Origin: Anaerolineae bacterium
GTDB lineage: Bacteria; Chloroflexota; Anaerolineae; JAFGEY01
Direction of reading: 5' to 3'
Assembly (NCBI GenBank): GCA_016783145.1
Contig: JADHXD010000003.1
Coordinates: 1-64,000 of the forward strand
Length of the DNA stretch: 64,000 nt
Part shown: positions 1 through 64,000 of the stretch, piece after piece
Layout: the number at the start of each line of letters is the position of its first letter
How positions within the stretch are numbered: position 1 is the stretch's first letter
Notes under the pieces: generated by a model
Told to the model about the DNA's origin: nothing
Database searches by the model: none
The model's input: the letters and a program-made list of their open reading frames with translations, nothing else
Made by a program: the position numbers and the translations under genes

Positions 1-1233
1 CTGACCCGCCTGTGGGGAGCGACAGGACGGCTGATCGCCGATCACTTGCGACGGAGCCGGGGGCGCGTCACACTGACCGTCCTGACGCTCGCCGCTGCCC
101 TGGCCATGATCGTGGGTATGACCGGGTTCATCCGCTTTATGTTTGATGAGCTCTTGCTGCCCAAGGTTCAGAGTTCCGCCCAATTGGGCGCGTGGCTCAT
201 CTCTGCTGCCGACTTTGCGGCAGGTATGTCAGGATACAGTAAAGTGGAGAACCTGGCGCTCTCGCCGGATACAGTCGCCGAGATTGAGCAAGCCATGGAG
301 GGGCGTATCCAGACGATGGAGTGGCGCTTTGCCGTCGTCCCCGAACTGTCCATGCTGGGGTCCAGCTATTTCTCCTTTCTGCTCGACCCGCACAGCCTGC
401 AGCAGGCCGGCAGCTCCTTTTTCACGTTCACCGAAGGGAATTGGGCAACGGCCCTGCCTCTGCTACAAGATGGATGCGGCGTCCTCGTCTCTCCTGCCGT
501 CGCGAGCAGACACCGGGTCTCACCGGGCGAGCCGCTGCAGGTGACGGGAGCGGACGGGCCGGTAGCGTGCACAGTAGCGGGTATCGGCTCACCGTACGTG
601 GGCGCGTCGATCATCAGCCTCGATGCCGACGTGGCGTTCAGCGATACCGGGCCGATCGCCCTGCTGATCTGGCCTGCGCCGGGAGAAGAACGGGCCGCAC
701 TGGCGGCCGACCTCGCCGACGTAGTGGATCGCCTGCCCGGTGTCAGGATGGGGGAGCTCCAGGATATGGCCGACATGCAGGTCGAGGTGATGGATGCGCT
801 GCCAGCCCTGCTGGACACGCTGCTGCTGCTGGCATTCGCCGTCGCCGCGATGGGGGTCGTCAACACCACGGTGATCGGCGTGACCGAGCGGCGACGCGAA
901 CTGGCCCTGCTGCGGGCGATCGGAGCGACGCGGCGACAGGTGCGTGCGATGGTGGTGGGAGAAGCGGCGCTCATGGGGCTCATCGGTGGGGTGCTGGGAT
1001 GGGTGGGCGGGGCCGGCATCGCGGTCATCGTAGCCGTGACCTATGGCGGCAACTCGTGGGGTGTGAGCGACCTGGACCTTTGGCCCGCGGCCTGGCGCAC
1101 GGTGCGTGCGGCGTCCCCTGGCGGGCTGATCGGGCTGGTCGTCGCGCCCCTCATCTGCACCGCGGCGGCCTGGCTGCCCGCACGCACGATCCTGCGCGGC
1201 AGCGCCAGGGATGCAGTGCCGGATGAGGGCTAG
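1..1233 (+). CDS. ABC transporter permease, FtsX/MacB-like, C-terminal part (gene starts before the window)
   Basis: Frame +1 is open from base 1; C-terminal FtsX-type TM block 'NTTVIGVTERRRELALLRAIGATRRQVRAMVVGEA'. Confidence 0.85.
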   Translation: MTRLWGATGRLIADHLRRSRGRVTLTVLTLAAALAMIVGMTGFIRFMFDELLLPKVQSSAQLGAWLISAADFAAGMSGYSKVENLALSPDTVAEIEQAMEGRIQTMEWRFAVVPELSMLGSSYFSFLLDPHSLQQAGSSFFTFTEGNWATALPLLQDGCGVLVSPAVASRHRVSPGEPLQVTGADGPVACTVAGIGSPYVGASIISLDADVAFSDTGPIALLIWPAPGEERAALAADLADVVDRLPGVRMGELQDMADMQVEVMDALPALLDTLLLLAFAVAAMGVVNTTVIGVTERRRELALLRAIGATRRQVRAMVVGEAALMGLIGGVLGWVGGAGIAVIVAVTYGGNSWGVSDLDLWPAAWRTVRAASPGGLIGLVVAPLICTAAAWLPARTILRGSARDAVPDEG

Positions 1234-1237
1234 GGAA

Positions 1238-1281
1238 GACGTAGACCCTTCGGGTTTCGGAAAACCCCAAGGGTCTACGTC
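1238..1281. terminator. Hairpin between convergent genes, likely bidirectional terminator
   Basis: gacgtagacccttcgggttt / cgga / aaaccccaagggtctacgtc: 20-bp arms with one mismatch, lying between two convergent stop codons. Confidence 0.6.
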
Positions 1282-1283
1282 CG

Positions 1284-2918
1284 CTAAAACTCAAAGATCT
1301 CGGCAGCAGCCTGGCTCGCGCTCTTGGCATGGCCCTCGTCGGAAGCCATCTCTGCCCAAAACACCTCGTCGTATTTACGCGTGCGAACGACGATCGGCAT
1401 CGGCACCGCGTGACCCATCAGCAGCACCTGCTGGCGCGTATCCAGGCTTTCCAGCGCGCCACGCAAGAAGGAGCGGTTGCCCACACCGGTCAGCACGCCC
1501 TCGATGTCTCGCTCCTCTGTGAGCTTGCCGGTGACCCGCGTGCCGATTTGAGACATGACCTCGGCGTCAATGCTGCTCGGCCGCTGGTCCACGACCATCA
1601 ACGTGACGTGGTACTTGCGCAGTTCGCGGGCGATGGTGCCAAAGATGGTCTGCCTGGAGACCGACGGGTTGAGAAAGCTGTGCGCTTCCTCGATGGTGAT
1701 CATCAGCGGGCGCGGCCTGTCCGCAGGCTTTTGCGTTTGCTCGTACTGCTCTACCTTTTCGCGGTACAGGTGGCGCACGCGACGGGTGACCAGGTTGGCG
1801 ACCAGCATGTGATCCAGCGGCGAGTCATAGCGCCCAAAGTGAAGGATCACGTTCTGCCCCTTGTCCAGGGCGCTCACCATTTCGTCGATCAGGTTGAAAT
1901 TTCCGCGCTCGACGACGTACTCTTTGCGCTGCACCCGCTTGAGGGCGCGCTGGAGCGCGCCCATGGAGGCCGGGTGGGCGCCGCTCTCCCCACTGAACAG
2001 TTCCATCTCCTGGGGGGTCATGGTCACCAGGCGCGTCAGCCACTCTTCCTTGAACTGGTCCTCCAGCAAGCCAATGGTGGCCTCGGCGGTGCCGCGCAGG
2101 TTCAACTCCTGGGCCAGGAGCATCACGTCCTCGGGCTCGATCTGGTCCAGTCCGATCTGAACGGTGCGATCGATGCCCCGCCCCCCGCCACGTGACGCGG
2201 CCTGCCTGTCCAGCGAATAGACCAGTACCTTGTTCCTCCCAAAGAGGTGAGTCAACCCCTTGACGAACACACCATCCTCGCTCTCTTTGCCGAAAGCGTA
2301 CTCGTCGTGCATGTCAAAGATCAGGTTGACGGCCACGCCGCTCTTGATCACCCCACAGAGAAGGAGGCGCACCAGGAAGCTCTTGCCCGTGCCGCTCTGG
2401 CCAAAGATGCCGTTCGAACGCTCGACCATGCGCTCCAGGTTGATGCAGATCGGCAGGTCCATGGTCAGAGGAGTACCCACCGCAAAGTACTGCCTGCCCT
2501 GCTGCTCGTCGCCAAACACGGTGCGAAAGTCACTCGCGGTGGCCTCAGCCAGCGTGGATAGGTGCATGGGGATCGTGCGCACCGGCTGCGGCCCCTCAAG
2601 ATCGACGATAAAGTCCTCCTCGCCTCCCTTGGACATCATTTGCATCGGCTTGACCTGCACGTTGGCATAGGTCAGCGAGCCGCGGAGCGCGCTGGCGACA
2701 AAGGGTGAGGCATCTGCCGGCGGATCGGCGATCAGGCGCGCGTCGGTAGCACGGAGCTGCATATCACTGATCATGCTAAAGTAGAGATTTCGATCGCCCT
2801 CGACGATCACAAAGTCGCCGATGCGCATCTGCTCAGTGGAGACGTCCGGATCGAGCCGAACGCTGAGCCCGGCGTTGAACGCGCCGTCGGTGACGACGCC
2901 CAGTCGTTTGCGGGGCAT
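1284..2918 (-). CDS. HerA-like / DUF87 ATP-binding protein
   Basis: Walker A 'GIFGQSGTGKSFLVRLLL', 'ITIEEAHSFLNPSVSRQTIFGTIARELRKYHVTLMVVDQRPSSID'. Start moved to the internal ATG (MPRKRLGVV). Confidence 0.8.
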   Translation of the reverse strand: MPRKRLGVVTDGAFNAGLSVRLDPDVSTEQMRIGDFVIVEGDRNLYFSMISDMQLRATDARLIADPPADASPFVASALRGSLTYANVQVKPMQMMSKGGEEDFIVDLEGPQPVRTIPMHLSTLAEATASDFRTVFGDEQQGRQYFAVGTPLTMDLPICINLERMVERSNGIFGQSGTGKSFLVRLLLCGVIKSGVAVNLIFDMHDEYAFGKESEDGVFVKGLTHLFGRNKVLVYSLDRQAASRGGGRGIDRTVQIGLDQIEPEDVMLLAQELNLRGTAEATIGLLEDQFKEEWLTRLVTMTPQEMELFSGESGAHPASMGALQRALKRVQRKEYVVERGNFNLIDEMVSALDKGQNVILHFGRYDSPLDHMLVANLVTRRVRHLYREKVEQYEQTQKPADRPRPLMITIEEAHSFLNPSVSRQTIFGTIARELRKYHVTLMVVDQRPSSIDAEVMSQIGTRVTGKLTEERDIEGVLTGVGNRSFLRGALESLDTRQQVLLMGHAVPMPIVVRTRKYDEVFWAEMASDEGHAKSASQAAAEIFEF

Positions 2919-2926
2919 GGTCCTCC

Positions 2927-3562
2927 TCAGTTCTCTTCCACACACAGGGCCGCGATCTGCGCTGCCGGGATACCCCCCGCGCGCAGGATCTTGGGCGGGC
3001 GGACAGTCAGGTCGAGCACGGTCGATGCCACTCCGCCCGGACACAGACCGCCATCGAGCAGCAGGTCGATCCGGCCTTCGAGTTGGGCGAGCACACCGCT
3101 CGCCGTCGCCGGTGCGGGATGGTTCGATAGGTTGGCGCTGGTCGCTGCGAGCGGCGCATCCAGCTCCCGCAGAAGCGCCTGGACGACGGGATGATCGGGC
3201 ACGCGCACAGCGACGGTATCCCCGCCTGCGGTCACCGCGTCCGGTATGCGGGCCGCCCGGTGCAGCACCAAGGTCAGCGCGCCGGGCCAAAAGCGATCCG
3301 CCAGCACATAGGCCAGGTCAGGAACGGACGCCGCTACCGAGGCCAGTGCCTCGACGCGAGAAAGGAGCAGGGGGATCGCCTTGTCGGGGGGGCGGCACTT
3401 GGCCACGTACAGCCGCTCGACGGCAGCGGGCAGAAAGGCGTGCGCGCCAATGCCGTAGACGGTGTCGGTGGGAAAGGCGACGATCCCGCCGTCGCGCAGC
3501 ACGCGGACCGCGTACGCGATATCGTGGCTCTCTGTGCCTCTGCAGATCGTACTCACACCCAT
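2927..3562 (-). CDS. tsaC: L-threonylcarbamoyladenylate synthase (Sua5/YciO/YrdC family)
   Basis: 'IVAFPTDTVYGIGAHA', 'KCRPPDKAIPLLL', 'RFWPGALTLVLHR', 'VAVRVPDHPVVQALL', 'LAATSANLSN'. Confidence 0.9.
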   Translation of the reverse strand: MGVSTICRGTESHDIAYAVRVLRDGGIVAFPTDTVYGIGAHAFLPAAVERLYVAKCRPPDKAIPLLLSRVEALASVAASVPDLAYVLADRFWPGALTLVLHRAARIPDAVTAGGDTVAVRVPDHPVVQALLRELDAPLAATSANLSNHPAPATASGVLAQLEGRIDLLLDGGLCPGGVASTVLDLTVRPPKILRAGGIPAAQIAALCVEEN

Positions 3563-3592
3563 CACATCCTCTCCTGATCCTACACCAGCCTC

Positions 3593-3621
3593 AGTATAGC
3601 GCAAAAGAAAACCGGTGTCAA
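3593..3621 (-). promoter_or_regulatory. Sigma70-type promoter for tsaC-herA
   Basis: Minus strand TTGACA-17-TATACT (plus agtata 3593-3598, tgtcaa 3616-3621). Confidence 0.7.
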
Positions 3622-3640
3622 CGAAACGCCGATTTGTGTA

Positions 3641-3669
3641 TTGAATCTTTTTACACCTTGTGGTATGAT
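3641..3669 (+). promoter_or_regulatory. Sigma70-type promoter for the metallophosphoesterase
   Basis: TTGAAT-17-TATGAT, divergent from the tsaC promoter. Confidence 0.6.
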
Positions 3670-3723
3670 GGTAGCGTACCGTGATCCTCCGCAACTCTTA
3701 GTCGCGATTAGGAGGTGGTCGCA

Positions 3724-4821
3724 ATGTCCGCGCAGAGAGACCAAGCCCTTTCGATATCGAGCCACGTGAGCGAAGTGGGAACGGCACTCGATGCCGCCCT
3801 TGCTCGCACCATACGAGAGGAATCCCAGAAGGGCACCCCATCGATGGACCTATCCTCGGCGCGCTACATCATCTTCTCCGACCTTCACCGGGGGGCCCGC
3901 AACGGCGCAGACGACTTTTTGCGCGCGGAAAGGGCCTACAACGCTGCGCTTTCCTACTACCTGAGGATGGGACACACCCTCGTGGTCCTTGGCGACGTCG
4001 AGGAGCTGTGGGAAGAGAGGCCAGCATCCGTGGTCAAAGCCTACAAACACTCGCTCGCCCTCGAGTCTCAATTCCACCACAAAGGGCGCTACGTGCGCAT
4101 CCGGGGCAACCACGACGACGAGTGGCAGTTCACAGATAGGGTACGCCTGTTCCTGAGCTCGCTGTTCGGTGGCCCGCAGCTAGACGTGCGCGAAAGCACC
4201 CGGATCGTGGTGACGGACAAAGGCGAGGAATTGGGCGCGCTGTTCCTTATTCACGGGCACCAGGGAGATGCCTGGGCCGATGCCGCTTCCCGCGTGGCCA
4301 AGATCTTTGTCCGGTACGTGTGGCGTCCCTTCCAACGGCTCACCCGCCTCTCCTTTAACACGCCGGCAGAGAGCTGGGAGCTCAGAGAAAAGCACAACTC
4401 TGCCCTGTACTCGTGGGCCGAAAAGCAGAGCAAACTGATCCTGATCGCCGGGCACACGCACCGGCCCGTGTTCAAATCACAGTCCCACGTTGCTCAGCTC
4501 CTGGAAGAGGTGGAGCGGCTCGAAAAAGAGGCAGAGAGCAAGCCCAGTCGCATCCTGCTCGAAGCCCAGGCAGTTCTCCTGGCCAAGATCGAGTGGGTCC
4601 TGGCCCAGGAGAGGCAAAAGCCGGACCGTGAGACCCGCTATGCCATGACCAAGCCCTGCTACTTTAACACCGGCTGCTGCAGCTTTCTCGACGGCGACAT
4701 CACCGGAATCGAGATCGTGGACGGGATGATTCGCCTCATCCGTTGGCCGGACAAGGAAGGAAGCCCCAAACCGCACACTCTGGCCAAGGACTCGTTGAGG
4801 GATGTGCTTGCTGCTTGTTGA
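3724..4821 (+). CDS. Calcineurin-like metallophosphoesterase
   Basis: 'IIFSDLHRGARNGADDF', 'VVLGDVEELWEE', 'IRGNHDDEW', 'IHGHQGD', 'IAGHTHRPVF'; ATG preceded by ggaggt. Confidence 0.85.
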   Translation: MSAQRDQALSISSHVSEVGTALDAALARTIREESQKGTPSMDLSSARYIIFSDLHRGARNGADDFLRAERAYNAALSYYLRMGHTLVVLGDVEELWEERPASVVKAYKHSLALESQFHHKGRYVRIRGNHDDEWQFTDRVRLFLSSLFGGPQLDVRESTRIVVTDKGEELGALFLIHGHQGDAWADAASRVAKIFVRYVWRPFQRLTRLSFNTPAESWELREKHNSALYSWAEKQSKLILIAGHTHRPVFKSQSHVAQLLEEVERLEKEAESKPSRILLEAQAVLLAKIEWVLAQERQKPDRETRYAMTKPCYFNTGCCSFLDGDITGIEIVDGMIRLIRWPDKEGSPKPHTLAKDSLRDVLAAC

Positions 4822-4873
4822 GTTTGTGGTATAATCGCCACCCATGCCCGGTATCGAACGTGGAGGAGTCGAG

Positions 4874-6649
4874 TTGGTTCATCGGAGCGCACGTCTCGGC
4901 CTGATCGCGATCCTCGTCCTATCCATCCTGAGCGTGCCTGCCCTTGCCACAGACGGTGTGTCTGGGGCGGGCTCATCGCAGCTCCTGTGGGCGACGGCGC
5001 TTGCCTGGCTCGTTCCCGTCGGGTTGGGACTCGTCGCATGCGGCGCAGTCCCGCCGGGTCACGTCGCACGGGTGATCCGCCTCGGCTGGCTGGCGTTGGC
5101 AGTATCGGTCATCGGCTACTGGTTGTGCGGGTTTGCCTTTCAGTTCGGCGGGATAGGTTTTGTGGTCGACCAGCCCGACCTCGCGGGCCTGGTGCGCCAG
5201 TGGACGTGGGCGCCCATCGCCGCGAGCTGGGGCACGCAGTGGGGGATGCTCGGACTGGAGGGCTATATGCTGCGCGGTCCGGCCTCGACGCCCGCCGCAC
5301 TCGCCCTGTTCCTGTCTCAACTGCCATGGATCACGACCGCCGTGGCCCTGCCCCTCTGGTCCTTGCAGGGACGCACCCGGGCAGTGGTCCTCTTTATGAG
5401 CGGGATCACGATCGCCTTTCTCTACTCACTGATCGGCCACTGGACCTGGGGCGGCGGCTGGCTGGCGAACCTGGGCCTCAATCTGGGATGGGGACACGGT
5501 TTCGTGGACTGGGGCGGCGCCGGTGCCGTACACCTGGCAGGAGCGGCGACGGCGCTGGCGGGGATGCTGGCCTTTGGCACGCGTGCCTCTGCCCGATCCC
5601 GCGTCGAGCAGCTCGCCCTGCCGACGGTGAATGTGGCGCAGACCGGAGAGGGGGATGTATTCCGCGTCGCTCAAGACGGCGAGACCTACGTTCCTATGCC
5701 TCCCTTGCACCTGCCCATTCTGGCCACGCTCGGCGCATGGCTGGTCCTCGTTGGCTGGATAGGGTGGGGACAGAGCACGCCGGTACGGGTGGCCAGCGGG
5801 CTGGAGATGGCCTGGGCAGAATTCGGCATCGGCCTGATGTTGGCTGCGGCAGGGGGAGCGGCGGCTTCCCTTGCGTTCAGTTGGCTGACAACGGGCCAAG
5901 CCAACGCGCTGATGACCGCCCGGGGGGTAACCGCGGCGATCGTCGCCGCCAGTGCCGGCCTGCCCTTCCTGCCCTTTTGGGCCGCTCTCGCCGTGGGAGC
6001 AGGAGCGGGACTGCTGGTACCCCTGGGACAGTACGCGATCGAGCACGTGCTGCGCCTCGATGATCCCACGTCGGCCATCGCGACACACGGCCTGCCGGCC
6101 TTGTGGGGGCTGCTGGCTGTGGGCCTGTTCGCCGATGGCGGAGCGGGCCAGGCATGGAACCGGGTGGGCAGAGGCGCCTACCTGGGCGTCGACGGGCAGG
6201 GGATCACCGGACGCCTGCCAGCCGCTGGCTACGCCAACGACTGGCCTGGGCAGTTCCAGGCCCAGCTCACGGGCTCGATCGCCCTCTGCCTGTCGGCGTT
6301 TTTCGCATCGTGGTTGCTCTTTGCAGTCGTACAGGGGCTGACACGGGCGTGGCACGGCGAGTACACGGTTCGCCTTCCCAGGCACCCCCGACTCAAGCAG
6401 CCGCGCCCGAGGAGGAGAGCTTACCGTGGGCCCCGCATTCGCTTTGTCCGCGCTTCGACATCCGAGCCCCAGGCATCTGAAGAACCCACGCCCAGCGCGG
6501 GCGCGTCCCTGATCCGAACCCTGGCAGAGCGGAGCAAGGGGTGGATCCAGGCGCTCAGGGCCCGGATCCGCAGGTCATCCGATCGGCGCCAGGAGCAGGT
6601 CGCTGGCGAGACGGAGGGGAGCGCGGAGACCCACGATGGCCCTCTCTAG
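4874..6649 (+). CDS. Ammonium transporter (Amt/Mep/Rh family) with long basic C-terminal extension
   Basis: 'GYWLCGFAFQFGG', 'FVDWGGAGAVHLAGAATALAGM' and 'IATHGLPALWGLLAVGLFADG' carry both conserved pore histidines; signal peptide; TTG start after ggaggag (an upstream in-frame ATG at 4844 is possible). Confidence 0.8.
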   Translation: MVHRSARLGLIAILVLSILSVPALATDGVSGAGSSQLLWATALAWLVPVGLGLVACGAVPPGHVARVIRLGWLALAVSVIGYWLCGFAFQFGGIGFVVDQPDLAGLVRQWTWAPIAASWGTQWGMLGLEGYMLRGPASTPAALALFLSQLPWITTAVALPLWSLQGRTRAVVLFMSGITIAFLYSLIGHWTWGGGWLANLGLNLGWGHGFVDWGGAGAVHLAGAATALAGMLAFGTRASARSRVEQLALPTVNVAQTGEGDVFRVAQDGETYVPMPPLHLPILATLGAWLVLVGWIGWGQSTPVRVASGLEMAWAEFGIGLMLAAAGGAAASLAFSWLTTGQANALMTARGVTAAIVAASAGLPFLPFWAALAVGAGAGLLVPLGQYAIEHVLRLDDPTSAIATHGLPALWGLLAVGLFADGGAGQAWNRVGRGAYLGVDGQGITGRLPAAGYANDWPGQFQAQLTGSIALCLSAFFASWLLFAVVQGLTRAWHGEYTVRLPRHPRLKQPRPRRRAYRGPRIRFVRASTSEPQASEEPTPSAGASLIRTLAERSKGWIQALRARIRRSSDRRQEQVAGETEGSAETHDGPL

Positions 6650-6689
6650 CCATCTCACAGAGAGTACAGCTACTGCAAAGCCGGCTGAG

Positions 6690-6851
6690 CTCTGGCTGGC
6701 GTATCTCCATGGGCCGAGCAGCGGCATGAGGATGCCGCTGCTACCAGATTCCCGTAGGTTTGTCGAGGATCTCTGGCTGGGGCATCTCTATGGGCCGAGC
6801 AGCGGCATGAGGATGCCGCTGCTACCGCGTTCCCGTAGGTTTGTCGAGGGG
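6690..6851. repeat. Two tandem copies of an 81-bp repeat, each with a perfect 11-bp hairpin
   Basis: Copies 6690-6770 and 6771-6851; hairpins agcagcggcat-gagg-atgccgctgct at 6717-6742 and 6798-6823. Confidence 0.85.
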
Positions 6852-6883
6852 CTTTGCACCAGCTCCCCCGCCCGGAGAACGTC

Positions 6884-7480
6884 ATGCGGATAGGAGTGAT
6901 CGGGGGCACGTTCGATCCGATCCACATCGGCCACCTGATCATCGCCGAGGAGGCACGCGTCCTGCTGGAGCTCGATCAGATGGTGTTCATCCCCGCCGGG
7001 AAACCGCCCCACAAGCTCGATCTATCGATCACCGACCCCGAGCACAGGTTCGCCATGGTCGAGCTGGCTACCGCCGACAACCCGCATATGACCGTCTCGC
7101 GGGTGGACATCGATCGCCCAGGCCCGTGCTACACGGTGGACACCATTCGCTTGCTCCAGGACGTGTGGGGGCCCGAGACCGCAATCTACTTTCTGATAGG
7201 AACCGACTCGCTGGCCGAGCTGCCGACGTGGTATCAGCCCCAGCGCTTGCTCCGCCTCTGTCACATCGTTGCCGTCCGGCGGCCGGGATACCCGGTGGAC
7301 CTGCAGGCATTGGAGGGCGTGCTGCCCGGAGCAGCATCTCTCATCCACATCCTGGAGGCGCCCGTGCTCGACATCTCGGCCACCGATGTCCGGCGACGCA
7401 TCCGCGAGGGCCGGTCGATCCGCTACGTGGTGCCCCGTGCGGTCGAGCGCTACATCAGCGAGCATCGCCTCTACCTTTGA
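6884..7480 (+). CDS. nadD: Nicotinate-nucleotide adenylyltransferase
   Basis: 'GVIGGTFDPIHIGHLIIAEEA', 'FIPAGKPPHK', 'FLIGTDSLAELPTW', 'ISATDVRRRIREGRSIRYVVP'. Confidence 0.95.
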   Translation: MRIGVIGGTFDPIHIGHLIIAEEARVLLELDQMVFIPAGKPPHKLDLSITDPEHRFAMVELATADNPHMTVSRVDIDRPGPCYTVDTIRLLQDVWGPETAIYFLIGTDSLAELPTWYQPQRLLRLCHIVAVRRPGYPVDLQALEGVLPGAASLIHILEAPVLDISATDVRRRIREGRSIRYVVPRAVERYISEHRLYL

Positions 7481-7497
7481 TAGGCCAGGTCGATCGA

Positions 7498-9627
7498 ATG
7501 GCTGACGCAGCGAACCTGAACGTCGATCCTACGCTCCATCCCGACAAGAGGATCTTTTTCCTCCAGGGACCTCCCGGGGCTGGAAAGACCACCCTGGCGA
7601 TACGCCGTCTCTCTCAATTGCTCCACAGCGGCGTGCCCGCCGAGTCGATCCTGGTCTGGGTGCCTCAGCGCGTGCTCGGCAGGCCATACACTGAGGCTCT
7701 GTGGGAGCTGGACATCCCCGGCAGCGAGGTCACCGTTGTCACGGTGGGCGGTCTAGCGCGGCGGACCCTTGCCCTGTACTGGCCACTGATCGCCGAAAAA
7801 GCTGGCTTTGGCCTCCCCGATCAGGAGCCCATCTTTCTCACCCTGGAGACAACCCAGTACTATATGGATCGCATCGTGTCGCCCTACATCGACCAAGGGC
7901 ATTTCGATGGGATATCCATCCGCCGCAACCGCCTGGTCAGCCAGATCATCGACAACCTGAACAAGGCGGCGGTCGTCGGCTTTCCACACACAGACGTCGC
8001 CGCCCGCCTCAAACAAGCGTGGTCCGGTGAGAGCGCGCGCCTGCGCGCCTACGACCAGGTCCAGGCGTGCGTGAACGGCTTTCGCACCTACTGCCTGGCT
8101 CACAACCTGCTCGACTTTTCCCTCCAGCTCGATATATTCTTTGACCATTTCTTGACCGAGCCCGCATGTCGCGGCCACCTGTTCGGGAGGTACCGACACC
8201 TGATCGTGGACAATGTCGAAGAGGACACGCCACGCGCGCACGACCTCCTGAAGCAGTGGCTGGGAGAATGCGAGAGCGCGCTGGTCGTGATGGATCAGGG
8301 TGGAGGATATCGCGCCTTCCTGGGCGCTGACGCCGAGGGTGCTGCAGAGCTCAAGTGGTCGTGCCAGGACTGGATGACCCTGGACCGATCGTACGTGGTG
8401 TCGGCACACGTGCAGGCCCTGGGAGACCACCTGGTACAGTCGCTGGGAAGAGAAGTCGCCGAACGCCTTTCAGGCCCGAGTCCCGCACCCCGCCAGCCGG
8501 AGACAGGCAACCCGAGAGTCGCGATCCACTTTGAGCTCGCGCGCTTTCAGCACCAGATGATCGAGTGGGTGGCCGACCAGGTTGCGCTGCTCGTGCACGA
8601 GCGCGATGTTCCGCCTGGAGAGATCGCGATCCTGTCTCCTTTCCTCGGCGACGCGCTTCGGTTCGCGCTGTCCAACGCGTTGTCGCATCGCCAGGTGCCC
8701 GTGCGTTCGCACCGCCCATCGCGCGCCCTGCGCGAAGAGCCCGCGGCGCGCTGCCTGCTGACGTGGGCGGCCTTCGCCCGTCCCGACTGGGGGCTCTGCC
8801 CAGCGCCGCCGGACGTGACCCAGGCCCTGATGTTGGCTGTCGATGGTCTCGACCTGATCCGTGCTCGCCTGCTCACCGAGGTCGCGTACCGCCCGCGAGA
8901 GGGGCGACCGATGCTCACCTCGTTCGATCAGATGCGAACGGACATGCAGCAGCGGATCAGCTTTACGCTCGGGGAGCGATTCGAGCGCCTGCGCGGCTGG
9001 TTGGCCGCCTACGGGGAACAAAGACCGCTCGAGCTGGACGACCTGCTTGACGGGCTGTTCACCGAGCTGCTCTCGCAGCCTGGATTTGGCTTCTACCGCA
9101 ACCTGGATGCCGGACGGGTCACAGCAAACCTGATCGAATCCTATCAAAAGTTCCGCCGCGTAGTGGGGGGCACCACCCCCGGCCCGCTCGGCCCGGAGTA
9201 CCTGCGCACGGTCGATCAGGGGATCATCGCAGCTACCTACGTACAGAGCTGGCAGATCGAAGCGACCGACGCGGTTCTGATGGCCCCGGCCTATACGTTT
9301 CTGATGGCCAACCGCCCCGTGGAGGTGCAGTTCTGGCTGGACGTGGGAAGCAGCGCATGGTGGGAGCGGCTCTACCAGCCCCTAACCCACCCGCACGTCC
9401 TGAGCAGGCAGTGGCCCGAGGGTAAAACGTGGGGCGATGAGGAGGAATTTGCCGCCCGGCAGATCGCGCTCGGCCGGCTGGTCCTGGGGCTGGTTCGGCG
9501 CTGTCGCACCGGTATCTACCTGGGCATCTCTGAGCTCGGCGAGCAGGGATACGAGCAGCGCGGTCCCCTCTTGCAGGCGATCCAGCGCACATTGCGCCGG
9601 ACGCCACCCCCTTCCCAAGACCTATGA
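7498..9627 (+). CDS. UvrD/PcrA-like SF1 helicase-family protein with divergent motifs
   Basis: Walker A 'FLQGPPGAGKTTLAIRRL'; degenerate motif II 'HLIVDNVEEDTP'; ATG at 7498 (ORF track extends it upstream through nadD out of frame). Confidence 0.7.
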   Translation: MADAANLNVDPTLHPDKRIFFLQGPPGAGKTTLAIRRLSQLLHSGVPAESILVWVPQRVLGRPYTEALWELDIPGSEVTVVTVGGLARRTLALYWPLIAEKAGFGLPDQEPIFLTLETTQYYMDRIVSPYIDQGHFDGISIRRNRLVSQIIDNLNKAAVVGFPHTDVAARLKQAWSGESARLRAYDQVQACVNGFRTYCLAHNLLDFSLQLDIFFDHFLTEPACRGHLFGRYRHLIVDNVEEDTPRAHDLLKQWLGECESALVVMDQGGGYRAFLGADAEGAAELKWSCQDWMTLDRSYVVSAHVQALGDHLVQSLGREVAERLSGPSPAPRQPETGNPRVAIHFELARFQHQMIEWVADQVALLVHERDVPPGEIAILSPFLGDALRFALSNALSHRQVPVRSHRPSRALREEPAARCLLTWAAFARPDWGLCPAPPDVTQALMLAVDGLDLIRARLLTEVAYRPREGRPMLTSFDQMRTDMQQRISFTLGERFERLRGWLAAYGEQRPLELDDLLDGLFTELLSQPGFGFYRNLDAGRVTANLIESYQKFRRVVGGTTPGPLGPEYLRTVDQGIIAATYVQSWQIEATDAVLMAPAYTFLMANRPVEVQFWLDVGSSAWWERLYQPLTHPHVLSRQWPEGKTWGDEEEFAARQIALGRLVLGLVRRCRTGIYLGISELGEQGYEQRGPLLQAIQRTLRRTPPPSQDL

Positions 9628-11286
9628 AGACGGCCCGCCAGGGACATCCTCACTGCTGAAGAGAATGCCTGTGACAGCAGGCACGGGATCGGGGTCAATC
9701 CCCAGGGGAAGGGCGAATATGAAGCGGCTCCCCTGACCGGGCTCGCTCTCCACCCAGATCCTGCCCTTGCAGCGCTCGACCATGCCCTTGGCGATCGAGA
9801 GACCCAGGCCGATTCCCTCGTGTTCACGAGTCAAGGACGGCTCTACCTGGTAGAAAGGCAGGAAAATGCGTTCGTGTTCCTCCGCATGGATCCCAATGCC
9901 CGTATCCCAGACAGAGACCCTCAGCTCGTCCTCGTGCACGCTTGCCTCAACTCCGACCCGTCCCCCCTGCGGCGTGAATTTGATCGCATTCTGGATCAGG
10001 TTGGAAAGCGTCAAGAGGACCTTTTGAGGGTCCGTGCGAACGGGCTCCAGGTCTGCAGGTACGTTGACCAGGACCTGAATGCCTTTCGCCTCGACCATTG
10101 AGGCCAGATCGTCCATCGCATCCCTGATCAGGTCCGAGATGTGACAAGGGGCGATCTCGAGCTGCGCTTCCCCAGTCTGTAAGTGGCGCATATCGAGCAA
10201 AGCGTCCACCAACCCTCGCAGCCGAAGCGCATTCCGCAAAACGATCTGCAGCCGCGCTTTGATCTGCGTATCCTCGATCTCTTCTGCCAAGAGTTCGACG
10301 TGTCCCATCAGGATAGCCAACGGCGTGCGCAGCTCGTGAGCGGCGATGCTGATGAACTCGCTCTTCATGTCATCCAGCTCTTGCAGCTCCTGATAGGCAC
10401 GCTGGATCTGCTCGAACAGGCTGGCATTCTGGAAGGCGATCGCTGCTTGCCCGCAAAGCACAGACAGCAGTTCGCTGTCGCCGGGGGCGAATCGCGCTCC
10501 CCGTTCGGACTTGGCCAGTACCAGCGCGCCGACCGGCGCATCCATCGCCAGAAGCGGACTAAACATAAAGCTCTCGATCTGGGTGCGGCGCATGAACTCG
10601 GCCACACGCGCTTCAGCGCCCGCGGACGTCTGTGCCAGCACCTGCTGGCGCTCCTGCAGCAAGGCCTCCGCGGTATGCAGCACGAAACTTATCGTCTCCG
10701 GTTGAGCCTGCTCCACATCGAAACCGGTGCTCGTCCCCACAAACAGGCGCCCGTCCGTCCTGCGCAGCATCAAGATCCCCCGCGTGGCCCCAAGCTCGTC
10801 ACATGCAGCCCTCAGCACCCTTCGCGCTAGCTGGCCCTCTTCGACGGTGGTCATCAGGGTCTTGTTGATCTCGAAGAGCGGGATCAACGCGCTGAGCCGG
10901 GCGTTTTCGCGGCGGAGTCGCTCTTTCTCCAGCGCCCGACTGATAGCCAGCTTGAGATCGAGGGTGCTGAACGGCTTGACGACAAACTCGGAAAACCCGA
11001 GCTGCAGGGCCTGAATGGCGGTATCCATCGTGCCGTGTCCGGTCATCAGCACGCACACGATATCAGGCTGGTACGTGCGGATGATCCGGGACGTCTCCAA
11101 CCCTCGGATCCCCGGCATGATCATATCGGTGAGGAACAGATCGTAGCGTTCTCTCTGCGCTGCCTCGATGGCCTCTTCCCCGGTGAGCACGCCGGTGACC
11201 TCGTATCCCTCACTGCAGACAATGCGCGTGCATAGATTGAGGACATCTGGCTCGTCATCCGCGATCAGGATCTTTTCCCTTGGCAC
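9622..11286 (-). CDS. REC-GAF-histidine kinase
   Basis: REC 'ILIADDEPD', 'DLFLTDMIMPG', 'VKPFS'; HisKA 'ISIAAHELRTPLAI'; HATPase 'VWDTGIGI', 'GIGLGLSIAKGMVE'. Confidence 0.9.
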   Translation of the reverse strand: MPREKILIADDEPDVLNLCTRIVCSEGYEVTGVLTGEEAIEAAQRERYDLFLTDMIMPGIRGLETSRIIRTYQPDIVCVLMTGHGTMDTAIQALQLGFSEFVVKPFSTLDLKLAISRALEKERLRRENARLSALIPLFEINKTLMTTVEEGQLARRVLRAACDELGATRGILMLRRTDGRLFVGTSTGFDVEQAQPETISFVLHTAEALLQERQQVLAQTSAGAEARVAEFMRRTQIESFMFSPLLAMDAPVGALVLAKSERGARFAPGDSELLSVLCGQAAIAFQNASLFEQIQRAYQELQELDDMKSEFISIAAHELRTPLAILMGHVELLAEEIEDTQIKARLQIVLRNALRLRGLVDALLDMRHLQTGEAQLEIAPCHISDLIRDAMDDLASMVEAKGIQVLVNVPADLEPVRTDPQKVLLTLSNLIQNAIKFTPQGGRVGVEASVHEDELRVSVWDTGIGIHAEEHERIFLPFYQVEPSLTREHEGIGLGLSIAKGMVERCKGRIWVESEPGQGSRFIFALPLGIDPDPVPAVTGILFSSEDVPGGPSS

Positions 11287-11380
11287 TCGAACACCTCCGT
11301 TCAGCAGGGAGCGAGCAAGGGCCGTTCTGCCGCATCAAGGTCCGGAGCAGACCGGCAGGTTTCGCAACGCCCCTACTAAC

Positions 11381-11409
11381 ATTATACAAGTCCATCCACA
11401 GGTTGTCAA
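11381..11409 (-). promoter_or_regulatory. Consensus sigma70 promoter of the REC-GAF-HK gene
   Basis: Minus strand TTGACA-17-TATAAT. Confidence 0.8.
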
Positions 11410-11550
11410 CGCATCTGGCCCGGTGCAATGGCGATGGCCCGAACCATTGGACAATTCGTGGTTTTTGGTGTATCATAACCCACTGTCGAAAGGCGGCTGT
11501 GACGTATCTCCGCCTGCAGCATATTCTGAGGTTGAAAGCGAGGAGAGCAA

Positions 11551-12015
11551 GTGAACGTCTTGTTGATTCAGGATGTACCGGGTTTGGGCAAGGTTGGCGA
11601 CGTGAAAAAGGTGGCCGATGGATATGCTCGAAACTATCTGATCCCCCGCGGTTTGGCCAAGATCGCTACCCCTGGGGAGCTTAAGCAGGTTGAGCAACAC
11701 AAGCGGACCGCTGCCAAGCAGACTCTGCACGAGCTGAAGGACGCCCAGGCCATCGCCGAACGGCTTGGGCAAATGACGTTGGTGTTCCAGGCCCGGGCCG
11801 GAGAGGGCACCAAGCTCTACGGCTCGATCACCAGCGCCGATATCGCAGAACGGATCTCGGAGGAATTGGGGCGTAGCTTTGACCGGCGCAAGATCCACCT
11901 CGATGAGTCTCTGCGTCAGTTGGGCACGCACCAGGTTCCCGTTCGCTTGATGTCAGACCTCGTACCCGAGGTAACCATCGTCATTGAGCGCGAGGGCGAG
12001 CCAGAAGCAGAGTAG
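11551..12015 (+). CDS. rplI: 50S ribosomal protein L9
   Basis: 'MNVLLIQDVPGLGKVGDVKKVADGYARNYLIPRGLA', GTG start. Confidence 0.97.
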   Translation: MNVLLIQDVPGLGKVGDVKKVADGYARNYLIPRGLAKIATPGELKQVEQHKRTAAKQTLHELKDAQAIAERLGQMTLVFQARAGEGTKLYGSITSADIAERISEELGRSFDRRKIHLDESLRQLGTHQVPVRLMSDLVPEVTIVIEREGEPEAE

Positions 12016-12037
12016 ACTTTGCGAGCGAGGACCATAC

Positions 12038-13123
12038 ATGGGTAAACTGGGCCAGCTACTGCGCCGGACCGGCAAGAGGGCGGGAGAAGCAGAGGGGGAG
12101 GAAGGAACCACGCAGACCCAGCGTGAGCATTCAAGCGCGAACACCACCAAGCTGGGTCAGCTACTGCGCGAAGCTCGCGAGGAGAAACGGCTGACCCTCG
12201 AACACATAGAAAGCGCGACCCGGATCCGATACAAGTATCTGCTCGCCCTCGAAGAGGGCAGGTACGACGACCTGCCCACGCCAGGGCACGTTCACGGGTT
12301 CTTGCGCAACTATGCCCTCCACCTCGGCCTCGACCTGGCCGAAGTGGAGGCGCTGTTCGCGGAAGACAAGGCAGCACACAAGTTCGTTGAGCCAGGGATA
12401 TTCCGTCCTCAGGACATCGAGCTGACCTCGCCGAGGCCGCTGATCAAGGCAAATCTGGTCTTTTGGTTTGTCATGCTGCTGGTCATCGTGGTAGTTGGCG
12501 GCGGCCTGTTCTGGCAGTATGGGTGGCCCCTGATCCGGCCTACGGTCACGCCCACAGCGACCCCTACGGCGACTGCGACCGCCGAAAGAGTGGTACTCGT
12601 ACCTTCGGCCACGGCGACGAACACACCTGTGCCGCCGACACCGACATCGTCCGCCCCTACATCGACACCGTCCGCTCTGACAGCAACGCCGACCGAGTCA
12701 CCGCCAGAGCCCTCACCCACCACGACGGCGACGCTCGCCTCAACCCCGGAGACCGCGACGCCGACGCCGCCCGCCGAGACGTCCACGCCCAGTGCAACGG
12801 AGGGCGTTACCCTGCACATCACGGTGACCGAACGAGCGTGGCTGCAGGTCACCGTGGACGAGCAACAGGTTCCGGGCGAGCTCTTGCAGGCAGGCGAAGA
12901 GAGAGAATGGCAGGCTCAGCGCTCACTCTACTTTATCTGCGGAAACGCAGGGGGCGTGGAAGTGACCGTCAACGGCAAAGAGCTAGGCGCTCTGGGAGCG
13001 CGTGGGGAAGTAGTGGAGAGGCTGTGGACCCCTCAGGGCGAGGTGACCCCGACCCCAACAGGAGGAGAGACAGCGCCAACGCCCACGGGCGAGGCCGCTC
13101 CAACGCCCACTCCGGCGGCGTGA
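12038..13123 (+). CDS. RodZ-like protein: HTH_25, TM, Thr/Pro-rich linker, DUF4115-like C-terminus
   Basis: 'LGQLLREAREEKRLTLEHIESATRIRYKYLLALEEGRYDDLPTPGHVHGFLRNYA', TM 'LVFWFVMLLVIVVVGGGLFW', 'VTERAWLQVTVDEQQV'. Confidence 0.85.
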   Translation: MGKLGQLLRRTGKRAGEAEGEEGTTQTQREHSSANTTKLGQLLREAREEKRLTLEHIESATRIRYKYLLALEEGRYDDLPTPGHVHGFLRNYALHLGLDLAEVEALFAEDKAAHKFVEPGIFRPQDIELTSPRPLIKANLVFWFVMLLVIVVVGGGLFWQYGWPLIRPTVTPTATPTATATAERVVLVPSATATNTPVPPTPTSSAPTSTPSALTATPTESPPEPSPTTTATLASTPETATPTPPAETSTPSATEGVTLHITVTERAWLQVTVDEQQVPGELLQAGEEREWQAQRSLYFICGNAGGVEVTVNGKELGALGARGEVVERLWTPQGEVTPTPTGGETAPTPTGEAAPTPTPAA

Positions 13124-13147
13124 ACTACAGAGCAGCTTGAGCATTTG

Positions 13148-13173
13148 GCACACGGTGACGCCGTGTGCTTTTT
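13148..13173 (+). terminator. Rho-independent terminator after the rodZ-like gene
   Basis: gcacacgg-tgacg-ccgtgtgc followed by TTTTT. Confidence 0.75.
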
Positions 13174-13188
13174 GTTGCAGGAGATGTC

Positions 13189-14571
13189 GTGCGTTACTTT
13201 ATGATCTCATTGGGCTGTCCCAAGAACACCGTGGATGCAGAAGACATGGGCCTTTTGCTCAATACGGGGGGACACCGACCCGTTTCGGACCCAGCCGACG
13301 CGGACGTGCTGCTCGTCAATACGTGTGGTTTCATCGAAAGCGCCCGAGCAGAGTCCCTGTTTGTCCTGCACGATCTGGCAGAGCAGAAGCGTCCTGGACA
13401 GCAGCTCATCGCGACCGGATGCCTGTCGCAGCGGGCGGGCGCAGAGCTAGCCGAGCAGGTTCCGGGCCTGGACGGCATCCTGGGCACGCGACGCTGGGCA
13501 GAGGTCTTGACTCTTGTTGAGCGCCTTGGGCAGCGGCGACAGCGCACAGAGACCTGCACCTGGGTGGGCGATCCTGTAGGGGCGGAATCGGGCGCACGAA
13601 TCCGGCTGCGAGGGCGAGTGCCCCGCGTGGCCCTGCAGGGACGAAGCGCCTACCTCAAGATCGCCGAGGGATGCAGCGCGCCCTGTGCCTTTTGCGCGAT
13701 CCCACTGATCAAGGGCCCCCTGCGCAGCAGGCCCGTGCACGACATCATCGCCGACGCCCAGCACCTTGGCGGGAAAGGCGTTGAGGAGATCATCGTCATC
13801 GCCCAGGACACGACAGCCTACGGGCAAGATCGGGGCGAACAGGACGCTCTGCCCGTCTTGCTGGAGACGCTGATCTCGGCTGTTCCCGAGGTGTCGTGGA
13901 TCCGGATCATGTATGCCTATCCACAGCACATCAGCCCTCGGCTGATCGAGACGATGGCCCGGCACCCGCAGATCTGCCACTACCTCGATCTGCCCTTGCA
14001 GCACGCACATCCTGACACGCTCGGGCGCATGCGCCGGCCGACAGACGTCGATCGAGTGCGCCGCCTGATCGAGGCCCTGCGGAAAGCGATGCCCGACATC
14101 GCCCTCCGAACCTCCTTCATCGTGGGCTACCCGGGGGAGACGGAAGGTGAGTTCCGCGCTCTGGCGGCATTCGCTCAGGAGACACAGTTCGACAAGGTCG
14201 GCGTATTCACCTATTCTCCGGAGCAAGGCACCGCGGCGTACGACCTGCCCGACCCTATCCCGGAGGAGGTCCAGGCGGAGCGATATGACCGCCTGATGGG
14301 CCAGCAGCAGGCCATCTCGCTGGCCCGCAACCAGGCACAGGTGGGCCGCACCTTGGGCGTGCTGATAGAAGGTCAGGGCGAGGCAGAGTACGAAGGTGCG
14401 GATGTGGACGACACAGAGGAAATCTCGTTGGTCAGTGTCGGTCGCTCCTACCGCGACGCACCAGAGATTGATGGACTGGTATTGATCGAGGAGGCCGTTG
14501 AGCCTGGACGGATTGTCCCCGTGAGGATCACCGGGGCACTGGAATACGATCTCGTCGGGACACCTCAGTGA
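13189..14571 (+). CDS. rimO: Ribosomal protein S12 methylthiotransferase
   Basis: 'ISLGCPKNTVDAEDMG', 'VNTCGFIESA', radical SAM 'IAEGCSAPCAFCAIPLIKGPLRSRP', TRAM-like C-terminus. Confidence 0.95.
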   Translation: MRYFMISLGCPKNTVDAEDMGLLLNTGGHRPVSDPADADVLLVNTCGFIESARAESLFVLHDLAEQKRPGQQLIATGCLSQRAGAELAEQVPGLDGILGTRRWAEVLTLVERLGQRRQRTETCTWVGDPVGAESGARIRLRGRVPRVALQGRSAYLKIAEGCSAPCAFCAIPLIKGPLRSRPVHDIIADAQHLGGKGVEEIIVIAQDTTAYGQDRGEQDALPVLLETLISAVPEVSWIRIMYAYPQHISPRLIETMARHPQICHYLDLPLQHAHPDTLGRMRRPTDVDRVRRLIEALRKAMPDIALRTSFIVGYPGETEGEFRALAAFAQETQFDKVGVFTYSPEQGTAAYDLPDPIPEEVQAERYDRLMGQQQAISLARNQAQVGRTLGVLIEGQGEAEYEGADVDDTEEISLVSVGRSYRDAPEIDGLVLIEEAVEPGRIVPVRITGALEYDLVGTPQ

Positions 14572-14607
14572 GCGGACTTGGCAGTTCAGCACCAAAGGTG
14601 CCAGCGA

Positions 14608-14642
14608 AGGTGCCAGGCACTTCAAGTAAGTGCCTGGCACCT
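14608..14642. repeat. Palindromic REP-like element: 15-bp arms, 5-nt loop
   Basis: aggtgccaggcactt-caagt-aagtgcctggcacct; same 15-mer arms recur at 55548-55615. Confidence 0.85.
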
Positions 14643-15094
14643 CAGATCTGCGCGACGCCCGATGACAGGTGATCCAACAGGGCGATCAGACCCAGGGTGT
14701 AACTGCGCCAGCCGAACCCGCTGATCTGCCCGACACATACGGGAGCGATCAGGGACGTATGGCGGAACGACTCGCGGGCGTGAACGTTGGACAGGTGGAC
14801 CTCGACCGCCGGCAGCCCGACCCCAGCGATCGCATCCCGCAAAGCCACGCTGGTGTGCGTGTACGCACCGGGATTGATCAAGATGCCATCGGCCCACGAC
14901 ACCGCCTCGTGAATGCGGTCGATCAACACTCCCTCGTGATTGGACTGCAGGATGCGCAGCTCGACACCGCGCTCGGCAGCCAGGGCGGCAAGCTGCGCAT
15001 CGATCTGGCTCAGCATCTGCTGGCCATAGATCTCTGGTTCGCGTTGGCCCAGCAGGTTCAAGTTGGGGCCGTGTAAGACCAGGATACCCGTCAT
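14642..15094 (-). CDS. aroQ: Type II 3-dehydroquinate dehydratase
   Basis: '[21 protein letters not shown]', '[15 protein letters not shown]', '[16 protein letters not shown]', '[12 protein letters not shown]'. Confidence 0.96.
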
Positions 15095-15104
15095 CGTACG
15101 TTCC

Positions 15105-16709
15105 TCACTTTGCTCCCATCTCGCGCAGCACATCCAGCACCACCTGACGAGGCACGTCCTCGACGACCTCGACCTCGCCAATTGCGCGCGGTAGGACCCA
15201 GCGAAGGGCCTTCCCACGCTTCTTCTTGTCGCGCATCATCGCCTCCCAGATCACCTGGCTGGAGACTGGCGGGCACTCTACTGGCAGATGGTGGGCCGTC
15301 AGCACCGCCGCCACGCGCTCAGGAAGCGCGGGGTCTGCCCGTCCCATCCGCACCGCGATTCGGACTGCGACCACCGTGCCGATGCTCACCCCTTCGCCAT
15401 GACGCATGTGGAAACCGCTGATCTGCTCCAGTGCGTGCCCAGTCGTATGGCCCAGATTGAGAACAGCCCGCCAGCCACGTTCGTAGGGGTCGCCCTCCAC
15501 GACGTCGATCTTGACCTGGAGCGAGCGGGCGATCCAGTTCTCCCACACCTGCGGGGTCTGCACCGTGGTCTCCAGCTCGACCAAGAGATCGGCGTCAGCG
15601 AGGACGCCGTGCTTGATCAGCTCGGCCATACCCGATGCGATCTCTCCTGCGGGCAGTGTCCGCAGCACATCGGGGTCGATGACCACCAGCGCGGGCTGTT
15701 TGAACGCTCCCACCAGGTTCTTGCCCTGTGGCAGGTCCACCGCGGTCTTGCCGCCCACGCTGGCGTCCACCATCGCGAGCAGCGTGGTCGGCACCTGGAT
15801 CACGGGCACCCCTCGCATGTACGTTGCCGCCGCGAACCCGGCGAGGTCACAGGTCACCCCGCCGCCGAGGGCCAGCACCGTCCCACCCCGATCCAGATCC
15901 CCCTCCACGAGCTGTTCGTAGAGCCCGGCGGCGGTGTCCAGCGTTTTGTGCTGCTCGCCGTCCGGGATCGTGCACACGAAGAGAGAGAATCCGGCCTGGC
16001 GCAGGGACTCGATGGCAGGAGGCAGGTGAAGCGCCGACACGGTGGTGTTGGTGATGACGGCGATGCGCTCGCCAGAGCCGATCTCTCGCGCCAGTTGGCC
16101 CAGCCCGCGCAACAGGCCGTGCCCGATATGGATGGGATAGCTGCCCCCTGGATGGCGGACAGGCATGCAGATCGAGAACGCCCTCTCGAGCACCTGGCTC
16201 GCCACTTGGTCGATCGACAGAGAGGTGGTATCGATCTGGCGAGGAATGGAGCCATAGGCCGCCCGGCGGCTGTGCAGGAGCTGCTCAGCCCACGTCCTGC
16301 GGTTATCCACGTCCAGCAAAGGGCGGTCCCGCGCCGGCGCCAGCCGTCGCAGGACCTCGTCCAGATCACAGGTGAGGCAGAACACCGGGCCAGACGCCGT
16401 GATTCGCCGCCTGTTCTCAGGATCCACCAGCGCGCCGCCGCCCGTGGCGATGACCAGTCCTCGCCGATCGCTCAAGTGGCGGCAAAGCTCGGACTCGTAT
16501 CTGCGGAAGGCCGGCTCGCCATCGTGGGCAAAGATGGACGAGATGGACTTGCCAGCACGCCTCTCGATCTCGACGTCCATATCCACGAAGGGGCGACCGA
16601 GCCGGCAAGCGACCTCGCGGCCCACGCTGCTCTTTCCGGTACCCATAAAGCCGGTGAGCACGATATTGCCGGAGGACAAGAGGTCAGGTTTGGAGGGCAT
16701 GCGACACAT
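15105..16709 (-). CDS. Shikimate kinase / 3-dehydroquinate synthase fusion
   Basis: AroK '[19 protein letters not shown]', '[13 protein letters not shown]' followed by AroB '[20 protein letters not shown]', '[45 protein letters not shown]'. Confidence 0.93.
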
Positions 16710-16726
16710 CCCTACACCTTGGAACG

Positions 16727-17710
16727 CTAGGACGTGCGGTCGTACACGGGGTCCTGTCCCACCCAACGGCCTGGGGGCACAGCAGGCAGGGCGGCCCGTT
16801 GTTCTGGACTGAGAGAGAGGACCAGACCGCCCAGTGTATCATCGAGCTGCCCCAGGGTGCGCGCGCCCACGATCGGGCACGTCACGCGTGGCTCGGCGAG
16901 AACCCAGGCAAGGGCCAACTGAGCGGGCGTGACCTCGAGAGCTTGTGCGGCACGAACAAAGCGATCGACGATGTCCAGGGCGTTCTCGGTGAAATAGCGC
17001 CCCTGGTAGACCTGCACATCGCCCAGGCGCGTGCCGCCTGGAGGAGCCTGCTCCCGGCTGTACTTGCCGGTGAGCACGCCGCCCGCCAGGGGGTTGTAGA
17101 CGATGACGCCCAGGCCCTCTTCGGCGCACAGAGGCAGGACCTCGTTCTCGATGCCCCGGTTGAGGGCGCTGTAGATCGGCTGTACGCTGATGAACCGTGA
17201 CCAGTGATTCGCTTTCGCGATGTGAAGATACTTGCACAGGTGCCAGGCCTTTAGGTTCGAGCAGCCAATGTAGCGCACTTTGCCCTGGCGGACCATGTCG
17301 TTTAGTGCCTCCATCGTCTCCTCCGGCGGAGCGCCAAAGTCCCAGCGATGGATCTGGTAGAGATCAATGACGTCCGTCTGCAACCGCCGCAGGCTGTCCT
17401 CCACGCCACGCTGGATGTGGATCCGCGACAACCCACCGTCGTTCGAGGTCGGGCCCATCATCGTATATACCTTGGTCGCCAGCACGATCCGGTCGCGGAC
17501 GCCGCGCTCTTTGATCCAACGCCCGACGATCTCCTCGGACAGGCCAGCAGAATACTGGTCTGCCGTGTCCAAAAAGCTGCCTCCCAGTTCGACGTACCGG
17601 TCCATCAACCGGAAGGACATCCGTTCGTCCGCGCCCGCGCCGAATGTCATCGTGCCGAGGCAGATGCGCGACACTTTGAGTCCCGACTGGCCCAGTCTCA
17701 CAATCTCCAT
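16727..17710 (-). CDS. Aldo/keto reductase
   Basis: 'GQSGLKVSRICLGTMTFG', 'FLDTADQYSAGLSEEIVGRW', 'DLYQIHRWDFGAPPEETMEALNDMVRQGKVRYIGCSN'. Confidence 0.92.
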   Translation of the reverse strand: MEIVRLGQSGLKVSRICLGTMTFGAGADERMSFRLMDRYVELGGSFLDTADQYSAGLSEEIVGRWIKERGVRDRIVLATKVYTMMGPTSNDGGLSRIHIQRGVEDSLRRLQTDVIDLYQIHRWDFGAPPEETMEALNDMVRQGKVRYIGCSNLKAWHLCKYLHIAKANHWSRFISVQPIYSALNRGIENEVLPLCAEEGLGVIVYNPLAGGVLTGKYSREQAPPGGTRLGDVQVYQGRYFTENALDIVDRFVRAAQALEVTPAQLALAWVLAEPRVTCPIVGARTLGQLDDTLGGLVLSLSPEQRAALPAVPPGRWVGQDPVYDRTS

Positions 17711-17829
17711 GACCTGTCCTCCTCTCACGCTCAACACCAGTAGCATCCAGTTCTCTGGCGGAACCCCGAACGTCCACAGGAACGCGACGTCTCAACATCC
17801 CCGACGCCCGGCGGCAGAGACCCGTCGCG

Positions 17830-18249
17830 CTAGGCCGCACCCTCCGCAGGCCCCAAGCACATCAGGCCGGCCTCGGTATGGCGGAACCCACATCCCCGGT
17901 AGAAAGCCGTCCATCGCGGCTCGCAGTCCACGTGCAGCCACACAGTGCCTCGTTCTCGGGCCACCTCTGCAGCGTGCCCCACCAGCCGGCGGCCGATCCC
18001 CCGGCGTTGCAGATCCGGGTGAACCGTTGTATCCAGCAGAAACGCGTGGAACCCGCCATCCCACGCGAGATTGACGAACCCGATCAGCCGCTCCGCCTGA
18101 TAGGCGCACACGAATGCCAGGCTTTGCTTGAGAATGGGGCGGAAATCACGCCAGGAGTGCGCAGGCCAGGCAGCGGCAAACAGCGCGTTCAACTCCTCGT
18201 TGCGCACGGCGGGATCGATGCGATAGACAATATCCAACTCCCGATGCAT
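17830..18249 (-). CDS. GNAT family N-acetyltransferase
   Basis: 'LDTTVHPDLQRRGIGRRLVGHAAEVARERGTVWLHVDCEP'. Confidence 0.85.
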   Translation of the reverse strand: MHRELDIVYRIDPAVRNEELNALFAAAWPAHSWRDFRPILKQSLAFVCAYQAERLIGFVNLAWDGGFHAFLLDTTVHPDLQRRGIGRRLVGHAAEVARERGTVWLHVDCEPRWTAFYRGCGFRHTEAGLMCLGPAEGAA

Positions 18250-18352
18250 GTCCGTCCTCATCCTCAAAACGCAGCACAAAGCTCCTTGCTGCCAAGTCGC
18301 CAGGAACCTGTGGCATATTATACCACGTTTCCCGTCGAGAAAAAGACGCGCC

Positions 18353-19477
18353 CTATCCCGTGTGATGCCGCATCATCTCGGCGAGGCTGTCACCACCCAG
18401 CTTTTCGATCAACGCATCGGCGAGCACCCAGGCGACCATGGCCTCGCCAACCACGGAAGCAGCGGGGACCGCGCAGACATCCGAACGCTGGTATTCTGTG
18501 GCCGCTGCCTCGCCGGTTGCCAGGTCCACCGAGCGCAGAGGCGTGATCGTCGTGGGGATGGGTTTCATAGCCGCTCTCAGCACAATCGGCTGTCCATTGC
18601 TCATTCCCCCTTCGATCCCCCCAGCCCGGTTGGAGGCGCGGAGGATGCGGCCCGCCACTGCCTCAAACTCATCGTGCACCTGCGTCCCCGGACGGCGGGC
18701 GTTCTCAAATGCCGGCCCGATCTCCACTCCCTTGATCGCGGGGATGCTGATCACCGCCGCCGCCAGGCGAGCATCCAGGCGGCGTTCCCAGTGCACGTAG
18801 CTGCCCAGTCCCACGGGCAGACCGACCGCGATGACCTCAAAGACCCCACCCAGGGAATCCCCCTCCTGACGCGCTGCGTCGATCGCCGCACGCATGCGTC
18901 TGGCAGCCTCCTCATCTGGGCAGCGCACATCACTGGCCTCAGCCAGGTCCACCAGGTCCTGAACCGGCAGATCGGGCACTTGGGCAGTGATCCCACCGAT
19001 CTCGGTCACACAGCTCCCAATGAGCACATCGAAGCAGGCGAGCAGCAGCCGGGCCAGCGCGCCAACCGCCACCCGCGCCGCCGTCTCGCGAGCGCTGGCG
19101 CGCTCCAGCACCGGACGCGCATCCTCCAGGCCGTACTTGACCATCCCCGCATAGTCGGCGTGTCCTGGACGGGGAACCGTCAACGGGGGTAAATCGCCCT
19201 TTTCCCATCGTTCCGCCCAGTTGGCCCAGTCGCGATTCGCCACGCGCAGAGCCACCGGCGCGCCGGTGGTCTGCCCGCCGATCACCCCTCCCAGGATCTC
19301 TACCCGGTCGCGCTCGATGGCCATCCGCCCACCCCGCCCATACCCTCCCTGCCGGCGGCGCAACTGGCGATCGATCTCCGCGGCATCCACCGGCAGTCCG
19401 GCAGGGAGACCCTCCACGATCGCGGTCAGGCATGGGCCGTGCGACTCACCCGCGGTCACGAAACGCAGCCTGCTCAT
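18353..19477 (-). CDS. aroC: Chorismate synthase
   Basis: 'FVTAGESHGPCLTAIVEGLPAGLPVD', 'RPGHADYAGMVKYG', 'RASARETAARVAVGALARLLL', 'GGIEGGMSNGQPIVLRAAMKPIPT'. Confidence 0.97.
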   Translation of the reverse strand: MSRLRFVTAGESHGPCLTAIVEGLPAGLPVDAAEIDRQLRRRQGGYGRGGRMAIERDRVEILGGVIGGQTTGAPVALRVANRDWANWAERWEKGDLPPLTVPRPGHADYAGMVKYGLEDARPVLERASARETAARVAVGALARLLLACFDVLIGSCVTEIGGITAQVPDLPVQDLVDLAEASDVRCPDEEAARRMRAAIDAARQEGDSLGGVFEVIAVGLPVGLGSYVHWERRLDARLAAAVISIPAIKGVEIGPAFENARRPGTQVHDEFEAVAGRILRASNRAGGIEGGMSNGQPIVLRAAMKPIPTTITPLRSVDLATGEAAATEYQRSDVCAVPAASVVGEAMVAWVLADALIEKLGGDSLAEMMRHHTG

Positions 19478-20361
19478 CGGCTACCCTCCTGCACCAACAC
19501 CGCCTTGCACGCGGCACGCATCACGTCCTCCGGAGGCCACTGCCCGGTCCACATCTGGAATGAGAGCGCGCCCTGGCCGAGCAGCATCCCCAACCCATCG
19601 ATGGGCCACGCCCCTGCTGCCCGTGCCTGCCGCAGCAGCTTTGTCTCCAGTGGGCGGTACACCATGTCACAGACGGCGAGATGAGAGGGTAGGCAACGGT
19701 CGTCAGGCCAGATCGAGACCCCATCGTGGGGCCACATGCCGCGGGTGGTGGCGTTGACCAACAGGTCTGCCTCGTTGGCACACCGTTCCAGCACATCGGC
19801 GGTGAGCGCGCCCGATCGCAGCGCCGTGCCTGGCGCATGGGTCGATAGATCGTCCACCAACGCCGCTGCCCGTCCTGGCGTGCGATTCAGGACGACCACC
19901 TCTGCCGCGCCCGCGCCGCACAGCCCATAGACCGCGCCCCGCGCCCCGCCGCCCGCGCCGACGACCAGCACGCGCCGGCCCTGCGGGTCGAATCCGCCAC
20001 CCCGCAAGGCATGAACGAACCCCTGCACATCGGTGTTTTCGCCGTGGACCGTGCACCGCCCGCCCTCTTCCCTGTGGATGACCAGCGTATTCACCGCCCC
20101 GAACCGCCTCACGCGGGACGGGACCTCGTCCAGGGAAGGGATCACAGCCTCCTTGTGAGGGACGGTGACGTTCGAGCCACGGAATCCCAATGCTTTCAGA
20201 CCTTCGATCGCTACACTCAGTTGCGAGGGATGCACGGGCAGGGCAACGTAGCGCCAGTTGAGACCCAAGGCATCAAAGGCAGCGTTGTGCATCACCGGCG
20301 ACAGGCTGTGCGCGATCGGCCAACCCATCACGCCGACCAGTTGCGTCTGTCCATCGAACAT
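19474..20361 (-). CDS. aroE: Shikimate dehydrogenase
   Basis: 'GVMGWPIAHSLSPVMHNAAFDALGL', 'GSNVTVPHKEAVIP', 'VVGAGGGARGAVYGL'; 4-bp overlap with aroC. Confidence 0.96.
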   Translation of the reverse strand: MFDGQTQLVGVMGWPIAHSLSPVMHNAAFDALGLNWRYVALPVHPSQLSVAIEGLKALGFRGSNVTVPHKEAVIPSLDEVPSRVRRFGAVNTLVIHREEGGRCTVHGENTDVQGFVHALRGGGFDPQGRRVLVVGAGGGARGAVYGLCGAGAAEVVVLNRTPGRAAALVDDLSTHAPGTALRSGALTADVLERCANEADLLVNATTRGMWPHDGVSIWPDDRCLPSHLAVCDMVYRPLETKLLRQARAAGAWPIDGLGMLLGQGALSFQMWTGQWPPEDVMRAACKAVLVQEGSR

Positions 20362-20370
20362 CTCGTCCCC

Positions 20371-21591
20371 CTACCAGGCAGCGAGACGCACGAACCTGCG
20401 CCTGCCTACCTGCACGACCCGCTCCCCCTCGATGCGCACCTCCTGCTCGACGCTGCTCACCCGCTCGCCATCGAGCCGCACGCCGCCCTGAGCGATCAGC
20501 CGCCGGGCCTGGCTCCGGGACCGGACCAGGCCCGCCTCCTCGAGGAGGTCCACGATGTTGAGCGCCGGCGCGCTGGGCCGGTGGAGGGGGATGTCCTCGG
20601 GCAGGTCTCCTCTTTGAAACACCGTTCGAAAGTGGGCCTGGGCCTCCTCCGCAGCGTCCCTTTCGTGGAAAATGGACACGATCTCGCGCGCCAACCCCAT
20701 CTTGGCGTCCATCGGGTGCAGCGTGCCTTCCGACAGGTCCCGTTCTATGGCATCCACCTCTTCCGGACTGAAGCGAGTGACCAGCGTGTAGTAGTTGAGC
20801 ATCGCGTGGTCGGGAATGCTCATCACCTTGCCATACATCTCTTGGGGAGGCTCGTCGATCCCGATGTAATTCCCGGTCGTCTTGGACATGCGCAGGCTGC
20901 CGTCAGTGCCGACCAGGATCGGAAGGGTGAGCACCCCCTGGGGGCGCTGGCCCCGGGCCTCCTGCAGCTTGCGCCCGACCAGCAGGTTAAAGAGCTGCTC
21001 CGTGCCTCCCACCTGCACGTCTGTGGCCATCGCCAGCGCGTCGTATCCCTGCATCAGAGCATACAGGAATTCGTGCACCCAGATCGGCTCCTCCTTTTCG
21101 TAGCGCCTGGCGAACCGGTCGCGAGCCAGGAACTGCTGCACGGTAAAGTGAGAGGCCAACCCGATCAGATCGGTGAGGGAAAGCTTGCCCAGCCAGTCGG
21201 CATTGTAGCGGACGCGGGTCTTGGCCCTGTCGAGGATTTTGAAGGCCTGGTCAGCGTAGGTAACGGCCTTCTCGGCGACTTGATCCGCCGTCTGCTGCTT
21301 GCGCACGTCATCCCGGTCGCTGGGATCGCCAATCAAGGCAGTGAAACTCCCGATCAGGAAGGTCACCTCGTGGCCCAATTCCTGGAACTGGCGCAGCTTG
21401 TTCATCGTGACCGTGTGGCCCAGGTGGAGATCGGGTGCCGTCGGATCGTAGCCGCAGTAGACGCGCAGAGGGCGCCCCTCGGACAGCCGCTCGCGCAGTT
21501 CAGCGGCCATCACCTCCACGATTTGCGCATCGCCAAACTCGATCCCCTGCATCAGGATCGCCATCTGTTCGTCTACGGACACCATGTCCAC
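20371..21591 (-). CDS. tyrS: Tyrosyl-tRNA synthetase
   Basis: 'VYCGYDPTAPDLHLGHTVTMNKLRQFQELGHEVTFLIGSFTALIGDPS', 'LRMSKTTGNYIGI', C-terminal S4-like 'RRLIAQGGVRLDGE'. Confidence 0.96.
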   Translation of the reverse strand: MDMVSVDEQMAILMQGIEFGDAQIVEVMAAELRERLSEGRPLRVYCGYDPTAPDLHLGHTVTMNKLRQFQELGHEVTFLIGSFTALIGDPSDRDDVRKQQTADQVAEKAVTYADQAFKILDRAKTRVRYNADWLGKLSLTDLIGLASHFTVQQFLARDRFARRYEKEEPIWVHEFLYALMQGYDALAMATDVQVGGTEQLFNLLVGRKLQEARGQRPQGVLTLPILVGTDGSLRMSKTTGNYIGIDEPPQEMYGKVMSIPDHAMLNYYTLVTRFSPEEVDAIERDLSEGTLHPMDAKMGLAREIVSIFHERDAAEEAQAHFRTVFQRGDLPEDIPLHRPSAPALNIVDLLEEAGLVRSRSQARRLIAQGGVRLDGERVSSVEQEVRIEGERVVQVGRRRFVRLAAW

Positions 21592-21663
21592 ACCTCTTTC
21601 TGACTCTGCTGAGAAGTGTCGCCTTTGGAAAGGCGACCTACATATAGTCCGAGTACGTCCTCG

Positions 21664-22959
21664 CTATGCCATCCCTCTCGAACTCAGGGAGCGCAGCAGC
21701 TCCTCAAACCCAGGGAACGAATCCGCGATACAGTCTGCATCCCGCACGACGACCTCTGCGTCGGCCACCAGGCCGGCAACAGCCAGGGCCATAGCCAGGC
21801 GGTGATCGCCGAGGCTGTCCACCGTGGCTGCATGCAGTGGAGTCGGCCCGGAAACCACAAAGCCGTCTGGCTGCGGCTCGATCTGAGCGCCCATCCTGCG
21901 CAGCGCGATGACGATCGCCGCAATGCGATCCGTTTCCTTGACTCGCAGCTCACCCGCATCCCGCACCACCGTCTTTCCCTGGGCCTGGGTCGCGGCGACC
22001 GCCAGCACCGGGAACTCGTCGATCATACGCACCACCCTATCGCCGCCGATCTCTACTCCCGCCAGCTCCGATGCCCACACCGTCAGGTCAGCCACTGATT
22101 CGCCCCCCTGCTGTTGTTCGTTCTCGACGGTGATGGACGCTCCCATGGACCTCAACACGTCCAGGAGCCCGGTGCGCGTCGGGTTGATGCCCACGCCCTC
22201 GACCGTCACCTGCGAGCCGGCGACCAGCAGCCCGGCGACCAGCAGGAACGCCGCCGACGAGACGTCGCCGGGAACGCGCAACGAGAGAGGGTGCAGAGAT
22301 GAGGCCGGGGCGACGGTGACGTCGAGACCCCGCACGTCGATCGCGGCGCCCATGGCCGCCAGCAAGCGCTCGGTGTGATCTCGGGCCGGACCGCATTGGC
22401 GTACGGTGGTGGGGCCGTCTGCGTACAGCCCGGCCAGCAGGAGCGCGCTCTTGACCTGCGCGCTGGCCACGTCGAGGGAGTGGTCGGTGCCGCGCAGCGC
22501 ACGCCCGCGGATGACCAGAGGGGCGTGACCGTCGGTGTCCTCGATCTCTGCGCCCATCTGGCGCAGCGGCTCGGTGATGCGCCGCATCGGACGACGCAGC
22601 AACTGGGAGTCTCCGGTCAGCGTGCAGCCAAACGCCTGTCCCGCCAGGATGCCCGCCAGGAGGCGCATCGTCGTGCCAGAACGCACGCAGTCCAGTGGGG
22701 CGGATGGGGCACGCAGGCCGCGCATCCCGCGCCCGTGGACAGTGAGAGTGGTCGCGTCGTGCATCTCGATCTGCACGCCCAGCGCACGGAGGCAGGCCAG
22801 GGTCGCCAGGCAATCGCCGGACGGCAGGAATCCGCTGACCTGGCTCGTTCCATCTGCCAGGCTGCCCAGCATCAAGGCGCGGTGAGAGATAGACTTGTCG
22901 CCTGGCACGCACACACGGCCGTGCAGGCCCCCGGACGGTCGAACCGCCCACTCTGTCAT
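21664..22959 (-). CDS. aroA: 3-phosphoshikimate 1-carboxyvinyltransferase
   Basis: 'VPGDKSISHRALMLGSLADG', 'LDCVRSGTTMRLLAGILAG', 'VKETDRIAAI', 'DHRLAMALAVAGL'. Confidence 0.97.
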   Translation of the reverse strand: MTEWAVRPSGGLHGRVCVPGDKSISHRALMLGSLADGTSQVSGFLPSGDCLATLACLRALGVQIEMHDATTLTVHGRGMRGLRAPSAPLDCVRSGTTMRLLAGILAGQAFGCTLTGDSQLLRRPMRRITEPLRQMGAEIEDTDGHAPLVIRGRALRGTDHSLDVASAQVKSALLLAGLYADGPTTVRQCGPARDHTERLLAAMGAAIDVRGLDVTVAPASSLHPLSLRVPGDVSSAAFLLVAGLLVAGSQVTVEGVGINPTRTGLLDVLRSMGASITVENEQQQGGESVADLTVWASELAGVEIGGDRVVRMIDEFPVLAVAATQAQGKTVVRDAGELRVKETDRIAAIVIALRRMGAQIEPQPDGFVVSGPTPLHAATVDSLGDHRLAMALAVAGLVADAEVVVRDADCIADSFPGFEELLRSLSSRGMA

Positions 22960-23858
22960 GGGAACATCTCCTTGCGCATCTCTCGGATCGCGCTCAGCCT
23001 CGCCCGCAAGGCCTCCTCGTCCCCGGACTCGAGGAGGCGGCTCAGGTCACGCATCTGCGCGATGCAGACCTCCATAGCCTTGATCACCTTTTCCTGGTTG
23101 GTCAGCAAGATATCGGTCATCATAGTCACATCGCTGCCGGAGACCCGCGACGTATCCCGGTACCCACCGGCTACGATCTTCCAAACCAGGGGATCCGCAG
23201 AGGTCGTGGCATCGGCGGCGCTGACCAGCGCGCATGCCAGCATGTAGGGCAGGTGGCTGACGGTCGCCACCAGGTAGTCCTGGCGAGAGGCCTCAATCAC
23301 CAGTGGGTTCGCGCCCACCGCGCGGACCAGGGCAGAGCCCAGAGTGAAAGCTGCTTCCGAGGTTCTCGGCAGGGGGCTGAGGATGAAGGTCGCCCCGTGA
23401 TAGATCGCCGGGTCGGCGGCTTCGATCCCCGATAGTTCCTTGCCACACATCGGATGGCCCCCGAGAGGCTGGACGTGCGGCGGCAGATCGGCCATCGCCG
23501 CGACGATCTGCGCCTTGGTGCTGCCCAGGTCCAAGAGCAGGCAACCATCGGGCAGCAAGGCGCCGATCTCGGCCAACTGGGCCAGGATCACGCGCACCGG
23601 CGTCGCCAGGATGACGATGTCGGATCGAGAGACGCCGCTCGCCAGATCGGTTGTCGCCTCATCTACAAGGCCGCGCGCCAGGGCAATCTCTGCCGTCTCG
23701 GCACGCCGCGCCACGCCGACCACGGTCCGGCAGCGTTCACGCAGTCCGCCGGCCAGGGAGGCGCCCATTAGTCCCAACCCGACGACGGTCACACGAGCGC
23801 CAGCCAGACGCTCCCAGGCCGCCGGGCGAAAGTGAGGTTCCCCGGTCTGCCAGCTCAT
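22956..23858 (-). CDS. tyrA: Prephenate dehydrogenase
   Basis: '[17 protein letters not shown]', '[21 protein letters not shown]', '[29 protein letters not shown]'; 4-bp overlaps with both neighbours. Confidence 0.93.
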
Positions 23859-24868
23859 ATGGACCTGCCCACCGCACCCGCCACGGCGCGCAGTTCGCCC
23901 ATCAGCCGGGCAAAACGCTCCAGCTTGAGAGACTGCACGCCATCGGACAGGGCCTCTTCAGGATTGGGATGGACCTCGATCATCAGGCCGTCTGCCCCGG
24001 CAGCCAGCGCCGCCCTGGCGATTGGACCGACGAGGCTCCACTTTCCGGTACCGTGGCTGGGATCGACGAACACCGGCAGGTGGGTCAACTCCTGGAGCAT
24101 AGGCACGGCATTGATGTCCAGCGTATTGCGCGTGTAGGGCTCAAAGGTGCGGATGCCTCGCTCGCAGAGGATCAAGCGGTCGTTGCCGTGAGAGAGGATG
24201 TACTCGGCGGACATGAGCAGCTCTTTCATCGTGCACATCATGCCGCGCTTGAGGATCACCGGTTTGTGTGCTTCGCCGACGGCGTGCAGCAGGGCATAGT
24301 TCTGCATGTTGCGCGCTCCGACCTGCAGGATGTCTGCATAGGTCGAGACCAGAGGTACGGTTTCGGGAGAGATCACCTCGGTGACGACCAGCAGGCCCGT
24401 CGCCTCCCGGGCCTCAGCGAGGAGCTTGAGTCCTTCGAACCCCAGTCCCTGAAAGCTGTACGGCGAGGTCCGCGGCTTGAACGCCCCTCCGCGCAGGACC
24501 GTCGCTCCCGCTTCTTTGACAGCATAGGCTGTCTCCAGGAGCTGCTCGCGGTTTTCCACGGCGCACGGCCCGGCGATGATCACCACTCGCTTCCCGCCGG
24601 CCTTGATGCCATTGAGGGCAACCAATGTGTCTTGCGGACGAAAGTCGCGGCTGGCCAACTTGAACGGGCTGACGATGGGCACGATCTGCTCGACCCCCTC
24701 GATCCGCCCAAACTGCTCCTCATCCAACGGCCGGCCTTCTCCCAGCACACCGATGACCGTCCGTTCTTCCCCCTCTGAGAGGTGCACCTGCCGCCCCAAC
24801 TGCTCAACGCGAGCGATCACGTGTGAGATCTGGCGGGAGGTTGCCCCTTTCTGCATGACAATGATCAT
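23855..24868 (-). CDS. aroF: 3-deoxy-7-phosphoheptulonate synthase (AroF/KDO8P-like, with N-terminal ferredoxin-like domain)
   Basis: '[49 protein letters not shown]', '[16 protein letters not shown]'. Start could be ATG 24868 or 24889. Confidence 0.94.
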
Positions 24869-24936
24869 ATTGGTTTCCCCTGTTGACATACGAACGCCCT
24901 GTCACGTCCTGGCCAGTGACAGAGGTCCCTTGGCGA

Positions 24937-25938
24937 TCACTCTTCCTCGATCACGGTGTCAAAGAACTTGACGATGTCCATTCGGTCATCGCTGCTGTTG
25001 AACATCATCGCCGAGCGCGGATGCTGGTTCAGGAGGCCCGTGATCATGTAGGGGATGTCAAACCCCCAGTGAAGCTCTGCGCGCAGCGGTTCGATATGCT
25101 CTTGGATGCACTGCAGGATCGGCCTCAGGCGGAATTTGGGATTGTGCAGAAAGCCCAACAGCAGCTCGAGAGGACAGTTGCCCGCCCCACGTCCCAGGCC
25201 GCCGATGCTCGCGTCCAGCATGTTGGCTCCCAGGATGATCGCCTCGATCGTGTTGGCGTAGGCCAACTGCTGGTTGTTGTGGGCGTGCATGCCCACCACC
25301 TTGCCGCGCGGCACAGCGTGTCGCAGGTACTTGCGGGCCAGGTATTGGGTCTGCTCGCTGTAGAAGGCCCCAAAGCTGTCTACCAGGTAGATGGCCTCCG
25401 TCTCCGAGTCCGCCATGATCTCCAGCGCCTCGTCCAGCTCCCACTCCTGGATGGTAGAGATCGCCATCAGGTTGATGCTCGTCTCGTAGCCCTTGTCGTG
25501 AGCGGCCTTGAGCAGGTCCATCGCCGCTGGTATCTGGTGGATGTATGTGGCCACGCGAATCATGTCGAGCACGCTCTGATCGCGAGGCAAGATATCCACG
25601 TGATAGTCGGTGCGCTCAGCGTCCGCCATGACCGAGAGCTTGAGCGACGTATCATTCTCACCGACGATGCGGCGGATGTCCTCTTCATCGCAGAACTTCC
25701 ACCGGCCATACTCTGTCGGAGAAAAGATCCGCTTGGAGGCCTTGTAGCCAAGCTCCATGTAGTCGATGCCCGCATCCACGCAGGCCTGATACACCGCCTT
25801 GACGATTTTGTCGTCAAAGTGATGGTCGCTCATCAACCCGCCATCCCGAATGGTGCAGTCCAAGACCTTGAGTTCCGAGCGGTAGGAAAGCCAGTGTTTG
25901 GCGCGGCTCTCTTTGGCCTCCATCATGTTCATGTTCAT
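24937..25938 (-). CDS. DRE-TIM metallolyase (HMG-CoA lyase / homocitrate synthase / MhpE-like aldolase domain), function unknown
   Basis: 'ELKVLDCTIRDGGLMSDHHFDDKIVKAVYQACVDAGIDYMELGY', 'YLVDSFGAFY', 'VGMHAHNNQQLAYANTIEAIILGANMLDASIGGLGRGAGNCPLE'. Confidence 0.85.
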   Translation of the reverse strand: MNMNMMEAKESRAKHWLSYRSELKVLDCTIRDGGLMSDHHFDDKIVKAVYQACVDAGIDYMELGYKASKRIFSPTEYGRWKFCDEEDIRRIVGENDTSLKLSVMADAERTDYHVDILPRDQSVLDMIRVATYIHQIPAAMDLLKAAHDKGYETSINLMAISTIQEWELDEALEIMADSETEAIYLVDSFGAFYSEQTQYLARKYLRHAVPRGKVVGMHAHNNQQLAYANTIEAIILGANMLDASIGGLGRGAGNCPLELLLGFLHNPKFRLRPILQCIQEHIEPLRAELHWGFDIPYMITGLLNQHPRSAMMFNSSDDRMDIVKFFDTVIEEE

Positions 25939-26002
25939 GTCTCTGTCTCCAATCTCTCTGTCTGCGCGCCTTGCCGGCTGCTTTCGCCCCAGGCGCTCAT
26001 AG

Positions 26003-26839
26003 TCACAATTCCCCGTCAAACGGGGTTGTCGCCGCTGGATAGGAGCCCAGCAGCTTGACGAACGAGGAGCGGCGCAAGAGTCCCATCACCGCCGCCTCAC
26101 ACGCCGTATCCTGCCAATGCCCGTCAAAGTCGAGGTAGAACAGATACTGCCACGGACGATTGCGCCGGGGGCGTGATTCGATCTTGGTCAGGTTGATGTT
26201 GCGCTTGGCGAACTCGCCCAGGCTGTCGTACAGGGCACCCGGATGGTGCCGTGTCGTGAAAATGAGCGAGGTCTTGCTGCGCTGGGCGCGAGGCGGATCG
26301 TCGAGCCCCAGGACAAAGAACCGGGTGTAGTTGAAGGGCAGGTCCTCGATCCCTTCCTCCAGGATTTCCAGGCCGTACAGCTCGGCGGCCAACGCGCTGG
26401 CGATGACACCTACCTCAGGTTCGGGGTTTGCGGCCAAGTCACGGGCACTGCCCGCCGTATCAAACCTGGGCACGGCCTCCAGCCCGCGCCGCGCCAGGTA
26501 GTGCTCGCATTGGGCAAGGGCCTGGGGGTGTGACCTGATCCGCTTCAGATCGCCCAGTTGAGTGCCCGGCAGGGCCATCAGCTTGTGACGCACGCGCAAG
26601 ATCACCTCGGCTCGTACGCGCAGGTCGTGTTCCATCAGCAGTTCGTAGGATTGGACCACCGACCCGGCCACCGAATTCTCGATGGGCAGCATGCCATAGT
26701 CGGCGGTGCCCTCTTCCACCTCCACGAAAATGTCGCCAAACGTCCGGCACGGGTGCGTTTCGACCTCTGGCCCAAAGAACTGCAAGGTGGCTTCCTCGGA
26801 ATAAGCACCGGCAACTCCTTGAAATGAGACACACGGCAT
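26003..26839 (-). CDS. pheA: Prephenate dehydratase with C-terminal ACT domain
   Basis: '[20 protein letters not shown]', '[22 protein letters not shown]', 'NYTRFFVLG', ACT '[41 protein letters not shown]'. Confidence 0.95.
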
Positions 26840-26879
26840 CGTCAGTTTCTCCTTTCTCGCTCGGGCAGCGGGATACCGA

Positions 26880-27257
26880 TCAGATGGAGCGCGCGACCAG
26901 GTCTGGCCGCAGCACACGCGCCTGGTGCAAATAGACGTGATGGATCTCGTCAATCGCCCGGTCCGTATTCCAGTGTATGAGCACACGGATGCAGCGCGGC
27001 AGGCTTTCGGGCACGACCATCTCTTGAAGGCAAAGCAAGGCAGTGTACGTCCAACCCATCTGCCGGGCGGCGGCAGCAGGGCAGACGGCATCGAGATCGG
27101 GCGTCGTGGTAAAGATCACGCTGGCGACGTCCTCTTGGCACACGCCGTTCTCGTCGATGATCGTCTGCAGCAATTCCTGTGTCGCAGAGAGAATGGCTTC
27201 CACATTGTTCTCCGGTACGGTTGTGGCCCCACGGATGCCACGGCAACGGCAACTCAT
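26880..27257 (-). CDS. aroH: Monofunctional chorismate mutase, AroH type
   Basis: '[34 protein letters not shown]', '[23 protein letters not shown]', '[11 protein letters not shown]'. Confidence 0.94.
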
Positions 27258-27320
27258 AGATCCATCCTTTTCCTCTCCCTATGGGCGAGGTGCCCCTCGT
27301 CTCGGGATTGGGGTACAAAA

Positions 27321-27355
27321 AAGAGAGCGTGGAGCAGATTGCTCCACGCTCTCTT
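27321..27355 (-). terminator. Rho-independent terminator in the leader of the aromatic operon (attenuator)
   Basis: Minus strand AAGAGAGCGTGGAGC-AATCT-GCTCCACGCTCTCTT then U-tract (TTTTTT including two stem bases): perfect 15-bp stem, ~60 nt upstream of aroH. Confidence 0.9.
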
Positions 27356-27372
27356 GCTGTGTTCAGGTCAGC

Positions 27373-27519
27373 CTAAGCAGTCCCCTTCCACCCGGCGCGA
27401 GGCAATCCGCCCAACCGGCCAAAGTAATAAAAGGGGAACGCAAACACACACGCAGCAGATGCTGGACTGCTGTTGCCCGGGCACACGCTCTGTGACTTGT
27501 GAGAGACTGGAACAGACAT
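27373..27519 (-). CDS. 48-aa leader peptide, Phe/Tyr-rich (attenuation leader)
   Basis: ATG after GGAG; MSVPVSHKSQSVCPGNSSPASAACVFAFPFYYFGRLGGLPRAGWKGTA*. Absent from the ORF track (under 60 aa). Lies between promoter and terminator of the aromatic operon. Confidence 0.8.
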   Translation of the reverse strand: MSVPVSHKSQSVCPGNSSPASAACVFAFPFYYFGRLGGLPRAGWKGTA

Positions 27520-27548
27520 CCTCTTGCTCCGCACGTGTGGATGCCACT

Positions 27549-27577
27549 ATAGTACTGCAAACCAGGGAAAATGTCAA
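27549..27577 (-). promoter_or_regulatory. Sigma70 promoter of the aromatic operon
   Basis: Minus strand TTGACA-17-TACTAT; -35 overlaps the TGA stop of the upstream methyltransferase. Confidence 0.8.
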
Positions 27578-28215
27578 ATCTGGATCGGGGCGCGAATCCC
27601 ACACTGAGCGAGCACATTGATCCACGAGTGCTCTCGACCGGCGAGATCCTCGCTTTCCCAGCAAGAGAGGACCTCAAAGCCAGCGTGCTCTACCAGCCGC
27701 CGGATCTCGACCGGCGCATAGTAGGCAAAGAACCGGCGCCGAACATCTTGGCGCTCTACCCACGTCTCTCCCCACCCCCGCTTGACGGAGAGGTAGACGT
27801 GTCCCGGGCGCACGGTGCGGGCGAGCTCACGGAGCACACCCTCGGCTTCCGCCTTGGGAATATGCAGCAGCGAGGCACTGGCCCAGATGCCCCCAAAGCT
27901 CCCGCTGCGAAAGGGAAGGTCTCGCATATCAGCCCGGATCAGCGGCACCTCGATCCCGCACTTCCGCGCTTCTGCCAGCATCCCCAACGAAAGGTCAACG
28001 CCCACCGCGTCAAAGCCCTGTTCGGTCAACCAGACCAGGTCTTGACCCGGACCACAGCCCACATCGAGCACACGTGCACCCGGATTCAGGCAGCGGACAA
28101 AACGGGCCATCTCTCGGGTCAATCGAACGCCAAACCACCGGGTCGCATAGACTGCGGCCATCGCATCGTAGGCAGCTATCGTGTCCCAAGTGGGACGGTC
28201 CCTCACGGGCCTCAT
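27574..28215 (-). CDS. Class I SAM-dependent methyltransferase
   Basis: 'GARVLDVGCGPGQDLVWLTEQGFDAVGVDLSLGMLAEA', 'FGGIWASASLLHIPKAE'. Confidence 0.88.
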   Translation of the reverse strand: MRPVRDRPTWDTIAAYDAMAAVYATRWFGVRLTREMARFVRCLNPGARVLDVGCGPGQDLVWLTEQGFDAVGVDLSLGMLAEARKCGIEVPLIRADMRDLPFRSGSFGGIWASASLLHIPKAEAEGVLRELARTVRPGHVYLSVKRGWGETWVERQDVRRRFFAYYAPVEIRRLVEHAGFEVLSCWESEDLAGREHSWINVLAQCGIRAPIQI

Positions 28216-29198
28216 ACTTCCATGATGTGCGCCAACGAATAGAGGCGTTCGTCGATCGGGCGCAGGCGGGCCACGGCCTCCTCAAGCGGCGTGTACGCCA
28301 CCTGCCCGCCGAGCAAGCCGACGACGTGCCCGCTCTTGCCTTCGAGCAAGCCTGTCACCGCCGCCGCACCCAGGCGCGTGCCCAGGATCCGGTCGTACGC
28401 CGATGGCGCGCCGCCACGCTGGACGTGTCCCAACACGGTGACCCGCATGTGGAATCCCAGCTCCTCTTTGCGCTCCTCCAGGTACTGGAGTACGGCCTGC
28501 GTGCCCGGCCTGTACCCCTCGGCGACGACGACGATGCCGTGGGTTTTGCCCCGCATATAGGCGTTGGTCAGTGCCTCGGCCACTGCCGCCAGAGGCGTCG
28601 CGACTTCGGGGATCAAGATCATCTCTGCGCCACCGGCGATCCCGCTCATCAGCGCCAGGTAGCCGCAGTCGCGCCCCATCACCTCGATGAGAAAGGCCCT
28701 CTGGTGAGAGGAGGCCGTGTCTTTGATCTTGTCAATGGCATCCAGCACGGTGTTCAGTGCCGTGTCCACGCCCACGGCTATGTCCGTGCCGCCCACATCG
28801 TTGTCGATCGTGCCTGGCACGCCGATCGCTGGATAACCCAGCTTGTGCAAGGCCAGCACGCCGTTCAGCGAACCGTTGCCGCCGATCACCACCAACCCAT
28901 CGACGGAATGTTGGTTGAGGACACGGATGGCCTGGCGCTGGTACCGGAGCCCATCGAACTCGGGCAGTCGCGTCGTGCCCAGGATAGTCCCCCCTTTGCC
29001 GAGGATGCCCCCCACAGACCGGGCGTCAAAGGGAACAAACTCGCCATTGATCAGGCCCGTGTATCCCCGTTTGATCCCCATCACTTCCAGGCCCTTGCTG
29101 ATCGCCGTGCGCGTCACCGCACGAATGCAGGGGTTCAGCCCCGGTCCATCTCCGCCGCTCGTCAATACGCCGATCCGCACAATCTTGGGTACCACCAC
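28212..29198 (-). CDS. pfkA: 6-phosphofructokinase
   Basis: 'IGVLTSGGDGPGLNPCIRA', 'VVIGGNGSLNG', 'VPGTIDNDVGGTDIAVGVDTALN', 'IEVMGRDCGYLAL', 'LGHVQRGGAPSAYDRILGTRLG'. Confidence 0.93.
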   Translation of the reverse strand: MVVPKIVRIGVLTSGGDGPGLNPCIRAVTRTAISKGLEVMGIKRGYTGLINGEFVPFDARSVGGILGKGGTILGTTRLPEFDGLRYQRQAIRVLNQHSVDGLVVIGGNGSLNGVLALHKLGYPAIGVPGTIDNDVGGTDIAVGVDTALNTVLDAIDKIKDTASSHQRAFLIEVMGRDCGYLALMSGIAGGAEMILIPEVATPLAAVAEALTNAYMRGKTHGIVVVAEGYRPGTQAVLQYLEERKEELGFHMRVTVLGHVQRGGAPSAYDRILGTRLGAAAVTGLLEGKSGHVVGLLGGQVAYTPLEEAVARLRPIDERLYSLAHIMEV

Positions 29199-29231
29199 TC
29201 AACCTCCTGGTGTCCGTTTCCGCCCCCAAGT

Positions 29232-31532
29232 TCAGGTCTGCCGGCGGAAAAGCACTCCGTCGCGCGTTCGCATGAACAGAACCGGTATGCCCCAGTCCAT
29301 CACGTTCAGGTCGGTGGCAAACATCACCGCTTTGCGCCCTTCAGCCACAGCGGCATCAACCGGCCAACCATCGGCCAGAGTCCGGTAGAACTCGCCGGCA
29401 AAGATTGTAGCACTATGCTCAGAAATAGCAAATTGCATAGCCAACGTGGCCGAAAGACCAGCGCGCATAAGCTGTCCGGCGATGCTCCTGCCCGTCGCCC
29501 CGTGGGCGGTCATGCAGGCGTTCAGCACGGTGAGGCGGATGGTTGTATCGCGCAGCATATAGTGCAACTGTGTGGCCGAGACGGGATGCGGCTCGCCCTC
29601 CTCATCTTCCAGGACCAACATCCCCGTACGCGCGCGATCGTCGTATGCCCCGTGGCCGATGTAGTGCAGTACGTGAAAGGGACGGCGTGACATGGCCTGC
29701 AAGCTGCGTACGGTCGCGTGATCCAGGACCTCGATCTCGACCTTGCCCACGTGCTGGAGATAGTCCATGGCCTGGATGATCTGCGCCAGCTCGGCTTCCA
29801 CGTCGATCGGGTCCTGATCGGCCGGTTCGGCACTGACCAGCAGAATGCGCAGCGGCGAGTCGAATGCCAGCGGCGGCGGCTCCTGCTGGCGAGGGTCTGT
29901 GTACCTGGTGATTGGCGTCCGTGGGGATAGGGCTGGGAATGTCTGCGACTCGGGATCGTACAGATATTCCCACGGCAGATCCATCAGGTCGGGAGCCTCG
30001 ATGTTCAGCTTGAATCGAATCCCTCTGTGGTTCCCAGCCTCGGCCTGGCAGGCCTGGTACCACTGCTCGGTCTCTGGAGAGCTAAAGAGGGCCTGCCACA
30101 GGATCGTGCCCAGGGTGTGCAGATCGTCATAGTGGACCTGGCCCTTCTCCATCCGTTTCACGATCGCCCTCAACGCCGGAGACCCGATATCCAGCGCCAT
30201 TTGGCCGCTTCCGGTTCCCTTGCACGAATCGACTGCGATCGGAAAGGAGCCTCTTCTGCCGGATCTCGGAGAGATATGCAGGCCAAAGTCCAGGTAGTTC
30301 CTGGGATCCACGGCAGGAGGCAGGGGCAACACGTTCATCGCCCGTGCCGGTGACCTGTAGGCGCTCGCATCGGGGGCCGGCTCGTCGGCCGGGACGCTGG
30401 AAGATGAGAGCGGCACCACAGCGCCCACGGGCATGGCCTCAAAGTACTGGCGGAAGGCGCGCTCATAGATCCGATTGCGTACGGCACACCACGAACGTTC
30501 GCGCTCGACCCCGTCCACCGCCTCGACCGATCTGTCGCGCCGGAGGGCACCGATCACAAACAGGCGCGCCACGCGTGGATCGATGATGCTAAACGGTACG
30601 CTCTGGTTATCGATCATCATCTGGCGCAGGAGATAGGCGGCCTGGGGATACTTCCTGAGCTGGAGCGTCACGTACCTCAGGTTCTCGTCGCCCTCATACA
30701 TGCGATCGCTCGCTCGATCCACTTCTCCAGTGGTGATCCGCTTGAGCGAGGATCGTTCCCGGTGGCAAATGGCCTCGATCAAAGCACAGATCCGTTGGGT
30801 CAGGTAGGGGTGGCCCCCGGCGTGGTGCTGCACGTACTGCGGTACGCCCGGGTCTACCGGTCGGACCCGCTCCAGGTTCCGAACCAGTCGCTCGGTGCCC
30901 GCAAGGCAAAAGTCGGTCAAGTAAAGGGGCCTGCACACGTTGGCCAGCGGAGAAGTATGCCCGGTGGTCAGTTCATGCAGGTCAACCGCACCGGAGAATA
31001 CAAAGAGGTACTTTTTGAACGCGTGCTCCGAGTCGTGCACGCTGCTGGACGAGATGCTCCGCAGCGTCTCAAAGAACCCCATGTTGGAGATGAATGAGCC
31101 GACCTCGTCGAGGAGGATGACGATCCGCGTGCCGCGACAGTGACGCGCCAGGTCGAGCATGAACTCTCGAAAGCGGACCGGGCCATCCACAGCGCTGGCT
31201 ACAGCGCGCAGCTTGCCCGGGGTGATCAGCGTCTCCAGCAGCTCTTCGCGGATCTTGAGCGCAGCATGCGCATAGTTCTGCGCCACGCTGTTCACGCGAT
31301 AGGCCGAGAGATCCAGAAACGCGACCGGTTCTCCTTCCCGCTTTAGCTCACGGTACAGGCGATACAACAGCGTGGTCTTGCCCGTCTGGCGGGATCCCAG
31401 CAGAGCCACATAGTTCTGCACATATGGCCTGTGCACCTCGCGGAGGATGTCTTGCAGCTCTGGCCGCTCGACATAGATCGACTGATCCTGGTCAAAGTCC
31501 AGCGGCCCGGTGGTCTTGAACATCGGATTCAT
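29232..31532 (-). CDS. AAA-like (AAA_35-type) ATPase fused to C-terminal CHAT caspase-like domain
   Basis: 'VALLGSRQTGKTTLLYRLYRELK', 'IVILLDEVGSF'; CHAT 'LMDLPWEYLYDPE', 'HVLHYIGHGAYDD', 'LTVLNACMTAHGA'. ATG at 31532 gives an ATGA overlap with the upstream gene. Confidence 0.85.
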   Translation of the reverse strand: MNPMFKTTGPLDFDQDQSIYVERPELQDILREVHRPYVQNYVALLGSRQTGKTTLLYRLYRELKREGEPVAFLDLSAYRVNSVAQNYAHAALKIREELLETLITPGKLRAVASAVDGPVRFREFMLDLARHCRGTRIVILLDEVGSFISNMGFFETLRSISSSSVHDSEHAFKKYLFVFSGAVDLHELTTGHTSPLANVCRPLYLTDFCLAGTERLVRNLERVRPVDPGVPQYVQHHAGGHPYLTQRICALIEAICHRERSSLKRITTGEVDRASDRMYEGDENLRYVTLQLRKYPQAAYLLRQMMIDNQSVPFSIIDPRVARLFVIGALRRDRSVEAVDGVERERSWCAVRNRIYERAFRQYFEAMPVGAVVPLSSSSVPADEPAPDASAYRSPARAMNVLPLPPAVDPRNYLDFGLHISPRSGRRGSFPIAVDSCKGTGSGQMALDIGSPALRAIVKRMEKGQVHYDDLHTLGTILWQALFSSPETEQWYQACQAEAGNHRGIRFKLNIEAPDLMDLPWEYLYDPESQTFPALSPRTPITRYTDPRQQEPPPLAFDSPLRILLVSAEPADQDPIDVEAELAQIIQAMDYLQHVGKVEIEVLDHATVRSLQAMSRRPFHVLHYIGHGAYDDRARTGMLVLEDEEGEPHPVSATQLHYMLRDTTIRLTVLNACMTAHGATGRSIAGQLMRAGLSATLAMQFAISEHSATIFAGEFYRTLADGWPVDAAVAEGRKAVMFATDLNVMDWGIPVLFMRTRDGVLFRRQT

Positions 31533-33475
31533 GATAGCCCCCAATATCCCGGTGCTGCTTGCTCTCCCATTTGATGTCGCAAACTGGTGAGCAGGACATC
31601 GACCTCCTGGCTTTCCTGCACGACCTCGGGGAAAGCGCCGCTCGCAAACCGATACTGCTGCCCTTCTTTGAGCAAGATGCTGTACAGCCGAAGCCCGGCA
31701 ATGGCCGCTTCCAGAGCTTCCTGGGGCACCGCGAACCCGTGTTGGGTCAATTCCTCCTGGATGTCGCCAAAGGATACCTTTTCCCTGTCAGCGATCAGCA
31801 GCGTGATCACTTGCTCGAGAGCGCTGGTGTTCCCCCACGTGACCTCCAAAAAGTACTCGTGGAAACTGCTCGAATGGCGTACTTTATTCAGGTCAGCCGG
31901 GGTGATCTGCCGCGTGTGCCGCGCATTGGCCTCCAGGATGAGCTGCTGGCACAGGTACTGAACGAGGTTCGGATGGCACGAAGAGAGGTTGATGATCTCG
32001 TAAACGACCTCTTCCTGATCCTGGATGGAAACGCCCATCGCTTGCATGGGTTCAAGGATGATCCGCCTGGCGGCGTGTTCCCTGAGATAGCCCAGGTGGA
32101 TGACGTCACAGAAGTTGAACAGGGGCGAATGAGCTGCGTGTAGCTGGTTGTGCAGCACCCGCTCTCCGCAGAAAACAAACCGGCAGTGTCGCTCCTGAGA
32201 CATGGCGCGAAACAGGCCGAACAACGTCCCATCTCCATGCTCCAGGTCGTAGCTCAACAGGGCATCCACTTCGTCCAGGAGAACGACGACGGGCTCGTCT
32301 GCATTCTCCTCCCTCTGGTAGACGACGTAGCGGCGAAAGTCCTCAGCCGAACGGATCAGCGGATGCACTCTCCAGATCGTGGTCGCCGCCTCAAAGAACG
32401 CCTCCGGGGTTTTCACCGACTGGCAGTCCAGGTAGAGAATGCTGCTGCGGGCTACGCTCTCTGACAACAGGCGGTATACCTTGGCCAGGATCGAGGTCTT
32501 GCCGATCTTGCGCCCGCCGATGAGGGCGAAACTGGTGTCATTGATCTTGCGAGTGATGGTCTTGAGCTCGTGGTCTCGGCCAAAGAACATGTTTGCGGGG
32601 ACGGGACCGGATGTGACGTAGGGAGAGACGACGGTCAGGTCCACCTGCTGCAGCACGATCTCGACCAGCCGTTTGCCTGGATCCCTCGCGATGATGATCT
32701 GTCGCAGATCGTTCCCATTCAGAACGATAAAGTCGTGGATCGTGTCGCGCACGAGGTTCTTGAGGTTCTTGCGCGGGTCGAGGTGAACCGCAAAGTCGTT
32801 GAGATCGATGATCAGCGCAAAATAGCTGGTCATCGAGAGGATGCTCATCAGGCTGTGCAGATCGGTCAGGTCTTCTGGAGAACCTTCGTGGCGCCGCACA
32901 AAGACAACGGGGAAACGAGGAGGCACTTTGAGACGCAGCGCTGGGGCCCGGACGACGAATCCGTGCAAGCGACGGTACGTGCGCTGCTCTTCGGGTACGT
33001 GGACGAACCCCAGGATGTCAAAGAGTTGGGTGGCGATATTCGAAACGACGCTGTGGAAATTCTCTTCGGCATCGACCAGTTCCCACGCTGCCTTCCAACT
33101 GTGAAGGAAGGTCTTCATACGCAGGCGGTTCACCAACTCGATGCGCGGCAGGCTGTCGTAGAAGACGAGCGCGTCCTCGGGGTGCTCTTCGACGTACCTG
33201 CGCATGGTCGCCACCCACAGAGGCGGCGGAACGGAGGACAGGAAATACTCGTCCACCCACCCGTGCTGCATCAGCGCGTTGCGGATGCTCGTCTCCCAGG
33301 CCGGCCATCTATCCTCGGCCGAAGAAGCGGCGAGGTTTGAAACCGGGCCCGCCCCTGCTCGGCCCTTTGCACCAGACCTTCGCCTGCCGATCACGATCCA
33401 CGCGATCGCCGCGACCGCGATGGCAACAGCGCCAATGACGCCCCAAAGCCCTCGTTCGTTCAATGCCCCCCCCAA
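31529..33475 (-). CDS. Membrane-anchored STAND-like P-loop ATPase
   Basis: N-terminal TM 'WGVIGAVAIAVAAIAWIVIG', 'FFGRDHELKTITRKINDTSFALIGGRKIGKTSILAKVYRLL', 'VVVLLDEVDALL'; TTG start at 33475 preceded by AGGAGG. Confidence 0.8.
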   Translation of the reverse strand: MGGALNERGLWGVIGAVAIAVAAIAWIVIGRRRSGAKGRAGAGPVSNLAASSAEDRWPAWETSIRNALMQHGWVDEYFLSSVPPPLWVATMRRYVEEHPEDALVFYDSLPRIELVNRLRMKTFLHSWKAAWELVDAEENFHSVVSNIATQLFDILGFVHVPEEQRTYRRLHGFVVRAPALRLKVPPRFPVVFVRRHEGSPEDLTDLHSLMSILSMTSYFALIIDLNDFAVHLDPRKNLKNLVRDTIHDFIVLNGNDLRQIIIARDPGKRLVEIVLQQVDLTVVSPYVTSGPVPANMFFGRDHELKTITRKINDTSFALIGGRKIGKTSILAKVYRLLSESVARSSILYLDCQSVKTPEAFFEAATTIWRVHPLIRSAEDFRRYVVYQREENADEPVVVLLDEVDALLSYDLEHGDGTLFGLFRAMSQERHCRFVFCGERVLHNQLHAAHSPLFNFCDVIHLGYLREHAARRIILEPMQAMGVSIQDQEEVVYEIINLSSCHPNLVQYLCQQLILEANARHTRQITPADLNKVRHSSSFHEYFLEVTWGNTSALEQVITLLIADREKVSFGDIQEELTQHGFAVPQEALEAAIAGLRLYSILLKEGQQYRFASGAFPEVVQESQEVDVLLTSLRHQMGEQAAPGYWGLS

Positions 33476-33544
33476 GATCCTTCCCTCCTGCAATCCGTAG
33501 AGGTACGGTATGATGTGGTCGGTGTATCGTGGCGTTCGAGCCCT

Positions 33545-33573
33545 ATTATACACCAGAATGTGATTCTGGTAAA
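33545..33573 (-). promoter_or_regulatory. Promoter of the STAND-CHAT operon with embedded palindrome
   Basis: Minus strand TTTACC-17-TATAAT; palindrome ACCAGAAT-CAC-ATTCTGGT (33552-33570) fills the spacer. Confidence 0.7.
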
Positions 33574-33591
33574 AACGCACAGTACTCCGAT

Positions 33592-33620
33592 TTGACAAAA
33601 TCCGCGTTATGAGGGATAAT
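33592..33620 (+). promoter_or_regulatory. Sigma70 promoter of an orphan small transcription unit
   Basis: TTGACA-17-GATAAT. Confidence 0.75.
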
Positions 33621-33698
33621 GAATCCGAGTGTGCATCATCATTTCATTTTATGTAGCGTGCACACCGTCGCTATCTTTTTATATAGGAGGTGATGCGC

Positions 33699-33752
33699 AT
33701 GGATGGTAGTTACTCTAGGTACACGGTCCGGCATCACCTCCGGGTGAATTAG
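33699..33752 (+). CDS. 17-aa mini-ORF MDGSYSRYTVRHHLRVN
   Basis: ATG 8 nt after AGGAGG; lies inside the small transcription unit. Confidence 0.45.
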   Translation: MDGSYSRYTVRHHLRVN

Positions 33753-33767
33753 CCGGACCGGCCAAAA

Positions 33768-33797
33768 GCAGCGCACCCTTCGGGGTGCGCTGCCCTT
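33768..33797. terminator. Bidirectional terminator with UUCG tetraloop
   Basis: gcagcgcaccc-ttcg-gggtgcgctgc, followed by cctttt (+) and by tttt on the minus strand; placed between convergent units. Confidence 0.85.
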
Positions 33798-33823
33798 TTA
33801 TCCCCCTGTACGACGCCTGACCT

Positions 33824-36223
33824 TCACGATTCGCCATCGTAGCGCGGCAGCGCAACCCCGAGCATACTGCCTTCCCCTGGTGCGCTCTCTAGCCAGACAC
33901 GACCCCCGTGTCGTTCGACGATGCTCTTGACGATCGCCAGCCCGAGCCCCGTCCCCTGGACGCTCTCTGCGAGTTCATTGCGGCCTCGGAAAAAGCGATC
34001 AAAGACGTAGGGTTGGTCTTCCGGAGCGATGCCGATCCCGGTATCCCTGACCCGGAGGACGGCTTCCTGCCCCTCAAGAGCCACACACACGGCAACCCGC
34101 CCCCCCGCTGCGGTGTACTTTATCGCGTTGCTGAGCAGGTTATCGATGACCTGCCAAAGCCGCCCGAGGTTTCCAAGGACCAGGAGGTTCTCCTGCGGCA
34201 CGTCCACGTCGAGAACGAGTCCCCGTTCCTCAACCTGGTCGCGCCAGGTATCCGCTGAACGGGTCACGACGCCCCCCAGATCGCAGGGGGTCATCTCCAG
34301 CTCGATGTCTGCTTCCAGGCCTGCCAGATCCAGCAAGCCACTGGTCAGGTCCAGCAGTCGTGTGAGCTCCTGCCGGGCATTTGCCGCAAAATCCTGCTGC
34401 TGCTCGTTGAGCGGCCCGACCTGCTCGATCGCGTCCAAGAGGCTGTAGACCGTGCTCAGCGGGGACCGTAGATCGTGCGAAACTGCGGCCACAAACTCGG
34501 ACTTCATCTCGGACAGTTCCTTGATGCTCGTGACATCCTGCATCACCGTGACCAGACCGATTCCCGGAATCGGCGTCACCGAGACACTGAACGCGCGATC
34601 CCGATCCACGACGATCTCGCCGTAACCGATCTGCCCGCTGCTCTGGGCCTGATCGAGCAGCGTGGATAGGCTGGGATGGCCGATGAGCTCAGCGAGAAGC
34701 ATGCCAGTGCCCCTGGTTCGACCGGTGCCAAAGACTCGATGCGCCGCAGCATTCATCAGCACCACCCTGTCGTCTACGTCCGTGACGATCACCGGCTGCT
34801 CGATGCCGCGAATCACAGCCTCCAGCTTGGTCTGCTCCGCCTTAACCTGGTGGAACAGCCGGGCATTCTCGATCGCAGCCGCTGCATGCACCGCAAGCGC
34901 GGTCCACATCGCCCGGTGGGTTTCAGTGAACTTTGTCTCTGAGTCACGGTGGTCCCCATAGATCGCGCCTATCGGGCCAGAGGCACCCGTGATCGGCACA
35001 CAGATCGCTGCTCGTGGCTCGAAACCCGTTCCGTCCTCGATGCGTGTGCGCTCGACGATGGTCAGGATGGGCTCTCCCTCTTCGACCACGCGCTGGACAA
35101 TGCGGCGCGCAAACCGGAATTCGGGAGCATCCAGCGTCTCCGGGGCAAGCCCGCGGATCACCCGGTGAGCCGTCTCCTGCCTCCCCTCTCCGAGCAGCAC
35201 CAGGAATCCTCGCTCCGCGCCCACGATGTGAATAGCCACTTCCACGACCCTATCCAGGATCAGATCCAGGCGCAGCGTCGAGGAAAAGGTCGCGCCGATC
35301 TGCGAGATCGTCGTGCGCTCTATCTCGTTTTCGATCTCGGCGTGCAGGCCGATGTTCTCCAGCGCGATCGTTCCATAGCTAGCCAGGATCGCAAGCTTGT
35401 CGAGGTCGTCCTGCGAAAAAGGATGCGCATGCGCCAGTCGGGCGACGCGCAGCACACCAATGGGCCGCTCGCTGCTGCAGAGGGGCATATACGCCAACGC
35501 AGAGGCGGTGCCACCCTTCGTCGCGGCTCCCGAGGCAGGAAGGACCTGCGGAGAGCCACTCTCCAGGGCAAGCTGCACCATCGGATCCTGAACCGCCCGG
35601 TTGAGGGCACGAGCATGCTGCTGCCCCGCACTCAACCGGGAACGGATGTAGACCATCCCCACGTCGGGGTCCTGGAGGAATATGCCGCCGTCGTCCGCGT
35701 TCGTGACAAAGACCGCCGCCTCGACCAAACGATTCAGGACCTGTTGGCGATCGGGCTCGGAGATCATCGTCTGCCCGATAGCATAGAACGTCTTTTGCTC
35801 CAGAACCTGCCGCTGAAGCCGCTGCCCCAGGCGATCTCGCTCTCTGCGCAGCCGGGGTTCCTCCAAGGCCTGCTCTACCGCCGCCAACACCTCCTCTTCG
35901 ACAAGCGGCTCGCATACGCACGCCCTGACCCCGAGATGAAGGGCTCGCAAGACCGCTTCTGCCCTGTCCTGCGGTGCATAGATCAGCACAGGGAGGATGT
36001 GTCCGCGTTCCCGCAGCGATTCGAGGACCTGGATGTCAGAGAAACCGCAGCACCCCAGGCCCAGGATGAGCAGGTCGGGGTGAGCGTCACGGGCTCTCTG
36101 AACCGCACCCTCGGCCCTCTCCTCCTCCAGCGTTCGGTAGCCACGGGGCACCAGCACGCGGTCAACGATAAACCTGCGCGGCGCACACCGATCATCCACG
36201 ACCAAGACCAGTTCGTCCGCCAA
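33824..36223 (-). CDS. Pseudo-REC - GAF - GAF - PAS - histidine kinase
   Basis: HisKA 'FVAAVSHDLRSPLSTVYSLLDAIEQ', HATPase 'VRDTGIGIAPED', 'GTGLGLAIVKSIVERHGG'; N-terminal receiver fold lacking the phospho-Asp. Confidence 0.88.
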   Translation of the reverse strand: MADELVLVVDDRCAPRRFIVDRVLVPRGYRTLEEERAEGAVQRARDAHPDLLILGLGCCGFSDIQVLESLRERGHILPVLIYAPQDRAEAVLRALHLGVRACVCEPLVEEEVLAAVEQALEEPRLRRERDRLGQRLQRQVLEQKTFYAIGQTMISEPDRQQVLNRLVEAAVFVTNADDGGIFLQDPDVGMVYIRSRLSAGQQHARALNRAVQDPMVQLALESGSPQVLPASGAATKGGTASALAYMPLCSSERPIGVLRVARLAHAHPFSQDDLDKLAILASYGTIALENIGLHAEIENEIERTTISQIGATFSSTLRLDLILDRVVEVAIHIVGAERGFLVLLGEGRQETAHRVIRGLAPETLDAPEFRFARRIVQRVVEEGEPILTIVERTRIEDGTGFEPRAAICVPITGASGPIGAIYGDHRDSETKFTETHRAMWTALAVHAAAAIENARLFHQVKAEQTKLEAVIRGIEQPVIVTDVDDRVVLMNAAAHRVFGTGRTRGTGMLLAELIGHPSLSTLLDQAQSSGQIGYGEIVVDRDRAFSVSVTPIPGIGLVTVMQDVTSIKELSEMKSEFVAAVSHDLRSPLSTVYSLLDAIEQVGPLNEQQQDFAANARQELTRLLDLTSGLLDLAGLEADIELEMTPCDLGGVVTRSADTWRDQVEERGLVLDVDVPQENLLVLGNLGRLWQVIDNLLSNAIKYTAAGGRVAVCVALEGQEAVLRVRDTGIGIAPEDQPYVFDRFFRGRNELAESVQGTGLGLAIVKSIVERHGGRVWLESAPGEGSMLGVALPRYDGES

Positions 36224-36349
36224 ATCGCCTCCTCACTGCTACGCCCGCCCTTCCTCTGCCTCCAAGGCACCGAAGGGTGCACAGGAGAGACCTCACACAG
36301 ACGGGCGCTGCGGTGCCCCCAGGACGGCCTCACACCTGGGCCTATCCTC

Positions 36350-36378
36350 ATACTATCACATCCCTTCGAGAGCGTCAA
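36350..36378 (-). promoter_or_regulatory. Promoter of the pseudo-REC kinase
   Basis: Minus strand TTGACG-17-TAGTAT. Confidence 0.6.
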
Positions 36379-36397
36379 CTACACATAATGCAGACAT

Positions 36398-36517
36398 ACG
36401 GCTGTTGCAAAGTCCGAGGAGGGCGCATCCCCCGATGCGCCCGGCTTACTGGCGCACCGTCCCGCATCGGGGGATGCGGCACTCCCCAGTCAAGTCAAGC
36501 GACAATGCAACAGCCGT
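36398..36517. mobile_element. 120-bp MITE-like element
   Basis: 12-bp perfect TIRs acggctgttgca/tgcaacagccgt, flanked by 11-bp direct repeats aatgcagacat (36387-36397 and 36518-36528); internal 16-bp inverted repeat cgcatcccccgatgcg/cgcatcgggggatgcg. Confidence 0.75.
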
Positions 36518-36632
36518 AATGCAGACATCCTGAAGCGCCTTTGTCCAGGCGGCAAGTCCCTTGGAAGGTCTTTTGCAGGCCACCGTAGGGCACGATTCCA
36601 TTCGTGCCGGCTGCGACCGAGCAAGCCCTCTG

Positions 36633-36778
36633 CGAGGATCTACGCCCGCCGGTGTCGCACAGGCCCCCTTCGAGGATCTACGCGCGCCGGTGTCGCACAG
36701 GCCCCCTTCGAGGATCTACGCGCGCCGGTGTCGCACAGGCCCCCTTCGAGGATCTACGCGCGCCGGTGTCGCACAGGC
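36633..36778. repeat. 38-bp tandem repeat, about 3.8 copies
   Basis: Unit cgaggatctacgcgcgccggtgtcgcacaggccccctt starting at 36633, 36671, 36709 and 36747. Confidence 0.92.
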
Positions 36779-37130
36779 GAGCCGCTTGCCCTGTCCCGTC
36801 TGGGCCAGGACGGGGTTCTACGGTCCAGAGAGCCGCTTGCACAACTTCTGCAAATTCGTCGATCTGTGGTACAATCGGCTATCTGCGCCGCTTGCCACGG
36901 CGCTCGCCTCCGGTACGAGCGGCGCAAGCGTATGGAAAGCGACATCCAGCCGTCCGGTTTGGTAAGGAAAACGCGAGTACAGTAGTCAGGATAGCGAAGG
37001 CGTGTACGAGGGCCATGCGGGTGCCCACCAGGAGAGAGCGGAGAACACCGTCAGCCGGGCGCTGTGTCCGATCGCGACGGGCAGTGCCCGTCGACCCTCC
37101 GGGTCTGTACGTGCAGAGGATTAGCGCTGA

Positions 37131-38285
37131 ATGAGCGTTCAGTTCGAGTGGCAAGCCGGCAACGAAGACGGGCGATGGGAGGTGATCGCCAAGACGGGGC
37201 CGCGTCCCAAGCGAAAATGGTTCAGGTGGGTATTGGGAGCGGTGCTGGTCTTGATCGTCGTCACAGGCGTAGGAGGGTATCTCCTTGCCCGCCGCCGCTA
37301 TGCCCAGGCTGTTGGCCAAGCCACGTTTCAGGTCCAGAGCGTGATCGATCTGGAAGCGCGCGCGTTTCAAGAGGGGAACAAGATCCTCTACCTAGAGCAG
37401 CAGGACAGCGCATCGCCCGATTGGTATGCCCGGCAGCAGCGGCGCGTCAGCGAGGACTGCGAGCGATCTCGCAGCGGAGACAGCCTGGGCTCGATCGACG
37501 ATGGCTGCTTCCCGGTGCTGCCTGCCAAGATCCAGCACATTGACCTACGAGATGACGTGGCCTGGGCGGAGGTGATCGAAGGCCAGTCGCCTGTGCGGCG
37601 AGTGCGGTTCTATCGTCGCACAGACCTGGGATGGAAGCACACCGCCCCTCGCGACGAGTTTTGGAACGTCGCCATCGAGCTGCACTATGGCGATTTGCTG
37701 GCTCGATATCATCGACGAGACGCTCCCGACATCGATCTTTTGATCGAGCACATCTATCAAGTATACGACGATGTGTGTACCCAGATCGAGTGCCCAGCGG
37801 ACAACCGCACCCTGACCGTGAACTTTGTCACTCAGGTACCCGGCCTCGAGGGAACAGGTGAACTGCCTCGCCTGGACGGGAGCCAGTTGTTCCTACCCTC
37901 TCCTTGGCTATCCGGCCTTCCGGTCGGCGAGACGTGGGATGCGTCCTATCTCCAGGAACTAACGCACTGGGCAGCGTATGCGGCAGCCGCCAAAGCCATC
38001 CGCACAGACCCCGATCAGAAGCTGAGCGTGCTCCAGCAGGTGATCCTGGACGAGTATACGGTCTGGTACAGCGAGCGAGAGGAGGCCGACGCGGCCCTCC
38101 TCAAGCGGATCGTCCAACTCCACGGCGCAGACGCGCTGCCAGAGGTATTCCGCTGGATCAGAGATACGCAGGGCACTCAAAACCTGCGCACGTTCACGAA
38201 CCGTTGGCTTTCTCCGCCGTCGATCGGCGCAGAGAAGGCCCCGCACGCAGTTTCAGCGCCCCTGGGCACGCACCCGCTCTCCTAG
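37131..38285 (+). CDS. Membrane-anchored protein of unknown function
   Basis: Long ORF with one N-terminal TM 'WFRWVLGAVLVLIVVTGVGGYLLA'; no family recognised. Confidence 0.6.
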   Translation: MSVQFEWQAGNEDGRWEVIAKTGPRPKRKWFRWVLGAVLVLIVVTGVGGYLLARRRYAQAVGQATFQVQSVIDLEARAFQEGNKILYLEQQDSASPDWYARQQRRVSEDCERSRSGDSLGSIDDGCFPVLPAKIQHIDLRDDVAWAEVIEGQSPVRRVRFYRRTDLGWKHTAPRDEFWNVAIELHYGDLLARYHRRDAPDIDLLIEHIYQVYDDVCTQIECPADNRTLTVNFVTQVPGLEGTGELPRLDGSQLFLPSPWLSGLPVGETWDASYLQELTHWAAYAAAAKAIRTDPDQKLSVLQQVILDEYTVWYSEREEADAALLKRIVQLHGADALPEVFRWIRDTQGTQNLRTFTNRWLSPPSIGAEKAPHAVSAPLGTHPLS

Positions 38286-38298
38286 CGCAAGCTACCCC

Positions 38299-39006
38299 GT
38301 GGAGTACCCGCCTACGGATCTATCCAGGAGGTCCGCCACGATCGTATACGACATCCAGCACTTGACCAAGGCGTATGCCGGGCAGACACGCCCGGCCAAC
38401 AAGGACATCACCCTGCAGATCGATCAGGGTGAGATCTTTGGGCTGCTGGGGGAGAACGGAGCGGGCAAGACAACGCTGGTCCGACAGATGGTCAATCTGC
38501 TGCGCAGCACCTCGGGCAGCATTGTCCTGTTCGGAAAGCCGATCGACCAGGATGCCCTCCACGTCCCGCTGAATGTCGGATACATGCCCCAGGAAACGCA
38601 CGCCCTGAACGTGCTCACGGTGGGCGAGGCCCTCTTTTTCACCGCACACTTCCATCTGAACCCAATCTTCTTCCTGGTCATGCCTCTATGTGCCGTCTCC
38701 CTGTCGGGCATCGGCGCGCTGATCGGCGTGCGCGCGCGCACTCCGCAAGAGGCCGATGCGCTGAACCTGTTCCTCACGTTGGTCATGGCCGGCCTTGGGC
38801 CAGTGGTGATCCCTCCCGATCGCCTGCCGCGCATCCTGCTGGTGCTGGGGCGCTTCAGCCCGGCGACCTATGCCGCATCCGCCTTCCGGCAGGCACTGCT
38901 CGGCCCCCTTACCGGACAGATCCTCGTGGACCTTGGCGTCTTGACGGCGATGTCGGCCGCCGTGTTTTGGCTGGTAGGGCGCAAGATGGACTGGCGGCAA
39001 CACTGA
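38299..39006 (+). pseudogene. Chimeric ABC transporter remnant: ATPase N-half fused in frame to ABC-2 permease C-half
   Basis: 'GLLGENGAGKTTLVRQMVNLLRSTSGSIVLFG...GYMPQETHALNVLTVGEALFFTAHF' then hydrophobic 'LNPIFFLVMPLCAVSLSGIGALIG...'; no signature motif or Walker B. Confidence 0.7.
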
Positions 39007-39208
39007 GATCGCTGTGCTCGGCACAGAACTCGCGCGGCTAAATCTGCGTCTAGCGGCAAATATCTGGAATACCGAAAGATACTCTAAATCAGATAGACCA
39101 GTTGCTCGTTCTTTGGTCTCCCCTGCATTCAGTGGTATAATTCCTTTAGAACAATTGTTTGGAAACCCCGTTCTGATTTCCGTCGCCACGCACCTGGGGA
39201 GCACGTTG

Positions 39209-42200
39209 ATGTCCAACTTTGTACATCTGCACATTCATAGCGAGTTCTCGCTGCTCGATGGCTTGAGCCGGGTCAGCGACCTGGCCAAGCGAGCCAAAGA
39301 GCTGAAGATGCCGGCCATTGCCCTCACCGATCACGGGGTGATGTACGGCATCATCGACTTTGTGCGTGCCTGCAGGGATGAGGGTGTCAAGCCGATCGCC
39401 GGCATCGAGATCTATATCGCTCCCAGGCGAATGACGGATCGCGACCCGCAGAAAGACAGAAATCCGTATCACCTGGTGCTGCTGGCTGAGAACCAAACCG
39501 GCTACCAGAACCTGCTTCAGATCGCCACGGCTGCGCAGTTGGAGGGCTTTTACTACAAGCCGCGCGTCGATAAGCCTTTTCTGGCAAAGCATGCGGAGGG
39601 CATCATTGCCCTGAGTTCGTGCAATTCTGGCGAGATCCCACGTCACATCCTGGATGGCAACCTGAAACGGGCGAAACGGGCTGCGCAGTGGTACCGCGAG
39701 ACCTTTGGCCCGGACAGCTTTTTCATCGAGATCCAGAACCATGAAGGGATACCAGAAACCGCAGAACTGAACCGGGGCCTGGTCGCTCTGGCGCGCGAGC
39801 TAGACATCGGCTTGGTGGCTACCAATGACGCACACTATGTGCGCGCAGAGGACGCCGACGCCCAAGACATCCTGCTCTGCATTCAGACCGGCAAGGTGCG
39901 AGCCGACCCAGAGCGGATGCGGATGACAGACAGCGGCTACTATGTCAAGACCGCCGAGGAAATGGCCGCTCTCTTTCCAGAGTGGCCAGACGCCCTAGAG
40001 AACACCGTGCGCATCGCGGCGCGCTGCGAGGTAAAAGTCGAGAGTGACGAATACCACCTGCCCGTCTTTCCTGTACCCGACGGGCATACCCCAGAGACTT
40101 ATCTGCGAGAGCTGACCGAAGAGGGGTTCCGCAGAAGGTATCCCGAAGCCGACGAGGAGCTGCGGCGGCGCCTTGACTATGAGCTGGCCGTGATCCACGA
40201 TATGGGCTTTGACACCTACTTTCTCATCCTCTGGGACCTGTGCGAGTATGCGATCGAGCATGACATCTGGTGGAACGTGCGTGGCTCAGGCACGGGCTCG
40301 GTGGTCGCCTATTCGTTGGGCATCACCCGCCTTGACCCGCTGTCACAAGATCTGATCTTTGAGCGCTTTCTCAACCCCGAGCGGGTGACCATGCCGGACG
40401 TGGACCTCGACTATCCCGACGATCGCCGCCAGGAACTCATCGACTATACACGAGCCAAGTACGGCGTCGACAAGGTCGCCAATATCATCACCTTTGGAAC
40501 GCTCGGTGCGCGTGCCGCTGTGCGCGATGTAGGGCGCACCCTGGACATCCCGCTCAACGAAGTAGACCAGGTCGCCAAGCTGGTGCCCAGCGGCCCCAAG
40601 GTGCACCTCAAAGACGCCTTTGACGGCTCCGAGTTCAGGACACTGTACGATTCGCAGGCTTACATCCGCGAATGGATCGACATGGCGTCCAAGGTGGAGG
40701 GCATCGCCCGACACGCCAGCGTCCACGCAGCAGGCATCGTCATCACCGACAAGCCGATGGTTGAGTACATCCCCCTGGCGCGTGCGCCCAAGGGGGACTC
40801 AGATATGGCTGTCACCCAATTCCCGATGACCGTCGTGGAGAGCATCGGACTGCTCAAGCTCGACTTTTTGGGCCTGGCCACACTGACCCAGATGCGCAAG
40901 GCGGCGGAACTGATCGAGGCCCGGCACGGCGTTCAGTACACCCTCGACGATATCCCCACAGACGATCCGTGTATCTTTGATCTGTTGACCAACGGAGAGG
41001 TCGTGGGCGTGTTCCAGGTCGAGAGCGGCGGGATGAAAAAGACACTGGCTCAGATGCGCCCCACCTCCCTGGAAGACATCATCGCCGTTGTCTCCCTCTA
41101 TCGCCCCGGGCCTATGCAGTTCATCGACACGTACTGCAGGCGGAAACATGGCGAGGAAGAGATCGAGTACATTCACCCGGCCCTGGAACCGATCCTCAAC
41201 GAGACCTACGGGGTGATTGTCTACCAGGAACAGATTATCCGCATTATGCGAGACCTGGCCGGCTATTCTGGCGGCCAGGCCGATGTGATCCGCCGCGCCA
41301 TCTCCAAGAAATACGACAAACTCATCGCCGAGCACCGGATCAAGTTCAGGGAAGGCTGCGAAACGAACCACATCCCGGGCAACAAGGCCGACGAGATCTA
41401 TGCTTCGATCGAGTACTTTGCGAACTATGGTTTCAACAAGGCGCATGCGGCAGACTATGCGGTGATCACCTGCCAAACCGCCTACCTCAAAGCCAAGTAC
41501 CCGGTAGAGTATATGACGGCCCTGCTTACCGTGGAAAAAGACAACACGGACAAAGTCTCGGTATTCCTATCCGAGTGCCGTCGCCTGGGGATTGCCATCC
41601 TGCCGCCCGACGTCAATGCCAGCGATGTGGACTTTACGATCGAAGAGGCCCCGCCAGACCAGCAAGCACGACATCACGTCGAGAGCGTGTGCGCCGTCGG
41701 CAGCGGCGCGATCCGCTTTGGGCTGGGTGGGATCAAGAACGTCAGCGCGACGGCGGTAGAAGAGATCATCCGGGCTCGCGATCAGGGAGGGCGGTTCGTC
41801 AGCCTGGACGATTTCTGCGAGCGCGTCGATCTGCGTCGCATCAACCGCCGGATGCTAGAATGCATGATCAAAGTGGGAGCCTTGGATCAGTTCGGTGCGC
41901 GCGTCCAGCTTCTAGCCGCCCTGGACCAGATGCTGTCCATCAGCGCTCAGGTTCACCAGGCACAAGAAGTGGGCCAGTTGATGATGTTTGACATGCTGCG
42001 CGACGAGGACAGAAACGGCCAGGGCAGCATTGTACTTCCGGAAGAGGCTCCGATCTCGCGCAAAGAGATGTTGAACTGGGAGAAAGAGCTGGTCGGCTTT
42101 TACGTCTCCGAGCACCCACTGAACCAGGTCGCCGTCGATCTGCAGAACACGGTTTCTTGTTTCTGCGGCGAGATCACCGAAGAGATGAACGGTCAGACCG

Positions 42201-42853
42201 TGGTCGTTGCTGGCATCGTGGAGTGGGTTCGCCCTCACGTCACCAAAAAGGGAGACCCGATGGCTTTCGTACACCTCGAAGACATCCAGGGCAGTATCGA
42301 GGTCGTCGTGTTTCCACGCATCTATGCAGCCACGCGCGATCTGTGGCAGCCGGACAAGATCCTCATCGTCCGAGGCAGAGTGGATGGAGCAAGTCGAGAA
42401 CCCAAGATCCTCTGCGAGTCGGCCCAAGACTATGTGATGATCGCCCGGCCGGTCGAGCAGGAGCATTCTTCTCCGGCTGCAGGACCCCACGCGCAGGCTG
42501 TGCAGGAAGGCGCGCTGCCGTACTCCTCAAGCGCCGATGAGGTGCCCGGACATGTGCCAGTCGAAGCAAACGGAGCCAATGGCTCCAGAGGCAATGGATC
42601 CGACCAGCCCGCCCAACGACATCTCTACATCAGCATCCAGCGAACGGGCAATCAGGAACAAGACAAGCGACAAGTGGGCGAGGTATACAGTCTGCTGGAG
42701 CGCTATCCCGGCGATGACCGGTTTACCTTCTTTGTGCTCAACGGCAATCAGCAGGTCCAGATCGATTTTCCAAACGCGACGACCAGCTATACCTATGAAC
42801 TGGTCCAGTCCCTCAGGGCGATGCTCGGCCGGGACGCGCTGCAACTGAGCTGA
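39209..42853 (+). CDS. dnaE: DNA polymerase III subunit alpha
   Basis: PHP 'FVHLHIHSEFSLLDGLSRV', 'PDVDLDYPDDRRQELIDYTRAKYG', 'GVFQVESGGMKKTLAQMRP', OB fold 'VVVAGIVEWVRPHVTKKGDPMAFVHLED'. Start at ATG 39209. Confidence 0.97.
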   Translation: MSNFVHLHIHSEFSLLDGLSRVSDLAKRAKELKMPAIALTDHGVMYGIIDFVRACRDEGVKPIAGIEIYIAPRRMTDRDPQKDRNPYHLVLLAENQTGYQNLLQIATAAQLEGFYYKPRVDKPFLAKHAEGIIALSSCNSGEIPRHILDGNLKRAKRAAQWYRETFGPDSFFIEIQNHEGIPETAELNRGLVALARELDIGLVATNDAHYVRAEDADAQDILLCIQTGKVRADPERMRMTDSGYYVKTAEEMAALFPEWPDALENTVRIAARCEVKVESDEYHLPVFPVPDGHTPETYLRELTEEGFRRRYPEADEELRRRLDYELAVIHDMGFDTYFLILWDLCEYAIEHDIWWNVRGSGTGSVVAYSLGITRLDPLSQDLIFERFLNPERVTMPDVDLDYPDDRRQELIDYTRAKYGVDKVANIITFGTLGARAAVRDVGRTLDIPLNEVDQVAKLVPSGPKVHLKDAFDGSEFRTLYDSQAYIREWIDMASKVEGIARHASVHAAGIVITDKPMVEYIPLARAPKGDSDMAVTQFPMTVVESIGLLKLDFLGLATLTQMRKAAELIEARHGVQYTLDDIPTDDPCIFDLLTNGEVVGVFQVESGGMKKTLAQMRPTSLEDIIAVVSLYRPGPMQFIDTYCRRKHGEEEIEYIHPALEPILNETYGVIVYQEQIIRIMRDLAGYSGGQADVIRRAISKKYDKLIAEHRIKFREGCETNHIPGNKADEIYASIEYFANYGFNKAHAADYAVITCQTAYLKAKYPVEYMTALLTVEKDNTDKVSVFLSECRRLGIAILPPDVNASDVDFTIEEAPPDQQARHHVESVCAVGSGAIRFGLGGIKNVSATAVEEIIRARDQGGRFVSLDDFCERVDLRRINRRMLECMIKVGALDQFGARVQLLAALDQMLSISAQVHQAQEVGQLMMFDMLRDEDRNGQGSIVLPEEAPISRKEMLNWEKELVGFYVSEHPLNQVAVDLQNTVSCFCGEITEEMNGQTVVVAGIVEWVRPHVTKKGDPMAFVHLEDIQGSIEVVVFPRIYAATRDLWQPDKILIVRGRVDGASREPKILCESAQDYVMIARPVEQEHSSPAAGPHAQAVQEGALPYSSSADEVPGHVPVEANGANGSRGNGSDQPAQRHLYISIQRTGNQEQDKRQVGEVYSLLERYPGDDRFTFFVLNGNQQVQIDFPNATTSYTYELVQSLRAMLGRDALQLS

Positions 42854-42874
42854 ACCGTTTGAGAACAGGTGCGT

Positions 42875-45685
42875 TTATTCCCGGTCTCCCATACGCAGGG
42901 CCTGAAAGACACCACCCCGCAGGGCCGCAACGATAACCACTAGTTGAGCGACGACCAAGGTAATGGTAAAGGCTCCCGAGATCTGGCCGATCTCTGTCCA
43001 GGCGATCATCGGCAGCAGGGTCGGCGGGTTGAGGATGTTCTTATCCGCGGCCTGGAAGAAGGGAATGAACAGCTCGGATGCCCAGACGCCGATCACCGCG
43101 CCTCCGGCTACGCTGTAGACCATCAGTACCAGATACTCGATGGCAACCTGGCTGATGACCTGCAGGAGCGAGAGCCCCACCGCGCGCAAGATGGTGAAGC
43201 GAAAGAGTCGTTCTTGCAGTGAAGCATAGTTGTACACCAGCAGCCCAACCCCCGACAGAACCGCTGCAGCCAGGAAACCGATGGACAGTGTGCCAAAGAT
43301 GCCGACGCGCTCGACTCTGGATTGTTCCTCCGCGATCAGGTCCCGCGTGTCCACCCAGCGACTGATAAAGACGCCCATCCCTTCTACGCTCTCGATCATG
43401 ACCTCCTGGTCCACCTCCGGTCTGATCTTGAGCCAGATGTTGTGAAGCAGCGTGGCCCCGATCTGCTCAAACAAAAAGTCCAGGTTACCGATGATCGCCG
43501 TCCGCCCTTCTGCCTCCTCATAGACCATGGGAAAGTACTCGTACGTACCGGCGATCGTGAAATCGGTCTCCAGAGGCACATCGGCTACGTTCACGCGGAC
43601 ATGAACCTTGTCTCCGACCTCAAATTCACCGCGCTCCAGAACTCGTCTGGAGAGAAGCACAGCATCCTCCCGCTGCGCAAGCTGGTTCATCATCTCGCCC
43701 AGAGAAACGGGTCCAAAGTCGTTGCGGAAGAACATCAGCCTGGGTGCGTCGAGGCGATCCAGGCCAATGAAGGTGCCTCGCAGCGTCCGCCGATCTCCCA
43801 TCGAGATCGTGGCCGGGTACATCCCCACCCGGCTTGCATCCGTCACACCCGGCACGTCCAGATAGCTGTCAACCGGCAGGACCCAGGCACCCTCCGTCGG
43901 GGATACCGTCTCATCATCCGGATTGATCGTTTGCCTGATCAAGACATCAGAGCCAACAGCATAGAAGACCTGATCGATCAGCCAACGGTCCAGGCTGAAA
44001 GCCATCGAGGCCATAAACGCCCCCAGGCTCAAGGAGGTGATGACGAGCAAGAGCGCGCTGGTATACTGGTTGCTCTGGCGCGAGAGCTGGCGGAAGGCAA
44101 GGTAGGACGTGGCCTGCCGCCCCAGGGAACTGAGCAGATCACCGATGCGCATCAAGATCGGGAACAAGCGCACCAGCAACAGGGAGAAAGCCAGTGTGAA
44201 CAGGGCAGGAACCAGGAACATCAGTGGATCCTGGCTGCTTGAGGCGCCTTCTTCCACCACCGCCTCAGGAACGAGCGTGCCCTTGTCTGCAAGCTGGCGA
44301 TACGCATACGCCACAGGGACCAAAAGCAAGAAATCCAGGTAGAAGCGCTGCCAGAACGGCTTTTCGGGTGCGCGCGCCCGTCTTCGCTCGTGTGTGACCA
44401 CGCTGGTTCGCGCGGCGCGCAGTGTGGGCAAGAGCCGGGCCAGGAACGTGGCTCCTACGGCGGCGATGACCATGGGGACATTGAACGATGTCGGCGAGAC
44501 CGGAAGCGGTTCTCGCCACACAAAGGACATAAAGCTCTGAGTGAACCCCATCAATTGAGCCAGTTGGATGCCGGACAGGATGCCCAAGGGACAGCCAATC
44601 CCGACCAGGATCACGGCCTCGATCAGTCCCACAGCCAACAACTGCCCGCTGCGCATCCCGCGGCTGACCATCACCGCCGTTTCCCTCTGCTGCCAGCGGA
44701 TTGTGATCGTCGAGATCAGGGTCAAAAAGTACAGCAAGAAGGCGATCAGAGGTACACTGAAGACGAACAGAAGCACGGTCAGGTTCCCCTGGCGGGTGAT
44801 CGAAGTATCCAGCGCTTCCGTGGGTGAGCTGTCAATGCGCGTGTCGGGCAGGTACTCGGAGATGATCTTGACCCCCATCTTGAGCCCGTCGGCATAGTCC
44901 TGCATCCGCTCTGGGAGGAGCCTGCTATCATCCAGGACCAGATACCAGGACACAAAGCCTAGCTGTGCATCGAGCGCTGGCTCGACAAGAGTCTGGTAAT
45001 CCCCTTCTTTCGCCAGAAGCACCCGGCGCAGGCTCATATCGGGATTCTGAAACCAGTACACATCCGTTGGATCACTCGCTTGCCAGGTGCCCGCGATGCG
45101 AATGGGCACTGAAACCCCACGGCGCAGATCGCGCACCTCGAGCTTTTCACCTGTGTGGATGCCCATATCATCGGCCACCGTTTTGTGCATCCACACATTC
45201 AGCTCGCCCTCCACTGCCGCCGCCGACTCCATAGAGTCGCCTTCGAGGATCGTCATATGCGGCGCGATGCCAGGCAGCACGGTCAGATTGCTCTCAGCCA
45301 GGAAGGTGTTAGGTTCTCCGTAGGGGGTGACCTCGTCTCGCGTGCGGATGATCACCCCTGTCGTCTCAATATGGCGGTTCTGACTGACCAGAGGTAGGCC
45401 CACCTGAGAGGTGAGCGCATCCTCGATGTAGCGGCCCAATTCTTCGGTTTCCGCGATAGAAAGGGTATACCGGGCAGAAGGAAGAACATAGACGCGCATG
45501 GAAAACAGTGGGCGCTTTGTCTTGGCGCTGATCTCTCCCAGCTCCTCGTGCAGCATGACAAAGCTGACCGCTTGTGAAAAGATCGGAATGGCGGTCACTA
45601 ATCCGACGGCCAACACCACGCCTGCTATCGACAGGAGTGTCAGCCACAAGCGGTTCCACAACTGCTTCAACGCAACAAAGAGCAT
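42875..45685 (-). CDS. ABC transporter permease with two FtsX-like domains
   Basis: 936 aa, N-terminal 'LKQLWNRLWLTLLSIAGVVLAVGLVTAIPIF', several TM clusters. Confidence 0.85.
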   Translation of the reverse strand: MLFVALKQLWNRLWLTLLSIAGVVLAVGLVTAIPIFSQAVSFVMLHEELGEISAKTKRPLFSMRVYVLPSARYTLSIAETEELGRYIEDALTSQVGLPLVSQNRHIETTGVIIRTRDEVTPYGEPNTFLAESNLTVLPGIAPHMTILEGDSMESAAAVEGELNVWMHKTVADDMGIHTGEKLEVRDLRRGVSVPIRIAGTWQASDPTDVYWFQNPDMSLRRVLLAKEGDYQTLVEPALDAQLGFVSWYLVLDDSRLLPERMQDYADGLKMGVKIISEYLPDTRIDSSPTEALDTSITRQGNLTVLLFVFSVPLIAFLLYFLTLISTITIRWQQRETAVMVSRGMRSGQLLAVGLIEAVILVGIGCPLGILSGIQLAQLMGFTQSFMSFVWREPLPVSPTSFNVPMVIAAVGATFLARLLPTLRAARTSVVTHERRRARAPEKPFWQRFYLDFLLLVPVAYAYRQLADKGTLVPEAVVEEGASSSQDPLMFLVPALFTLAFSLLLVRLFPILMRIGDLLSSLGRQATSYLAFRQLSRQSNQYTSALLLVITSLSLGAFMASMAFSLDRWLIDQVFYAVGSDVLIRQTINPDDETVSPTEGAWVLPVDSYLDVPGVTDASRVGMYPATISMGDRRTLRGTFIGLDRLDAPRLMFFRNDFGPVSLGEMMNQLAQREDAVLLSRRVLERGEFEVGDKVHVRVNVADVPLETDFTIAGTYEYFPMVYEEAEGRTAIIGNLDFLFEQIGATLLHNIWLKIRPEVDQEVMIESVEGMGVFISRWVDTRDLIAEEQSRVERVGIFGTLSIGFLAAAVLSGVGLLVYNYASLQERLFRFTILRAVGLSLLQVISQVAIEYLVLMVYSVAGGAVIGVWASELFIPFFQAADKNILNPPTLLPMIAWTEIGQISGAFTITLVVAQLVVIVAALRGGVFQALRMGDRE

Positions 45686-45831
45686 ACCCGGCTCCTGACT
45701 GAAATGGAGGTCCGATCCGCGCGCTGCCTGCTAGAACAGAACCCCACGGCGCGGCCGGTGACCAGCACGCACGCGACGCGCGTCCGGCATCTCAGAACGA
45801 CCCAGAGGTCTTGGCGAGTGCACGAAGCTGC

Positions 45832-45860
45832 ATCATACTCCAGTAAGCATCTGTTGTCAA
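45832..45860 (-). promoter_or_regulatory. Promoter of the FtsX-like permease
   Basis: Minus strand TTGACA-17-TATGAT. Confidence 0.65.
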
Positions 45861-46030
45861 ACTCATGCCCTCCTGGGCACCTTTCCGTCCTCCGCTTGGC
45901 GCCGCCTGTCCCTGGCTGCACATTCCTTTCGCAGGCGAAGGCCTCCTCCGCGGTGGCTTGGACAAACAGCAGGGGATGTGATAGAATGGTGCCACGCTTG
46001 GAAACATATCACCAGCGCGAGCGGGGCGTA

Positions 46031-47323
46031 CTAGCCAGCCTCGGACAGCGCTTCCCGTTGACGCGGCTCGGGTAGGCCAAGCAGGAACGGCCAGGAGAGC
46101 AGGAGCCCGGCGATGGTGAGCGCAAAGAGAACGCTGTAGTTGTGGCCTGTCCACTGGAGGATCACACCCCCGAGCACAGAGAACAGCGTGCTCACGCCAT
46201 TGAGGGTGTTGGTAAGCCCCACATAGGTGGGACGGTCGGCCTCCTGCGCCCATTCCAGGACATAGGTCATCCAGCCTGGGAGCATGCTGCTTCTGGCAGC
46301 GCTCAGACTCAGGAACACCAGGCCGTATCCCCAAGCCAATGCACCGTCGCTGGTGAACAGCCGAGGCACGAGCAAGGCGATCGCAGGAGTGGCGAGGTCT
46401 AGGCCAAGGCTGATCCCGATGACTTGCTTGCTGCCGAACTGCTCGTTGATCCAGCCAAAGACCACAGCCGCCAGAATGCTGCCCACAACGCCGATAGAGG
46501 TGTAGCGGCCCGCGACCTGCGCCGGCAGGTTCAGCTCTGCAATGGCAAATGTCATGTAAAAGGGAACCGCCAGCCCGCTGAGCCCACTGAGCTGCCGGGC
46601 GATAATGAAACGGCGAAATACGCGGTCGCGCTTGAGTACATCCCACAACTGCGGGGCAAATTCGCGCCAGCTTGGGACCTGGCGTGCAGGCACGCTCTCT
46701 GCTTCGACCGCCATTGCGATGGCGATGAACGACGCGACCATCATCGCAAACCCCAACAGAAACAGGACCGCATAGTTGTTGGGGAAGGATGGCCCGCCTT
46801 CGCTTAGCGTCCATTCCACGATGCCGCCAGCCAGGAAGCTCAGAGTGCCGGAAAAGACCTGCCCGGTGCCGGTCAACCTTCCTCGACGGCGAGGGGGAAT
46901 CACCTTGCTCAGCAGGTCAAACCAGGGGACGCTGGCTAGTCCATCTCCAACCCAGAAGCCGATCACGGCGAGCGCCGTGATCAACATGATCAGCCAGGTC
47001 GGCTGCGCGTGGGTGCTCCAGATCAGGACCGCCATGACCAGCAGCAACGTCCGTCCCACCGCTGCCGGCCAGAGAATGTAGGGCTTTTTCCGCGGCTTGT
47101 CGGCCAGGTAGCGCGCGGCGATGAGTTGAGGCAGCAGCCAGCCAGCGTTTTGCAGGGATGACACCAGGCCGATAAAGGCCGAGGATGCCCCCAGCACGGT
47201 GAGAAAGCTGGGCAGAACGGTGCTCTGACTGACAAAAGCCATCCCAATGCCAAAGAACCCGAAATCAAAGACCAGCGCCCAAAAGTTGCGCCGGTAATTC
47301 GCGGGCAGTGCGGTTTCTGCCAT
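46031..47323 (-). CDS. MFS transporter
   Basis: Multiple TM helices; 'NYRRNFWALVFDFGFFGIGMAFVSQSTVLPSFLTVLGASSAFIGLVSSLQNAGWLLPQL'. Confidence 0.85.
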   Translation of the reverse strand: MAETALPANYRRNFWALVFDFGFFGIGMAFVSQSTVLPSFLTVLGASSAFIGLVSSLQNAGWLLPQLIAARYLADKPRKKPYILWPAAVGRTLLLVMAVLIWSTHAQPTWLIMLITALAVIGFWVGDGLASVPWFDLLSKVIPPRRRGRLTGTGQVFSGTLSFLAGGIVEWTLSEGGPSFPNNYAVLFLLGFAMMVASFIAIAMAVEAESVPARQVPSWREFAPQLWDVLKRDRVFRRFIIARQLSGLSGLAVPFYMTFAIAELNLPAQVAGRYTSIGVVGSILAAVVFGWINEQFGSKQVIGISLGLDLATPAIALLVPRLFTSDGALAWGYGLVFLSLSAARSSMLPGWMTYVLEWAQEADRPTYVGLTNTLNGVSTLFSVLGGVILQWTGHNYSVLFALTIAGLLLSWPFLLGLPEPRQREALSEAG

Positions 47324-47448
47324 CGTATATCCTTTGAGTTGTACGATATCGAGGTGCAGGAAAGCGAACCCGATATGCCAAGGGACAATCATAGCAAAGG
47401 TTGTGCTACAAGTCAAACGACTTTACTCTCGTGCCAAAGTGTGGTAAG

Positions 47449-48003
47449 ATGACTGAAACGTCGCAGGAGATGCCCCGCTTGCTGGCGGATTCGATGCTCG
47501 GCCGCTTGGCCCGGTGGCTTCGCTTCTTGGGATATGATACACTTTATATCTCGATGCTCTCAGACCACCAGATCGCCGCACGAGCGCGCGCCGAAGGTCG
47601 CATCGTTCTCACCCGAGATCAGGAGCTGAGCCGCCGCAGGGGCATCCGCTGCCTGTACGTTCACGCTGATACCCTGGAGGAACAGGTGCGGGAGGTCTTG
47701 GCCGCCATCGGCGACCCACCGCCTGGAGTAGAGTCTCGCTGCTCAGAATGCAACTCGGTCCTGACGTCCGTTGCGCCGGAACAGGCTCGGCCGCATGTCC
47801 CAGCATACGTCCTGGCGGCTCATCGCCAGTTTCATCACTGTCCCGAATGTGACAAGTATTTTTGGGCGGGCAGCCATTGGACGCGGATCCGCTCGACTGT
47901 CGAACGCGTGATGGAACACCGCGATGGCGGCGCTGCGCGCACTGTGCCTATGGACGGCCCGTCAGGTCCGAAGCCGTCGGGAAAAGGGGGGAGCCTTCCA
48001 TAG
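47449..48003 (+). CDS. Mut7-C RNase domain protein
   Basis: 'LLADSMLGRLARWLRFLGYDTLYI', 'VLTRDQELSRRR', zinc-binding 'CSECNSVL...CPECDKYFWAGSHW'. Confidence 0.88.
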   Translation: MTETSQEMPRLLADSMLGRLARWLRFLGYDTLYISMLSDHQIAARARAEGRIVLTRDQELSRRRGIRCLYVHADTLEEQVREVLAAIGDPPPGVESRCSECNSVLTSVAPEQARPHVPAYVLAAHRQFHHCPECDKYFWAGSHWTRIRSTVERVMEHRDGGAARTVPMDGPSGPKPSGKGGSLP

Positions 48004-48005
48004 CA

Positions 48006-49622
48006 GTGAAGCCACCAACCACACCTGCGAATCAGCGTACAGCGGCCCGGGCCTGGAAGCAAGACCCGGCGGACGGACAGAGGCGGGAGCGTCTCGAGCG
48101 AGACGTGATTCTCTTGCGCTGGGTGGTCTTGGCTGTGGCCACACTCTATCTCGTGCTCGGCAGAGCAGCCCGCATCCCGCTGTTGGGATGGATGGCCATC
48201 GCAAGCGGGATCGCAGCCAACGGACTTGCGGCGTTTTGGGTGCGACAGCGGCCCTTCTCGCCCTTTCAGAGCGTGGTCGGGCAGGTCGTGGATACGGTGG
48301 TCCTGGTGCTGTATACAGCCGCGCTGCGGGGTGGGATCGCGCAGCACCTGCCACTATATACCACGATGCCGATCCTGGCCGCCATTCGGTTCGGTGTGTG
48401 GGGCGCTGCGGGCAGTGGGGCAGTGGGGCTGGGTCTGGCCCTGGGTGTCTTGTTGGCCGCGCCGCCCGCAGGCACGCCTGCGCCGGGCGAAAGTATGCCT
48501 GCACTGACAGTCACACTGGTCGCGCTCCTCGCTGACGCGGCCTTGCTCGCTTACTGGGCAACCCTGATCCAGAGCCAATCCCTCGCGCACCAGCGCAGCG
48601 AGGAGCGCCTGACAAAGAGTATCTCTGAGCTCACCGTGCTGAACGAGGTAAGCAGCAGCGTTCACGATCTCCGATCGGAAGATGCGCTCCAGAACATCGT
48701 AGAGATCGTGACCAAGGTGATGGGCTATCAGAGGGCAGCGTTGTTCCTGGCCGATGGTATGGGAGAGATGATCCCGCACCACTACCACAGCTATCGGCCC
48801 CCGGTACAGGGGGCCAGGTCGGCATCCATCCATATGGATCCCGCGCTCTTTGATGAACTCTTGGGAAAGCAATCTCCGATCGTCATCGATGGCTCGCAGG
48901 GGTCATCGGATATGGCGCTCGGCGCCGCGCTGCAGATCGCCGTTCCTCTGCACGGCGACCGGTCGGCCATCGGTGTGCTGATCGCAGACTGCTGCAACCG
49001 GCAATCGGCTTCACGATCCGATATGGTGATGCTGTCCAATCTGGCCCGATCTGCGGTGGTGGCCATCGAGAACGCCAGCCTCCACCGCCAGGTTCGACGA
49101 ATGGCGAACCACGACGGCGTGACCGATCTGTATAATCATCGCTACTTCCAGGAGCGCTTGCGGGAGATGCTGCAATCTGCTGATGGGCAGCGCCCTGTTT
49201 CGCTGATGATGGTCGAGATCGACCAATTCAAGAGATACAACGACACGTTCGGCCACCGCCAGGGGGATATGGCTCTGTTCAGTTTGTCTCGCGCGCTCGA
49301 GCAGAGCACCAAAGCCAGGGATGGCTTGGTCGCCCGATACGGTGGCGACGAGTTCGTCGTCATCCTGCCGCAGGTGGGCCAAACAGAAGCGATCCACGTC
49401 GCACGCGAGGTGCGGGATCAGACGTATCGGCTTGTGGCTGAATCCCTTGCCCAGAAGAACCTGCCCTCTATCACGTTGAGCATTGGGGTGGCTACATACC
49501 CGGAGGACGCGCTGAGTGCTGGCGATCTGATCGAAGCGGCGGATCAGGCGATGTATGTGGTCAAGCACAGCGGCGGGGATCGCGTACACGCGTATTCAAG
49601 GTCTGGAACAACACGAACCTGA
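48006..49622 (+). CDS. Membrane GAF-GGDEF diguanylate cyclase
   Basis: Several TM helices, GAF, intact 'RYGGDEFVVILP'; GTG start. Confidence 0.88.
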   Translation: MKPPTTPANQRTAARAWKQDPADGQRRERLERDVILLRWVVLAVATLYLVLGRAARIPLLGWMAIASGIAANGLAAFWVRQRPFSPFQSVVGQVVDTVVLVLYTAALRGGIAQHLPLYTTMPILAAIRFGVWGAAGSGAVGLGLALGVLLAAPPAGTPAPGESMPALTVTLVALLADAALLAYWATLIQSQSLAHQRSEERLTKSISELTVLNEVSSSVHDLRSEDALQNIVEIVTKVMGYQRAALFLADGMGEMIPHHYHSYRPPVQGARSASIHMDPALFDELLGKQSPIVIDGSQGSSDMALGAALQIAVPLHGDRSAIGVLIADCCNRQSASRSDMVMLSNLARSAVVAIENASLHRQVRRMANHDGVTDLYNHRYFQERLREMLQSADGQRPVSLMMVEIDQFKRYNDTFGHRQGDMALFSLSRALEQSTKARDGLVARYGGDEFVVILPQVGQTEAIHVAREVRDQTYRLVAESLAQKNLPSITLSIGVATYPEDALSAGDLIEAADQAMYVVKHSGGDRVHAYSRSGTTRT

Positions 49623-49977
49623 GGAGGTCAAGCTGGGAACACTAGATTTGGCACGGACGATCGTGGACATGCTTGAGGAGCGCCTTGGGGTGGATATCCT
49701 GCTGCTGGATGTCAGCGAGGTGACCATCCTGGCGGACTATTTCATCCTGTGCTCTGCCACCAGCGAGCGACAGCTCAAGGCTCTTGCCGGTGACCTGTCC
49801 AGGCAACTGAAAGCAGAGACGGGCCGTCCGCTGAGCATTGAGGGGGAGCCGCAGTCAGGTTGGATCTTGATCGACTATGGCAGTGTGGTCGTTCATCTCT
49901 TCTTGCCAGAGATGCGCAGGTTCTACGCCCTGGAAGATCTGTGGAAACGGGCACAGACGATCGTCCGCATTCAGTGA
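49555..49977 (+). CDS. rsfS: Ribosome silencing factor
   Basis: 'DLARTIVDMLEERLGVDILLLDVSEVTILADYFILCSATSERQLKALAGDL', 'GWILIDYGSVVVHLFLPEMRRFYALEDLW'. Real start is probably near 49633, after gaggagg, not the ORF-track start. Confidence 0.9.
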   Translation: MWSSTAAGIAYTRIQGLEQHEPEEVKLGTLDLARTIVDMLEERLGVDILLLDVSEVTILADYFILCSATSERQLKALAGDLSRQLKAETGRPLSIEGEPQSGWILIDYGSVVVHLFLPEMRRFYALEDLWKRAQTIVRIQ

Positions 49978-50038
49978 GCGTCTGCTAGCCCAACAGCACG
50001 GCGATCGTACGAGCACCGGATGGGTAGGAGTGTGAGCA

Positions 50039-50794
50039 TTGAGCAAATGGGTCGTTTTGGGCATCCTCGTCGCGGCATTGGCGGCTTGCACGGCGCAGCC
50101 GGGGCCAGCGCCAACGGTTCGTCTCGAGTCGCCAGAAGATGGTGTGCACGTCGTCTTGGGCGAGCGCGTGTTGGTTCAGTCTGTTGCGCAGGGAGAACAG
50201 GGCGTCGTCAAGACAGAACTGTGGGCGGACGGGAGGCTATACGAAGTTGAGCATTCTGGGGAGCCGGAAGGCCAGCCGCTGTTGGATGCGATCCATATCT
50301 GGGAGGCCTCGTCGATCGGCACGCACACGCTGTACCTCAGGGCGCACAGTTCGGATGGGCAGGTCTCCGAGCCGATCAGCGTGACCGTCTACGTCGTGGA
50401 ACCCGAGCCCACACCGACGAGTGAACCCACCTCTGTGCCCACCGCGATCGTCGACAGCTCGTGCGATCCGTCAGCACGGTTTGTGGAAGACGTCACCGTG
50501 CCAGATGATTCGCTGTTCAACAGCGGGGTCAGATTCACCAAGACGTGGCGCCTCCGGAATGATGGCGAGTGCGCGTGGGAGCCGGGCACAAAGTGGGTGT
50601 TCATCGGCGGAGACCAGTTGGATGCCCAGTCCCCCGCAGACGCAGAACTGGCCGAGCCCGGCCGGATCGTAGATCTGAGCATGGACATGGTTGCCCCCGG
50701 CGCACCCGGGACGTACAAGAGCTACTGGCGTCTCCAACGCCCCAATGGCGACTTTTTCGGGGATCAGGCGTACGTGCGGATCATTGTCCCCTGA
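50039..50794 (+). CDS. Lipoprotein with NBR1-type Ig-like domain
   Basis: Lipobox 'LAAC'; 'VRFTKTWRLRNDGECAWEPGTKWVFIGGDQL...PGTYKSYWRLQRPNGDFFGDQAYVRI'. Confidence 0.82.
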   Translation: MSKWVVLGILVAALAACTAQPGPAPTVRLESPEDGVHVVLGERVLVQSVAQGEQGVVKTELWADGRLYEVEHSGEPEGQPLLDAIHIWEASSIGTHTLYLRAHSSDGQVSEPISVTVYVVEPEPTPTSEPTSVPTAIVDSSCDPSARFVEDVTVPDDSLFNSGVRFTKTWRLRNDGECAWEPGTKWVFIGGDQLDAQSPADAELAEPGRIVDLSMDMVAPGAPGTYKSYWRLQRPNGDFFGDQAYVRIIVP

Positions 50795-51051
50795 TCGGCG
50801 CGGAAAAGCACGTCGCCACACAGGGACATCTTTCGCCCCTTCCTGCCCCGGACAGCAAGGTGTGCGGACTCTGCTCCTGGACGCTCTCCTGTCAAGCCCT
50901 CCGATCTGCTATCAGCCGCTCGGGCATCGTGCGCGCAGACAAGCGACATCCCCTCCGCAGTTGCACGCCTGTAATTCAATCGTAATGTTTCCCAAAGCAT
51001 TCTATGGTATGATAGGATCGTATCCCCACAAGTGAAGCGTCCTGGATACGG

Positions 51052-51080
51052 TTGACTTGCACGAGAAGACAGGGTATAAT
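51052..51080 (+). promoter_or_regulatory. Promoter of the DUF4388-GTPase operon
   Basis: TTGACT-17-TATAAT. Confidence 0.75.
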
Positions 51081-51149
51081 GAATACGTGCGTCTTTTCGG
51101 ATCGAACGGGATGGGCTGGACCGTTCCCGGACAGAAGAGCGAGAGCAAA

Positions 51150-51983
51150 ATGGCGCTGAAGGGTAATCTTCAGGACTTTGGTACGACACAGCTCCTGAAC
51201 TTGGTCCACATGGCACGAAAAACAGGATCTCTACAGCTCAGCAAGACCTCCGACGTCGCAGAGCTCTATTTTCGTGAGGGAAGGTTGATCCACACCCTGA
51301 TGACTGGGAGCGATGGTCTGCTCACCAGCATGTTGGTCCGGAGCGGCAAGCTGTCGTCAGAGCAGGCCAGAGCGATTCAGATGCGGGCCAAAGAGCAAGA
51401 CGACAAGCGACTGGCCTTGATCTTGATCCAGAATGGATATATCTCCAAGACGGATGTCGTACAAAGTGTGACGCGATATATGCTGGACACGGTGTATCGA
51501 CTCTTTACGTGGACAGAGGGACAGTTCTACTTTGAGCCCAACAAGCAGCCCGAGCACACTCGCATCACCGTCCCGATCGAGCTGGGCAATGTCATTATGG
51601 AGGGCAGTCGCCGCATCCAAGAGCTGGAGCGGCTGCAGGACGAACTGCCAGATCTGAACATGGCGCTCAAGTTCACGGATCGACCTGATGCGAAACTGAG
51701 GAACATCAGCCTGAGCCCGGTCGAGTGGAAGGTTGTCTCTTACGTCAAACCGACGAACACGATCCGCCAGATTGCCCAGGCCAACAAGATGACCGATTTC
51801 CAGATCCGCAAGACGGTCTACGGGATGCTGCAGGCAGGGCTCGTTGAGCTCATCAGGCCGCCGGATGGGGCCAGACCCAGTGGCAGACCATCTGCCAGCT
51901 CGGCTCGGCGATCAGGAGCCACAGCGCCGTCCGTGAAGCGCGGTGTGATTCACCGGTTGATCGACCGCATCAAGAGACTGTAG
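51150..51983 (+). CDS. DUF4388 (PatA N-terminal-like) protein
   Basis: 'LKGNLQDFGTTQLLNLVHMARKTGSLQLSKTSDVAELYFREGRLIHT'. Confidence 0.85.
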   Translation: MALKGNLQDFGTTQLLNLVHMARKTGSLQLSKTSDVAELYFREGRLIHTLMTGSDGLLTSMLVRSGKLSSEQARAIQMRAKEQDDKRLALILIQNGYISKTDVVQSVTRYMLDTVYRLFTWTEGQFYFEPNKQPEHTRITVPIELGNVIMEGSRRIQELERLQDELPDLNMALKFTDRPDAKLRNISLSPVEWKVVSYVKPTNTIRQIAQANKMTDFQIRKTVYGMLQAGLVELIRPPDGARPSGRPSASSARRSGATAPSVKRGVIHRLIDRIKRL

Positions 51984-51997
51984 AACTGGGGGCCAGG

Positions 51998-52546
51998 ATG
52001 CAGACGGTCAAGATGGTCGTCACAGGACCATTCAACGCAGGCAAGACGCAGTTCATCCGCTCGATCAGCGAGATAGATGTCGTCTCGACCGAACGCAGGA
52101 TTACGAGCACACCCGAAAAGGTCAAGGATGAGACCACGGTTGCTATGGACTTTGGGCGCATCACGGTGGACGAAGACCTGATCCTCTACCTCTTTGGGAC
52201 GCCGGGCCAGAAACGATTTGATTTCATGTGGGAGATCCTGTCGGAGGGCATGCTGGGTTTCATCGTGCTCATCGACAGCGCACGCCCGGAGACATTTCGG
52301 GAAGCGCGACGAATCCTCGAGATATTCCGCGGGTATGCGCCCACCCCGTATGTCGTCGCGGCAAACAAGCAGGACTCGCCTGACGCGTGGTCAGCAGAAG
52401 ACCTGCGCATCGCACTCAAAATCGCGGAGGATGTAAAGGTCTTGCCTTGCGTGGCCACGGACAAGGAGTCCGTGAAGAACATCCTGCTGGAACTGCTGTA
52501 CTCGATCCTGGAGGTCATGGGAGAGGAAGAACTCGAAGGCGTCTGA
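51998..52546 (+). CDS. Small Ras-like GTPase (conservon CvnD / MglA-like family)
   Basis: 'VVTGPFNAGKTQFIRSIS', 'LYLFGTPGQKRFDFMWEIL', 'VAANKQD'. Confidence 0.88.
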   Translation: MQTVKMVVTGPFNAGKTQFIRSISEIDVVSTERRITSTPEKVKDETTVAMDFGRITVDEDLILYLFGTPGQKRFDFMWEILSEGMLGFIVLIDSARPETFREARRILEIFRGYAPTPYVVAANKQDSPDAWSAEDLRIALKIAEDVKVLPCVATDKESVKNILLELLYSILEVMGEEELEGV

Positions 52547-52634
52547 GAGCGGCCCTTCTCGTGACTGAGCGACCACCGGTCTGGAACTGATCTGCTCCCT
52601 CCGATGTCAAGCAGCAAAGCCTTGGAGGCTTGTA

Positions 52635-53429
52635 TTGAGCTCCATCGTCACCACCGAGGGAATCGTCCATTATGAGATGGACGGGCGAGGAGCGCCCGTT
52701 CTGTTGCTGCACGGATGGATTAGCTCGTGGGCCGTATGGCGCGAGACGATGATCCATATCGCTGAACAGCAGCGCTTCAGAGTCTACGCCCTCGACTTTT
52801 GGGGGTTTGGCGAATCGGCCAAGGAAAAGACGCCGCCATTCAAGATCAGCTCCTATGTCTCTATGGTTGAGCAGTTCATGGAGATCATGGGCATTCAGAG
52901 CGCTCCGGTTATCGGGCACTCAATGGGAGGCACCGTCTCTCTGTGCCTCACCCTCGCGCACCCAACGCGTGTGCGCAAAGTGGCCGTGGTGGGCTCGCCC
53001 ATCGTGGGGAGCTCGCTCAACGTCCTGCTGAAACTCGGTTCAGTGCGCTGGATTGCCAACGCACTGTTCAGGATCCCTGCCGCACTCCGTCTCGTCATCT
53101 GGTACATTCTGGCTGGCGACTCGAGGACAGTGCAGAGGATGATCTTTCGAGACGTGTCTCGGGTGAGTGTGGAGTCTTTCTTTCGAAGTATTGGCGACCT
53201 GTGGCGCACAGACCTGCGCCAGGGACTCGAACAGATCAGCGTGCCCACGCTGGGCATCTTTGGCGAGCACGACAACATCGTCCATCCCAACCAATCCAGA
53301 GACCTCGCCACAGGAGTGCCTCACGCCCGCATCCAGATGATGCCAGGTTCGCGCCACTTTCCTATGCTCGACGAGCCCGAGCTGTTTCGCAAGGCCCTGC
53401 TTGACTTTTTGATGGATCAAGATGGATAA
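52635..53429 (+). CDS. Alpha/beta hydrolase
   Basis: 'VLLLHGWISSW', nucleophile elbow 'VIGHSMGGTVSL', 'GEHDNIVHP', 'GSRHFPMLDEP'. Confidence 0.92.
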   Translation: MSSIVTTEGIVHYEMDGRGAPVLLLHGWISSWAVWRETMIHIAEQQRFRVYALDFWGFGESAKEKTPPFKISSYVSMVEQFMEIMGIQSAPVIGHSMGGTVSLCLTLAHPTRVRKVAVVGSPIVGSSLNVLLKLGSVRWIANALFRIPAALRLVIWYILAGDSRTVQRMIFRDVSRVSVESFFRSIGDLWRTDLRQGLEQISVPTLGIFGEHDNIVHPNQSRDLATGVPHARIQMMPGSRHFPMLDEPELFRKALLDFLMDQDG

Positions 53430-54165
53430 TCGAACATTAGGTCAGAGCATACGCTCTCGCGGGAGCGCAGATGTGACTGAAAGCCACAGAGAATGGACGG
53501 CGGGCCACGACAACGGGACGGGCTACCACTGGCCCAACAAGATGGGGCGGATGCTGCTCCTGGCCTTGGAGGATGTGCTGGGCACAAACGGCGTCAATGC
53601 CGTGCTCAACCTGGCCAAGCTTCGCCACCGCGTGAACAACTACCCGATCAACAACCTGGAGCTTCAGTTCGACTTTGGGGAACTGAGCAAGATCATGCAG
53701 GCCCTTGAAGACGTGTATGGCCCACGCAGCGGGCGCAGCCTGGCAATCCGGGCCGGGCGGGCGGGTTTCAAGTATGGGTTGAGGGATTTCGGCTCTCTGC
53801 TCGGCCTGGCTGACCTGGCCTTCCGGCTGCTCCCCCTGAGCATGAAGCTCCGGGTTGGGTTGAACGCCATGGGAGATACCTTTAACAACTTCACGGACCA
53901 GCGTGTCCGTGTGGAAGAAAAGGTCGGTCACTTTGTTTACTCGATCGACCGCTGTCCGGTATGCTGGAGTCGGCGTTCGGACAGACCGTGCTGCTATGCG
54001 GCTACGGGCTTGCTGCAAGAGATGTTGACCTGGATCAGCAACGGAAAGGGCTTTGACATTCAAGAGGTCGCCTGTATTGCCACCGGAGACTCGGCTTGTA
54101 CCTTTGTCATCGACAAACGCCCTCTCGGCCAGGGACCTACCGAGGGTCTGCGCGATGGGATCTGA
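53422..54165 (+). CDS. V4R (4-vinyl reductase) domain protein
   Basis: 'CPVCWSRRSDRPCCYAATGLLQEMLTWISNGKGFDIQEVACIATGDSACTFVI'; overlaps the hydrolase end by 8 bp. Confidence 0.82.
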   Translation: MDNRTLGQSIRSRGSADVTESHREWTAGHDNGTGYHWPNKMGRMLLLALEDVLGTNGVNAVLNLAKLRHRVNNYPINNLELQFDFGELSKIMQALEDVYGPRSGRSLAIRAGRAGFKYGLRDFGSLLGLADLAFRLLPLSMKLRVGLNAMGDTFNNFTDQRVRVEEKVGHFVYSIDRCPVCWSRRSDRPCCYAATGLLQEMLTWISNGKGFDIQEVACIATGDSACTFVIDKRPLGQGPTEGLRDGI

Positions 54166-54199
54166 GGGGGGGTAAACACGTTCTGACTGGAACGAAGAG

Positions 54200-55456
54200 A
54201 TGAAACGGGTTGTCATCCTGGACAATCGACATATCTACCCGTTCAATGAGCCGGCACGAGAACTGCGGATCATGAACAAGCCTCTCAAGGTGCACCAGAG
54301 AGATATGCTGGTGGATTGCTGTGACTCGGTCATCGAGTGCGAGCGATTTGACCAAATCCCTCGTGCAGATGAGTCGGAAATGGTAGTCTATCAGGACAAT
54401 CTGTTCTTTGACCAACCGTTTATCGATTCCTTCATCGGCGAGGCCCGAAAGCGCGACAGGGCCTGCCAGGTCGCGTTTTCCCACGATGACCTGGCGATCA
54501 CCAAGCACGCGCTCTACCTCCAAGACGACATCCGCCTCAAAGGCGACGTTTACGTCGGAAACCTGTGGTACTTTCCCCGAGGTGTTCGAGATGATCCTGA
54601 GCCCCTGGTCATAGACACCCAGGCCTGCGAGATTGGGTACTACCACATACCCACCTACATGGCTCACGAAATGGGAGAGATGGTCTACTCTGTCCCGCTG
54701 CGTGCCTTTCTCTCCATCGAACACTGGTTTCACGTCTTCCTGGCCAACACGCCCTTTGGCATTTTCGCTGATGGTGCCCGCATGGAAGCCGATGCGAAAC
54801 GGGTCACAGCGCGCCTGCGGCTGCTGCTGCAGGGAATGTGGGAGCGCAAGCAGGCGCTTTCCACATCCAAGCTGGTGGTCGTGGGCAAGAACACCAAGAT
54901 CATGCCTACTGCACAGATACTCGGACCGACGTTCATCGGCGACAACTGCTACATAGGTCCAGGCGTGGTCATCCAGAACAGCATCATCGGCAACAATGTC
55001 AACTTGATGCAGGGCGCCCATGTCATGCTGAGCGTGGTCAGCGACAACTGCTATCTGCCCTTCCGAGCCGCGATCATGATGAGCACGCTTATGGAACGGT
55101 GTATTGTGGCACAGAATGCTTGCCTGCAGATGTGTGTGATCGGGAGGGGAACGTTCATCGGGTCAGGAACAACCTTCACGGATTTCAACCTGATCCCCAA
55201 GCCTGTTCGCACCTTGCGAGGTGACAAGCTTCAGCCCACGGGGTCAACCGTAGTCGGTGGCTGTGTGGGACACAACTGTCGCATTGGTGCGGGGCTGGTC
55301 TTCTACCCCGCGCGGATCGTCGAGTCCGACACCGTGCTGTTGCGCTCTGACCAGCGAGCGGTGATTGACAAGAATGTGACCTATCAGCAGAGCGATCACC
55401 ACGTGTTAAGAGATGGCAACCTGCACAAGCCATTGTATCGCCTTGACCGGGCCTAG
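54200..55456 (+). CDS. Left-handed beta-helix (hexapeptide) GlmU-like protein
   Basis: Hexapeptide repeats 'ILGPTFIGDNCYIGPGVVIQNSIIGNNVNLMQGAHV', 'VVGGCVGHNCRIGAGLVF'. Confidence 0.75.
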   Translation: MKRVVILDNRHIYPFNEPARELRIMNKPLKVHQRDMLVDCCDSVIECERFDQIPRADESEMVVYQDNLFFDQPFIDSFIGEARKRDRACQVAFSHDDLAITKHALYLQDDIRLKGDVYVGNLWYFPRGVRDDPEPLVIDTQACEIGYYHIPTYMAHEMGEMVYSVPLRAFLSIEHWFHVFLANTPFGIFADGARMEADAKRVTARLRLLLQGMWERKQALSTSKLVVVGKNTKIMPTAQILGPTFIGDNCYIGPGVVIQNSIIGNNVNLMQGAHVMLSVVSDNCYLPFRAAIMMSTLMERCIVAQNACLQMCVIGRGTFIGSGTTFTDFNLIPKPVRTLRGDKLQPTGSTVVGGCVGHNCRIGAGLVFYPARIVESDTVLLRSDQRAVIDKNVTYQQSDHHVLRDGNLHKPLYRLDRA

Positions 55457-55547
55457 CCTGCCTTGATCGAGATGTGTGGGTCTCGGTCGGAACACAGATA
55501 TGGGCTACCTTTCTCGACTCTTTTTCACCGCTGCACGCCTCTAGTTG

Positions 55548-55615
55548 AGGTGCCAGGCACTTGGGTAATCGACAGGGAAAGATGATCATCATCATCTGGC
55601 AAGTGCCTGGCACCT
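55548..55615. repeat. REP-like inverted repeat, same 15-bp arms as 14608-14642 with a 38-nt centre
   Basis: aggtgccaggcactt (55548-55562) and aagtgcctggcacct (55601-55615). Confidence 0.85.
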
Positions 55616-55678
55616 TCAGTGCTGAGATTGGTTTTGGCCTGCTCGCTATGCCTTCCCAGATGATCGGAGGAGACCATC

Positions 55679-56572
55679 ATGAGTAAGGGGAGAATACTCG
55701 TTGTAGAGGACGATTTCGACATCTCTAACTTGTTGCGCATCTACTTTGACTCACAGGGGTACGAGGTAAGCGTAGCTCCGAAAGGCAAGGATGCGCTAGA
55801 GATGTGTCGCCGCAGTTTGCCCAACGTGATCGTACTGGACATTCAGCTTCCAGACATCGATGGGTACCAGGTCTGTCGCCAACTGCGTGGGAATCTGCGT
55901 ACCAGTCACATACCCATCCTCTTTTTGACACAGCGCGACGAACGCAGCGACAAGATCGCGGGCTTGCAGCTTGGGGCAGATGACTATATCACCAAGCCGT
56001 TTGACATCGAAGAGTTGAAACTGCGCATTCAGAACGCCATCAGCCGCGCACAGTGGGAAAACCTGACCAGTCCGACCACCGGTCTGCCCAGCGGCAAACT
56101 CATCGAAGAGCAGCTACGGCTGCTTATGCGGCGTAAGGCCTGGGTCGTCCTCTACATCGGCATCAACCACATCAATGGCTTCAACGAGGCCTACGGCTTT
56201 GTTGCCGGAGACGATGTCTTTCGCTTTGCGACGATGGTCTTGACAGACGGTGTGGATGAGCATGGAACAAACAGTGACTTTGTCGGCCATGTGGGGGGTG
56301 CAGACTTTATCGTGATCTCGGATCAGGAGCACGCTGGGGCGATCGAGGAATACATCACCAAACGGTTCAAGAACGAAGTGGGTACTTTTTACTCCTTCCG
56401 CGACCGAGAACGCGGATACATCCTGCTGGATAATAGAGCAGGAGGCCAGAGGCAAGTGCCGTTGATGTCGCTGGCCATCGGCGTTGTGAACGCAAAGACG
56501 GCTCACTTTGCCGACATCCGCGAGATCACCGAGGTCGCAGCCGCAGAGCGGCGCAAAGTGATCGACGGGTAA
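55679..56572 (+). CDS. REC domain plus degenerate GGDEF domain
   Basis: REC 'ILVVEDDFDISNLL', 'VIVLDIQLPDIDG', 'YITKPFD'; GGDEF position reads 'HVGGADFIVIS'. Confidence 0.85.
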   Translation: MSKGRILVVEDDFDISNLLRIYFDSQGYEVSVAPKGKDALEMCRRSLPNVIVLDIQLPDIDGYQVCRQLRGNLRTSHIPILFLTQRDERSDKIAGLQLGADDYITKPFDIEELKLRIQNAISRAQWENLTSPTTGLPSGKLIEEQLRLLMRRKAWVVLYIGINHINGFNEAYGFVAGDDVFRFATMVLTDGVDEHGTNSDFVGHVGGADFIVISDQEHAGAIEEYITKRFKNEVGTFYSFRDRERGYILLDNRAGGQRQVPLMSLAIGVVNAKTAHFADIREITEVAAAERRKVIDG

Positions 56573-56600
56573 TCCGACCTCGATCCAAGAGGCAGCTCGA

Positions 56601-59600
56601 GTGAACGAACCACGCAGTCCTTCCGACAAGTCAAGCCGCAGATCTCACACGACCTGGGTATGGGCCATCGCCATCGCCAGCCTGCTTGCGGCCGCAACCG
56701 GCCTCTATCTCGCAGCCTGGCAACGCGACAGCTCGTGGCAGTGGGCTTTTGCTGCCGCCCTGGCGTATCTGGTACCCGTTACCCTGGCTGCCCTATCCCT
56801 CGGCTGGCGTGACAGCATGGTCACGGCAGGGATCGGGGCCTTGACGATCATCCCCCACGTCTGGCAGAGCTGGCGGCTGGGCAGACCATCAGGAATGATC
56901 GCGGGACTGGTCATCGTGGCTTTGCTCCTGCCTGCGTGGGCTCACTTGATGGGCACGCGCGCGGCATCCCAGCGGCGCGCAGGCACTCGAGTGCTGCGCC
57001 TGGGTCTGCGCCCCAGACCGGTAGAGCAACTCGCCCACCTGGTGGACATTGGGAACGCCTTTCGCGCGGGCGAGTCCTTGCCCGAGATCATGGCGCTCAC
57101 AGCTCAGGCCATCAGCAAGGGCGTGGGGGTTGGCAGAACGGTGATCAGCCTGACCGAGAGAGAACCTCCGGTCCTGCACAACGTGGCTGCTGTCGGCGTT
57201 GCCCCCTCTGCCTGGGAGCAGATCCAGTCCGTACAGTGCCCGCTGTCTGCCGTTCTGGACGTCATCCAGGACCGCTATCGCATCAGCCAGTCTTACTTTG
57301 TGCCCTCTTATGATCTGCCCACGTGGATGGATGCACTGCGCACCGGGCTGTTCGTGCCAGCGGCCGATTCCGGGCAGGGCGAAGGGCTCTTGATCGTGCC
57401 GATGTACGGTTCGACTCAGAGGATCACTGGGTTCATCGCCGTAGACCAGCCACCGAGCGGACGAGTCTCCGATCGGTCTCTGGTCGAGGTCCTGCAGGTG
57501 TTCGCTCACCAGGCTGCGATCTCGATGGAGAACTATCGGCTGCGGAACGACCTGCAGCGGGGTAGAGATGATCTGGAGCTGTATACCAGCGTCGGACAGG
57601 TCATCACCTCAGACCTCGATCTCGAACGCTCCCTGGAACAGATCGTTGCTGCCAGCGTGCGGTTGCTGAACAGTGACTATGGCGCCCTGTTCACTTGGGA
57701 TGAAGAGAGCGAAGGATGGGTGCCCACTATCGCACACGGCTTTTCGGTGGGGGATACGCGGCTGTTCAGCGAATCCCAACTGAAAGAGCTGATCGCGCTC
57801 GTCGTCATCGGGGGACGTCCCCTCGTCCTCTCGGACACCAGCGCCGATCCAAGATTCAGCAACCTGCTCGCGGGGAAACTCCCGATTCGATCCTTGCTCC
57901 TCGTTCCGGTTGTAGAACGGCAGAAGGGGATCGGGATGCTGCTGGCTGCTACTTCTCAGGCCAGTGTCTTTGACCAAACCGATCAGGCCTGGCTCTCAGC
58001 GCTGGCCAATCAGGCATCCGCCGCCATCCAGAACAACCGCCTGCACAAACAGGCTGCGACCCGAACGAAGCAGTTGGCGACGCTGACTGTCCTCGGGGAA
58101 ATGATCCTCTCCGGCCCAGATATTGACACGGCACTGGCCCGGATCGTGGACGAGGTACAGGCGATATCGAACGCCGAGTCCGGGGTGCTGCTGTTGATGG
58201 AGGAGGGAAAGCTTGCACCTCGCCTGTCTTTTGGCCTCGCTCGCGATCGGGAAACGAGCCTCTCTCAGGAACTCGGTCAGGGCACCGCTGACTGGGCAGC
58301 CCTGACCGGTTCGAGCGTCCTGATCCCCGACGTCAAGAAAGACAGGCGGTACTCGTTGGCAGTCGGCCCGGCGACGCGCTCTTTGCTTTGCGTGCCCCTC
58401 AAGAACCCTGACGACAACGTTATTGGGGTGATCGAGGTCGCCAACCCAACGGACAAGCGCGCGTTCACAGATCAAGACCGAGAGCTGTTGGAATCGATCG
58501 CACCTTTTGCGGTGATCGCCCTGCAGAACGCTCAGCTCCATCAGCAGACGGTAGACCACATTGCCGATCTTTCCTCGCTCTATGAGGTGGGCCAGGCGAT
58601 CACCTCAAGACTGGACATCGAGGATACGCTCCAGATCGCTGTCGACGAGACCGCACGCCTGACGAGTGCTGCGAGAAGTCAGATCCTGCTTGTCGATGAG
58701 GAGTCCCGCCAGGTCACCCACCTGGTGCAGAGGGGATATAGTGCTCGCTTCCCGGCTGCGATAGCCTATGAGCAAGCTACCCGGGGACTGCATAGCTGGG
58801 TGCTCCGGGAAAAGATCCCCACCCTATCGGCTCACGTATACGAGGATGAGCGCATGCGCGGTGCGCCGGTGGAGCACCTGACAGGGCCAGATGCGCGTTC
58901 GCTCATCATCGCCCCGTTGTTGATCAAAGGTTACCCGGTGGGCACGTTGAGCGCGGTCCGGACAGCCGCTGCAGACCCATTCACTGAGCGCGAGCTGGAG
59001 CTACTCAATACGCTGGCCGGACAGGCTTCGATTGCCATCGAGAACGCGCGCTTCTTTGAGGAACGCAAGCGCCAGATTACGGAACTGAGCATCTTGAACC
59101 AGATGGGGCAGTCTCTCAGCTCCTCTCTAGAGCTGGCAGATTTGCTGGATCTGATCTACCGGCAAGTCGCACGGGTGATGGATGCGCAGAACTTTTACAT
59201 CGCGCTTTGGGATCCTGAACAAGAGGTCATCAGTTTTCCGCTTGCCTACGAACACGGGGTACAGCAGGCCGGTCCCAACCACGAGTCCCTTTCAGAGGAA
59301 TGGCTTCCCAGGCAGGGCCGGATGGGGCTGACAGAACGTATCATCCAGACAAAGAAGCACCTCTGGCTCCCGAGCCAGGTTCAGGAATGGCTGGAAAAGG
59401 AGGGTGTGGAGGAGATCGGCGAGCCCGCGCTTTCCTGGCTGGGAGTCCCCATCCTGGCAGATGACCGCGTACTGGGCGTGATCGCGGTGCAGAGTCTTGA
59501 GCAGGAGAACGACTACGATCAGGGGGATCTCGATCTGCTGATGACGATCGCCAGCCAGGCTTCGGCCCACATCCGAAACGCACAGCTATTTGCCCAGGTG

Positions 59601-62132
59601 ACCCGAATGTCCGAGACCCTGGAGCAAGTGGTCGCGGAACGAACCGAAGCCCTCGCGCGGGCAAACCAGGAATTGAGGGTAGAGCGAGACCGTCTGGATC
59701 ACCTCTACCAGATCACACGCCAACTGTCGAGCAGCCTGCAGTTGGAGCGAGTGCTGAGTCAGACCCTGGTCCTGATCAGTCAGGCACTGGACATCCAGCA
59801 GGGATACATCCTGGTCCAAGACGTGGGAACGACGAACTGGACGTACAGGGCTTCGGTGGGGACGACGGCTCCATCTCCGGATGGAAGTGCATTCCCCTCG
59901 CCACGGGTGGGCGACAAGGTAGGCTGTGAGCGAGATCGAGGGATGATCGGATGGCTGGCCTCTCAGCAGGACTCGGTTCGCATCGGCAACTTGAGAAACC
60001 GCGCGCGCTGGCAGATCGTCCAAAACCAGCATCGATGGCACAGCTCTGTGCTCGCCGCCCCCCTGCTCTTGGGGGAGGAGGCCACGGGGGCTATCCTGCT
60101 CTACCACGCCCTGCCTGACCACTTTACGGCAGACCATCAGCGTATGATCGGGGCCATCGCGTCACAGATCGCGATCACGGTCAGCAACGCCGATATGTTC
60201 AGGTTGTTGCGTGAATCTGCGGACCGACTGGGCAACATGCTGCGCACGCAGCAACTGGAAGCCAGCAAGAGTCACGCCATCCTGGAAGGTGTGGCAGATG
60301 GGGTGATGGTGACGGACGCCGTCGGGGAGATCACCTTATTTAACGTTGCTGCCGAACACATCCTGCAGAGGCCTCGCACTGAGGTGATCGGACGTTCCGT
60401 GCAAGAGATGTCCGGGATCTTGAACCTGGCCGGCACATCCTGGCCCGAACTGGCAGAGCGGTGGGGAGGAGGACGGATCCAGCCCGGACAAGAGGACCTG
60501 TACGATGACCGGCTCGAGCTGGAGGACCGGGTGATCAGCATGCGCGTTGCCCCGCTCATCCGCGAGGGAGAGTTTGGGGGAACGGCCTCGGTCTTCCGCG
60601 ACATCACCAAGGATGTGGAGGTAGATCGGGTCAAGAGTGAATTCGTCTCCAGCGTGTCGCACGAGCTGCGTACTCCGATGACGTCGATCAAGGGTTATAT
60701 CGACCTGCTCTATGGCGGGATGGTCGGGCCAGTCAGCGCGGAGCAGAGACGTTTCCTGCAGATCGTCAAGAACAACGCCGATCGACTGACAACGCTGGTC
60801 AACGAATTACTTGACCTCTCCAGCATCGATTCCGGGAGGCTCAACCTGATGCTGGAGCCCGTGGACCCTGTGTACATCGTGGACAGCGTTCTGACCGACC
60901 GGGCACCTCGAGCAGCAGAGCAAGGGCTCGACGTGAGGAGCTTGATCGAGGAGCCTTTGCCTTCCGTTCGCGCCGACCCGACCCGCCTGACGCAGATCCT
61001 AACCAACCTGGTGGAAAACGCGGTCAAGTATACGCCCACCGGGGGCCAGGTCAGGATCAGCGCTCAAGTAGTCAAGCAGGATCTACACTTTCACATCACC
61101 GACAGCGGCATTGGTATTTCCAGGGTCGATCAGGAAAAGCTGTTCGGCCGGTTCTTTCGCGCTGACAACACCACGGTACAGACACACAGCGGGTCGGGGC
61201 TGGGGCTCTCCATCGTCAAGGCGATGGTCGAACTGCATGGCGGTGAGGTCTGGCTCAAGAGCAGGCTGGGCGAGGGCAGTACCTTCAGCTTTAGCATCCC
61301 CCTGGCAGAGCAGGGCCTCAGGGCAAAGCCTCGCCCAGAGTTCAGGACGGTCAGCTACCGAGTGCAAGATAAGCACATCCTGGTCGTCGAGGACCAAAAC
61401 GATGAAGCGAACTGGATCGCTCACCAGCTCAGAAGCCAGGGGGGATACCGCGTGCACGTGGTGCGATCGGGGCGAGATGCTTTGGACTACCTGACGAACA
61501 GCGGGCATCCCACAGACCTGATCACATTGGACCTGCGCCTCCCAGATATGGATGGTCTGCAGGTGCTGCAGCAGATCCGGAAAACCCAATCCCTGTCCGC
61601 TATTCCAGTGGTGATCATCTCCGTGCGGAGGCGAGACAAGGATGGGCAGAGGCTGGACGCCGAGGCGTACCTGACCAAACCCATTGAGGCTGGGCGCCTG
61701 CTGGCTACCATTGAGGAGATCCTGAGCGAGAAAGCCAAAGTGCTCATTGTCGAGGACGACCAGTCGCTGGCGCACCTGTTTCGGGAAGCGCTCGAGAGGC
61801 ACGGCTTTGAGGTAGTCCTTCGATACGATGGACGGCAAGCCGTGAGTGCGGCCAGGGTCGAGCGTCCCGGGCTGATTTTGCTGGACATCAAGCTGCCGGG
61901 CATGGATGGCTTTGAGGTGCTGAGCAGGCTAAAGAACACGCCCGAAACTCGCAACACGCCGGTGATCGTGGTCACCGGAAGCGTTACAGACGCAGAGGGC
62001 AAGCGGCGCCGGGTCTTGGATATGGGAGCGATGCAATTTCTCACCAAACCACTGGATGTCGGAGCGCTGATTGCAGAGATCCAGGAGGTACTGGTTGGTG
62101 AAAGCCAGGAAGGCGTGGTCTCGTCGAATTGA
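56601..62132 (+). CDS. Giant hybrid sensor kinase: TMs, about six GAF, PAS, HisKA-HATPase, two REC
   Basis: 1843 aa; HisKA 'FVSSVSHELRTPMTSIKGYIDLLYGG'; HATPase 'GSGLGLSIVKAMVELHGG'; REC 'LITLDLRLPDMDG' and 'LILLDIKLPGMDG'. Confidence 0.92.
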   Translation: MNEPRSPSDKSSRRSHTTWVWAIAIASLLAAATGLYLAAWQRDSSWQWAFAAALAYLVPVTLAALSLGWRDSMVTAGIGALTIIPHVWQSWRLGRPSGMIAGLVIVALLLPAWAHLMGTRAASQRRAGTRVLRLGLRPRPVEQLAHLVDIGNAFRAGESLPEIMALTAQAISKGVGVGRTVISLTEREPPVLHNVAAVGVAPSAWEQIQSVQCPLSAVLDVIQDRYRISQSYFVPSYDLPTWMDALRTGLFVPAADSGQGEGLLIVPMYGSTQRITGFIAVDQPPSGRVSDRSLVEVLQVFAHQAAISMENYRLRNDLQRGRDDLELYTSVGQVITSDLDLERSLEQIVAASVRLLNSDYGALFTWDEESEGWVPTIAHGFSVGDTRLFSESQLKELIALVVIGGRPLVLSDTSADPRFSNLLAGKLPIRSLLLVPVVERQKGIGMLLAATSQASVFDQTDQAWLSALANQASAAIQNNRLHKQAATRTKQLATLTVLGEMILSGPDIDTALARIVDEVQAISNAESGVLLLMEEGKLAPRLSFGLARDRETSLSQELGQGTADWAALTGSSVLIPDVKKDRRYSLAVGPATRSLLCVPLKNPDDNVIGVIEVANPTDKRAFTDQDRELLESIAPFAVIALQNAQLHQQTVDHIADLSSLYEVGQAITSRLDIEDTLQIAVDETARLTSAARSQILLVDEESRQVTHLVQRGYSARFPAAIAYEQATRGLHSWVLREKIPTLSAHVYEDERMRGAPVEHLTGPDARSLIIAPLLIKGYPVGTLSAVRTAAADPFTERELELLNTLAGQASIAIENARFFEERKRQITELSILNQMGQSLSSSLELADLLDLIYRQVARVMDAQNFYIALWDPEQEVISFPLAYEHGVQQAGPNHESLSEEWLPRQGRMGLTERIIQTKKHLWLPSQVQEWLEKEGVEEIGEPALSWLGVPILADDRVLGVIAVQSLEQENDYDQGDLDLLMTIASQASAHIRNAQLFAQVTRMSETLEQVVAERTEALARANQELRVERDRLDHLYQITRQLSSSLQLERVLSQTLVLISQALDIQQGYILVQDVGTTNWTYRASVGTTAPSPDGSAFPSPRVGDKVGCERDRGMIGWLASQQDSVRIGNLRNRARWQIVQNQHRWHSSVLAAPLLLGEEATGAILLYHALPDHFTADHQRMIGAIASQIAITVSNADMFRLLRESADRLGNMLRTQQLEASKSHAILEGVADGVMVTDAVGEITLFNVAAEHILQRPRTEVIGRSVQEMSGILNLAGTSWPELAERWGGGRIQPGQEDLYDDRLELEDRVISMRVAPLIREGEFGGTASVFRDITKDVEVDRVKSEFVSSVSHELRTPMTSIKGYIDLLYGGMVGPVSAEQRRFLQIVKNNADRLTTLVNELLDLSSIDSGRLNLMLEPVDPVYIVDSVLTDRAPRAAEQGLDVRSLIEEPLPSVRADPTRLTQILTNLVENAVKYTPTGGQVRISAQVVKQDLHFHITDSGIGISRVDQEKLFGRFFRADNTTVQTHSGSGLGLSIVKAMVELHGGEVWLKSRLGEGSTFSFSIPLAEQGLRAKPRPEFRTVSYRVQDKHILVVEDQNDEANWIAHQLRSQGGYRVHVVRSGRDALDYLTNSGHPTDLITLDLRLPDMDGLQVLQQIRKTQSLSAIPVVIISVRRRDKDGQRLDAEAYLTKPIEAGRLLATIEEILSEKAKVLIVEDDQSLAHLFREALERHGFEVVLRYDGRQAVSAARVERPGLILLDIKLPGMDGFEVLSRLKNTPETRNTPVIVVTGSVTDAEGKRRRVLDMGAMQFLTKPLDVGALIAEIQEVLVGESQEGVVSSN

Positions 62133-62175
62133 CGTTGGCATAGGCGCGAGAACTGACTCGCGGCAGGGAGTCTAC

Positions 62176-64000
62176 GTGCTGGTCTGGTTAGAAGAGAACC
62201 AAGAGAATATCCTGGAGCACTGGCTGGCTGCCCTGCGCGGCCAAGGCGGGGCGATCGCTCGCCTGGTAGAGGACGACGATCGACTGCGAGAAGAGCTTAT
62301 GCCGCTCTACCGGGCCGTCGCTAGCGCAGTCACAGACCAGGGCACAGCGCTCGCCCTGGATCTGACCGGATGGGTGCAGCGATGCAGGCAGACATGGAAC
62401 GCGTCTTTGGCCGACATGCTCCAGGTTGTGTTTCCCCTGAGGACGGCCCTTGAGACGCTGGCGCCGCACGACGACACAGAGCAGTCTGCCGGCTTTTGGC
62501 GCAGCGTGCTCTCTGGCATGGACCAGACGGTTGTCGCCCTCTCTGAGATCCACACGGGGGCAATGGAGCAGGTACTGACCGAGCGCTTGCAGGAAGCAGA
62601 ACGCCTCAATGCCAGCCTGATCCAGGCGACCAAAGAGGCAGATAGAACGCTGGTTCAGCTACGATCGATCTATGACATCTCCCAGACACTGGCGACGGCG
62701 CTCAACAACGTCGAGGACGTCTTTACCGGTCTTGTGCAGAAGCTGGGAGCGGCGCTCCAGGCACACCACTGTGCGCTCTGGTTGAGTGACGTGGGTACAC
62801 TGCATATCGTGGCTGCGTACGACGAAACCAACTTGCCGCACATCAGGGTGACAGAGCAAGATAAAGAGTGCTCGCTTGGCGCCATCCTTCGCTCCGGGAG
62901 ATCTCAGGTGCTTTGCCGAGGCGAGACCACGCGTCCGGGCGACGAGGAATTGATGGCCAGACTACGGGCCCATACACTGCTGCTTGCGCCGCTGGCTGTC
63001 CAGGAGATCCCGATCGGGGTACTGACGCTGGGTCGGGGCAGCGAGTCCAGGGCGTTTGACTCGACTGAAGTAGACCTGGTCGAGTCGGTGGTCAGCCAGG
63101 CGGCCATCGCCATCCAGAATGCGGGCCTGTACGAGGAAATCCGCTCCTTGAATCGCAGCCTGGAGGAGCGTGTCGCCGCACGCACCCAGGAGGTAGCCAG
63201 AGAGAAGGAGCGAATGGGGACGCTCCATGCGCTGGGCCGTGAGTTGAGCATCAGCCTGGATCTGAACTATGTCCTGGAAAAGACCCTGCAGTTGGTCACC
63301 CAAGCTGTGGGCGCCCAGCAGGGCTCGATCGTCTTGCTGGACCGCGAGACGGATGACCTGGTGTACGGTGCCCGACTGGACGAGCACGGCCCGCTGCCCC
63401 TGGACGAAAAACGTGTGCCACTAAAGCCCGAGTCCGATGCAGCCGGGTGGGTGCTCCGAAGCCGGGAGCCTGCGCTGATCGACGACGCATCCACGGACAA
63501 ACGGTGGCTGCCCAGTGCGAACGGCGCGCCTGCAGTCCGGTCCTTGATCGCTGCGCCACTGATCGTGGGAGATGACATCCACGGCGTGCTCCTGATCTTG
63601 GACGACAGGCCAGGCGTCTTTGACGAGTCTCAGCTCAGGCTGGTCGCCGCTGCAGCGCAGCAAGTCGCGCAAGCGATCAGCAACGCGCAGCTCTACACCT
63701 ATGTACGGAGCTCCGCCGAACGGTTGGGGCAGTTACTTCGCCGCGAGCAGGAGGAGAGGTCCAAGAGCCAGGCTATCCTACAGTCGATCGCCGATGGGGT
63801 GATCGTGAACGACACGCAGCACAGGGTGATCGTCTTTAATGCAGCGGCTGAAGAGATACTGGACACCACGGAAGAGAAGGTCCTGGGCCAGGATGTCTGG
63901 CAGTTGTTCGACGTGTTCGAGGAGAGCGGGCGACGAATCGCGCTGAACGCACTGGAAACCATCAGCTCGTCTCCACTTGGTTCGATGGGTGAGGTCATTG
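62176..64000 (+). CDS. GAF-GAF-PAS sensor protein (probable histidine kinase), truncated by the window end
   Basis: Frame open from GTG 62176 (after gggag) to 64000; 'ATALNNVEDVFTGLVQKLGAALQAHHCALWLSD', second GAF 'ISLDLNYVLEKTLQLVTQAVGAQQGSIVLLD', PAS 'SQAILQSIADGVIVNDTQHRVIVFNAAAEEIL'. Missing from the ORF track because no stop lies in the window. Confidence 0.82.
   Translation, partial: MLVWLEENQENILEHWLAALRGQGGAIARLVEDDDRLREELMPLYRAVASAVTDQGTALALDLTGWVQRCRQTWNASLADMLQVVFPLRTALETLAPHDDTEQSAGFWRSVLSGMDQTVVALSEIHTGAMEQVLTERLQEAERLNASLIQATKEADRTLVQLRSIYDISQTLATALNNVEDVFTGLVQKLGAALQAHHCALWLSDVGTLHIVAAYDETNLPHIRVTEQDKECSLGAILRSGRSQVLCRGETTRPGDEELMARLRAHTLLLAPLAVQEIPIGVLTLGRGSESRAFDSTEVDLVESVVSQAAIAIQNAGLYEEIRSLNRSLEERVAARTQEVAREKERMGTLHALGRELSISLDLNYVLEKTLQLVTQAVGAQQGSIVLLDRETDDLVYGARLDEHGPLPLDEKRVPLKPESDAAGWVLRSREPALIDDASTDKRWLPSANGAPAVRSLIAAPLIVGDDIHGVLLILDDRPGVFDESQLRLVAAAAQQVAQAISNAQLYTYVRSSAERLGQLLRREQEERSKSQAILQSIADGVIVNDTQHRVIVFNAAAEEILDTTEEKVLGQDVWQLFDVFEESGRRIALNALETISSSPLGSMGEVI

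Follow-up and report, generated by a model that had tools for sequence, protein, structure and literature searches.

A chromosomal gene pair of an Anaerolineae bacterium links a predicted membrane-anchored STAND-like NTPase to an NTPase-CHAT protein and resembles a relay with an exchangeable output

The nSTAND2 counter-invader operon consists of two genes, both encoding STAND NTPase cores, with a variable effector on one of them (Kaur et al. 2021, eLife, PMC8195603, Fig. 6C); the effector-bearing NTPase there has eroded motifs and most often carries GT4 or HEPN (PMC8195603). A second two-gene arrangement is the EACC1-caspase membrane system (Kaur et al. 2020, eLife, PMC7159879, System 4), where EACC1 is a short TM domain devoid of an NTPase and the caspase is the constant part (PMC7159879). 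Among proteins with a CHAT domain, HetF is a cyanobacterial divisome/differentiation protein (CHAT-TM-TPR; PMC8406250), and Csx29 possesses the dyad H585/C627 (PMC9729208). Here we describe a gene pair (genes A and B, Table 1) found in a 64,000-nucleotide stretch of an Anaerolineae genome (contig JADHXD010000003.1, hereafter the window). As in the nSTAND2 system, the pair forms a two-gene operon whose products both have STAND-like NTPase cores; unlike in that system, both NTPases are intact, and the position of GT4 or HEPN is occupied by CHAT (by TIR-like, TM or caspase modules in relatives). Neither P0001 nor P0002 matched nSTAND2 (PF20702) at E <= 0.1, and no match was present in the window genome. 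The EACC1-caspase system has a similar layout (one TM helix in gene 1, a caspase-superfamily peptidase in gene 2), but the window pair does not show its combination of EACC1 in gene 1 with an N-terminal, constant caspase in gene 2, and relatives of the window pair keep the NTPases while exchanging the peptidase. On these comparisons the locus resembles published two-gene STAND conflict systems, of which it is no tested member.

Table 1. Positions of the gene pair, its motifs and the nearby dnaE gene (window coordinates)
Feature	Position	Strand	Description or evidence
Gene A (P0001)	31529..33475	-	648 aa; TTG start 33475, stop 31529; predicted to span the membrane once, with its STAND/ORC-like NTPase in the cytosol
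Gene A ribosome-binding site AGGAGG	33484..33489	-	sequence
Gene A predicted TM helix, aa 12-30	33386..33442	-	hydropathy 2.53 over 19 aa
Gene A cytosolic linker domain, aa 50-280	32636..33328	-	kept in relatives
Gene A NTPase and C-terminal region, aa 281-648	31532..32635	-	AAA_22 8.3e-8; Cdc6 via family profile 1.3e-7
Gene A Walker A GGRKIGKTS, aa 320-328, Lys326	32492..32518	-	G-K-T-S invariant in 26 sequences
Gene A/gene B stop/start overlap ATGA	31529..31532	-	couples the two genes
Gene B (P0002)	29232..31532	-	766 aa; ATG start 31532, stop 29232; AAA_35/STAND-like NTPase fused to a CHAT protease domain at the C-terminus
Gene B NTPase region, aa 1-380	30393..31532	-	AAA_35 2.9e-11; family alignment
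Gene B Walker A GSRQTGKTT, aa 46-54, Lys52	31371..31397	-	Walker-motif alignment
Gene B CHAT domain, aa 478-739	29316..30101	-	PF12770 1.5e-25
Predicted catalytic His627, CHAT dyad, YIGHGAY	29652..29654	-	invariant in 30 homologues
Predicted catalytic Cys673, CHAT dyad, LNACMTA	29514..29516	-	invariant in 30 homologues
dnaE (DNA polymerase III alpha)	39014..42853	+	context only; 5.4 kb from gene A, opposite strand

The mechanically called frame of gene A extends to a TTG at 33598; we place the start at the TTG at 33475 because of the AGGAGG site in front of it. Shuffled versions of gene A (200 shuffles) had a longest open run of 138 codons on average (maximum 283) as compared to the real 648, and the reading frames of both genes are far beyond chance. 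Gene A encodes a single hydrophobic helix with an Arg-rich flank on its C-terminal side, which, by the positive-inside rule, predicts that the NTPase lies inside the cell. The linker domain that follows had no Pfam match, and the NTPase matched AAA_22 with 33.0 bits (cut-off 27) and nSTAND1 with 26.2 bits, slightly below the cut-off of 27.1, which is exceeded in relatives (L072: 41.4 bits, 1.8e-10). The motifs hhGRxxE, GxxxxGKTS and hhDE are invariant or near-invariant in an alignment of 26 homologues, i.e. gene A has the N-terminal hhGRxxE, Walker A and Walker B of a STAND P-loop NTPase. An AlphaFold model of the cytosolic part reached a mean pLDDT of 40.8, too low for the model to be used.

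The N-terminal part of gene B matched AAA_35 (PF14516; aa 14-313, 43.2 bits, cut-off 27), and its Walker motifs are invariant in 25 sequences (GKT and DE kept); Walker A and B are present in all aligned copies of both NTPases. The CHAT domain scored 90.7 bits (cut-off 24), and the invariance of its dyad, counted over 30 distinct CHAT homologues, was also seen in a 22-row alignment. Furthermore, the CHAT profile finds 8tl0, a CHAT protein of solved structure (3.2e-21), with His627 and Cys673 aligned to its H355 and C402; a single-sequence AlphaFold model of the domain had a mean pLDDT of 37.8, again too low to be of use. The sequence-only reading, which had proposed a TTG-initiated, single-TM, STAND-type P-loop protein followed, over an ATGA overlap, by a P-loop ATPase with a C-terminal CHAT domain and a dyad in YIGHGAY and LNACMTA, was accurate on all these points. 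Gene B may be proteolytically active. The His-Cys dyad is shared with the Csx29/TPR-CHAT and SAVED-CHAT CRISPR proteases, and its spacing is similar (46 residues in the window protein vs 42 in Csx29). Pfam matched neither SAVED nor TPR in P0001 or P0002, and no CRISPR-type genes were found among the neighbours examined; activation, which we propose to depend on the partner NTPase, would differ from that of the CRISPR CHAT proteases, which respond to target RNA or a cyclic nucleotide.

An entirely different function would follow if gene A were a nucleic-acid-handling, ORC/Cdc6-like ATPase of a replication operon and the CHAT domain a passive scaffold. This reading could draw on the matches to Cdc6 (family profile, Table 1) and Orc1/Cdc6 (NCBIfam against P0001, 2.2e-5), on the position of gene A after dnaE in relatives, and on the argument that ORC/CDC6-like nucleic-acid binders were the ancestors of STAND NTPases (PMC8195603). 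We nevertheless regard it as very improbable, given that the Cdc6 match is limited to the P-loop core common to STAND/AAA+ proteins, that gene A is predicted to be tethered to the membrane and in relatives bears a sortilin/BNR propeller, and that the dyad is strictly kept.

The pairing itself is conserved: homologues of genes A and B adjoin in 22 loci from 10 families (window counted), and in most of these the two genes overlap or abut; a contig end truncates one of the loci. Pairwise distances in the two gene trees correlate with r = 0.957 (20 linked pairs), a value that shared ancestry by itself also raises. This adjacency and tree congruence leave hardly any room for the view that A and B are chance neighbours, or merely co-transcribed with pfkA and uncoupled, even though gene B lies 33 nt from pfkA and the homologues are not adjacent in families f36 and f42. 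Since five f36 genomes (some of the assemblies being incomplete) moreover possess the CHAT-NTPase with no gene A detected, gene B can seemingly act in the absence of a linked gene A; gene A is single-copy in the 16 genomes in which the family profile found it. The closest relatives of the window gene A belong to family f6 (59-61% identity; sister group, support 100/97). The NTPase of the window gene B, by contrast, has diverged to an unusual degree (36-42% identity to the f6, f39 and f7 copies), and its tree gave no firm sister relation to f6. A wholesale replacement of gene B from another lineage was considered and is not claimed, because the AU test on the gene B tree does not reject a window and f6 clade (p = 0.138).

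The output domain of gene B varies among relatives. Its C-terminus is TIR-like in L066 and L067 (26.4 and 27.7 bits for the domain alone, cut-off 24.7), a TM-beta-TM module in f39 and f7, and a Peptidase_C14 caspase in L138 (1.2e-22), and in L101 almost nothing follows the NTPase. In f36 the fusion is permuted (CHAT being N-terminal, in a gene unlinked to gene A), and an AU test on whether this N-terminal CHAT and the C-terminal one of the window form a single clade gave p = 0.37, favouring neither answer. A more remote operon family, built to the same plan, terminates in a SpoIIE phosphatase or a GAF-histidine kinase. We observed the TIR-like ending in the closest relatives of the window pair, those of the 59-61% identical gene A. 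By eye, the f42 homologues of gene B end in what resembles a transglutaminase-like peptidase (RANCIDG...GHAFVGW...ETT), a reading that found no support from Pfam or PDB profiles. Judged from these comparisons, CHAT is one of several exchangeable outputs, and conservation lies with the two NTPases instead of the protease; the retention of the ATPases while relatives swap the protease for other enzymes gives the system the look of a signalling relay with a swappable output, rather than of a mobile anti-phage cassette. The emphasis of the sequence-only reading, which treated the CHAT protease as the core of the system, is therefore shifted to the NTPase pair.

The front of gene A varies as well. 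In most relatives it carries an N-terminal sortilin/BNR propeller, presumably extracytoplasmic (Sortilin-Vps10 in L072, 2.2e-29), and the 5' module is TIR_2 in L138 (8.6e-17) and EAD7 in L142 (7.5e-20). The window gene A is devoid of the propeller, and a mis-called start was ruled out as the cause, the whole open frame spanning just 704 codons. One sub-threshold sortilin match elsewhere in the window genome (G000:C86) was the sole trace of a separate propeller gene. Of the earlier proposal that a membrane-anchored sensor is paired with an ATPase-protease, the anchored STAND-like NTPase and its NTPase-CHAT partner stand, and the presumed extracytoplasmic sensor is missing from the window gene A.

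The neighbours in the window (pfkA, a methyltransferase, shikimate genes, a histidine kinase and dnaE) are housekeeping genes. In all 11 loci of f36, f42 and f7, gene A lies directly behind dnaE on the same strand (with a 4-nt overlap in L079 and L083), a link absent in f6 and f39. No gene A homologues were found in plasmid, phage and viral collections; scans of viral contigs with alignment queries retrieved one relative of the gene B NTPase (25% identity) and none of gene A or CHAT, and a search of genome contigs returned one gene A relative. PADLOC, run on ten neighbours, did not support a defence island, its mad2/mad3/mad8 matches being an ordinary methyltransferase and ABC ATPase, and none of its families fits the A and B pair as such. 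The absence of gene A from the plasmid, phage and viral collections, the dnaE linkage in relatives and the housekeeping neighbours together argue against a defence island, the locus being associated with neither such an island nor mobile elements. These observations, together with the single-copy state of gene A and its dnaE link across families, weigh against a dedicated anti-phage abortive infection system, in which gene A would sense infection at the membrane and unleash CHAT to kill the cell. Such a role, which we deem unlikely, is favoured by the CHAT, TIR and caspase outputs and by the EAD7 and TIR modules on gene A of relatives, all of them currency of published conflict systems (PMC8195603, PMC7159879), and by a weak match of the PADLOC SAVED_CHAT model to the CHAT part (3.8e-8).

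The conserved site behind dnaE, with its overlaps, would be accommodated by a non-lethal, regulated housekeeping proteolysis akin to that of HetF, the relay letting the state of the envelope act on division, replication or the development of filaments. In line with it, the CHAT part is homologous to HetF (NF045509, 1.6e-21), a case of membrane-linked signalling in a filamentous bacterium, and the distant operon family has plain signalling outputs. On the other hand, the score lies far below the equivalog cut-off (76.4 vs 1200 bits), HetF is a single protein without an NTPase, the f6 and f39 copies of gene A are not linked to dnaE, a fixed housekeeping pathway would not usually exchange its effectors (TIR-like, CHAT, TM module) between relatives, and relatives show caspase, TIR and EAD7. 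We hold this explanation to be a real possibility that falls short of being the favoured one.

We consider it reasonably probable that the locus is a chromosomal, membrane-anchored relay of two STAND proteins whose effector can be exchanged and is, in the window, a CHAT protease domain. Apparent from the sequences are the domains, the intact Walker motifs and dyad, the operon overlap, the conserved pairing and the effector replacement; the membrane topology, the activity of the protease, hetero-assembly and ATP-driven activation are what we infer. Against this reading stand the unlinked f36 and f42 genes, the five f36 genomes with no gene A detected, the missing propeller and the strong divergence of the window's gene B NTPase. 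Gene A (TM helix, conserved cytosolic domain and STAND/ORC-like NTPase) would be the constant sensor and anchor, and gene B, with its own NTPase fused to the output domain, the executor. A membrane signal would switch the gene A NTPase, in relatives by way of the propeller; in the window the TM helix, the cytosolic domain or a further protein may convey it, and since the propeller is lacking this step is guesswork. Gene A would then recruit, or co-assemble with, the gene B NTPase in an ATP-dependent complex, where clustering or relief of autoinhibition could bring His627 and Cys673 into register, and the activated CHAT would cleave a cellular substrate. Neither the signal nor the substrate of the protease was found in this analysis; the general claim of signal-triggered proteolysis or defence is possible, and cell death or immunity and reversible regulation are nearly even as outcomes. 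More tentatively, the relay may be the vertically inherited equivalent, in bacteria, of paired sensor/executor NLRs: a membrane-spanning propeller-TM-STAND receptor, encoded directly behind dnaE in several families, would license a second STAND protein, and the effector (TIR-like, CHAT, caspase or membrane module) is replaced around a constant NTPase pair, giving Chloroflexota an envelope-to-cytosol route to proteolysis or death.

If the relay works in this manner, it would offer a tractable bacterial case of two cooperating, membrane-anchored STAND NTPases with sensing and execution split between two proteins, and a natural series of effectors on a single scaffold (CHAT, TIR-like, caspase, membrane module); whether the NTPase pair alone sets signal and assembly, the effector being a plug-in, becomes testable. 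Moreover, to judge by the dnaE linkage in relatives, STAND-type signalling may extend beyond mobile immunity and occupy core chromosomal loci.

Gene pairs of AAA_35 with CHAT were also observed in L172 and on a plasmid of Tolypothrix PCC 7910 (NZ_CP050444.1), and probably represent the MNS-clade Npun2340/2341 STAND family. The Tolypothrix genes are likewise adjacent, one of them with CHAT, but both are AAA_35, which the window gene A is not by Pfam, and the N-terminal cytosolic domain of the latter had no match in that pair. Furthermore, the plasmid-borne pair has its CHAT at the N-terminus of the first gene and GUN4 in the second; the CHAT regions of P0002 and of the Tolypothrix protein share 33.5% identity.

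As proposed in the sequence-only reading, the window holds two minus-strand genes, gene A encoding one transmembrane helix and a P-loop NTPase, and gene B encoding a second NTPase with a C-terminal CHAT (caspase-like protease) domain; the ATGA overlap between them and the start codon of gene A were confirmed. Pfam assigned AAA_22 to gene A (8.3e-8; nSTAND1 just sub-threshold), and AAA_35 (2.9e-11) and CHAT (1.5e-25) to gene B. As third-position GC is 0.76 in both frames and both genes are conserved across their full length in other genomes, we regard them as real. The single hydrophobic helix of gene A (aa 12-30) is followed by arginines, and the NTPase is therefore predicted to lie inside.

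Window features of the NTPase pair and the adjoining kinase
Feature	Position	Strand	Remarks
Gene A	33475 to 31529	minus	TTG start, AGGAGG ribosome site, 648 aa
Gene B	31532 to 29232	minus	766 aa
Histidine kinase	33824-36223	same as gene A	directly upstream of gene A; GAF + PAS; receiver-like N-terminus just under Pfam cut-off

The putative CHAT dyad (His in YIGHGAY, Cys in LNACMTA) stood up in the alignments: 30 distinct homologues (33-44% identity) share His627 and Cys673, and both residues are invariant in a 22-sequence CHAT alignment, the profile of which matches the solved CHAT protein 8tl0 (3.2e-21) with H355 and C402 in register. The dyad of Csx29 is H585/C627 (PMC9729208). Exceptions, with both residues gone, are the CHAT of the second gene at locus L161 and a CHAT-like place on another contig of the window's genome (C154, about 13.9-15.6 kb, L002/L003). 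AlphaFold with single-sequence input gave no usable model of the domain (pLDDT 37.8).

Of 397 genomes of the class searched at the protein level, 33 contain long homologues of gene A (E below 1e-70), many of the 397 being fragmented drafts in which absence calls are soft where incomplete; the window's own is a 4.98-Mb draft and the sole representative of its order among those compared. The co-occurrence expected of the pair was found, gene A being followed by the gene B NTPase at 22 loci (the window, family f1; f39, 11; f6 and f7, 2 each; f12, f14, f3, f54, f45 and f71, 1 each, that of f54 being cut by a contig end and f71 lying outside the class). Tree distances of the two genes correlate (r = 0.957; common descent by itself also increases this value); the gene A tree places f6 as sister of the window (support 100/97), and the window's gene B forms a long branch.

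The output of gene B, as predicted by Pfam where named, differs among relatives: a TIR-like domain in f6 (above cut-off when scanned alone), one or mostly two transmembrane helices flanking a stretch with a beta-rich look in f39 and f7, a caspase C14 domain at L138 (where gene A bears a TIR domain), and little beyond the NTPase at L101. In f36, members of the gene B NTPase family carry CHAT fused in reverse order and stand apart from gene A. As the effector is thus exchanged, sequence comparison indicates that the NTPase pair, and not the protease, is the conserved part. The gene B-like NTPases of f42 (L196, L198, L199, L200) carry a conserved C-terminal domain (motifs RANCIDG and GHAFVGW) which looks like a transglutaminase-type cysteine peptidase, with no Pfam or PDB profile support for that identity.

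In most relatives gene A encodes about 1,270 aa, with a hydrophobic segment at the N-terminus and then a sortilin/BNR propeller (at L072 a Sortilin-Vps10 match of 2.2e-29), a transmembrane helix and a cytosolic part; the propeller is missing in the window, f6 and L084. One relative bears EAD7 adaptor domains, familiar from published conflict systems. We infer that the membrane-anchored sensor NTPase (gene A) would license the executor NTPase (gene B) by ATP-dependent co-assembly, which would activate the fused CHAT protease and hence proteolysis; the model is least certain as regards how a signal enters in the window.

As to purpose, cell death or immunity, for which the effector identities in relatives argue, and reversible regulation are nearly even. 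Regulation is favoured by the signalling outputs of a separate, more distant two-gene family of the same design and in the same class as the window, which has terminal SpoIIE phosphatase or GAF-histidine-kinase modules (at L143, L145, L147, L149-L152 and L155, fused to the second NTPase, which a first of ~505-530 aa overlaps or abuts), and by the location of the pair. This setting is core chromosomal, not a mobile island: pfkA lies 33 nt downstream, and the other immediate neighbours are a methyltransferase, shikimate-pathway genes, the histidine kinase and an ABC transporter. The defence island that a defence module might occupy did not emerge, PADLOC returning for ten neighbours nothing beyond generic methyltransferase and ABC-ATPase similarity, and gene A having no match among 72,556 plasmid and 50,697 phage records, nor in viral contigs by pattern scan. 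In f36, f42 and f7, dnaE lies immediately 5' of gene A on the same strand at all 11 loci having upstream sequence (gaps of -59 to +105 nt, depending on ORF starts; a 4-nt overlap at L079 and L083). In the window, 5.4 kb separate gene A from dnaE, which is on the other strand, plausibly as a rearranged remnant of this linkage; f6 and f39 have dnaE and gene A on different contigs.

The pair resembles published two-gene STAND conflict systems. In the nSTAND2 system the effector-bearing NTPase is eroded (PMC8195603), whereas Walker A and Walker B are intact throughout both NTPase families, in the window as in its relatives; membership in nSTAND2 was tested and rejected. Cyanobacteria also have adjacent AAA_35 genes with CHAT, which we suspect to be the MNS-clade Npun2340/2341 STAND family named in PMC8195603; on the Tolypothrix plasmid NZ_CP050444.1 (L204; CHAT-AAA_35, then AAA_35-GUN4), however, CHAT is N-terminal on the first gene, in contrast to its C-terminal place on gene B. 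Adjacent AAA_35 pairs with an N-terminal CHAT (or CHAT-TIR) on the first gene occur at L161, L172 (f71) and L204. No description of the dnaE-linked, propeller-bearing gene A or of its effector replacement was found in the literature searched (one library).

The place of the window's histidine kinase is taken by a Ser/Thr kinase in f6 (L067) and f14 (L102), and by a FecR/zinc-ribbon protein at L066. Between this kinase and the next gene (~36560-36970) the window is repetitive, its reading frames yielding repeated RAPVSHRPPSRIYARRCRTGPLRGST-like units. Further on, an ORF at 38299-39006 reads like an ABC ATPase that stops after about 80 profile positions and runs straight into an ABC-2 membrane domain, as if a deletion had fused two transporter genes.

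Follow-up and report, generated by a model that had tools for sequence, protein, structure and literature searches.

A stand-alone RNA gene with a self-masked micro-ORF, conserved across much of Chloroflexota, as a candidate translation-gated switch

What kind of gene is a short stretch of DNA that carries a promoter, a near-perfect Shine-Dalgarno sequence (SD), an open reading frame of 17 codons and a terminator, and that holds within the frame a strand complementary to its own SD? The question is raised by a locus in the stretch of 64,000 nucleotides analysed here (hereafter the window), which lies between a convergent gene for a GAF/PAS histidine kinase on one side and, on the other, a divergent pair on the minus strand, namely a STAND-like AAA gene and, after it, one with a CHAT domain. 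All parts that a first-pass annotation had claimed for positions 33592-33800 are present, at the places it gave or within 1-2 nt of them (Table 1). The complementarity between gcatcacctcc (33731-33741) and GGAGGTGATGC (33686-33696) is perfect; the 5' arm of a second hairpin, which we refer to as S2, adjoins or overlaps this anti-SD, and the stop codon of the micro-ORF is found at the junction between the S2 loop and its 3' arm. The region 33625-33800 has a folding z of -5.7, and none of 200 shuffles was equally stable. Read from its sequence, the locus is an RNA gene of ~170 nt that stands alone, as an orphan unit with its own promoter and terminator.

Table 1. Parts of the element in the window (positions are those of the window).
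Feature	Position	Strand	Basis
-35 box TTGACA	33592-33597	+	sequence; equivalent promoter in most members
-10 box GATAAT, spacer 17 nt	33615-33620	+	sequence and promoter scan over the family
5' leader hairpin gtgtgca/tgcacac (arms 33629-33635 and 33659-33665)	33629-33665	+	sequence; family support weak
Upstream block CGCTATCTT, consensus YGCYATCCT, probable upstream anti-SD	33669-33677	+	family pairing counts
Shine-Dalgarno AGGAGGTGATGC, predicted to be masked by the anti-SD	33685-33696	+	near-invariant; helix pairing in 96 sequences
Micro-ORF MDGSYSRYTVRHHLRVN, 17 codons (ATG at 33699, stop TAG at 33750-33752)	33699-33752	+	frame statistics, 137 members
Anti-SD GCATCACCTCC within the micro-ORF	33731-33741	+	compensatory changes (GGAGGTGGTGC / GCACCGCCTCC etc.)
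S2 hairpin CGGTCCGGC/GCCGGACCG (core ggtccgg 33725-33731 / ccggacc 33753-33759; extended to 9 bp, 33724-33732 with 33752-33760)	33724-33760	+	pairing in 87 type A members, 25 distinct 5' arms
Intrinsic terminator, 11-bp stem (arms 33768-33778 / 33783-33793), TTCG loop, T-run (33796-33799)	33768-33799	+	sequence and fold; terminator-like site in 127 of 137 members

The seed for a family search came from direct DNA comparison with 60 relatives, the majority from other families of the same class, which yielded four elements with an identical order of parts. A covariance model (R1) of five sequences and 76 positions, with the SD:anti-SD pairs as its only structure, had matches at E<=0.5 in 197 of the 298 class genomes searched; in genomes outside the model, E-values went down to 1e-13. 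A second model (R2), built on 96 members, matched 111 of 150 Anaerolineae genomes at E<=0.01, almost always in single copy (second matches mostly represent the opposite strand of the one site, which is partly palindromic); the window's own genome holds one copy. The covariance search that the first-pass annotation had proposed places the element in most Anaerolineae, and the conservation of complementarity and hairpins in homologous loci, on which that annotation had staked its reading beforehand, was borne out. Across the phylum, R2 matched 115 of 400 Chloroflexota genomes, several other classes among them. Carriers in Anaerolineae are found in Anaerolineales, Caldilineaceae, Ardenticatenaceae and Thermoflexus, those in Chloroflexia in Herpetosiphonaceae, Chloroflexaceae and Chloroheliaceae. 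Among the control groups, R2 matched 3 of 120 Bacillota genomes (none below E=1e-3, i.e. at chance level) and 3 of 79 genomes of Bdellovibrionia, one of these three being the Bdellovibrionales MAG described at the end; calibration of both models was short, so that their E-values are rough and the argument is carried by the contrast between groups. At curated thresholds Rfam 15 had no match anywhere in the window, nor did any match within the element rise above chance, and over 17 divergent member loci it matched only tRNA and tmRNA genes. To the alignment the class set contributes 99 loci and the element of the window, and the phylum set another 37, which gives 137 members; these are kin, so that all counts below are of non-independent events. 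This comparison of sequences securely defines an RNA family conserved across much of Chloroflexota.

Several groups of matches were set aside. Three loci of the phylum search (L310, L313, L317) were dropped as likely chance matches in coding sequence, and the pattern-scan matches in Thiobacillus, Hydrogenophilales, Bordetella and similar taxa represent a single repeated coding sequence, likewise by chance. Five loci from Tsukamurella (L151, L157, L163, L196, L207) resemble a genus-restricted leader upstream of a gene and have no terminator; their mini-ORF (MPDDSRSRSLG..RIT), which comes with the SD GGAGGTGATG and with GCATCACC, bears a superficial likeness to the element and is apparently unrelated, and DNA search in relatives yielded no other convincing match. 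In one Bacillota genome, two equal-scoring weak matches ~3 kb apart (L341 and L344; G805:C23:29566-29647 and 32647-32728) possibly belong to a repeated cassette.

The signals that delimit the unit in the window recur in the family. In most members the best sigma-70 site is typically TTGACA-17-TGnnATAAT, i.e. it has an extended -10 box, and in the promoter scan the position of this box clusters ~45-75 nt upstream of the SD; a terminator-like hairpin with a T-run is present in 127 of the 137 members. The RNA gene is probably strongly transcribed. Its 5' leaders tend to carry a hairpin of variable sequence (mean -7.3 kcal/mol, compared to -5.7 when shuffled) and contain a conserved block, YGCYATCCT, which can pair with AGGA-GGUG if one A is bulged (in the window CGCTATCTT with AGGAGGTG). 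All eight of eight possible pairs between block and SD are formed in 43% of the members and in 7% of shuffled leaders, and at least seven in 79% and 41%, respectively; the GCYAUCC block is hence a probable upstream anti-SD. A second -10 box would be an apt interpretation of this block in some members, though not in those of Chloroflexia, and we kept it as a leader element. A second anti-SD of the leader type, present in the window and a few members, does not exceed shuffled expectation family-wide. The SD itself (AGGAGGUGRUG) is near-invariant among members, and the perfect AGGAGGUGAU recurs.

Two helices are built around this SD. The first, S1, pairs it with the anti-SD: 99.9% of the cells are paired in 96 sequences, A-U is replaced by G-C with changes on both sides in nine cells and by G-U in six, and the count of both-side changes and the covariation score were reached by none of 500 shuffles; since the SD is also constrained by its pairing with 16S rRNA, few positions, mainly a single pair, carry this covariation. 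The combinations GGAGGTGGTGC / GCACCGCCTCC and GCACTGCCTCC were seen in several families (f4, f21, f35, f45). The earlier proposal of a self-sequestered SD around the mini-ORF thus finds its counterpart in a helix that is conserved and covaries across the family. The second helix, S2, has a 5' arm that borders or overlaps the anti-SD and a 3' arm that starts at or just past the stop codon. In type A (87 members), 99.6% of its eight pairs are standard compared to 75% with partners shuffled, a percentage inflated by the choice of arms per sequence as the best stem; GC, CG, AT and TA all occur at several positions, with 25 distinct 5' arms. When arm choice is controlled for, the S2 stem score has a median of 11.8 as opposed to 6.4 on shuffled tails, and 96 of the 137 members score above every shuffled-tail control. 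In type B (32 members; e.g. GGGCATCACC...GGTGATGCCC) the anti-SD reads CACCGGA or CACCGCU, without CUCC, and the SD-proximal letters recur in the 3' arm, which fully competes with S1. The overlap between S1 and S2 in type A amounts to a few bases only, and the two could possibly coexist there as a pseudoknot.

Nested folding predicts that the SD changes partners as the RNA grows. In the prefix, i.e. the RNA ending at the anti-SD, the probability of SD:anti-SD pairing is 0.89 in type A and 0.76 in type B, and in the full RNA it falls to 0.05 and 0.31, respectively, an exclusiveness that partly reflects the pseudoknot-free folding model. In the full RNA the SD turns to the leader, and its predicted accessibility is low (0.14-0.22). 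The two competing folds of the first-pass annotation are recovered in silico, with SD:anti-SD pairing dominant in the prefix and displaced once the hairpin is complete; its exclusive SD/anti-SD fold holds as a family-wide helix, but in the nested minimum-energy fold of the element in the window the partner of the SD is the 5' leader (gugugcaucauc) instead. In translational riboswitches and erm-type leaders, an anti-SD masks the SD, and an alternative hairpin can capture this anti-SD. The predicted alternation between a masked and a freed SD through competing helices is as in a translational riboswitch, and the element shares anti-SD masking and its capture by an alternative hairpin with SD-sequestering riboregulators in general. 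It differs from these in that the masked SD belongs to its own micro-ORF, that translation of this ORF crosses the anti-SD and that no ligand is known; in the leader of ~45 nt, no aptamer-like domain was seen and no Rfam match was obtained.

The micro-ORF itself comprises 13-22 codons (median 17 aa) in the 137 members, starts with ATG in 122 and GTG in 15, and ends with TAG in 87, TAA in 39 and TGA in 11. Its frame is kept: between the start codon and the last base of the anti-SD it is stop-free in 135 members, compared to 29 and 6 for the other two frames, and the first stop falls at most 20 nt past the anti-SD in 132 (9 and 2 in the others). The peptide is free to vary: the frame in which the anti-SD is read differs between members, all three being in use (78/39/20), nucleotide differences between similar members fall evenly on third, first and second codon positions (523/414/390), and synonymous changes make up just 21% of the codon changes; by these counts of codon positions and synonymous changes, no purifying selection on the peptide was seen. 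We infer that the passage and stopping of the ribosome are selected and the peptide product is not. The notion of an 'RNA that engages ribosomes', put forward in the first-pass annotation, holds to this extent, namely at the level of coding-frame conservation.

The reading that we favour, with somewhat better than even confidence, is that of a translation-gated regulatory RNA switch, encoded by a single-copy gene of ~170 nt and probably with an output in trans. In the nascent RNA the SD of the micro-ORF would be masked, first possibly by the upstream GCYAUCC block and then by the strong anti-SD near the 3' end of the micro-ORF, until S2, once transcribed, would border or capture the anti-SD and tip the balance away from the mask. 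A loaded ribosome would read through the anti-SD and S2 and halt in the S2 loop, and every round of translation would reset the fold. Because the usual footprint of a ribosome at UAG covers both the anti-SD and the 3' arm, translation would have to open the two of them; in the cell, the switch would be worked by ribosomes, which would move it between folds. As no neighbour is conserved and, in the window, the terminator shares no strand with the switch, the output would be expected in trans or as ribosome titration; one form of the RNA could pair with or bind something else, or the RNA could serve as a titrator or sensor of free ribosomes. We suggest tentatively, with a little less than even confidence, that the family is a phylum-wide housekeeping RNA acting in trans, whose throw-away micro-ORF senses the availability of ribosomes or the speed of decoding or termination.

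The codons that the ribosome would meet on this path could point to a different sensor. Within codons 2-9, AGU accounts for 18% of all codons, compared to 0.5% in long ORFs over the same stretch, and 133 of the 137 members have one AGY codon or more there; the prevailing stop is UAG, whereas long ORFs at these loci most often end in TGA (TGA/TAG/TAA: 208/127/95). These figures would agree with a stand-alone attenuator-like sensor, in which a pause at rare AGU codons, caused by short Ser-tRNA(GCU) or slow decoding, sets the fold, and which acts in trans; rnTrpL/peTrpL, a leader-derived RNA and peptide that act in trans, provide a precedent (PMC7298713). We nevertheless regard such a sensor as unlikely: AGC shares its tRNA with AGU but shows a much weaker enrichment, UGU (another NGU codon) is enriched as well, so that a nucleotide motif may be behind the signal, the run spans just 1-3 codons, and no biosynthetic operon lies downstream. 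With leader-peptide attenuators proper the element has in common a short translated ORF with favoured codons (as frame statistics and AGU enrichment indicate), alternative hairpins, an intrinsic terminator and a released short RNA. It departs from them in having no regulated operon downstream and no regulated gene on the same strand, in an anti-SD that masks the ORF's own SD, in a terminator that shares no switch strand (in the window its stem, 33768-33793, lies outside these strands), and in a peptide and codon identity that are mostly unconserved.

Some further observations concern these codons. AGU and UGU are enriched 10- to 34-fold over codons 2-9 of the micro-ORF (33702-33725 in the window), and the AGU-derived UAGUAG blocks an alternative frame; the enrichment may represent a slow codon, a nucleotide motif or a frame guard. 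The UAG stop (33750-33752 in the window) is found in 64% of members and TGA in 8%, and 92% of the stops are readable by RF1. The preference for UAG is perhaps partly structural, because its G often begins the 3' arm of S2.

A trans-acting sRNA whose loop CACCUCC blocks the SD of many mRNAs, or mimics the 3' end of 16S rRNA, is in our view improbable. C-rich seed loops are known from Gram-positive sRNAs, and the anti-SD of type A is located in the S2 loop, but the anti-SD varies with the element's own SD (GCACCGCC, GCACUGCC) and has no CUCC in type B, which argues that the conserved partner is internal; moreover, the maintained reading frame would be left unexplained. For the same reasons, namely variation together with the element's own SD and the lack of CCUCC in type B, we do not retain the earlier interpretation of the anti-SD as a 16S mimic.

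We see even less room for an ordinary mRNA that encodes a functional micropeptide and whose output is limited by SD masking: start, frame and stop are kept in nearly all members, as such an mRNA would demand, but the peptides diverge freely by all three measures given above (codon positions, synonymous share and frame of the anti-SD). Dual-function sRNAs such as RNAIII and SgrS combine structure and an ORF in one short RNA. The element resembles them in this combination and in its own promoter and terminator, and differs from them in its unconserved peptide, which sets it apart from a class with a conserved functional one, in a far wider phylogenetic range and in having no known target. A type I toxin-antitoxin system was rejected as well, the peptides being short, polar and variable and unlike a hydrophobic toxin.

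Is the element, then, a regulator of its neighbours? In the window it overlaps the divergent promoter region, and the first-pass annotation had linked it to the STAND-CHAT operon. Over 99 loci, however, the next downstream ORF belongs to 60 distinct homology clusters and is convergent in 41. Neighbours that vary in this way identify the unit as an orphan, as that annotation had held, and make a role in cis on the STAND-CHAT operon unlikely, so that the link was abandoned. A cis-regulatory leader or divergent-promoter element is, in view of these neighbours and of the element's own promoter and terminator, very improbable, even though 14 members have the same type of gene downstream on the same strand. 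This gene, which from its sequence we take to be AIR-synthase/HypE-like, is the next one downstream in 14 Anaerolineae (L059, L071, L132 and others, cluster 1), and its presence may be due to lineage synteny or to a real link; a presumably HNH-like gene, named likewise from its sequence, is convergent in 11 loci. Finally, a chance arrangement of a strong ribosome-binding site and hairpins, each part of which is short, has a negligible probability given homologues with covariation in dozens of families.

Other known RNAs come close in single respects. Like tmRNA (RF00023), the element has a housekeeping-like single copy and a small ORF, but it has no tRNA-like domain; a substitute for tmRNA was rejected, as a separate normal tmRNA is present in 21 of 21 genomes tested and the element has no RF00023 match. 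In one genome the tmRNA gene (L304, 928-1301) lies ~1 kb from the element. In Downstream-peptide / Yfr6-type RNAs the conserved element is a structured 5' UTR (PMC2864571), and a short conserved coding sequence in a small transcript is common to both; by comparison, the structure described here is formed around the SD and the stop codon of the micro-ORF and has no Rfam match.

Our search of the open literature turned up no account of an RNA of this kind in Chloroflexota, most subscription papers having been outside its reach; novelty accordingly means absence from Rfam 15 and from the literature searched, and is no proof of absence elsewhere. The component tricks are known, and what would be new is their combination in a stand-alone, self-masked and peptide-indifferent micro-ORF RNA without a target in cis. 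A near-perfect SD, a kept frame, a free peptide and a single copy retained over much of a deep phylum point to ribosome passage itself as the signal. Known switches of such type control an adjacent gene, whereas the element has none, and it offers a test of whether a dummy ORF can serve a bacterium as a stand-alone gauge of its translational state. The RNA biology of Chloroflexota is almost unexplored, which makes the element a clear target there, and the covariance model provides a means of annotating the family.

Two genomes outside Chloroflexota carry similar arrangements. A Bdellovibrionales MAG (L325) has the complete arrangement, matched with an E-value of 5.5e-6. Another genome of Bdellovibrionia (L326) contains a similar SD, an ORF of 17 codons (MVNSNNCDITMAEVTAS) and a terminator; it appears to mask the start codon rather than the SD, and its peptide is similar to those of Chloroflexia (GITxEV).
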